Source: a virus
Direction: 5' to 3' (one strand)
Virus record (IMG/VR): IMGVR_UViG_3300043409_000364
Location: 1-25,358 of that record
Length of the DNA stretch: 25,358 bases
Shown here: piece after piece, positions 1-25,358 of the stretch
Layout: the number at the start of each line of letters is the position of its first letter
How positions within the stretch are numbered: the stretch's first letter is position 1
Program-made: the position numbers and the translations under genes
The notes under the pieces: model-generated
Told to the model about the DNA's origin: nothing
Databases searched by the model: none
What the model saw: only the letters and a program-made list of their open reading frames with translations

Positions 1-42
1 TGGCTGGCAGTCAACACACACAGTTTATACGAGGAGCCTGAC

Positions 43-978
43 ATGAGTGGTGGTGGTGGACCCCAGACGGTCGTTAACAAAACTGAAATCCCGGAATGGG
101 TGCAGGCTGCGGGTCAGAAAAACCTAGCTGCCGCCTATGACGTTTCGCAGTTCATGCCCGGCCCGTATGAAGGCCAGCGTGTAGCAGCCCTTGCTCCCGG
201 TCAGGTTAACACCATCGGTGCAATCGCCAACAATTACGCGATGGCACAGCCTGCGTTTGCACAAGCGCAACAGATGGCGGCACAGTCTGGCATGTATCAG
301 CCGTCACAGGTTACGGCAGGGCAGTTGTCCAGCACAGACCTGTCGCCATACATGAACCCTTATACTAAAGACGTACTCAACACGTCGCTTGATACGCTCA
401 ACCAGCAACGTGTAACCGGGCTGAACGCGGCACAAGAAGCTGCAACCAAAGCCCGCGCATTCGGTGGATCGCGTCTCGGCATCCAAGAAGGCGTCGTCAA
501 CGCAGCAGCACAGCAACAGGCTGGCCAGCTTGCGGCACAGTTGAATGCCCAAAACTATACACAGGCACAGGCTGCGGCACAGGCTGACATGGCTCGCCGG
601 ATGGAGTCACAGCGTCTTAATCAAGCGGCTGGATTATCTGGCGCGGGTCTTGGTCTTCAGGGGGCGCAGACACTTGGTGGCCTTGCAACCGCAGGACAGG
701 AATCTTTTCTTACCGGGGCAACCGGTGCGCTTGCTGCCCAGACTGCCATTCAGCAGCAGCAGCAGCAGGAACTTGCAGCGGCGCAGCAGTTGTACACTGA
801 GCAGCAGCAGTTCCCGTTGCAGCAGTTGCAGATACCGATCCAAGCCCTCGGCATCACGCCATATGGCCAGACCAGTACGCAGACAAAGACTGGTGGCGAG
901 AGTGGCAGCGGCCTAATGACAGGTCTTGGTGCTGCGTCGTCTGCCGTGTCCATCCTTGGGACGCTGGCGTCTCTATGA
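43..978 (+). CDS. Gln/Ala-rich virion (ejection-module) protein
   Basis: A 311-residue protein preceded by GAGGAG seven bases before the ATG. Residues 12-23 carry an N-x-T-x-IP-x-W-V-Q-A segment. The middle (about 50-260) is Ala/Gln-rich and predicted helical, including a run of six Gln encoded by pure CAG codons. The last 25 residues are Gly/Ala-rich and hydrophobic, resembling a membrane-active tail. The composition and its place at the head of a run of large Gln/Ala-rich proteins match internal virion or DNA-ejection proteins of podoviruses; this is inferred from composition and context, not from a catalytic motif. It overlaps the next gene by ATGA, so the two are probably translationally coupled. 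It could instead be a tail-associated structural protein. Confidence 0.6.
   Translation: MSGGGGPQTVVNKTEIPEWVQAAGQKNLAAAYDVSQFMPGPYEGQRVAALAPGQVNTIGAIANNYAMAQPAFAQAQQMAAQSGMYQPSQVTAGQLSSTDLSPYMNPYTKDVLNTSLDTLNQQRVTGLNAAQEAATKARAFGGSRLGIQEGVVNAAAQQQAGQLAAQLNAQNYTQAQAAAQADMARRMESQRLNQAAGLSGAGLGLQGAQTLGGLATAGQESFLTGATGALAAQTAIQQQQQQELAAAQQLYTEQQQFPLQQLQIPIQALGITPYGQTSTQTKTGGESGSGLMTGLGAASSAVSILGTLASL
751..768 (+). repeat. (CAG)6 microsatellite
   Basis: Six uninterrupted CAG codons encode six Gln inside the Gln/Ala-rich virion protein. The surrounding 80 bases are also rich in CAG. It is probably a compositional feature of the protein, but it is prone to slippage. Confidence 0.9.
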
Positions 979-1670
979 TTGATACCGCGCTCCAGTTTTC
1001 CGGTGGCAAAGACAGTCTGGCCTGCCTGTACCTTAACAAGCACAGGTGGGACAATCTGTATGTCGTCTGGCTGGATACGGGTGCGGCATATCCTGAGATG
1101 GTTGAATATATGGAAGGCTGGAAGTCCCGCCTGCCACACTTCATCCACATAAAGTCAGACCAGCCCGGCAACATCGCAGCACGCGGATGGCCTGTTGATG
1201 TTCTGCCGATTGAAAATACCCTGATCGGCAAGATCATCAGCGGCAACGACAATCAGTTGATGCAGTCGAACATGGACTGTTGCGCCACCAATATCTGGTT
1301 GCCCCTATACAATGGGTGCCTGAAGCTGGGCATCAAGTATCTCATGAAGGGCCAGCGCAATGACGACCGTCGCAAGTCTGCGGCACGGCATGGGCGTATA
1401 GTTGACGGCATTGAATACGTCATGCCGATACAGGATTGGACTGAGGAGCAGGTGTTCGAGTACCTCAAGTCCGTGGATGCAATCATGCCTCCGGGCTACG
1501 ATGCTGGCGAGAAGACAGGCCGCGATTGTTGGGACTGCACAGCCTATCTGGATGATAACCGCAAACGGGTGTATAACCTGACAGGCGACAAACAGGCAGA
1601 GATGCTGCGCCGTTTGGCTGTCATTGACGCCGAGATCAATAAGCAGTGGGTGCGTTATGGCAACGTATGA
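975..1670 (+). CDS. PP-loop ATPase, PAPS-reductase-like family
   Basis: A 231-residue enzyme of the PAPS reductase/adenine nucleotide alpha-hydrolase superfamily, which activates a substrate by adenylation. Residues 9-14 (SGGKDS) form the PP-loop; DTGAAYPE (34-41) matches the family's DTG-x3-PE segment; KGQR (125-128) and P-I-x-DWT-x3-VFEYL (151-164) fit the rest of the fold. Cys pairs stand at 102-103 and 185/188 (C-W-D-C). The C-terminal ECGLH signature of assimilatory CysH is absent, so sulfate assimilation is unlikely; a thiolation, nucleotide- or DNA-modification role, or metal/Fe-S binding, is possible. It is coupled by ATGA to the upstream virion gene and overlaps the downstream one by 14 bases, an odd position for an enzyme. 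Family assignment is firm, function unknown. Confidence 0.85.
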   Translation: MIDTALQFSGGKDSLACLYLNKHRWDNLYVVWLDTGAAYPEMVEYMEGWKSRLPHFIHIKSDQPGNIAARGWPVDVLPIENTLIGKIISGNDNQLMQSNMDCCATNIWLPLYNGCLKLGIKYLMKGQRNDDRRKSAARHGRIVDGIEYVMPIQDWTEEQVFEYLKSVDAIMPPGYDAGEKTGRDCWDCTAYLDDNRKRVYNLTGDKQAEMLRRLAVIDAEINKQWVRYGNV

Positions 1671-2526
1671 AGAAATCCTACGCAGGATCAGAGGCGCTGA
1701 AAGCAGCAACAATCCGTTAGCTCAAGCTAAAACATCTTCAGCGGGTGGCCTGTATCAGTTCACAACCGACACTATGGCAAGCGTCCTGAAGCGCATGGAC
1801 CCTGATACGTATGGCGGTAAGTCAAAGGCAGAGTTAGCAAAGTTCAAATTTGACCCGGCTGTCAGTGAGCAAGCTGCACAGTTCCATCTAAACCGCGACA
1901 TTATCCCAAAGCTGGAAAAATCCGGCGTCCCGGTAAATCCGGGTTCCATTTACGCATCATGGTTCCTTGGGCCGGACGGCGCGGTAAAAACCTATCAAGC
2001 TGACCCCGGAGCAAGGGTTGCCGACGTAACTCCATATGCGGTTGGCCCAAATGCGGGGATCAAGTTTCAGGGCAAGAAGTTTGGCGATTGGACGGCATCC
2101 GATCTTGTTAATTGGGCTGGCAGCAAGATGGGTGGCCCTGCTCCGCAGGGGGCAGCAACTCCATCCTTGTTAAGTCAGGCAACTGGTGGCCTTTTGGGTC
2201 AGGCAACTGTCCCCAGCGCAATGGGCATCGACACACGCAAGTTTGGTGAAGTCACGGAGCCGGGCTTCTCTGGAGCAGCATTGCCTGCGCAGCAGGAAGT
2301 TGCAGCCGCAGCTACCGATATGGGCTTCAAGGATTACGCGCCCAGCATGGGTGGAGCAGCGGGCATCGGCAGCGCACTTGCATCATTAGGCGGCGCACTT
2401 GCAAAGGCAGGTGCTGCGAAGGAAGATATGTCGTGGGTTCAAAAAGAGCTACCGGCGCATCGCGGCAAGTGGGATGATGAGATATTCAAGCGGTCCATCT
2501 TTGGCATTCGCGGCCTTTTGGGGTAA
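1657..2526 (+). CDS. Lytic-transglycosylase-like virion protein
   Basis: A 289-residue protein. The ATG at 1657 was chosen over an in-frame TTG at 1624 because the conserved domain begins directly after it. Residues 11-40 read as the start of an SLT/lysozyme-like fold: a probable catalytic Glu15 in an E-S-S-N-N-P context (compare ESGGNP in transglycosylases), then GLYQFT (31-36), the counterpart of GLMQ(F/I). Such enzymes cut the MurNAc-GlcNAc bond of peptidoglycan. The C-terminal half (about 160-265) is Ala/Gly-rich with a hydrophobic stretch near 230-255. In an ejection module this suggests a particle-borne muralytic protein that opens the cell wall during DNA entry. It overlaps the PP-loop gene by 14 bases. 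It could be structural with a decayed active site, since only the N-terminal motifs are visible. Confidence 0.65.
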   Translation: MATYEEILRRIRGAESSNNPLAQAKTSSAGGLYQFTTDTMASVLKRMDPDTYGGKSKAELAKFKFDPAVSEQAAQFHLNRDIIPKLEKSGVPVNPGSIYASWFLGPDGAVKTYQADPGARVADVTPYAVGPNAGIKFQGKKFGDWTASDLVNWAGSKMGGPAPQGAATPSLLSQATGGLLGQATVPSAMGIDTRKFGEVTEPGFSGAALPAQQEVAAAATDMGFKDYAPSMGGAAGIGSALASLGGALAKAGAAKEDMSWVQKELPAHRGKWDDEIFKRSIFGIRGLLG

Positions 2527-2531
2527 TTGAC

Positions 2532-4085
2532 ATGGCAACAGAAGCAGACGTAGCCGCACTATTCACATCCGTCCTTGGCCGGGCGCCAGATGCTGGCGGG
2601 TTGGAGTATTTTACAGACTTCGTTAATCAAGGCGGCACGCTAGAGCAGGTAGGGCAGGCGCTTGCGTCATCGAAAGAGGGTCAGGTTCGCGCCCTGTATT
2701 CTGATGTTTTCGGCAGACAAGCCGACGCGGGTGGACAAAAGTTCTTTGCTGACCAAGCCATCGCCGGAACGCCTATTGCCGACATACGAAAAGCAATGGC
2801 GTATTCACCGGAAGCTCAAGACCTTATTGAGAAAATCTACACGACAGACCTCAAGCGAAAGTCGGATATTAAAGGGAAACAGTTTTTCACCGATAAGATT
2901 GCAACGGGCGGTTTGCTGTCTGATGTGCGTAAAGACATCCAAGCATCAACAGAAGCGCAGGGGCTGCTGGGTACAACCAAGGTCGTCGACAACACCACCA
3001 AGGTCGTCGACAACACCACTAAGACAGACACCGCAGCCAATGTTGCAAACACGACCATAGCAAAAGACTACACTGGCGACGTCAACGCGGCTTTCCAAAA
3101 AGTGTTTGGCCGTGATGCTGATCCATCCGGTGCAAAATTCTGGGGCGGCAAACTTGCCGGTGGAATGTCCGCCGCCGATTTTGAAGCAGCATTGCGTAGC
3201 TCTGCTGAAGGCGTTCAGGCTGCTCGCGGCATCCGCTCTGTTCCATTTGGATCACAGATCGTTGATGGCCGCTTGCAGCAGATGGCCCAATATGCACAAC
3301 CTGCTGTGCAGGCTGGTCAGGCAATGGGCGCGCCGTCGTTGCAGGGTTTCCTTGCTGGTCGTCAAGGTCAGGTAAGCGGCAACGACATCAATTCCCTATA
3401 TCGCAATGTGCTTGGTCGCGCACCTGATCCGGGCGGCGTTGACTATTACACAGCCAAGATGAAAGGCGGCGCGACGCTAGGAGATGTTGAAGCCGAGATG
3501 CGCGGTTCTGCTGAGTTCAGGCAACCGTTGGCTCAGTTCCAGCAGTCGATGCAGTATCAGACAGCGTTGCCCGGCATGGTTCAGCCATTTAACCCGGCAG
3601 ACATTCCGAAGACATTCCAGCAGGTCATCTCGCCCGGCCCGCGACTTGATATGAACCAGACTGTAATCCCCGGCTGGTTGCAGGCGTCGATCAACGCGCA
3701 GAAGGCGAAAGACGGCATCGAGGTTACTGACGCTGACAAGTTTGCTGCCGCGAATACAAAAACAACGTATTCGGGACTGGGCGGCACCGTTACAAACGCA
3801 GGGACAACCGGCGCAAACACAGGTGGCTTGTTGGCGGCGAGCCAGATCAGCCCGCTGATCATCTCCGGGTATGGCGATTATGTTGGCGTGGCTCCCGGCA
3901 GCATTGACCTTCCCGGCGCGTCGTACTGGCAAAACTTGTTAAACAAGGGTACGCCAATCGCTGACATTTATTCCGGCATGGCAGGTACCGCTGCTGGGCT
4001 ATTATATGCGCCAACCAGACAAGCAAAACTGGCCGCTGCGGCTTCTGCTGCTGCGGACGCTGGTCGCGGAGGCTCAGACTTCTGA
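2532..4085 (+). CDS. DUF4214 repeat protein (virion/adhesion?)
   Basis: A 517-residue protein built from repeated ~44-residue units of the DUF4214 type, with the pattern Y-x3-L/F-G-R-x-P/A-D-x2-G-x3-Y/F-x10-G-x6-I/V-x6-S-x-E-A/G. Clear copies lie near residues 7-50, 54-97, 100-143, 184-227 and 287-329, and a weak one near 450-485. A linker with two perfect TKVVDNT repeats (149-162) separates units three and four. Residues 375-386 repeat the N-x-T-x-IP-x-W-[LV]-Q-A motif of the first gene of this module. DUF4214 is known from bacterial surface and secreted proteins; its function is not established. The location suggests a particle component, perhaps contacting the cell envelope. It starts five bases after the upstream stop. 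Confidence 0.7.
   Translation: MATEADVAALFTSVLGRAPDAGGLEYFTDFVNQGGTLEQVGQALASSKEGQVRALYSDVFGRQADAGGQKFFADQAIAGTPIADIRKAMAYSPEAQDLIEKIYTTDLKRKSDIKGKQFFTDKIATGGLLSDVRKDIQASTEAQGLLGTTKVVDNTTKVVDNTTKTDTAANVANTTIAKDYTGDVNAAFQKVFGRDADPSGAKFWGGKLAGGMSAADFEAALRSSAEGVQAARGIRSVPFGSQIVDGRLQQMAQYAQPAVQAGQAMGAPSLQGFLAGRQGQVSGNDINSLYRNVLGRAPDPGGVDYYTAKMKGGATLGDVEAEMRGSAEFRQPLAQFQQSMQYQTALPGMVQPFNPADIPKTFQQVISPGPRLDMNQTVIPGWLQASINAQKAKDGIEVTDADKFAAANTKTTYSGLGGTVTNAGTTGANTGGLLAASQISPLIISGYGDYVGVAPGSIDLPGASYWQNLLNKGTPIADIYSGMAGTAAGLLYAPTRQAKLAAAASAAADAGRGGSDF
2976..3017 (+). repeat. Perfect 21-bp tandem duplication
   Basis: The 21-bp units 2976-2996 and 2997-3017 are identical and encode TKVVDNT twice; a degenerate third copy (TKTDTAAN) follows. 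The perfect nucleotide identity points to a recent duplication of the linker between DUF4214 units three and four. Confidence 0.9.
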
Positions 4086-4130
4086 GCCATACTGTAATTC
4101 CGCAATCCTGCGGATGATGAGGAGAGTAAA

Positions 4131-4313
4131 ATGATATACAATGTTGATAACGCGCCCAAGTGGCTCAACGACATCTATCAGGAATGCCTGAACCGTAAGC
4201 CTGATCTGACCGGCATGTATTACTGGATTGGCGTCAAGGACGGTGGCCGGTCTGTAGAGGCGATCCGTGAGGGCATTTACCATTCTGAAGAAGCTGTAGC
4301 CCTTCGCAAATAA
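4131..4313 (+). CDS. Single-domain DUF4214-like small protein
   Basis: A 60-residue protein that is almost entirely one DUF4214-type unit: L-x2-I-Y-x3-L-x-R-x-P-D (residues 13-25), G-x-YYW (28-32), and a terminal I-x3-I-x2-S-x-E-A segment (45-55). It follows the same pattern as the repeats of the 517-residue upstream protein and probably arose from it, or shares its partner. A good GGAGAG site lies 5-10 bases before the ATG. The 45-base gap upstream holds a weak CCGCA/TGCGG hairpin (4100-4113). Function unknown; being free-standing, it may cap or compete with repeat assembly. Confidence 0.8.
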   Translation: MIYNVDNAPKWLNDIYQECLNRKPDLTGMYYWIGVKDGGRSVEAIREGIYHSEEAVALRK

Positions 4314-4324
4314 GGATAAACGAC

Positions 4325-4711
4325 ATGGCGGAAATGAGCAAAAAAGAACAGGAACGGATGATCCGGGAGTTGCTCGCTACCGTCATGTCGTCCGTCCAAG
4401 ACCCGGCACAAATGAGAGGCGTAGGCCAAACTCCTATGCAGCAGCGTGGTGGACAGACCCCTCCACAGCTGCAAATGCCTCCTGCACCTATGCAAGCACA
4501 GCCTGCCCAAGCGCAACCTGCTCCTATGCAGGGTCCGGCAAATATGAACGTGATTAAGTTCCTGAACCAGTATGCTAATATGGGCGACCCGCAAGGATAT
4601 GCCGACAAATTCGCTGGTGGTGACTTGAGCAAGATACAGGCTCGGACCTATCGCGATGAAGAAGGCAATCCGTATAATGATTATTATATCAAAGGGCTTC
4701 TTGGAGGCTGA
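4325..4711 (+). CDS. Met/Gln/Pro-rich hypothetical protein
   Basis: A 128-residue protein with an N-terminal charged helix (residues 3-25), a low-complexity Met/Gln/Pro/Ala stretch (about 35-78) containing repeated PMQ and QPA steps, and a more ordered C-terminal part with N-V-I-K-F-L-N-Q-Y (82-90) and a Tyr-rich end. AAGGA precedes the ATG. It ends two bases before the next gene of the ejection module. Its place and composition suggest a minor virion or assembly protein; the family was not recognised. Confidence 0.65.
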   Translation: MAEMSKKEQERMIRELLATVMSSVQDPAQMRGVGQTPMQQRGGQTPPQLQMPPAPMQAQPAQAQPAPMQGPANMNVIKFLNQYANMGDPQGYADKFAGGDLSKIQARTYRDEEGNPYNDYYIKGLLGG

Positions 4712-4713
4712 AA

Positions 4714-6282
4714 ATGGCTGAAGGTTTTCTCGGTGGTCTACTCGGCGGCATTGGTGATGCGGCACAGGGTGTCGGCTCTAGTCTGTCCGGGTTGCTTGGT
4801 GGCGGTCAGCCGTCATCCGGTCAATCGCAAGACCCCTATGCCCAAATGAGCCCGGAAGAACAGCGCCGCATGAGCTACTCTGCTCTGGGCCAACTGGGCG
4901 CAATCTTGCTTGCTGCCGGTCAGAAGCAGTCACCTGCACAGCGCGGCCAGATACTATCGCAACTCGGCGGTATCGGCCCCGGCATGGAGCAGCAGATTGC
5001 ACGATCGGCAGCGTTGCGCGGTCAGCAGGCAGAAGCGGCCCAGCGTCGCGAGTTGTTCCCGTTGCAGAAGCAGCAGTTAATGGGGACGCTTGAGCAGCAA
5101 AAGCTGACACAGCAACAATTGCAGCAGCAGATGGAAGCTGCCCGTGCGGCGGCTGCAATGCGGCAGCGTTTGATTGAAGGCGTCGGTGGCATGGGCGGTA
5201 TGCCTACGCCCGGCGGTATGCCTCCTGCTGCCGAGGCTCCATCATATCAGCCGTCGTTTGAACAGCCGCCACAGCAAATGGGCGGTGCGTTTGCCGGTGC
5301 GCCAGTGGCGCCCGGTGGATCAGCATTTGCAGCGCAGCCGCCGTCTATGGCACCGCCGCAGCAAGCCGCACCGCAAATCTCGCCACAGGTGCAACAGCAG
5401 TTGCAGCAAATGACCCCGCAAGAGCAGTCGATACTGTCTGTTTTCCCGAAAAATTACCTTCTCCAGATGCTATCTGACCCCAGCGTCAAGATTTCAGACA
5501 TCTTTGAAAAGGCCCGGCAGGCAATGGAAGAGACGCAAAAGGGTGCAACAGAGCAGGGCAACAAGTTGCGTGGCGAGTTCAGCCGCGTGTCCGATCCGTT
5601 TATTCAGCGGCAAACGGCATACGCAACCATGACTGACCTTGCCCGCAACAAATCCGGTGCCAGCGACATGGCTTTGGTGCTGTCAATCATGAAGGTTTAT
5701 GACCCGACATCGACGGTAACGGGTGGTGAAGCAGCGACCGCGCAGAACGCTGCGGGTGTTCCATCATTAATTGCTGCTCAATACAACAAGCTGACTGGCG
5801 GCGGGACACTAGACGACAAGGCCCGCACAGAACTTGTTCGTGCAGCAGAAACCCGGTTTGAACAGGAACTGGACTCATACGGACGTACGATTGATCGCTA
5901 CACCGGCCTTGCTAAGAGAGCAAAGGTTGATCCGCAAGATGTGGTTGAAGATGCACGCAATCCTGAGTTGCTGGCTGCACGCGAGCAGAGGAAAGAACTT
6001 GTGCGCGCATCCAAGATTGCGACGCCTCAACAGATACTGGGCATGGATGCTGATACCTTGCAGCTTTTAGTGCTTGATGAAATGAAGAAACCGCAACGTG
6101 ATGCGGTTAATGCGCGGATCATTCAGTTGCAGCAGCAGTCAATGCCGCAGCCGCCTGTAGCGCCTGTTGCTCCGGCACCTGCTGGTGGGTATGGGCTTGG
6201 GCAAAACCCGCTTGGACGTGCCATGCAGGCATATCCTCGTGGACTGATGCGTGAAGAACAACTGCCGCCCGTTGGATATTGA
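4714..6282 (+). CDS. Large Gln-rich ejection/internal virion protein
   Basis: A 522-residue protein. The N-terminus (1-30) is Gly/Leu-rich, with glycine repeats that could insert in a membrane. Residues 70-165 form a Gln/Arg/Ala-rich helical stretch, 165-235 is a Pro/Gln/Met/Gly low-complexity linker, and 235-480 is a more ordered charged helical region. The C-terminus returns to Pro/Gln-rich sequence. No enzyme motif is visible. This architecture matches internal virion proteins of podoviruses, which leave the particle with the DNA and help build a conduit across the envelope. It sits between the short Met/Gln/Pro gene and the 660-residue ejection protein with gaps of only a few bases. The role is inferred from context and composition. 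Confidence 0.6.
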   Translation: MAEGFLGGLLGGIGDAAQGVGSSLSGLLGGGQPSSGQSQDPYAQMSPEEQRRMSYSALGQLGAILLAAGQKQSPAQRGQILSQLGGIGPGMEQQIARSAALRGQQAEAAQRRELFPLQKQQLMGTLEQQKLTQQQLQQQMEAARAAAAMRQRLIEGVGGMGGMPTPGGMPPAAEAPSYQPSFEQPPQQMGGAFAGAPVAPGGSAFAAQPPSMAPPQQAAPQISPQVQQQLQQMTPQEQSILSVFPKNYLLQMLSDPSVKISDIFEKARQAMEETQKGATEQGNKLRGEFSRVSDPFIQRQTAYATMTDLARNKSGASDMALVLSIMKVYDPTSTVTGGEAATAQNAAGVPSLIAAQYNKLTGGGTLDDKARTELVRAAETRFEQELDSYGRTIDRYTGLAKRAKVDPQDVVEDARNPELLAAREQRKELVRASKIATPQQILGMDADTLQLLVLDEMKKPQRDAVNARIIQLQQQSMPQPPVAPVAPAPAGGYGLGQNPLGRAMQAYPRGLMREEQLPPVGY

Positions 6283-6291
6283 GGTTAGCAA

Positions 6292-8274
6292 ATGGCTGAA
6301 GAAAGCGCACTCGACATCCTGAAGCGTTACCGCCAGCCTGCCGAGGCTGCTGATCCGCAGTTGCAGGCTGTACAGGCTGCACAATTGCGGTCGAAAGCTG
6401 GTCTACCGGGTCAAACGTCACTGATTGGCGATGTACTCGGTCGCCAGTTTCTCGGCCAAGGTGTGCTGATGGGTGCAGGCGACGAGGCTGAAGCTGTAGC
6501 CCGGTCGCTTGCTCGCGGCACAACCTATTCAGACGAGCTGGCATATGTGCGCCAGATGAACGCGCTGACACGGGCTGAACGGCCAATGACCAGCATGGGT
6601 GCCGAGATCATCGGTGGCCTTGCTCCGGCGGTGGCTGCTACCGTGTTTTCAGGTGGCCTTGCTGGACCGGCGGCTGCTGCACGTACAGTCGGGCTTGCAT
6701 CGCAGATCGGTCGTCAGGCTGGCGTTGGTGCAGCGGCTGGCGGTGTGCAGGGCGGCATTGAGGGATTTGCAAAGGGTGAAGGCGGCGCGGCTGCACGTCT
6801 GGACAAGGCGGCAGAGGAAGCCGTGCAAGGAATGGCATTCGGTGGCGCGGCTGGTGCTGCAATACCGGCGGCAAAGGGTCTATATCAATCATTCAGCCGT
6901 ACACCTCAAGAACTTGCAGCTGGTATTGTGCAGCGCGGGTTGCAGCAGGAAGGCATGACTGCGCCAGACCTGTTGAGGGCATATCAGCAGCGTCAGGCCG
7001 CTGGCGTTAAGCCGGAGATCGCATCAGAAATCCTGCCGCCCGGTAGCGCACTTGAGTCGCAGGCTCGCCTTGTTGCGCAGACACCGGGCGCGTCACGCGG
7101 CCAGATCGGCCAGCAGTTGGCAGAACGGGCAAACCAGCAAGAAATTAGAATGCTCGAAGACTTTGAGCGGGCTATTGGTCAGCAGAAGAATATGTTTGCC
7201 ACGTTGGATGACCTTACCGCAGCAAAAGAACTTCAGGCCAGGCCACTTTATCAGGCGGTTGACCCACTTCCGGCGCGTACTGATAAGATGGACGAATTGC
7301 TTCTGCGTGTTCCCGACGACATCTTTTCCAGCGTAAAAAGAACGGCGAAGATTGAAGGCATCAAGCCGCGCGACATTGTTATGACTAGCAAGGACGGGCA
7401 GCAGTTCGTTGGCAGAGACTACACATTTGCCGACGTTGACTCGATTCAACGCAAACTACGCGAGGCGGCTACCCGTGCGTTTGAGAACAAGGAAGTCACA
7501 GAGGCACGCAGCCTTGTGAAACTGCGCGAAGAAGTTATGGAAGTAGCCGATAATCTTAGCCCGACATACAAGAAGGCCAGAGAGATTTATGCGGGTGCAG
7601 AGCAGGCCGCAGTGAAGATGAAAGAAGGGCAAGACATCTTCAAACTGCGCGCAGAGCAGATCGAGCGCGATGTCTCCAAGATGTCTCGGGCAGACAAAGA
7701 TGCGTACCTGACAGGTGTCATGGACCGCTTTAACCAGATATTGCTAGGCAAGCCTTTAGGCGAAGACGCCACACGAGCCTTCCGCAAGGGTACGGCCAAG
7801 CTACAAATGGAGGCTGCAATCAAGGCGGCAACCGATGACCCTGTAGAGGCAAAACGGCTCACGGATACATTGTTTCAAGCTATCGACCGCGAAGCCCGGA
7901 TGGCCTCATCCAAGAACAAGATAACAGGCGGCTCGCAGACTGCGCAGACGTTAGCCGAGCAAGGAAGCAACCTGTCGGCTGTTGGTACGCTTGCAGGTAT
8001 GGCATCTGATCTTGCAACTGGTGGCCCTTCTGTTGGAATGATTGCCCGCCCGCTGCAAGCCATTAGCCAGCGTATGCAAAAGGGTATGACCGCTAATAAA
8101 ATGGCTGCAACAAACGAGGAACTGCGCAAGACCCTGTTTGCCCAGTCGGAGGCAGACCTGCGCAGGCAATTAGAGGCAATGCAGGCGCTCATGGCGCAGC
8201 GCGGCCAGTATCAACAGCCAACCGGGCTCAAGTCGATGGTTCCCGGTCTGCTGGGTTCCGCCCTCAACAATTAA
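6292..8274 (+). CDS. Large internal virion/DNA-ejection protein
   Basis: A 660-residue protein, the largest of this module. Residues about 100-205 contain three Gly/Ala-rich hydrophobic stretches with glycine-zipper spacing, which could span or insert in a membrane. They are followed by a long charged helical region (about 210-540) and a second Ala/Gly/Met-rich hydrophobic patch near 560-600. A bulky inner virion protein with membrane-active helices is typical of podovirus ejection proteins that form a trans-envelope channel. A GAGG site precedes the ATG by seven bases. Transcription of the module should stop just after it, at the hairpin at 8294-8333. The role is inferred; no catalytic motif is seen. 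Confidence 0.65.
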   Translation: MAEESALDILKRYRQPAEAADPQLQAVQAAQLRSKAGLPGQTSLIGDVLGRQFLGQGVLMGAGDEAEAVARSLARGTTYSDELAYVRQMNALTRAERPMTSMGAEIIGGLAPAVAATVFSGGLAGPAAAARTVGLASQIGRQAGVGAAAGGVQGGIEGFAKGEGGAAARLDKAAEEAVQGMAFGGAAGAAIPAAKGLYQSFSRTPQELAAGIVQRGLQQEGMTAPDLLRAYQQRQAAGVKPEIASEILPPGSALESQARLVAQTPGASRGQIGQQLAERANQQEIRMLEDFERAIGQQKNMFATLDDLTAAKELQARPLYQAVDPLPARTDKMDELLLRVPDDIFSSVKRTAKIEGIKPRDIVMTSKDGQQFVGRDYTFADVDSIQRKLREAATRAFENKEVTEARSLVKLREEVMEVADNLSPTYKKAREIYAGAEQAAVKMKEGQDIFKLRAEQIERDVSKMSRADKDAYLTGVMDRFNQILLGKPLGEDATRAFRKGTAKLQMEAAIKAATDDPVEAKRLTDTLFQAIDREARMASSKNKITGGSQTAQTLAEQGSNLSAVGTLAGMASDLATGGPSVGMIARPLQAISQRMQKGMTANKMAATNEELRKTLFAQSEADLRRQLEAMQALMAQRGQYQQPTGLKSMVPGLLGSALNN

Positions 8275-8293
8275 CCATAGACCAAAGTCTAAC

Positions 8294-8333
8294 ATGCAGC
8301 CTGCTGGAAAATATCCACAGGCTGCATTTTTTT
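8294..8333 (+). terminator. Rho-independent terminator closing the virion module
   Basis: Arms ATGCAGCCTG (8294-8303) and CAGGCTGCAT (8318-8327) pair perfectly. An inner TGGA/TCCA helix extends the stem to 14 base pairs with one bulged base and a five-base AAATA loop. Seven T residues follow directly (8327-8333). This is a textbook intrinsic terminator on the + strand, 19 bases after the stop of the last ejection gene. Confidence 0.93.
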
Positions 8334-8335
8334 GT

Positions 8336-8364
8336 TTGCATTGTCAGATTATGCCGCCTATATT
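8336..8364 (+). promoter_or_regulatory. Candidate sigma70-type promoter
   Basis: TTGCAT (8336-8341) and TATATT (8359-8364) are separated by exactly 17 bases; the -10 matches the consensus at five of six positions, the -35 at three of six. A closer -35 match, TTGTCA at 8341-8346, has poor spacing. The site lies immediately after a strong terminator and about 45 bases before the first gene of the small-gene cluster, where a new transcription start is needed. Confidence 0.45.
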
Positions 8365-8407
8365 CGTTTACATGGTGATTGGTTCACCGGCAACGAGGAG
8401 CAGGCAC

Positions 8408-8731
8408 ATGACGCACACATCAGAACGCACCACGCGCATCACAACGAACCAGACCAATTCGTTTTGTGACTTTCCCTCGCGCGATGCAAAAGGCCGCACC
8501 ATTGGCGCTCACATCTACCGCTTTAATGCGGAACACGTTGTGTCTGATGACGGGCTTCGCAATCATTACATTTTCCCGGCTGGCCACTACTTTGGCTTCA
8601 GGCCGCAGGCGACACGCAACGGAGCGTCGTATGGCGCAGCCCAATCCATGCAGCTGTTCAGCACGATTGAGGAGCGTGAGGACGCCGTCAATGCCTACCT
8701 AAAGGGAGCCATGAAGCGCGCAGCCAAGTAA
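8408..8731 (+). CDS. Hypothetical protein, first of small-gene cluster
   Basis: A 107-residue protein. The ATG at 8408 was chosen because GAGGAG lies seven bases upstream; an upstream in-frame ATG at 8294 would lie inside the terminator stem. The N-terminus (1-20) is rich in Thr/Arg/Ser/Asn, followed by G-R-T-I-G-A-H-I-Y-R-F (residues 30-40), F-P-A-G-H-Y-F-G-F-R-P (58-68) and a basic C-terminal helix with ERE. It is not recognised by family. It is probably expressed first from the promoter at 8336-8364, so a role early after infection is plausible. A GC-rich UUCG hairpin follows its stop. Confidence 0.75.
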   Translation: MTHTSERTTRITTNQTNSFCDFPSRDAKGRTIGAHIYRFNAEHVVSDDGLRNHYIFPAGHYFGFRPQATRNGASYGAAQSMQLFSTIEEREDAVNAYLKGAMKRAAK

Positions 8732-8739
8732 CAACAACA

Positions 8740-8755
8740 GGGGGCTTCGGCCCCC
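8740..8755 (+). other. GGGGGC-TTCG-GCCCCC hairpin
   Basis: A perfect six-base-pair GC stem closed by a UUCG tetraloop, nine bases after the stop of the preceding gene. No T tract follows, so it is not a classical intrinsic terminator. It more likely protects the 3' end of an upstream processed transcript or attenuates read-through. Confidence 0.7.
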
Positions 8756-8781
8756 ACCCACCACATGATGAGGAAACGACA

Positions 8782-8874
8782 ATGATCCGCGAAACATTTT
8801 ACGAAGTCTGCAATGCGCTGGCGGCACTAAGCGTGGTCGTCTTTGTGTTTTTCATGTGCATCGCGCTGAACTGA
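8782..8874 (+). CDS. 30-residue single-pass membrane peptide
   Basis: A 30-residue reading frame starting with MIRETFYEV, followed by one hydrophobic segment (about residues 10-29, rich in Ala, Val, Phe, Leu) and ending in Leu-Asn. GATGAGGA lies about nine bases before the ATG, the same Shine-Dalgarno context as other genes here, and the next gene's GGAGG follows its stop by one base. This spacing supports a real gene. The likely topology is a short charged N-terminus and one membrane span. Family and function are not recognised; a small membrane effector acting on the host is possible. Confidence 0.6.
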   Translation: MIRETFYEVCNALAALSVVVFVFFMCIALN

Positions 8875-8885
8875 CGGAGGGCGAC

Positions 8886-9101
8886 ATGCTTACCAAGAAC
8901 CCAATCGACCTGCGCGCCAACGACGACAAGTCATACACGCTGTATTATTTCTCCGAGGAGATTGGCTACATTGAGCGGCTGATGCGCAGAAACAAAACTG
9001 TGAAGATGTCGATCTGGCGCGTCTGCACAGTTAACGGCGCCCTCGATTACTGCGGGTCATTGAAATCAGCAAAGAGCCGCCTGCTGGAGATGCACCATTG
9101 A
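8886..9101 (+). CDS. Hypothetical protein
   Basis: A 71-residue protein. The start at 8886 is set by GGAGG at 8876-8880; a longer frame from 8856 would overlap the 30-residue membrane peptide. The sequence is mixed alpha/beta, with Y-T-L-Y-Y-F (residues 18-23) and a C-terminal basic helix K-S-A-K-S-R-L-L-E. No family was recognised. Its stop overlaps the TTG start of the DnaA-like gene, so the two are probably translated together. Confidence 0.75.
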   Translation: MLTKNPIDLRANDDKSYTLYYFSEEIGYIERLMRRNKTVKMSIWRVCTVNGALDYCGSLKSAKSRLLEMHH

Positions 9102-9493
9102 GCAACGTGTATGAGGATTTGACAGAACACTACAAGGCTGTTGCTCGCAGGATTGCGGCTGTTGCGCCGGTAATAGAAGTTAAGCCTGTAAAGGTAGAGC
9201 CTGTAAAAGTTGAGCCTGTAGAAGTGCCGCTTCCGGTAATCAGGCTGGGTGTACCGCCGGTATCTGATGCAGCGAGGCAGTACATCAGTTCAATTCTGCT
9301 GGCGAACAAAATGGGGTGGAAGGAACTGGTCTACCCCAACAGAAGCACGGACATGGTCAGACTGCGCGCTCAGATATACGTGTTTCTAAATGATCGGGGA
9401 TGGTCGTTATCGCAAATCGGAAAACTGTTTAACCGCGATCATTCGACAGTCTTGTATTCAATACGCAACATAAGAAAGTGGAGCCCAAAATAA
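9098..9493 (+). CDS. Stand-alone DnaA domain IV-like DNA-binding protein
   Basis: A 131-residue protein. The C-terminal half (about 72-127) matches DnaA domain IV: an Arg-rich helix R-L-R-A-Q-I-Y (88-94), then W-S-L-S-Q-I-G-K-L-F (102-111) and R-D-H-S-T-V-L-Y (113-120), corresponding to the DnaA signature RDHTTVLHA that reads the DnaA box. The AAA+ domain is missing. Residues 28-43 form a repeated KPVKVEP linker joining a short helical N-terminus. The TTG start overlaps the previous stop, and GGAG lies eight bases upstream. It probably binds DnaA-box-like DNA, either to recruit or compete with host DnaA or to regulate transcription. Family is clear, biological role inferred. Confidence 0.82.
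   Translation: MSNVYEDLTEHYKAVARRIAAVAPVIEVKPVKVEPVKVEPVEVPLPVIRLGVPPVSDAARQYISSILLANKMGWKELVYPNRSTDMVRLRAQIYVFLNDRGWSLSQIGKLFNRDHSTVLYSIRNIRKWSPK
9182..9226 (+). repeat. 15-bp tandem repeat encoding VKVEP linker
   Basis: Three imperfect 15-bp units (AGCCTGTAAAGGTAG-type) encode the P-V-[KE]-V-E/P repeats of the linker before the DnaA-like domain. It is probably a flexible spacer that grew by slippage. Confidence 0.8.
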
Positions 9494-9849
9494 TGGAAAA
9501 CATTCAGAACGTACTCGCAGACCGCGCACGCACACATGGTGACTTTGAACATGTCGCCAAGATGTCTCAAAACCTGAAGCATCAGATGCAGTCGGTGAAT
9601 GCTTATATGCACCTAGACTATTTCATGGCTGAGTCACTGGAGCAGATCGCCATGAAGATCGCCCGCATCTTGGCTGGCAATGCCCGTGATGCAGACCACT
9701 GGCAAGACATATCCGGTTATGCAACCCTAGTCGTCAGGCAGATTGAGCGTGAGGAAATGGACCGCCTTATGAGTGAACAGGTGGCCGATGTGAAGAGCCA
9801 GCAATATGCAGCACGGGTAGAAGCACCTCAAGACCCGGAGGAAGTGTGA
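9493..9849 (+). CDS. DUF6378 family phage protein
   Basis: A 118-residue helical protein with the marks of DUF6378: R-x3-HGDF (residues 12-18), a central K-I-A-R-I-L-A-G-N (55-63), and D-H-W-x-D-I-S-G-Y-A (67-76). The family is widespread in phages and resembles MazG-type helical nucleotide hydrolases only distantly; its activity is not established. The ATG overlaps the TAA of the DnaA-like gene (TAATG), favouring this start over an upstream GTG. The Glu/Asp/His positions could hold a metal, but this is inference. Confidence 0.75.
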   Translation: MENIQNVLADRARTHGDFEHVAKMSQNLKHQMQSVNAYMHLDYFMAESLEQIAMKIARILAGNARDADHWQDISGYATLVVRQIEREEMDRLMSEQVADVKSQQYAARVEAPQDPEEV

Positions 9850-10181
9850 TGGAGTTGAACAGTGCGCAAGTCCTCCAGCTTTTGCGGGACAACCTTTACG
9901 GAAATAATCGGCAGATGGTCATCGACCACGACACCGTGTTGAGCATGTTCAACTGCATCAAAGACCTGACCAACAGGGCTATCAGGTTTGAATGTGAACT
10001 GGCGACCGCACGCGATGATCGCTACCGGGAGAGCCTGCGACATTCAAAGACGATAACAGAGTTTCGCAATGCTCTGCGCAAACATGCGTGCGATTGCGAG
10101 GAACGCTGTGACTTCAAAAGCGACGCATCAGAGATGTATTGCGGCTGGGGAGCCAAGCAACTTATGGAAAAATACGAATAG
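9849..10181 (+). CDS. Hypothetical helical protein
   Basis: A 110-residue protein whose ATG overlaps the previous stop by one base (TGATG), with GGAGGAAG just upstream. It is mostly helical, with a Cys-rich C-terminal segment (C-D-C-E-E-R-C near 83-89 and one more Cys) that could bind a metal. No family was recognised. It belongs to the tightly packed run of small genes. Confidence 0.7.
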   Translation: MELNSAQVLQLLRDNLYGNNRQMVIDHDTVLSMFNCIKDLTNRAIRFECELATARDDRYRESLRHSKTITEFRNALRKHACDCEERCDFKSDASEMYCGWGAKQLMEKYE

Positions 10182-10190
10182 GAGGCGATA

Positions 10191-10373
10191 ATGGGGAATA
10201 CACCGTTTACCAAAATCACAGACAAACTTGATCGGCGTGATGCTTTGGATGCCTATGCAATCGCAGCATTTGTTGGTCTGTTGTCTCATTCACCGGGAAC
10301 ACCGTCAAAGGTTGCAGAGGCCGCGTGGTGCTACGCAGAGGCAATGATCTTGGAATGGGAGAAACGCAGATGA
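10191..10373 (+). CDS. Hypothetical small protein
   Basis: A 60-residue protein with AGGAGG overlapping the previous stop. It has an amphipathic N-terminus, an Ala-rich hydrophobic helix (about 17-30) and a C-terminal helix ending in E-W-E-K-R-R. Similar short proteins with an A-W-C-Y-A-E-A-M pattern occur among phage genes of unknown role, but no family name can be given. It overlaps the next gene by ATGA. Confidence 0.7.
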   Translation: MGNTPFTKITDKLDRRDALDAYAIAAFVGLLSHSPGTPSKVAEAAWCYAEAMILEWEKRR

Positions 10374-10558
10374 AGGTAACCAGCGTGAACCCGGATGACC
10401 GCCGCAGATTGTATCTCGGCATCAGGCAAGACCACAGGATCATCAGCCTACCCCATAACAGGGTTTACTTTGTGCCGGGGCAAAAGCTGATGACACCGGA
10501 AGAAGGCGACCGTGCTTTGAGCGTATTCCGCAGCGAGCTAAGACCTCAGATCAGGTGA
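10370..10558 (+). CDS. Hypothetical small basic protein
   Basis: A 62-residue protein. The ATG at 10370 overlaps the previous stop by ATGA, which favours it over an upstream start at 10325 inside the preceding gene. The sequence is rich in Arg and Pro, with short predicted beta strands (I-I-S-L, V-Y-F-V). Its family and function are not recognised. Confidence 0.7.
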   Translation: MKVTSVNPDDRRRLYLGIRQDHRIISLPHNRVYFVPGQKLMTPEEGDRALSVFRSELRPQIR

Positions 10559-10561
10559 TCC

Positions 10562-10774
10562 ATGAGCACTGATTTCAAGGATGAAGTCGGCAACGTGTAC
10601 GGCAAGTTGACTGTCATTGAGCGCATTCGCTTAACACGGCAACCCAGCAGAACGCGAGCCGTGTTCAAGGTCAGATGTTCATGTGGCAACGAGATGAATG
10701 TGAGCGGCAATCTGCTGCGGAAGAAAGTGTTCAAAGAGTGCGGTACGTGCGCACAGGCATGGGGGAATAGATGA
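10562..10774 (+). CDS. Zinc-ribbon phage protein (HNH/AP2-associated type)
   Basis: A 70-residue protein resembling the N-terminal zinc-binding module often found in phage HNH or AP2-domain proteins: Y-G-K-L-T-V-I-E-R (residues 13-21), a basic stretch, then C39-S-C41-G-N-E, G-N-L (49-51) and C60-x2-C63. The four Cys probably bind one zinc. No nuclease domain follows, so this is a stand-alone DNA- or RNA-binding module, or the remnant of a homing endonuclease. It overlaps the next gene by ATGA. Confidence 0.75.
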   Translation: MSTDFKDEVGNVYGKLTVIERIRLTRQPSRTRAVFKVRCSCGNEMNVSGNLLRKKVFKECGTCAQAWGNR

Positions 10775-10950
10775 CTGACGACCTTGTGAGGAGACTTAGA
10801 GAAGGTGCCTGTTTAGAAAACCAGATCGAAGCGTATGATCTGACAACGAAAGCAGCCAATCGTATCGAAGAACTGGAAGGAACGATCCGTCAGATTGTTT
10901 TTGATGCAATCCAATTAGCCCGCGCCGCTCTGGAGGGGGAACATGACTGA
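10771..10950 (+). CDS. MTDDL-type small phage protein (paralogue 1)
   Basis: A 59-residue reading frame beginning MTDDLVRRLREG and continuing as an acidic helix with A-A-N-R-I-E-E-L-E (about residues 28-36). The start overlaps the previous stop (ATGA), GGGGGA precedes it, and the stop overlaps the next gene by eight bases. This N-terminal pattern is common in small phage proteins grouped around Ea22-like genes, whose role is unknown. The following gene begins with nearly the same residues and DNA, so the two are likely paralogues at their 5' ends. Confidence 0.75.
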   Translation: MTDDLVRRLREGACLENQIEAYDLTTKAANRIEELEGTIRQIVFDAIQLARAALEGEHD

Positions 10951-11191
10951 CGATCTTTTGAAGCGGTTGCCAAAAGTAGGCGAGTTAACGCTGCTTATGT
11001 GGCAGGACTGGCTTGTACGGTACAACGACGTTCTGACAGAACAGGAACGCCTCATCAAACATTTGGAACGCGCCCTGCGCTCTATTGCTGACACACCCCT
11101 CGGCGCGGAGATACCAGACCGCACGACGATCTGGGGGTTGGCGAAGTATATGCACGAGACTGCGACGGATGCGCTGAAGGAGAAACAATGA
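10943..11191 (+). CDS. MTDDL-type small phage protein (paralogue 2)
   Basis: An 82-residue helical protein that begins MTDDLLKRL, closely matching the start of the upstream 59-residue protein. The middle carries Y-N-D-V-L-T-E-Q-E-R-L-I-K-H-L-E-R-A (27-44), a probable coiled-coil helix. It overlaps the upstream gene by eight bases, with GGAGGGGG just before the ATG, and overlaps the next gene by ATGA. Function unknown. Confidence 0.78.
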   Translation: MTDDLLKRLPKVGELTLLMWQDWLVRYNDVLTEQERLIKHLERALRSIADTPLGAEIPDRTTIWGLAKYMHETATDALKEKQ

Positions 11192-11406
11192 ACGAAAGGA
11201 ACATAGAAATAATCAACCTGTGGAACGACAACGTCACAGCGCAGGCAATAGGTAAAAAGCTGGGAGTTACACGCAACACAATCATAGGCGTTGTTACGCG
11301 GGCAAGGGCTCTGGGATACATAACGCGGCCAATGGTGTTTTCTGCATCCGAAAAAGGCCGGATGGGGAACCTAGTCAAATACGGATACAGGAGAAAGAAG
11401 AGATGA
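11188..11406 (+). CDS. GcrA-like HTH DNA-binding protein
   Basis: A 72-residue basic protein whose N-terminal 45 residues match the helix-turn-helix of GcrA, the alphaproteobacterial cell-cycle regulator: an initial helix with I-x3-L-W, then A-x-A-I-G-K-K-L-G-V-T-R-N-T-I-I-G (residues 18-34), the counterpart of GcrA's I-A-x-L-G-V-T-R-N-A-V-I-G-K. GcrA binds RNA polymerase holoenzyme and promoters with GANTC methylation. This copy lacks the longer C-terminal part of GcrA, so it may mimic or interfere with host regulation. It is coupled by ATGA on both sides. Confidence 0.78.
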   Translation: MNERNIEIINLWNDNVTAQAIGKKLGVTRNTIIGVVTRARALGYITRPMVFSASEKGRMGNLVKYGYRRKKR

Positions 11407-11618
11407 AGCGCAAAGAGCCTGACTGGTCAGAAGAAGACATCATCAAGGTGCGCAAAATCTACCGCAGTGGCGGCACTGTTGACGATGCTGCCAGAGCTAT
11501 AAATTCACCTCTGACCGTAAGTGCAGTCAGGGCGCGCGCAATTAAGCTGGGGATGAGGTTTATATCTGTTCCACGGTCGTATGCCGGAACGTCTAAGAGT
11601 ACACAAGTTACATCGTAA
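11403..11618 (+). CDS. SANT/GcrA-type HTH small protein
   Basis: A 71-residue protein with W-S-E-E-D-I-I-K-V-R-K-I-Y (residues 8-20) and L-T-V-S-A-V-R-A-R-A-I-K-L-G-M (37-51), a SANT/GcrA-like three-helix pattern. The spacing between Trp and the recognition helix resembles that of the GcrA-like neighbour, to which it is coupled by ATGA. It probably binds DNA. It could be a diverged duplicate of its neighbour; sequence identity is too low to be sure. Confidence 0.65.
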   Translation: MKRKEPDWSEEDIIKVRKIYRSGGTVDDAARAINSPLTVSAVRARAIKLGMRFISVPRSYAGTSKSTQVTS

Positions 11619-11630
11619 CAGGAGAGCAAT

Positions 11631-11855
11631 ATGGAAAGCTGCCTTTCATGCAAGTTTACCCTGAACAAAGATGGCGGGTCGCTATCATGCCAGCGTTACC
11701 CGTCGCAGTTGCGTGTTGCCCGGTCCGGCTGGTGCGGCGAGTGGACCAAGGATGGCTCGTATACGATACCAGCACAGCGGACCAAGGAACGTGTCGCCAA
11801 AATAAAGACAGCGCAGGTTGAAATTGAAGACTTGTTGCTTGGAACAAAGCCATGA
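11631..11855 (+). CDS. Four-Cys small protein
   Basis: A 74-residue protein with C4-x2-C7, C20 and C35; an R-Y-P follows C20 and the last Cys lies in W-C-G-E-W. The pattern resembles small phage Cys-rich proteins that bind zinc or an iron-sulfur cluster (HiPIP-like spacing C-x2-C-x12-C-x14-C). AGGAGAG precedes the ATG. The remainder is basic and helical. Function unknown; it overlaps the next gene by ATGA. Confidence 0.72.
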   Translation: MESCLSCKFTLNKDGGSLSCQRYPSQLRVARSGWCGEWTKDGSYTIPAQRTKERVAKIKTAQVEIEDLLLGTKP

Positions 11856-12067
11856 AGACAATCAAGACGACGGTTGACGTGATCGAGGCTGTCGAGAAAC
11901 GCAGGCAGCAGTGCGATATGTCGAAGCGCAAACTTGGACGCGATGCCAAGGTTTCCAGCATGACGTACAACGCGTTTCTGGAGCGCACCAGCGCCGGGTC
12001 TGTCGGGTGCCTGCTGAAGTACCTGTCAGCACTGGGGCTTGAGATGGTTATAAGGGAAAAACGATGA
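11852..12067 (+). CDS. XRE-like HTH regulator
   Basis: A 71-residue protein compatible with an XRE/Cro-type helix-turn-helix: a first helix, D-V-I-E-A-V-E-K-R-R (residues 9-18), then M-S-K-R-K-L-G-R-D-A-K-V-S (23-35) and S-M-T-Y-N-A-F-L-E-R (36-45), followed by L-L-K-Y-L-S-A-L-G-L (54-63). The spacing is typical of short phage regulators that bind a palindromic operator as a dimer. It overlaps the four-Cys gene and the RuvC-like gene by ATGA, so it is co-expressed with them. Its target is unknown. Confidence 0.68.
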   Translation: MKTIKTTVDVIEAVEKRRQQCDMSKRKLGRDAKVSSMTYNAFLERTSAGSVGCLLKYLSALGLEMVIREKR

Positions 12068-12528
12068 TCGTTGGCATTGATCCCGGAGCTAAAGGCGCAC
12101 TGGCGTTCTTCGATCCTGTAGCTGGTACGCTGGACATCGTGGACATGCCGACAGTTGAAGTGAAGCGCGGGGCAAAACTAAAAACTGAGATCAGCGCACA
12201 AATGGTTGCGGCTATTATCAGATCACGCAAGCCGTCTGTAGCTGTGGTTGAGAGGGTTTCGTCGATGCCCGGTCAGGGTGTCAGCAGTGTCTTTGCTTTT
12301 GGAAAAGCGGCTGGTTTGCTGGATGGCGTTCTTGCAGCTTTGGAAATACCGATAACTTACGTCACGCCGCAAGTGTGGCAGAAGGCGGTAAACGCACGAA
12401 CAGGAAAGGATGGAAACAGGCAACGGGCAGCGGAAATATATCCTGCATACGCATCAAGCTTTAGCCGAGTTAAGGATGATGGGCGGGCAGATGCTGCGCT
12501 CATGGCATGGTGGGGAGTTATGAGATGA
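12064..12528 (+). CDS. RuvC-like Holliday junction resolvase
   Basis: A 154-residue nuclease of the RuvC superfamily. The first strand carries G-I-D6-P-G, the middle has V-V-E63-R, and the C-terminus has D139-G-R-A-D143-A-A-L, together giving the four acidic residues that bind two metal ions. The P-x-x-W-Q-K (102-107) and the G-K-D-G-N-R-Q segment after it also fit. It probably cuts four-way DNA junctions formed in recombination or replication, so that DNA can be packaged. It overlaps the XRE-like gene and the next gene by ATGA. Full length for a phage RuvC-like enzyme. Confidence 0.9.
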   Translation: MIVGIDPGAKGALAFFDPVAGTLDIVDMPTVEVKRGAKLKTEISAQMVAAIIRSRKPSVAVVERVSSMPGQGVSSVFAFGKAAGLLDGVLAALEIPITYVTPQVWQKAVNARTGKDGNRQRAAEIYPAYASSFSRVKDDGRADAALMAWWGVMR

Positions 12529-12758
12529 AAAAAATAGATGCTGGTGCAGCCTTTGATAAGGTAGCGGAAAAGGTTTTTGATGCAGTAAAAGGAGAAAACG
12601 CAAAAGCAGTTGAAGCATCACTGGGATTTCATCTGACCGCAGTTATTATCCACACGTCAGATTCTCATCTTGAGGCACTCGAACGCGTCAGCCGTGTGAG
12701 CGAAAAGCTGGTTGAAACGATTGATAGTTTTAACTGGTCGAAAAGGGGAAAGTTCTAA
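12525..12758 (+). CDS. Hypothetical small protein
   Basis: A 77-residue protein starting at the ATG that overlaps the RuvC-like stop (ATGA); an in-frame GTG at 12507 lies further inside that gene. It is mostly helical with a central hydrophobic strand L-T-A-V-I-I-H-T (38-45) and a charged tail. No family was recognised. An exact DnaA-box consensus lies inside its coding sequence at 12646-12654. Confidence 0.7.
   Translation: MKKIDAGAAFDKVAEKVFDAVKGENAKAVEASLGFHLTAVIIHTSDSHLEALERVSRVSEKLVETIDSFNWSKRGKF
12646..12654 (+). promoter_or_regulatory. Exact DnaA-box match TTATCCACA
   Basis: The nine bases match the DnaA-box consensus exactly. About 0.2 exact hits on both strands would be expected by chance in a window of this size. 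It is a single box inside a coding sequence, so function is uncertain; the phage-encoded DnaA domain IV protein makes it worth noting. Confidence 0.35.
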
Positions 12759-12778
12759 GGATTTACTAATCAAAGCAA

Positions 12779-12792
12779 CTGATGAGGATCAG
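12779..12792 (+). promoter_or_regulatory. Ribosome-binding hairpin, copy 1
   Basis: CTGAT and ATCAG pair perfectly, leaving GAGG, the Shine-Dalgarno core, as a four-base loop. The ATG at 12796 starts eight bases after GAGG. The 15-base string CTGATGAGGATCAGA is repeated exactly at 13628-13642 before the exonuclease gene. It could be a protein-binding translational operator or only a repeated initiation site. Confidence 0.6.
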
Positions 12793-12795
12793 ATT

Positions 12796-13068
12796 ATGGA
12801 TAAATTCTGGCAACGTAAATATGAAGAAGCTGCAATGTCGCTCCCAGATCAGGATCAGACAATAGCGTTGATACGCAGGCTTAAATCAATCCTGTCCCAG
12901 TACCCAGTCAACATCCAAATGGCTGCAATCGGTGCGCTGTTGTCTCAGACCATTTGCCGTGGAACAGATTCGCAAGATGACGCGCTCGATGTTGTGCAGG
13001 CGTACACAGAAGAACTTGTATTGAGTATCGATGAACACTTCATGGGTATTGATGGGAGGAAGTCATGA
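12796..13068 (+). CDS. Hypothetical helical protein
   Basis: A 90-residue protein. The ATG at 12796 was chosen because a strong GAGG site lies eight bases upstream; an upstream in-frame start at 12712 lies within the preceding gene. It is acidic and helical, with D-Q-D-Q-T-I-A-L-I-R-R-L (residues 19-30) and I-Q-M-A-A-I-G-A-L-L-S-Q (40-51). No family was recognised. It overlaps the next gene by ATGA, forming a two-gene pair bracketed by the two ribosome-binding hairpins. Confidence 0.7.
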   Translation: MDKFWQRKYEEAAMSLPDQDQTIALIRRLKSILSQYPVNIQMAAIGALLSQTICRGTDSQDDALDVVQAYTEELVLSIDEHFMGIDGRKS

Positions 13069-13631
13069 TCCCCAAAACAACTCCGCAGACCGGACGCCGT
13101 GATGAGTTTCAAAGGCGAAGACATATTGCTCATTACAACTTGCTGGATAAAAAATACCAAGCAATCAAAAAGGAGCATGACGAGATTGCAGATTACGTAA
13201 CTCAACAACTTGAGGCGTACCGTAACAAGCACGGCAGAGAAATGCGCAGGGTGACTGATGAGTACCAGAGGGCTGTGGCCGAATATGAGAAGCATGTCAT
13301 AGAGCCAGTAGAAAGGATCAACTGCTATAATGCAGGCAAACGGCGGGCGTTAAAGAAGAAGATGGAGCCGTACCACAAGAAGCTGGCACTGCATCCGGGC
13401 AGACCCATGACGGAGGACGAGGTATTCATCAAGGATGCTCTGGAGGAAAGAAGGCTGCAATGGATAAAGGAAGAAGAAGAAAAACCGCAATGGGTGAAGG
13501 ACTTGGAGAAATGCGAGCGGGAGCAGAGGTGGGAGATCAGAACGATGCGGGAGAATAAGCGGCGTGAATCCCAAAAAGCATATTACGCAAGGCAAAGACT
13601 AAAGAAAGCTGCACAATCTACAACCGCCTGA
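13065..13631 (+). CDS. Highly charged coiled-coil protein
   Basis: A 188-residue protein in which Lys, Arg and Glu make up about half of the sequence. Long helices with heptad-like spacing occupy residues 15-85 and 120-180, separated by a short Pro/Gly segment H-P-G-R-P-M-T-E-D-E. No enzyme motif is visible. It could scaffold or bind nucleic acid. It is coupled by ATGA to the 90-residue gene, and its TGA stop lies inside the second ribosome-binding hairpin, which may couple translation to the exonuclease gene. Confidence 0.72.
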   Translation: MIPKTTPQTGRRDEFQRRRHIAHYNLLDKKYQAIKKEHDEIADYVTQQLEAYRNKHGREMRRVTDEYQRAVAEYEKHVIEPVERINCYNAGKRRALKKKMEPYHKKLALHPGRPMTEDEVFIKDALEERRLQWIKEEEEKPQWVKDLEKCEREQRWEIRTMRENKRRESQKAYYARQRLKKAAQSTTA

Positions 13632-13641
13632 TGAGGATCAG
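13628..13641 (+). promoter_or_regulatory. Ribosome-binding hairpin, copy 2
   Basis: Second identical copy of CTGAT-GAGG-ATCAG, with GAGG in the loop and the ATG of the exonuclease gene ten bases further on. The stop codon of the upstream gene (13629-13631) lies in its 5' arm, so a terminating ribosome would melt the hairpin and expose the start. Confidence 0.6.
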
Positions 13642-13646
13642 ACATC

Positions 13647-14441
13647 ATGAAATCAGATTACTTCGATGTGGAAGCACTATCGGCATCAGGGGCAAAGGAG
13701 TTGCTCCGGTCACCTGCGCACTATCGCTACTGGAAGGATCACCCGAAACAGTCAACGCCAGCTATGATCTTTGGTACGGCTGTTCACTCGCTGATCTTGG
13801 AGCCTAGCATCCCGCTGGATCAGGTATGCTCAATCAAAACGCTGTCATGGGCAACCAAAGAGGGCAAACTGGAGAAGGAGCGGCTGGAGGAAGCCGGTCT
13901 GCCTGTTATGTCGCAGCCCGATGCAGACAGGGCGCAGAGGATCAGGGATATTGTGCTGGGCCACGAGGAAGCAGCCAGCTTGTTGCATGGGGCGAAATGC
14001 GAACTGAACTACAAATGGAACGGGTACGAAACGAATGTCCCGTGCAAGGGCGGCATTGATGCACTGGGGCCGCGTGGCATTGTTGACCTGAAAACCACCA
14101 TCGACGCATCGCCAGACGGGTTTGCCCAGCGCATCAAGGCGTTCAAGTACCACATGCAAGCCGCCCACTACATCGATGGTGTCAGCATCACAGACAAAGT
14201 TATGCACAACTTCACGTTCATCGCGGTTGAGACTGCTCCACCATATGCGGTGGCCTGTTACCAGTTAGACCACAACGCGTTGATGGCTGGCCATGCCGCG
14301 ATGGAGCGCGTTGCAAAGGTGTATGCGAGATGCCTTGAAACAGGTAGCTGGCCCGCGTATGCCCTTCAGTCCCAGACGTTGCAGGTTCCGTACCTGACAA
14401 TGCCTGAGTACGACCCGGCTATTGACGCCGAGGACTTCTAA
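13647..14441 (+). CDS. RecE-like PD-(D/E)XK exonuclease
   Basis: A 264-residue protein of the exonuclease VIII/DUF3799 type. It starts with a typical L-S-A-S-x-x-K-E-L-L-x-S-P-A-H-Y (11-26), then G-T-A-V-H47-S-L-I-L-E-P, G-G-I-D138-A-L, V-D147-L-K149-T and Q171-A-A-H-Y175. H47, E119, D138, D147 and K149, with the QxxxY motif, form the RecB/RecE-type active site. It should degrade one strand of a duplex 5' to 3', making single-stranded tails for annealing with the DUF2815 binding protein encoded next. The length fits a nuclease domain alone. Translation may be controlled by the hairpin at 13628-13641. Confidence 0.87.
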   Translation: MKSDYFDVEALSASGAKELLRSPAHYRYWKDHPKQSTPAMIFGTAVHSLILEPSIPLDQVCSIKTLSWATKEGKLEKERLEEAGLPVMSQPDADRAQRIRDIVLGHEEAASLLHGAKCELNYKWNGYETNVPCKGGIDALGPRGIVDLKTTIDASPDGFAQRIKAFKYHMQAAHYIDGVSITDKVMHNFTFIAVETAPPYAVACYQLDHNALMAGHAAMERVAKVYARCLETGSWPAYALQSQTLQVPYLTMPEYDPAIDAEDF

Positions 14442-14469
14442 ACCCTGCAAACTTGTAAACGAGGAAAAC

Positions 14470-15057
14470 ATGGAAAACGCTACCACACGCTGCACGATCA
14501 AGAATGTTCGCCTGACCTACATGCACCTATTGGAAGCCAGAGCGGCTGCAATCGGTGCAGAGCCTAAGTTCAGCCTGACGATGCTGATCGCCAAGACGGA
14601 TGAGGAAAACGTCAACGCGGTCAAGGCCAGCATCAAGGCTGCGATTGCCAAGAAATACGGGGAAACCAAGCCGCCAAAGGGTATGCGCAACCCGCTGCGT
14701 GACGGCGACGAGGTAGACGGGGAAACTGGTGAACGGGTGAAGGGCGATGAGTTCGCAGGCCACTATTACATCTCGGCATCCAACAAGAAGGCTATTAAGC
14801 CGATTGTCGGCAAGGCGAAGGCCGAGGCTGGAGCCGCGCACCTAGTCAACGGGTACTACGGTTGTGTCGGTGTGAACTTTTACGCCTATGACGCTGCCGG
14901 TAACAAGGGCGTTGCTGCCGGTCTGAATGATCTGTGGATCACTCGCAAGGGTGATGCGCTGGCAGGCGGCGGCACTGACTGGGGCAACATCGAAGCCGAT
15001 GACTTCGGGTCAGCCGGGCTGGAAGGTCTGACTGACGGCGAGGACGTGTTCCAGTAA
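14470..15057 (+). CDS. DUF2815 single-strand DNA-binding protein
   Basis: A 195-residue protein with the DUF2815 pattern: an N-terminal beta strand I-K-N-V-R-L-T-Y, K-F-S-L-T-M-L-I-A-K-T-D (about 33-44), and a middle containing N-P-L-R-D-G-D-E and G-H-Y-Y-I-S-A-S-N-K (near 95-110). The tail is acidic (A-D-D-F, D-G-E-D-V-F-Q), as in single-strand binding proteins such as T7 gp2.5, where it contacts replication partners. It probably coats single-stranded DNA made by the adjacent exonuclease and helicase. The ATG at 14470 follows GAGGA by six bases; an upstream start at 14422 would overlap the exonuclease gene. Confidence 0.88.
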   Translation: MENATTRCTIKNVRLTYMHLLEARAAAIGAEPKFSLTMLIAKTDEENVNAVKASIKAAIAKKYGETKPPKGMRNPLRDGDEVDGETGERVKGDEFAGHYYISASNKKAIKPIVGKAKAEAGAAHLVNGYYGCVGVNFYAYDAAGNKGVAAGLNDLWITRKGDALAGGGTDWGNIEADDFGSAGLEGLTDGEDVFQ

Positions 15058-15065
15058 GGCAAAAA

Positions 15066-15099
15066 AGACCCGGCAACCGCTCAAACAGTTGCCGGGTCT
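15066..15099 (+). terminator. Strong hairpin after SSB gene (terminator-like)
   Basis: AGACCCGGCAAC (15066-15077) and GTTGCCGGGTCT (15088-15099) form a perfect 12-base-pair stem with a ten-base loop, nine bases after the SSB stop. The run of six A residues lies upstream, so the classic T tract occurs only on the minus strand. On the + strand it may act as a pause or mRNA-end stabiliser. Confidence 0.6.
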
Positions 15100-15100
15100 A

Positions 15101-15120
15101 ACAGTGGGGGAGGTCACTGT
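15101..15120 (+). other. Second small hairpin ACAGTG/CACTGT
   Basis: ACAGTG (15101-15106) pairs with CACTGT (15115-15120) across an eight-base purine-rich loop GGGGAGGT, one base after the preceding stem. The loop contains a Shine-Dalgarno-like GGAGG but no start codon follows at normal spacing. It may be part of one compound RNA element with the preceding hairpin. Confidence 0.45.
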
Positions 15121-15152
15121 TTCCGCCTGCAACCCGTGGATGAGGATACACA

Positions 15153-15470
15153 ATGGCTGCTGACGACAATCTGCATATCACAATCGCGCAGGGGCAAGAA
15201 GCCCTGTACGCCGCATTTGACGAGTACCTAGAGCGCGCACAGTTGCACGCTGGAATATCGCGAGATTATGCCTGTGCACACGATGTGCCGGGTATGGCGT
15301 ACAGCCTGCGGAAGCTGCGCATGTATGTGAAGGCCGCATCGGCTGAACTAGCGGCAATCGTAGACGAGCAGCGCAGGCACGCCGAGGATACAGGCGGGAG
15401 CCCGTCTGCGGTGGTTCCGGTTAACAACGGCGCCGAGACATCCGGTGACAAGGAATGGTGGGAGCAATGA
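15153..15470 (+). CDS. Hypothetical helical protein before helicase
   Basis: A 105-residue protein with GATGAGGA nine bases before the ATG. Residues 10-75 look like long amphipathic helices with Ala/Leu/Arg repeats (E-Y-L-E-R-A-Q-L-H-A, S-L-R-K-L-R-M-Y); the C-terminus is low-complexity and acidic. The ATGA overlap with the helicase gene suggests a partner of replication, for instance a loader or accessory factor, but no family was recognised. Confidence 0.7.
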   Translation: MAADDNLHITIAQGQEALYAAFDEYLERAQLHAGISRDYACAHDVPGMAYSLRKLRMYVKAASAELAAIVDEQRRHAEDTGGSPSAVVPVNNGAETSGDKEWWEQ

Positions 15471-16933
15471 GCGGCGACACACTTGATGACTGGATGGATG
15501 AGGATGACGATGAAATCATTGAGCAGATCAAGGTTTTGGAGGCACACAAGGGCAAGGATGCACAGGGCGCACGCGTCTGGTCTACGGAGGAGGACGGGTC
15601 AGCGCCGGTCGTCGTGCTGCCAGATGAATGGGAAGAAGGGCTGATCCGCGACGCCAAAGGACATGCTCTCTTTAACCATTATAACGTAAGCCACACTTTG
15701 CGATGCTGCCCGGAATGGGATGGATTTATTGCCTATAACGAGTTCACCGGGCGCAAGATGTTAATGAAGCCGATACCGGGTTCACGGACGCCAAAGTGTT
15801 CATTTCGCGTCCGTGAACTGGCAGACCACGACATCCTGACAGCCACAGCATGGTTCAATAGGAATAGGTTCCCAAGGGCGTACAAGAGCGTCGTTGCCGA
15901 TGCTATCGATGAGATTGTGCAGGAATACAGGTACAACCCGCTGCGAGATTATCTGGAAGGCGCTGCCGCAGGCTGGGACAATGTTCCGCGTGTGCAGAAA
16001 TGGCTGACGACATATTGCGGGGCAGACGCTGGCGACCCGATGGAACAGCAATATGTTGACGAGGTTGGCTTGAAGTGGATGGTCAGCGCAGTCGCACGGG
16101 CGATGCAGCCGGGCTGTAAGGCTGACGGTGTGCTGATATTGGAGGGCGCGCAGGGTGCATTCAAATCCACAGCCGCCAAGATACTCGCGGGACCGGATTT
16201 CTTTGGCGACAACTTACCGCAGATGCACACACGCGAGGCGTCAAGCTACGTGCGTGGCCGGTGGATCATAGAGCTGGCCGAACTGGCGAACGTCAGCAAG
16301 GCAGAGGTGGAGATCGTTAAGGCGTTTATCAGCCGCACCGAGGAGCGGTTCAGACCAGCATACGGGCGAAACGAGGTCTCGTATCCACGGCAATGCGTGT
16401 TCATGGGCAGCACCAACAGGACAGACTACCTGCGAGACGACACAGGCAACCGCAGGTTCTGGCCGGTGCAGGTTAACCGGGTTGACGTTAAGGCATTGGA
16501 GGCAGATCGCGATCAGCTATGGGGCGAGGCAGTCGCGCTGTACAGGGCAGGCGAGACGTGGTGGCTGTCTGCCGCCGTTGAGCGCATCGCAGCCCAAGAG
16601 CAGGGCGACAGGATGCTGGAAGACCCGTGGACCAGCAACGTGCTGAACTGTGTTGAGGGTAAAACTGAGGTGTGCGTGTCGCAGGTGCTGGGCGATATGA
16701 TGATCGAGGTCGGCCGGAAAGACCGGATGATGAGCAACAGGGTGCAGTCAATCCTGATGCAGAATGGATGGTTCCGCGATGGCAGAATGACCAGCGGGAC
16801 ATACAAAGCGCAGAACAGGTTCATCAGAAAACAGGACGCCAAGCAGCAAGCTGAACAGCTACAAGCAGCAGAGGTTAAGGCTGCGGCGGATGTGGCCAGC
16901 GGCCTCGGTGACATGGATAAGGATGTGTTTTAG
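15467..16933 (+). CDS. VapE/VirE-family P-loop ATPase (SF3-type helicase)
   Basis: A 488-residue protein of the virulence-associated E/VirE family, which resembles superfamily 3 helicases of phages and mobile elements. Walker A is G227-A-Q-G-A-F-K-S-T235; the Walker B strand is W-I-I-E-L-A-E-L (266-273); sensor 1 is S-T-N (315-317); G-N-R-R-F-W-P-V (327-334) carries the arginine finger. The first 25 residues are very acidic. It probably unwinds the phage origin as a hexamer. No primase or polymerase domain is seen in it or in the neighbours, so host enzymes should follow it. The ATG overlaps the previous stop; an AT-rich repeat gap lies directly downstream. Confidence 0.9.
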   Translation: MSGDTLDDWMDEDDDEIIEQIKVLEAHKGKDAQGARVWSTEEDGSAPVVVLPDEWEEGLIRDAKGHALFNHYNVSHTLRCCPEWDGFIAYNEFTGRKMLMKPIPGSRTPKCSFRVRELADHDILTATAWFNRNRFPRAYKSVVADAIDEIVQEYRYNPLRDYLEGAAAGWDNVPRVQKWLTTYCGADAGDPMEQQYVDEVGLKWMVSAVARAMQPGCKADGVLILEGAQGAFKSTAAKILAGPDFFGDNLPQMHTREASSYVRGRWIIELAELANVSKAEVEIVKAFISRTEERFRPAYGRNEVSYPRQCVFMGSTNRTDYLRDDTGNRRFWPVQVNRVDVKALEADRDQLWGEAVALYRAGETWWLSAAVERIAAQEQGDRMLEDPWTSNVLNCVEGKTEVCVSQVLGDMMIEVGRKDRMMSNRVQSILMQNGWFRDGRMTSGTYKAQNRFIRKQDAKQQAEQLQAAEVKAAADVASGLGDMDKDVF

Positions 16934-16943
16934 CATAACCTAG

Positions 16944-17175
16944 GCAAGTGAATAGAAATGGTGAATAGAGGGTGTTTCAGAAACATGGAGGGAGAAGTTG
17001 AAATGGAGTGAATAGGATACCTGTTTTATACTTATCTTTAAATCTTTTATAAGTTATTGTATATACAGGGTTATGAGACAGCATGTCTCAGGGGTAGAGA
17101 TATTCACCAATATGGGTATATGCACTTATGAATCGTAATAGTCTTTTGCTGAAAATCGGTTCACTATTCACTTGC
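16944..17175. other. AT-rich iteron-like region; candidate origin or control region
   Basis: This non-coding gap of about 270 bases separates the helicase gene from the packaging module. GTGAATAG occurs at 16948-16955, 16961-16968 and 17008-17015; its reverse complement is at 17164-17171, and a one-mismatch reverse copy is at 17101-17107. The outermost copies extend to a perfect inverted 12-bp repeat, GCAAGTGAATAG (16944-16955) and CTATTCACTTGC (17164-17175). Between them lies the most AT-rich DNA of the window (about 17020-17066) and a palindrome. Iterons plus an AT-rich stretch next to a helicase gene are typical of replication origins; an operator/promoter region is the main alternative. 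Confidence 0.55.
17074..17090. promoter_or_regulatory. Perfect 7-bp inverted repeat, probable operator or hairpin
   Basis: TGAGACA-GCA-TGTCTCA is a 17-base dyad with seven perfect pairs about a three-base centre. It lies just after the AT-rich stretch and about 120 bases before the next gene. Its symmetry suits a dimeric regulator such as the XRE-like protein of this window; a small cruciform is also possible. Confidence 0.5.
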
Positions 17176-17207
17176 TAAGGTTAAGGCAAAAAAGGGGAGC
17201 AAAAGGC

Positions 17208-17774
17208 ATGGCCGTTCGACCGAAAACCACAGCAGCAGACAGCATTACAAACCCGGTAAAATCGGATAGCGAAGCCGCATGGCGGGCGGCTGTACAGTAC
17301 AGCGATGAGGCAGCAATCAGGGTTGAAGGGCAATGGGGAATAGGCAGGCTTGAGCAGCTTGTGCAGCCTGAACTAGCCGCCATGTTCGCCTTGGCGCAAA
17401 GACAACTTGATGAGGCGATACGCGTCTGCGATCCGAAGCTGGCGGCACAGAAGTCTGCATCATTGGCTAAGGGCTGGATGGCGATGGATAAGGCGGCGCG
17501 AGCAGCAGGCCACAAGCCAGAGGATGTCGGTAACGTCTGGTTCCACGCGTCAGATGATGGCAAGCATAAGTATTGCTTCTGCGCACGGGCGAACGAGGGC
17601 GTCGGGTTGTCCAGACGATACCCGGATCACATTGTTGTATCGTTTGAGGAGGTCGCACGGTTGATGCAGGCGACTGATGCAGGTGTGGCCGTGGCTGCAA
17701 TTAAGCAGGTGTTTCCGGGTGCAACAGTGGCAGCAGGACGCATTCCACGGGGTGGAGACGAGGTGCCGTTTTGA
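17208..17774 (+). CDS. Hypothetical protein upstream of terminase
   Basis: A 188-residue protein. The ATG at 17208 has an AAGGGGAG site upstream; an in-frame TTG at 17172 would extend into the repeat gap. The N-terminal 100 residues are Ala-rich helices, followed by a more ordered region with H-K-Y-C-F-C-A-R (about 119-126), P-D-H-I-V-V-S-F-E-E-V (140-150) and a Gly/Pro C-terminus. It is not recognised. As the first gene after the candidate control region and before the terminase genes, it may act in DNA packaging or late gene control, but nothing in the sequence proves this. Confidence 0.72.
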   Translation: MAVRPKTTAADSITNPVKSDSEAAWRAAVQYSDEAAIRVEGQWGIGRLEQLVQPELAAMFALAQRQLDEAIRVCDPKLAAQKSASLAKGWMAMDKAARAAGHKPEDVGNVWFHASDDGKHKYCFCARANEGVGLSRRYPDHIVVSFEEVARLMQATDAGVAVAAIKQVFPGATVAAGRIPRGGDEVPF

Positions 17775-17823
17775 CTGTTGCACGGCAATGTGTAGGATGC
17801 GGCAGGGTTGAGATGAGGACCGG

Positions 17824-18288
17824 ATGCCTGAAGCCGAAACGGAACCGAAACAATTACATGAGCAACCGCTTATGGACAATTTAACAGTAGTCCGTGATGA
17901 CGCAGGCCGCATCAAGCGAGGGAACATAAACCCGTTCTCAGGTAAGACGCGCCGCGATGCGCTCATGATGCGCAGGTTGCAGGGCATGACGGACAAGGCG
18001 ATCACCAACCTTGAGCGACTAATGACCTGCGGAAACCCGGCAGCAGAGCTACAGGCCACTAAGGAAATCCTTGATAGAACAATGGGTAAGGTGCGTCAGC
18101 ATGTCGACGTATCAGTGACCGACACGGCACAGGCGCACCTTGCTGCACTGGTAGAACTGAACGACAGGGCGCGGGTTCGCAGGGAGCAACTGGCAGCAAG
18201 CGACAGCGCAAGAGATGTAACCGTTCTTCAATCGGAACCAACGATCATTGATGCAGTCGTCATAGGTAGTAACGATGAGGTTCCATAA
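17824..18288 (+). CDS. Probable small terminase subunit
   Basis: A 154-residue protein encoded just before the large terminase gene. A basic segment G-R-I-K-R-G-N-I-N-P-F-S-G (29-41) precedes helices with A-L-M-M-R-R-L-Q-G-M (46-55), A-I-T-N-L-E-R-L-M (59-67) and A-T-K-E-I-L-D-R-T-M-G-K-V-R-Q (78-92). This pattern resembles small-terminase-like phage proteins (compare DUF5681-type), in which L-x2-L and A-x3-I-L-x-R-x2-G-x-P segments recur. The subunit would recognise the packaging site and regulate the large subunit. The start follows GATGAGGA. Position is a strong argument; sequence evidence is moderate. Confidence 0.6.
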   Translation: MPEAETEPKQLHEQPLMDNLTVVRDDAGRIKRGNINPFSGKTRRDALMMRRLQGMTDKAITNLERLMTCGNPAAELQATKEILDRTMGKVRQHVDVSVTDTAQAHLAALVELNDRARVRREQLAASDSARDVTVLQSEPTIIDAVVIGSNDEVP

Positions 18289-18434
18289 TGGACATTATGC
18301 GAATGGGAGCAGGGTCGCACTGGATCACAGGCGTAACCATGAAAACGGTTACACTGGATACGGTCAGACCCCCCCCCGGCTACCCCCCACCGGGGTGCGG
18401 CTGCTATTGCACCACCCCATGCACAAAATTATAA
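18288..18434 (+). CDS. Possible 48-residue Pro/Cys-rich peptide
   Basis: An open frame starts at an ATG overlapping the previous TAA (TAATG) and fills the gap before the large terminase. The C-terminal half is R-P-P-P-G-Y-P-P-P-G-C-G-C-Y-C, with four Cys within nine residues. The nine-C run at 18369-18377 encodes the Pro. No strong ribosome-binding site is seen, and composition is unlike its neighbours, so it may be only open by chance. The gap also holds a GTAACC/GGTTAC hairpin (18333-18352). Confidence 0.3.
   Translation: MDIMRMGAGSHWITGVTMKTVTLDTVRPPPGYPPPGCGCYCTTPCTKL
18369..18395. other. C-rich tract with CCCCGG/CCGGGG dyad
   Basis: Nine consecutive C residues (18369-18377) are followed by a second run of six (18383-18388). 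CCCCGG (18374-18379) can pair with CCGGGG (18390-18395). Such long C tracts occur nowhere else in the window. The tract may be structural, a packaging or recombination site, or an error-prone homopolymer. Confidence 0.6.
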
Positions 18435-18443
18435 AGTTTACAC

Positions 18444-19841
18444 ATGACAGTTGAGTCCAAGTCTCAATTCATCGATTTCGTCAATAACTACGGCCACGAC
18501 CCTGTTGGCTTCGTTACTGATGTTTTGCACGCCACCCCGCAGCCGTGGCAACGTGAGTTCCTTGTTGCAGTCGCCAGCGGCGAACGGCGCATAAGCGTCC
18601 GTGCTGGCCACGGTGTCGGCAAATCGACAGCCTGTGCATGGGCGCTCATCTGGCACATGATCTGCCGGTATCCACAAAAAGGTGTTGTGACGGCGCCCAC
18701 ATCGGCCCAGTTGTTTGATGCTTTGTTTGCTGAACTGAAGACATGGATCAACAAGCTGCCTCCCATACTGCGCGACAGCTTCGAAGTCTACTCGGATAAA
18801 ATTGCATTCAAGGCTGCGCCGGAGTCTAGCTTCATCTCTGCTAGGACATCCTCGGCAGACAGGCCGGAGGCGCTTGCCGGTGTGCATAGCGAGCATGTGT
18901 TGCTGGTGGTTGATGAGGCGTCGGCTATACCTGAGACTGTGTTTGAGTCGGCTGCGGGCTCCATGTCGGGGCATAGTGCGACGACCATCCTGATTTCCAA
19001 CCCTACCCGCAACTCTGGATTGTTCTATAAAACCCATCACCAGTTGGCGTCAGACTGGAAGCGGATGCACGTCAGCTGTATTGACAATCCTCTGGTGGCG
19101 ACAGACTTTGTGGCCCAGATTGCGTCCACATACGGGGAGTCGAGCAATGCCTTTAGAATACGGGTCTTGGGAGAGTTTGCTCTTGCAGACGACGATACTC
19201 TTATTCCTGCTGAGCTGGTTGATGGTGCAATTAACAGAGACTTGACGGTCAGCGGCGATGAGCCTGTGGTGTACGGTCTGGACGTTGCACGCTTCGGAAC
19301 TGACAGGACTGCCCTCTGCAAGCGGCGTGGCTCCGTGGTTGAGGAGATCAAGTCATGGGGCGGCTTGGACCTGATGCAGACTGTGGGCATGGTGGTCAAT
19401 GAGGCCAAGATCGACCGGCCTATTGAGATATGCGTAGACACGATTGGCCTTGGTTCCGGTGTTGCGGATCGCCTCCGGGAGCAGGGGTACAATGTCCGGG
19501 ATGTTAACGTGTCTGAGAGTTCAGCCATGAACCCGAATGCCAACAAGCTGCGGGATGAACTGTGGATGGCGGCAAAGGATTGGCTGGCCACCCGGTCTGT
19601 CAAGCTGCCGAAGGATGACATGCTGCGGATGGAATTGGTCGCCCCGAGATACACATTTACAAGTTCAGGTAAACTTGTGGTAGAGTCGAAGGATGGATTA
19701 AGGAAGCGCGGGATGCGATCACCTGACTTGGCCGATAGCTTGTGCCTGACGTTCGCTGGCGTTGCTGCTGGTGTCGGCGGCAGGGCTACGGCTTGGGTTC
19801 CGGGTAAGTTCATTAAGCGCGGCATCCGAGGGATCGTGTGA
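18444..19841 (+). CDS. Terminase large subunit
   Basis: A 465-residue packaging motor. Walker A is G55-H-G-V-G-K-S-T62, and Walker B is V-L-L-V-V-D157-E158; a T-S/N-P motif follows the coupling region (S-N-P-T near 185-188). The C-terminal nuclease shows G-L-D280-V-A-R-F-G-T-D287, C-V-D332-T and S-P-D428-L-A-D431, the acid set of an RNase H-fold nuclease. It translocates DNA into the procapsid and cuts concatemers. Both ATPase and nuclease halves look intact and of normal length. A start ATG at 18444 lacks a strong Shine-Dalgarno sequence, so it may depend on coupling with the upstream frame. The following gene starts at its stop. Confidence 0.95.
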   Translation: MTVESKSQFIDFVNNYGHDPVGFVTDVLHATPQPWQREFLVAVASGERRISVRAGHGVGKSTACAWALIWHMICRYPQKGVVTAPTSAQLFDALFAELKTWINKLPPILRDSFEVYSDKIAFKAAPESSFISARTSSADRPEALAGVHSEHVLLVVDEASAIPETVFESAAGSMSGHSATTILISNPTRNSGLFYKTHHQLASDWKRMHVSCIDNPLVATDFVAQIASTYGESSNAFRIRVLGEFALADDDTLIPAELVDGAINRDLTVSGDEPVVYGLDVARFGTDRTALCKRRGSVVEEIKSWGGLDLMQTVGMVVNEAKIDRPIEICVDTIGLGSGVADRLREQGYNVRDVNVSESSAMNPNANKLRDELWMAAKDWLATRSVKLPKDDMLRMELVAPRYTFTSSGKLVVESKDGLRKRGMRSPDLADSLCLTFAGVAAGVGGRATAWVPGKFIKRGIRGIV

Positions 19842-20143
19842 TGGCAAAGACGCCAGCATGGCAGCGTGCAGAGGGTAAAAACCCCAAGGGCGGCTTGAAC
19901 GCAAAGGGGCGTGCATCGGCTAAGGCTGAGGGCATGAACCTGAAGGCTCCGGTGAAGACGGGCGACAACCCCCGCCGGGCGTCATTCTTGGCTCGCATGG
20001 GCAATATGCCGGGGCCGGAACGGGATGAGAAGGGCAAGCCGACACGGCTGCTTCTATCCTTGCAGGCTTGGGGCGCTGGTTCCAAGGAATCGGCTAGGTC
20101 TAAGGCAAAAGCTATTTCTGCACGCAACAAAGGGAAGATGTAA
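19841..20143 (+). CDS. DUF6321-like phage protein
   Basis: A 100-residue basic protein that begins MAKTPAWQRAEGKNPKGGLN and continues with A-K-G-R-A-S (22-27), N-L-K-A-P and S-F-L-A-R-M-G-N-M (49-57), matching a widespread phage family of unknown role named DUF6321. The ATG overlaps the terminase stop. A flexible, basic protein encoded next to terminase could contact DNA during packaging; this is inference. Confidence 0.75.
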   Translation: MAKTPAWQRAEGKNPKGGLNAKGRASAKAEGMNLKAPVKTGDNPRRASFLARMGNMPGPERDEKGKPTRLLLSLQAWGAGSKESARSKAKAISARNKGKM

Positions 20144-20144
20144 C

Positions 20145-20297
20145 ATGGACCCTGTTTGGGAAACCAAGGACCCGACTAAAAAGGATAAAAAGCTATCGAC
20201 AAAGCAGAAGTCATCGGCGAAAGCTATGGCGAAGTCTGCTGGTCGCCCTTATCCAAATCTCATCGATAACATGCGCGCGTCGCAGAAGAAGAAGTAG
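20145..20297 (+). CDS. Lys-rich small conserved phage protein
   Basis: A 50-residue protein with about a quarter Lys residues. S-A-K-A-M-A-K-S-A-G-R-P-Y-P-N-L-I-D-N-M (23-42) resembles a recurring small phage protein of the head module. The ATG lies one base after the previous stop, rejecting the longer in-frame start at 20025 inside that gene. Function unknown. Confidence 0.7.
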   Translation: MDPVWETKDPTKKDKKLSTKQKSSAKAMAKSAGRPYPNLIDNMRASQKKK

Positions 20298-20306
20298 GAG
20301 CATCTC

Positions 20307-20546
20307 ATGGCATCTTTTCTTGCAAACGGTCGGACGTGGGGTGATGCGGTTGCTATCACGACCTCGGCCACAGAAAGCAATGCGTTCTCCAGCATCTATG
20401 TTGGCGGCGCTGGCAACGTGTCTGTGGTGACGGAAGAAGGCACAACGGTAACATTTACGGCACCGCCTGTTGGTTCCATAATACCGATCCGCACCAGCAA
20501 GGTGTTGGCGACGACGACTGCTACCCTTCTGGTCGGCTTTAGGTAA
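20307..20546 (+). CDS. Small beta-rich head/decoration-like protein
   Basis: A 79-residue protein rich in Thr, Val, Ala and Gly, with alternating hydrophobic residues typical of beta strands: S-S-I-Y-V-G-G-A-G-N-V-S-V-V-T (28-42) and V-T-F-T-A-P-P-V-G (48-56). It ends in a strand T-A-T-L-L-V-G-F-R. AGGAG precedes the ATG by seven bases. Its composition and position between terminase and portal genes suggest a decoration or spike component; no family was assigned with certainty. Confidence 0.65.
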   Translation: MASFLANGRTWGDAVAITTSATESNAFSSIYVGGAGNVSVVTEEGTTVTFTAPPVGSIIPIRTSKVLATTTATLLVGFR

Positions 20547-20555
20547 GGAAACGTC

Positions 20556-21095
20556 ATGGCTCGCATGGATGAAGACGTGATGGAAGGCGAAGATGCCGAG
20601 GACGGCGATGCTTGCCCGGCAGCAACTGGCGACCTGACGCTAAACTTGCAGAACCGTGGCAAGGCCATTGATAAGGCTGATTACGGCCCGATGGACCCCA
20701 ACCTGCCTAACCGTGACTACTGGAAGCGGATGGGCGACCGGTGGGATGACACCCCTGAGAATGCCAAACAGATGCGGTGCGGCAACTGCTCTGCGTTCAA
20801 CAAGACATCAGACATGATTGCTTGCATTGAAGAAGGTCTTTCGGAAGACCGGATGGACGATGCAATGGAAGTCATCAAGGCTGGCGACATCGGCTTCTGC
20901 GAAATCTTTGACTTCAAGTGTGCAGCCAAGCGCACCTGCGCAGCGTGGATTGTCGGTGGCCCGATCACTGATGAAGGCGATGAGGAAGACGAGGGACTAG
21001 AAGGCGAAGGCTACGAGGAAGACATGGAAGACGAGGACATGGACCCTCGGATTGAAGATGAGATGGGAGGATCATATGAAAAAAAGCGCCGGTAA
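20556..21095 (+). CDS. Acidic Cys-cluster protein
   Basis: A 179-residue protein with a strongly acidic N-terminus (1-20) and C-terminus (138-172). The core holds C75-G-N-C78, C90, C115, C122 and C128 with W131 (F-C-x6-C-x5-C-x2-W), a pattern that resembles high-potential iron-sulfur or zinc-binding proteins. It is a recurring feature in phage head modules, with no known role. AAGGA precedes the ATG. Its stop lies 20 bases inside the next gene, so the two are translationally coupled. Confidence 0.7.
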   Translation: MARMDEDVMEGEDAEDGDACPAATGDLTLNLQNRGKAIDKADYGPMDPNLPNRDYWKRMGDRWDDTPENAKQMRCGNCSAFNKTSDMIACIEEGLSEDRMDDAMEVIKAGDIGFCEIFDFKCAAKRTCAAWIVGGPITDEGDEEDEGLEGEGYEEDMEDEDMDPRIEDEMGGSYEKKRR

Positions 21096-21252
21096 GGCTA
21101 AGATTGCCAAGGTCATGGACGAATACAAGCGCGGCACCCTAAATGCTGGCGTGAACCCAAAAGGCCCGGCAAAGGCTAAGAAGGCTGGAAGCCGTGAACA
21201 GGCGATTGCGATTGCCCTGTCCGAAGCTGGAATGTCGAAAAAGCGTAAATAA
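21076..21252 (+). CDS. DUF6496-like small basic protein
   Basis: A 58-residue basic protein with K-V-M-D-E-Y-K-R-G-T-L (11-21), G-P-A-K-A-K-K (31-37) and a conserved Q-A-I-A-I-A-L-S-E-A-G-M-S-K-K (43-57), matching DUF6496. The start at 21076 has GGGAGG seven bases upstream and overlaps the preceding gene by 20 bases. The family is frequent beside phage portal genes; its role is unknown. Confidence 0.8.
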   Translation: MKKSAGKAKIAKVMDEYKRGTLNAGVNPKGPAKAKKAGSREQAIAIALSEAGMSKKRK

Positions 21253-21264
21253 GGAATAGCGGAA

Positions 21265-23505
21265 ATGGCGACCAGCGGCATCACCCCCGGCAGGTATAAC
21301 CCAGACCTCATCCCCATATCGGCGGATGGCGTGGCGGATAGCGCGTACAACAGCGAAACCGGCTACGTGACGGGAGATGATAACAAGCCGATGGACGACG
21401 AGGAATTTCGCTACATCGTCTTTCAGGCCATTGAGGACAGCCAGACATATATAGACAGCTACATCGCTCCCCAGCGTCAGGCTGCGATGTCGTACTACCT
21501 CGGAAACCTATTTGGCAATGAAGAGGACGGCAGGTCTCAGGTTGTAATGACCGAGGTACGCGACACTGTGCTGGCGATGATGCCCAGCCTCCTGCGCATT
21601 TTTACCGGTGGCGACAAGTTGCTTGAGTTTGTCCCGAAAACCGAGGAAGACGTTGAAGCCGCAGAGCAGGCGACTGATCTGATTAACTACATCTTCATGC
21701 AGGAAAACAGCGGCTTCCGCGTCTTGCATGACTCCATCAAGGACGCCTTGGTCCTGAAGACCGGCATCCTGAACTGGTACAATCTGGACGACGAGGTTGT
21801 CGAGTATTACTCGTATTCCGGTCTGTCGCTGGCCGAGGCCAACATGATCGCCCAAGATCAGGGCATCTCGGTTGAGGAGTATCTTGAAGAAACAGACCTG
21901 ATGACGGGCGAGCAGCTTATCTCGATGCGTGTGCGCAGGACGAAGAAGACACCCCGCTACATTGTAGAATGTGTTCCGCCTGAACAGTTCCTCATTGATA
22001 ATGAGGCTATGAGCATTGACGACGCGATCTACGTTGGCCGTCGCCGTCTGGTGACTGTCTCTGATCTGGTGTCGATGGGCTACGACCGCAACGATGTTGA
22101 GATGAACGCAGGCACTGGCGGGTTCGAGATGAACCAAGAAGTGATCGTGCGTAACCCGGCTGACCAGTCGTTCTTTGGCATTACCCAGACATCCGATGAG
22201 ACGACGGACAAGGTGTTCTACGTCGAGTCGTATATCCGCATCGACAAGGATGGCGACGGCATTGCTGAACTGCACCGTGTCTGCACCATCGGCAACGGCG
22301 CATATATTCTCCATCAGGAAGTTGTGCAGTCTGCGCCATTCTCGATCCTGTCGCCAGACCCCACCCCGCACACGATCTTCGGGCAGTCGATTGCAGATCA
22401 GACGATGGACCTGCAACTGATTAAATCGTCGATCATGCGCAACACGCTCGACAGTTTGGCCCAGTCCATCCACCCCCGCACCGTTGTGGTTGAGGGTCAG
22501 GTCAACATGGACGACGTGCTGAACAATGAGACTGGGGCAATTATCCGCGCACGTAATGCTGGAGCAGTCATCCCGTTCTCAACGCCATTTGTGGGACAAT
22601 CTGCCCTCGGCGTCATGGCGTATCTGGACGAGGTAAAAACGCAGCGCACTGGCATCTCGCGCACGTCTCAAGGTCTGGATGCTGACGTGTTGCAATCGAC
22701 AACCAAGTCGGCAGTGCAGGCCCAGTTGTCGGCGTCTCAGGACCGCATTGAGATGATTGCCCGGCTGTTCTCTGACGGCTTGAAGCGGTGCTTTCAAGGT
22801 CTACTCCAGCTTGTTGTCCAGCATCAGGACAAAGCCAAGATCATGCGCCTGCGGAACAAGTTCATCCCCGTAGACCCGCGTGGCTGGGATGCCTCGATGG
22901 ACATGATAGTTAACATTGCCCTTGGCCGTGGATCGGATGAAGCCCGTCTCATGGGTCTTGGTTCCATTGTCCAGATGCAGCAGCAGGCAATCGAGAAATA
23001 CGGCCCCAACAACCCATTGGTTGACCTGTCTCAATTTCGCAACACCTTAGCCCAGATGACCACATTGCAGGGCTTCCAAGACGCCTCGCAGTTCTGGAAA
23101 GAGGTTAACCCGGAAGAAGTTGCAGCGTTCATGCAGCAGATGTCGGCTGGAGCCAACAAGCCTGATCCGGCTACATTGCTGGCACAGGTTGAGGCTGAAA
23201 AGATCAAGGCTGACATCATCATCAATGCCTCGAAGCAGGAACTGGAGCGTCAGAAGGCAGTCTCCGACGCTGACTTCCAGCGCGACAAACTGATCGCTGA
23301 CAGCCTGCTGAAGGCGGCAGAGATACAGGCCAAATACGGCACGCAGGTTGATATTGCCAGCATCCGGGCAGACATCGACCGGCAGCGCACGGAAATACAG
23401 GAGATGTTCAAGATGGCACAGGCATATGCCCCGCCACCTGAACCCGCCCAGCTTCCGATGCAGCAGCCTGCCCAAGCACCCATGATGCCACCGGGGATGA
23501 TGTAA
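21265..23505 (+). CDS. Portal protein
   Basis: A 746-residue protein of the large, P22-like type of portal. The N-terminal half holds the conserved helices and the strand-rich wing (for example the segment near 67-112 with Y-I-A-P-Q-R and V-R-D-T-V-L-A-M-M-P-S-L-L-R), a central clip/stem region follows, and the C-terminus (about 620-735) is a long coiled-coil ending in a Pro/Gln/Met-rich tail. Twelve copies form the ring through which terminase pumps DNA and to which the tail attaches. AAGGAA precedes the ATG. It lies between the small head genes and the scaffold gene, as expected. Family is clear by size, order and sequence character. Confidence 0.9.
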   Translation: MATSGITPGRYNPDLIPISADGVADSAYNSETGYVTGDDNKPMDDEEFRYIVFQAIEDSQTYIDSYIAPQRQAAMSYYLGNLFGNEEDGRSQVVMTEVRDTVLAMMPSLLRIFTGGDKLLEFVPKTEEDVEAAEQATDLINYIFMQENSGFRVLHDSIKDALVLKTGILNWYNLDDEVVEYYSYSGLSLAEANMIAQDQGISVEEYLEETDLMTGEQLISMRVRRTKKTPRYIVECVPPEQFLIDNEAMSIDDAIYVGRRRLVTVSDLVSMGYDRNDVEMNAGTGGFEMNQEVIVRNPADQSFFGITQTSDETTDKVFYVESYIRIDKDGDGIAELHRVCTIGNGAYILHQEVVQSAPFSILSPDPTPHTIFGQSIADQTMDLQLIKSSIMRNTLDSLAQSIHPRTVVVEGQVNMDDVLNNETGAIIRARNAGAVIPFSTPFVGQSALGVMAYLDEVKTQRTGISRTSQGLDADVLQSTTKSAVQAQLSASQDRIEMIARLFSDGLKRCFQGLLQLVVQHQDKAKIMRLRNKFIPVDPRGWDASMDMIVNIALGRGSDEARLMGLGSIVQMQQQAIEKYGPNNPLVDLSQFRNTLAQMTTLQGFQDASQFWKEVNPEEVAAFMQQMSAGANKPDPATLLAQVEAEKIKADIIINASKQELERQKAVSDADFQRDKLIADSLLKAAEIQAKYGTQVDIASIRADIDRQRTEIQEMFKMAQAYAPPPEPAQLPMQQPAQAPMMPPGMM

Positions 23506-23506
23506 C

Positions 23507-23761
23507 ATGTCCACTTTTGAGCAAGAGGAACTGTGGCGGGAGGCCAAGGCGTTTGGCATCAGCCCCTGCATGAAGGAAGTCTTCCGGCTCCTTGAGGAAG
23601 GCTACATAGCCGACTGGAAAAATTCAGAGCCCGACGCCGGGCTTAAACGAGACGATGCGTATTACATGATGCGCGCCGTAACCGCGTTGCGAGGGGAGCT
23701 TTCAGCTATGGCGACGGCCCCAAATGTGGCGCAGTTTAACCGCCGCTTGAAGCGTGCTTAA
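23507..23761 (+). CDS. Small conserved head-module protein
   Basis: An 84-residue helical protein encoded between portal and scaffold, one base after the portal stop. It contains E-E-L-W-R-E-A (7-13), a central D-D-A-Y-Y-M-M-R-A-V (48-57) and a basic tail N-R-R-L-K-R-A. No family name can be given. The order portal - small gene - scaffold suggests a role in capsid assembly, possibly as a portal or scaffold cofactor; this is inference. Confidence 0.65.
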   Translation: MSTFEQEELWREAKAFGISPCMKEVFRLLEEGYIADWKNSEPDAGLKRDDAYYMMRAVTALRGELSAMATAPNVAQFNRRLKRA

Positions 23762-23775
23762 CAATGAGGTAGATT

Positions 23776-24786
23776 ATGTCTGAAGCCGAGCAGTCGCAGT
23801 CCAGCGAAATCGGCCTTGCTGATACCGCCCGCAGGTTTGCCGAACTGTCAGAAAGCCCACAAGCTCAAGCTGACACCGGAAAACAACGGAAGGTAGATGC
23901 CGAAGTCGGAGAGACAGAGGCGGCGGCTGAGTATGCCGAAGAGACGACATCAGATGAAGAGTGGACCCCGGAGGAATCCGGTTCTGACGATGATGTTGAG
24001 GCAGACGAAGTCGCGGACGACGAAGGTAGAAAGAAGAAGCCGCTCGATCCAAACACGCTCGTAACCGTCAAGATTGACGGCGAGACGAAGCAGGTTTCGT
24101 TGAAAGAGGCATTGGAAGGCTACTCAAGGCAGTCCGATTATTCGCGTAATATACAAGTCGTTCGACAGGAAAAGCAGCGGATAGAGCAAGAGCGGGCTCA
24201 GATGCAGCAGGTGATCCAAGCCGCGATACCCATTCTGCAAGCGCAGATTGAGGTGGAACCGGACTGGGCGCAGGTTCATCGCGATGACCCGATTAACTAT
24301 CCGATCTACCGTGACCAGTGGCGAGACAGGCAACAGCAACTCGCTACATTGCAATACGAAGAACAGCGCATTGCAGGGCAACGGCAGCAGCAAGAGGAAG
24401 CGGCTAAACAGCAGCTTCTCGTTCAAGGCCGGGAATATCTAGCATCGGCCTTTAGCGAATGGAAGGAACCGGAGGCGTTTACAGCTTCTGTGAGGAAACT
24501 GCGGGATTATGGCCAAACGGCTGGGTTCAGCGCAGAGGAATTGCAGAATGTTTACGATCCTCGATATGTGGTGATGCTTGAGAAAGCGCGCCGCTATGAC
24601 GCCCTGAAAGCTGATCGCCCCAAGCCTGTTCGACAGGAAGGGCCAAAGCCACTTCGAGGCGGCGGGAACTCCAGCAATCCTGTGAAGGGCAACGATATGT
24701 CGCGAGTACAACAGCGTCTCAAAGCAACTGGCCACGTCAATGACGCGGCTGCTTATTTCAGTCTTCTCGACTCTCGGAGAAAATAA
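23776..24786 (+). CDS. Scaffolding protein
   Basis: A 336-residue protein with the usual scaffold layout: an acidic low-complexity N-terminus (1-90), a P-N-T-L-V-T-V-K-I-D-G-E-T (94-106) strand, a long Gln/Glu/Arg coiled coil (about 125-225) and a basic C-terminal tail that could bind the coat, with V-Q-Q-R-L-K-A-T-G-H near 313-322 and ending S-R-R-K. It lies directly between the portal and capsid genes, as scaffolds do. It would guide capsid closure and then leave or be cleaved. GAGG precedes the ATG. Confidence 0.85.
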   Translation: MSEAEQSQSSEIGLADTARRFAELSESPQAQADTGKQRKVDAEVGETEAAAEYAEETTSDEEWTPEESGSDDDVEADEVADDEGRKKKPLDPNTLVTVKIDGETKQVSLKEALEGYSRQSDYSRNIQVVRQEKQRIEQERAQMQQVIQAAIPILQAQIEVEPDWAQVHRDDPINYPIYRDQWRDRQQQLATLQYEEQRIAGQRQQQEEAAKQQLLVQGREYLASAFSEWKEPEAFTASVRKLRDYGQTAGFSAEELQNVYDPRYVVMLEKARRYDALKADRPKPVRQEGPKPLRGGGNSSNPVKGNDMSRVQQRLKATGHVNDAAAYFSLLDSRRK

Positions 24787-25358
24787 ATGGCATCGGTTAC
24801 AAAAGTCACAACCTACGACGGTCCCAACTCTATCCGCACGGACCTGAGCAACATCATCTATGACATCTCGCCCACTGACACGCCGTTCATGTCGAACATT
24901 GGCCGTGACACCTGCGAAAACACCTATTTCGAGTGGCAAACGGACATTTTAACTGGCGCAGACACTGCAAATGCCGTCATCGAAGGAGCCGATGCAGGCA
25001 ATGCCGAGTTCACACCGACTGTCCGTGTTGCTAATTACACGCAGATCAGCCGCAAGGTTGTCTCCGTGTCGAACACCGACAACAAGGTGAACAACGCCGG
25101 TATGACCTCGCAGATGTCGTACCAGAAGGCCAAGTCGGCCAAGGAACTGAAGCGCGACATGGAAGCCATCCTCCTGAGCAATCAGGCTGGTGCTGCCGGT
25201 TCGACCTCAGTTGCCCGTAAGACGGCTGGTTTGCCGACATGGCTCATCACGAACTCGCAGGCAAATGCGGCCACTGTGTCAGCGATGTCTGGTTCTGGCG
25301 GCAACGGTTATCCCGGCACTGCTTGGACTGGCCTGTCCACGTCAACCGACGTTGCGTT
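24787..25358 (+). CDS. Major capsid protein, 3' truncated by window end
   Basis: The first 190 codons of a capsid gene. The N-terminus carries the pattern of the DUF5309/SU10-type family: T-P-F-M-S-N-I-G-R (31-39), F-E-W-Q-T-D (48-53), N-Y-T-Q-I (80-84), K-S-A-K-E-L-K-R-D-M-E-A-I-L-L (115-129). It should fold as an HK97-type coat subunit that builds the head around the scaffold. The gene starts directly after the scaffold stop with GGAG upstream. The remainder lies beyond base 25358, so length and C-terminal domains cannot be judged. Confidence 0.88.
   Translation, partial: MASVTKVTTYDGPNSIRTDLSNIIYDISPTDTPFMSNIGRDTCENTYFEWQTDILTGADTANAVIEGADAGNAEFTPTVRVANYTQISRKVVSVSNTDNKVNNAGMTSQMSYQKAKSAKELKRDMEAILLSNQAGAAGSTSVARKTAGLPTWLITNSQANAATVSAMSGSGGNGYPGTAWTGLSTSTDVA

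Follow-up and report, generated by a model that had tools for sequence, protein, structure and literature searches.

A DUF4214 array gene and a conserved one-unit companion gene in the ejection gene block of an uncultured phiM5-related podovirus

The window analysed here, a virus record of 25,358 bases taken at its full length, is a fragment of an uncultured podovirus (short-tailed) of about 38 kb that is related to phiM5. We call it a fragment because most of the capsid-tail block present in G001 is absent from the window. G001 is our label for IMGVR_UViG_3300005581_000002, a relative of 38,167 bases that we used as the close relative for DNA alignment and whose portal protein is 97% identical to that of the window. 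Regarding its wider kinship, the window portal protein has matches in 396 phage records, the best of which include Manatee Spring phages and phiM5, and a search of bacterial genomes with the same protein found one contig, which belongs to an uncultured bacterial bin.

From 43 to 8274 the gene order is ejection-type protein, PAPS reductase, SLT, array, one-unit gene, 128-aa gene, 522-aa gene and 660-aa gene. The features of this region are the following:

43-978, + strand: DNA-ejection-type protein (phrog_4287, E 6.2e-11)
1657-2526, + strand: virion transglycosylase (SLT) gene adjoining the array (phrog_4067, E 2.8e-11)
2532-4085, + strand: DUF4214 array protein, 517 aa (PF13946, five stretches, E 2.8e-39)
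2550-2684, + strand: DUF4214 unit 1, residues 7-51 (unit profile, 58-73 bits)
2685-2819, + strand: DUF4214 unit 2, residues 52-96, directly abutting unit 1 (unit profile)
2826-2960, + strand: DUF4214 unit 3, residues 99-143 (unit profile)
2976-3023, + strand: 21-bp tandem repeat that gives a Thr/Asn/Val-rich linker (Tandem Repeats Finder, 2.3 copies)
3081-3212, + strand: DUF4214 unit 4, residues 184-227 (unit profile)
3387-3518, + strand: DUF4214 unit 5, residues 286-329 (unit profile; no DNA match in G001 there)
3537-3680, + strand: conserved core, residues 336-383 (FQQS.QYQ.ALP.M..FNPADIP..RLD..IP.WL, invariant columns in two alignments)
3852-4007, + strand: degenerate unit 6, residues 441-492 (profile match at 459-487; predicted four helices)
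4099-4114, + strand: hairpin between the array and one-unit genes, six-base arms and four-base loop (single-strand fold)
4120-4126, + strand: ribosome-binding site AGGAGAG of the one-unit gene (sequence)
4131-4313, + strand: one-unit DUF4214 protein, 60 aa (PF13946, E 7.8e-7)
4325-4711, + strand: 128-aa protein, whose C-terminus matches a segment of the long SLT proteins of relatives (hhalign 94.2, E 1.2e-7)
4714-6282, + strand: 522-aa ejection-module protein (match to phiM5 gp29, 36% over 53 aa, E 5e-4)
6292-8274, + strand: 660-aa ejection-module protein (phrog_5880, E 4.2e-40)

The PAPS reductase gene (975-1670), a gene of sulfur metabolism, sits within the ejection module; 14 of the 24 records compared have a gene of this kind.

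The initial annotation had placed the DUF4214 genes in a phage ejection module, and this setting is borne out by the neighbours, namely an ejection-type protein, an SLT and homologues of the phiM5 particle proteins gp27 and gp29. The protein encoded at 43-978 is 30% identical to gp27 (E 1.5e-28), which is annotated as a putative tailspike, and the 522-aa protein resembles gp29. In phiM5, a Sinorhizobium phage, the internal virion proteins gp28, gp29 and gp31 have the same module position as in the window, and the GenBank record notes gp27, gp28, gp29 and gp31 as 'detected in phage particle proteome'. For gp27 and gp29 these notes support the module setting, not the array itself. Moreover, phiM5 differs from the window in two ways: it is without a DUF4214 array gene, and its gp28 exceeds the window SLT in length and could not be aligned to it (no meaningful BLAST match, E 6.3), nor was it joined to the group of long SLT proteins (hhalign 0.3).

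Regarding the two DUF4214 genes, their coordinates and lengths were given correctly before, and the proposed profile search gave PF13946 matches in both above the Pfam cut-off of 23.2 bits, with 133.5 bits for the array protein and 29.5 bits, in one stretch, for the 60-residue gene, which is thus a single DUF4214 unit as had been claimed. The array protein had been described as carrying five or six units, and we found five of Pfam grade plus a degenerate sixth, which scores 13-25 bits at residues 459-487 with a unit-derived profile. We prefer the count of six, because AlphaFold2 predicts the degenerate unit as four helices at 441-492 (pLDDT about 75-86). The full array model is poor overall, with a mean pLDDT of 57.7: values for units 1, 4, 5 and 6 are largely in the range 70-86, those for unit 2 and a large part of unit 3 are low, and the majority of the linkers score under 50. 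We read this predicted architecture as beads on flexible linkers. The protein has no hydropathy stretch of the membrane-helix kind, its maximum being 0.96 over 19 residues. For the one-unit protein, modelled from an alignment with 44 other units, the suggested structure prediction gave four helices with a mean pLDDT of 87.9.

Array proteins with 2 to 6 detected units each occur in 28 viral contigs, window included, when loci on one contig are merged. In two contigs the split is reversed (L199:3974-5347 and L200:4001-5356), so that a 104-aa two-unit DUF4214 gene precedes the array, replacing the one-unit gene after it. In the viral contigs L172-L178 there is a 939-aa protein (L172:447-3266) with one weak N-terminal DUF4214 unit and matches to the CW-type zinc finger. 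The window array had no match to PHROG at E 0.1, that is, no sequence match to a known ejection protein family, and none in 50,697 phage records (tblastn, E 1e-3). The known-phage search gave no match with the array of G032, and with that of G042 it gave only EBPR siphovirus 2, whose gp15 has two DUF4214 units (E 2.2e-19); this gp15 is annotated as 'protease' and lies amid small hypothetical genes, not in an ejection module. A sequence search of solved structures with the full array protein had 0 matches at E 1, and a search of bacterial genomes with the array alignment gave 71 pattern matches, of which 0 could be confirmed. The closest protein is A0A6J5MN99 of an uncultured Caudovirales phage (UniProt, via BFVD), with 473 aa and 38% identity in the alignment (Foldseek E 3.4e-20). 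It is clearly the same kind of protein, a likeness seen from the protein alone, and it carries a domain name only as annotation ('DUF4214 domain-containing protein').

In order to compare relatives, we defined the slot as what lies between PAPS/SLT and the 522-aa gene and classified it in 24 records (23 relatives and the window), of which 21 were readable there (all but G034, G038 and G045). Of the 90 distinct records of relatives behind L002-L093, 50 were searched for DUF4214, the omitted ones being mostly short. An array, encoded in the ejection gene block between the SLT and 522-aa genes, occupies the slot in 7 of the 21 readable records. In 4 others the slot holds a protein of 114-158 aa with the shared core and one weak unit, and in 10 it is without DUF4214 (another protein in 4, a long SLT without a separate gene in 5, nothing in 1). 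The array is therefore accessory, since 14 of the 21 records lack it.

The core joins the arrays to the short slot proteins with hhalign probabilities of 91.9 and 94.3, and the short slot proteins in turn match the 116-aa proteins of the Caudoviricetes MW202711 and MW202496 (hhalign 85.7). These 116-aa proteins are in the same slot, encoded beside, and after, genes annotated as 'putative internal virion protein', but they are unlike the array in being without a DUF4214 unit, and the direct core match between arrays and 116-aa proteins is weak (hhalign 8.5). In the short slot proteins the weak unit has a score of 9.6-11.5 bits and is suggestive only, because the best of 2000 shuffles (10.7) falls within that range; Pfam DUF4214 did not match the two short slot proteins tested. 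Furthermore, the arrays of G032, G035 and G041 are in the same slot without the conserved core, and a link of the third slot family (G021, G024, G046, G047) to the core was unsupported (hhalign 20.2 or less). The core links, together with the domain of the 128-aa protein that is found inside long SLT proteins, make the region seem one functional block, variously split into genes.

The DNA alignment of the window to G001 runs at 86% to base 1666, has no match over 1667-2184 (the SLT catalytic half), resumes at 85% over 2185-2618, is lost again over 2619-3227, returns at 80% over 3228-3354, has no match over 3355-3535, which holds unit 5, and continues at 74% over 3536-4365. The breaks thus fall within the SLT gene and between array units, and G044 and G042 also differ from the window by breaks around the array. 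The unmatched SLT segment beside an 85% identical C-terminal part amounts to a domain swap inside one gene. At the protein level the identity to G001 is 97% for the PAPS reductase, 55% for the array and 56% for the SLT. Judged from these alignments, segments of the array and of the SLT have been swapped between close relatives. We also computed dN/dS on eight relatives, leaving out the saturated array dS of L189 and L190. Against six close relatives the array has dN 0.25-0.48 and dS 1.06-2.3, and it is far more diverged than the one-unit gene, which has dN 0.04-0.09, dS 0.36-0.69 and dN/dS about 0.1-0.16. The array dS being above that of the one-unit gene points to an import of array segments and to more than rapid protein evolution alone.

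This mosaic divergence could also be expected if the array were an external tail component touching the host surface, its unit variation following receptor variation. The annotation of phiM5 gp27 as a putative tailspike points the same way, as do passages of two papers (PMC12780176, PMC11970703) that report DUF4214 in surface or secreted bacterial proteins, in agreement with what the initial annotation had said of the domain. Nevertheless, the array is located on the ejection side of the SLT gene, the domain of the adjoining 128-aa protein occurs within the SLT proteins of relatives, and the array model consists of helical units and low-confidence linkers with no fibre fold, so that we regard a tail contact as unlikely.

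A ribosome site of its own precedes the one-unit gene, and the hairpin upstream ends five bases before this site. A similar stem lies upstream of the gene in 12 of 15 leaders, several of the 15 being near-identical, and in L084, L209 and L210 the stem has altered bases in both arms. This arrangement is consistent with a separate control of expression, as far as the leader sequences go. We considered whether the reading frame could be an artefact or non-coding, which is ruled out by the AGGAGAG site and the dN/dS given above; both DUF4214 genes are real and are found in related viruses too.

A homologue of the one-unit gene follows the array in 14 other contigs. Among the contigs with at least 250 bases past the array, it comes directly after in 15 of 25, although the less biased frequency is 10 of 20, because 5 of the 15 were found by searching with the one-unit gene itself. 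Its protein shares 83-90% identity with that of seven relatives, 66-72% with that of four others and 42-43% with that of three more. The suggestion that the small gene arose by recent duplication does not hold. Over the unit, one-unit proteins from distantly related phages share 48-52% identity, whereas no array unit exceeds 39% identity with the window copy, and among the 12 best matches of that copy, the lowest of them at 34%, there is no unit from its own array. For the G042 copy the identity rises to 40% with a single full array unit and to 44% with a single partial one. A recent copy of an array unit is thus ruled out by the identities and by the spread among contigs, and by the same comparisons the one-unit gene is an old, separate lineage.

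A ribosome site and upstream hairpin of its own would also suit a one-unit protein that tunes an assembly-only array, i.e. a scaffold or chaperone that packs the ejection proteins and is absent from mature virions, and the predicted bead-and-linker helical architecture would fit such a role. We consider this improbable, however, since there is no positive sign that the array is removed from the virion, and its co-swapping with the SLT catalytic domain better suits a role facing the envelope.

Regarding the fold, the nearest solved folds of the units are the phycobilisome linker domains (pfam00427; ApcE), which resemble them in profile and fold matches that are all low-scoring. The unit profile matched ApcE, the phycobilisome core-membrane linker, with E 8.3e-7 summed over several weak matches, and phycobilisome linkers made up 10 of the 13 rows of this search. 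They were also 27 of 35 rows in Foldseek, every one with E 2.4 or worse, 20 of 21 rows in VIA with the one-unit model (Z up to 4.3, 54 residues, 2.7 A) and 24 of 35 rows in VIA with the array model (Z up to 4.7, 65 residues, 2.9 A), where an unrelated F-BAR chain had Z 4.6 at 7.7 A. The Pfam linker model PF00427 matched 0 of 50 phage records at E 1 and was weak in 3 of 10 arrays (best E 0.028), not above the cut-off. The crAss-like phage cargo protein 2 (PF25712) likewise stayed below the cut-off, with weak matches in 4 of 10 arrays (best E 0.028) and one of 22 records at E 0.0095. The match of the predicted units to linkers is weak but consistent, and we keep it as a lead because Z does not exceed 4.7, a range where common helical arrangements match too.

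If the units were half-size relatives of phycobilisome linkers, an ApcE-like array might thread and space rings, here made of the ejected proteins of the DNA conduit, with the unit number (3 to 6) setting conduit length or ring count per host envelope and the one-unit protein capping the end; we think this very improbable. The fold also bears on the idea that the units attach to peptidoglycan or to some other glycan of the envelope, keeping the ejected SLT at its substrate. The array adjoins the SLT and swapping varies both, and for segmented filamentous bacteria one paper describes DUF4214 as a domain that probably anchors to the surface; nevertheless the nearest fold of the units is a protein-protein linker, and we find this proposal doubtful.

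The explanation that we prefer, at a probability of about one half, is that the array is a modular internal virion protein of a LUZ24/phiM5-type podovirus, with its units as contact beads beside the ejected SLT. We infer that it is carried in the virion and probably ejected with the SLT encoded just before it. The core segment (residues about 336-383) may dock the array to the ejection machinery, and its three to six four-helix units, strung on flexible linkers, would serve as beads for holding partner proteins or parts of the envelope. Recombination exchanges the units and the SLT catalytic domain, as expected for parts facing a variable target, and the one-unit protein may be a conserved free partner, e.g. 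a cap or adaptor for the array. The absence of the array gene from the corresponding slot of phiM5 counts against this explanation.

We know of no function for DUF4214. Excerpts of the open-access full texts that name DUF4214, PF13946 or pfam13946 do not treat a phage virion protein, and we found no open-access full text that combines 'phycobilisome linker' with DUF4214. DUF4214-named proteins of uncultured phages in UniProt and the two units in EBPR siphovirus 2 were already known; what this analysis adds is the genomic setting, the exchange of segments, the core segment, the one-unit partner with its old lineage and the resemblance to linkers. The natural variation of unit number between close relatives, together with a conserved free unit, offers a tractable route to what the unit binds, and kinship with phycobilisome linkers, if true, would give DUF4214 a fold and a type of function. 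Elsewhere in the window, the small protein encoded at 9098-9493 has a DnaA-type C-terminal helix-turn-helix.

Follow-up and report, generated by a model that had tools for sequence, protein, structure and literature searches.

The window, that is the whole stretch of DNA analysed here (25,358 nucleotides), is a 25.4-kb linear fragment of a freshwater phage. It contains an intergenic gap of 274 bp (positions 16934-17207) with a GC content of 36.5%, compared with about 54% in its surroundings, which we annotate as a putative replication origin on the basis of its sequence, its conservation, shuffling tests and its core motif. The gene on its left (15455-16933, plus strand) codes for a VapE-family helicase of 492 amino acids (Pfam PF05272, E = 9.6e-79; DNA helicase in PHROG), the proposed self-loading initiator. 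Its stop codon ends at 16933 and the gap starts at 16934, so that the repeat region described below lies directly 3' of the helicase gene. On the right, a gene whose product has 188 amino acids starts with an ATG at 17208 (17208-17774, plus strand); it is found after the gap in all relatives compared, and its product has no match in Pfam or PHROG. The genes around the gap have all the same direction. An Rfam search with the gap matched no family, giving no evidence of a structured RNA; neither a tRNA nor a terminator was found there, and a match to a sigma-70 promoter is at chance level only. The GC skew, whose inflection at this point had been put forward in an earlier note on this DNA as a sign of an origin, has no inflection at the gap.

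The same note had described the segment as an iteron-like, AT-rich and non-coding gap, a description confirmed by direct reading, repeat counts and shuffles. Word counts identified the 8-mer GTGAATAG on the plus strand at 16948-16955 (A1), 16961-16968 (A2) and 17008-17015 (A3), and on the minus strand at 17164-17171 (A5); iteron A4 (17101-17107, minus strand) is the 7-mer GTGAATA (GGTGAATATC). The whole window has five copies of GTGAATAG where 0.39 are expected, the lone extra copy (at 2559) being found inside a gene. Dinucleotide shuffling of the gap gave P = 0.0002 for an 8-mer present four times, and a 7-mer present five times was obtained in 0 of 5000 shuffles. When 274-bp stretches were scanned across the window, the gap alone had one 8-mer in four copies. 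The three forward iterons are placed to the left and the two reversed ones to the right of an AT-rich core (17022-17066; 88% AT over the best 40 bp), the proposed unwinding element, which includes a stretch found to be conserved by comparison with relatives (TAAGTTATTGTATA; 17050-17063). The arrangement of direct copies on one side and inverted copies on the other, as first noticed, is thus present and goes beyond chance in the shuffles.

Two further signals reported at the outset are minor features. A perfect 12-bp inverted repeat GCAAGTGAATAG is present (left arm at 16944-16955, plus strand; right arm at 17164-17175, minus strand), but it loses its weight as a separate signal because an equally long one arises in about 8% of the gap shuffles: it is made up of the two outermost iterons, lengthened by flanking bases, and is not significant alone. 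The 7-bp palindrome is also there, in the form of the dyad TGAGACAgcaTGTCTCA at 17074-17090, but its assignment as a built-in operator does not hold; the symmetry is gone in most relatives and the dyad was rejected as a conserved operator. The AT core is flanked by another pair of arms in inverted orientation, of the GAGACAT/ATGTCTC type. Arm pairing assigned arm B to TTTCAGAAACAT (16975-16986, plus strand; GAGACAT-type in relatives) and arm B' to ATGTCTCAGG (17083-17092, minus strand), whose ATGTCTCA half is shared with the dyad at 17074-17090, of which it forms the right half. A further example is the pair CAAACACAT/ATGTGTTTG in the relative L036. The arms of a phage fit each other better than arms swapped between phages (p = 0.008).

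Relatives of the locus in viral contigs (L numbers) keep the order VapE, gap and 188-amino-acid gene. Their iteron word varies between phages but is uniform within each gap: it is GTGAATAG in the window, L002/L006, L014 and L035, RCGAATAG in L001/L003, CTGGATAG in L012/L027/L034/L033, GGAGATAG in L036, GTGAACAT in L038, GGGAGAYAG in L223/L229, TGCAGAYAG in L227/L232 and GGTAGAYAG in L228/L230 (further words found in the gaps of relatives are GGGAGACAG and TGCAGATAG). The exceptions to uniformity are L037/L039, where the repeats are degenerate only, and L234, which has a mixed array under a helicase wing (see below) common to L228/L230. The iteron 3' half, RAYAG, is almost constant while its 5' half is variable, and both the layout and a core motif close to TAAGTTATTGATATATA persist when the iterons change. 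In the near-full-length relatives the iterons are concentrated at the gap and are found elsewhere as isolated single copies. Such a change of the iterons as a set within a preserved layout is expected for the binding sites of one trans-acting protein. Absence of GTGAATAG from relatives with the same gene order had been seen beforehand as an argument against an origin. The comparison gave conservation of the gap and of its layout, not of a fixed GTGAATAG word, and since the word changes as a set the outcome favours an origin.

Several loci differ in how the helicase gene meets the gap. The first iteron of L228 and L230 (GGTAGACAG/GGTAGATAG) includes the stop codon (TAG) of VapE. VapE is followed by additional sequence, frequently containing ORFs, in L033, L037, L039, L063, L064, L224, L226, L231 and L232, and in loci with such insertions the iterons, where present, are found beyond the inserted sequence. 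The inserted ORFs of L226 and L231 are candidate DNA methyltransferases from the look of their sequence. The phage contig L233 has a dense CAGCCAG/CGTCAGC array about 1.3 kb after VapE.

A candidate for the trans-acting protein is the VapE helicase itself. Its residues 392-456, approximately (16628-16822, plus strand), are predicted by AlphaFold2 to form a C-terminal winged-helix domain, the proposed iteron reader. The model of the C-terminus, built on a 33-sequence alignment, has a pLDDT of 82 with helices and strands in wHTH order, while a model of the whole VapE from five sequences was unusable (pLDDT 36). The top Foldseek matches of the C-terminal model are winged-helix proteins and VapE C-termini, with modest E-values; a sequence search of the PDB with the C-terminal domain of L012 gave no credible match. 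The putative recognition helix, delimited from the alignment and the model (SNRVQSILMQNGW; 16733-16771, plus strand), has the consensus SNRVxSILxQNGW and is nearly invariant in the clade. The wing that follows it (FRDGRMTSGTYKAQNRF; 16772-16822, plus strand) differs between relatives and varies with the iteron.

This pairing of wing and iteron is the most interesting part of the result. L001/L003 have NG in the wing where the window and L002 have KA, and RCG in the iterons where the latter have GTG. The wing of L033 resembles that of L012 and CTGGATA iterons were found in L033 as expected. In 18 of 18 loci, a small and phylogenetically structured sample, iteron position 4 is A when residue 444 (window numbering) is R, and G when it is K or Q. 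Within a close group whose VapEs are about 93% identical, L223/L229, L227/L232 and L228/L230 each share wing and iteron type, whereas the VapE core and the 188-amino-acid gene group the loci differently. The VapE core DNA identity is 84.6% between L223 and L229 and 89.0% between L229 and L228, so that L223 and L229 are not mutually closest; the 188-amino-acid protein of L223 is closest to those of L227/L232, and that of L229 to the one of L234. Proximity on the DNA is not enough to account for the link of wing and iteron, since the distance from the iterons to the 188-amino-acid gene is equal or smaller. The wing codons and the putative origin are nevertheless near neighbours, and co-transfer by recombination could therefore contribute. 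When all 18 loci of the clade are taken together, the correlation of iteron distance is 0.65 with the distance between the 188-amino-acid proteins and 0.46 with wing distance, and the wing link has p = 0.058 once the 188-amino-acid protein distance is removed; these global Mantel tests are confounded by phylogeny and the conclusion rests for this reason on the close-group comparison.

The clade-wide correlation bears on another explanation, in which the gap is an origin but its iterons are read by the 188-amino-acid product or by a DnaA domain-IV-like protein. We consider it unlikely. The 188-amino-acid gene always follows the gap on its right, also when the helicase belongs to another family or is found about 2 kb away, and its protein distance is the best correlate of iteron distance in the clade; however, in the close group it is the wing that tracks the iteron type and not this gene, and cultured phages with iteron arrays 3' of VapE have no detectable relative of its product. 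The DnaA-like protein, assigned by Pfam as domain IV-like without the ATPase part (window 9098-9493), had been named early on as a possible binder. Its ORF is present in six of six near-full-length relatives and a DnaA box has a part similar to TATTCAC, but its helix-turn-helix signature, where readable, is constant while the iterons change, and sequence comparison makes it an unlikely iteron reader. No DnaA box (TTATNCACA) with zero or one mismatch was found in the gap, which thus lacks this mark of a DnaA/oriC-type origin. Two exact boxes, TTATCCACA and TTATGCACA, are located at 12646-12654 and 14200-14208, in coding sequence far from the gap.

VapE loci were also surveyed in viral and genome contigs, with 101 nonredundant loci whose 500 bp 3' of VapE were searched for at least five copies of a 7-mer. 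Arrays were found in 36 of them; among control segments taken from the same loci the figure was 10 of 852 (p = 2.5e-29). In 27 of the 36 the two sets have opposite orientations on either side of the AT-richest stretch (strand-shuffle mean 12.1, maximum 22). About two thirds of the VapE loci are without an obvious array within 500 bp, some of these having inserted genes or more distal iterons. Marinobacter PS3 and Pseudomonas LPPA36 are examples of cultured phages with an array 3' of VapE. In some terminase relatives an AAA_25 (RepA-type) helicase replaces VapE, and these loci have short repeats of their own before the 188-amino-acid gene (CCGGACA in L016-L024, GGGGGACA in L025 and GCGTGTCA in L010).

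Repeats close to the terminase genes are a typical trait of cos and pac sites, and the gap lies just upstream of the terminase and packaging genes. A role of the gap as a pac or cos-like packaging signal, recognised by the small terminase, is nonetheless very improbable: the small terminases of the window and of L001 match different families despite the conserved gap, the window-type protein was looked for in L012 and L014 and not found, in the cultured terminase relative phiM5 the terminal repeats (357 bp) immediately precede TerL and are not at the place of the gap, and many phages and prophages with only a distant relationship have arrays after VapE. The small terminase of the window (17824-18288) is of the PHROG 2538 type, and the one of L001 (4339-4935) is Sf6-like (PF20901) and encoded beside a methyltransferase-like ORF.

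We give just as little credit to a control region without replication role, formed by repressor operators before the operon of the 188-amino-acid and terminase genes: the surrounding genes being unidirectional, signals between the two modules must lie in the gap, and the 17074-17090 dyad has the look of an operator, but the sigma-70 match does not exceed chance and operators would leave unexplained both the link to the helicase wing and the inverted sets about an AT core 3' of distant VapE-type helicases. The gap may have a dual role in replication and transcriptional control. A sliding-clamp-like gene (PF02767) points away from the iterons in L007 (317-1105, minus strand), and L009 has a similar ORF.

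The gap is, in our assessment, very probably an iteron origin to which the phage's own VapE helicase binds with its C-terminal winged helix, as judged from sequence comparisons and from the predicted fold. An iteron-type origin beside this helicase, as the earlier note had it, is the best-supported reading, while the palindromic operator, the skew signal and the DnaA-like binder that went with it are set aside. Several VapE molecules would bind the GTGAATAG iterons through the winged helix, RAYAG, the constant 3' half, being read by the conserved recognition helix and the 5' half (GTG in the window phage) by the variable wing. With the iteron sets facing each other across the AT core, one helicase assembly per side could melt the core and the helicase would be loaded on both sides, leading to bidirectional replication whose synthesis the host polymerase would complete. 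As the window is only a 25.4-kb fragment, the lack of a polymerase gene remarked on previously was checked in six near-full-length relatives of 36-38 kb, in which Pfam identified no PolA or PolB. Recruitment of the host polymerase is plausible on these grounds.

In the part of the literature consulted here, no paper was identified on where VapE-like helicases start replication. For SaPI Rep, this literature describes a C-terminal domain that acts on iterons directly downstream of the rep gene (PMC7581432; Ubeda 2007 cited therein), and in PICI origins two iteron sets flank an AT-rich region 3' of rep, an organization called unique to PICIs (PMC6092414). The window module is built like these rep-ori modules, with iterons immediately 3' of the proposed initiator gene, two sets around an AT-rich region, a C-terminal DNA-binding domain predicted in the helicase and an iteron sequence that varies between elements. 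It is, however, not a member of them. The window belongs to a tailed phage, which has terminase and SU10-type portal genes of its own, and not to a helper-packaged satellite, the SaPI Rep families are DUF927 or Primase_C/D5-like while the window helicase matches only PF05272 (VapE-like) in Pfam, and the layout found in PICIs recurs here 3' of phage and prophage VapE genes. The SCCmec helicase Cch2 likewise binds, through its C-terminal domain, short repeats directly downstream of its operon (PMC7581432), but it is a D5/Primase_C-type helicase with three 5-nt direct repeats, and no two-sided inverted layout is described for it. Phage P4 has in crr inverted type-1 iterons 3' of the alpha gene. 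The P4 type-1 repeat GGTGAACAG differs from the words of the window, which has GGTGAATAG, one base away, and AGTGAATAG, one base or more away; the relative L038 has GGTGAACAT. In contrast to the helicase studied here, the alpha protein carries a primase annotation; crr consists of a duplicated unit of 120 bp, and a second origin lies elsewhere. The C-terminal part of alpha (PDB 1KA8) is not among the 50 PDB fold matches listed for the VapE C-terminus. The similarity of the words is a lead and may be a coincidence. The origin of lambdoid phages, with its O protein iterons, is another phage case of iterons next to an AT-rich region; in those phages the initiator and the helicase are separate proteins and the iterons are found within the initiator gene.

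It is conceivable, although we lean slightly against it, that VapE-type replicons carry an exchangeable specificity cassette, in which wing and iterons change jointly, perhaps through co-transfer, against a constant background of recognition helix, AT core and helicase body. The origin would then be private to each phage and the wing-iteron code could be read, with competition of co-infecting phages or satellites for origins perhaps as the driver. If the gap is an origin bound by VapE, the rep-ori layout described as unique to SaPIs/PICIs (PMC6092414) would extend to tailed phages, and the natural variants would represent matched wing/iteron pairs for working out the recognition code. VapE-like helicases are very common in phages (protein-level matches in 895 of 50,697 phage records), and the origins of many VapE phages could in that case become predictable from sequence.
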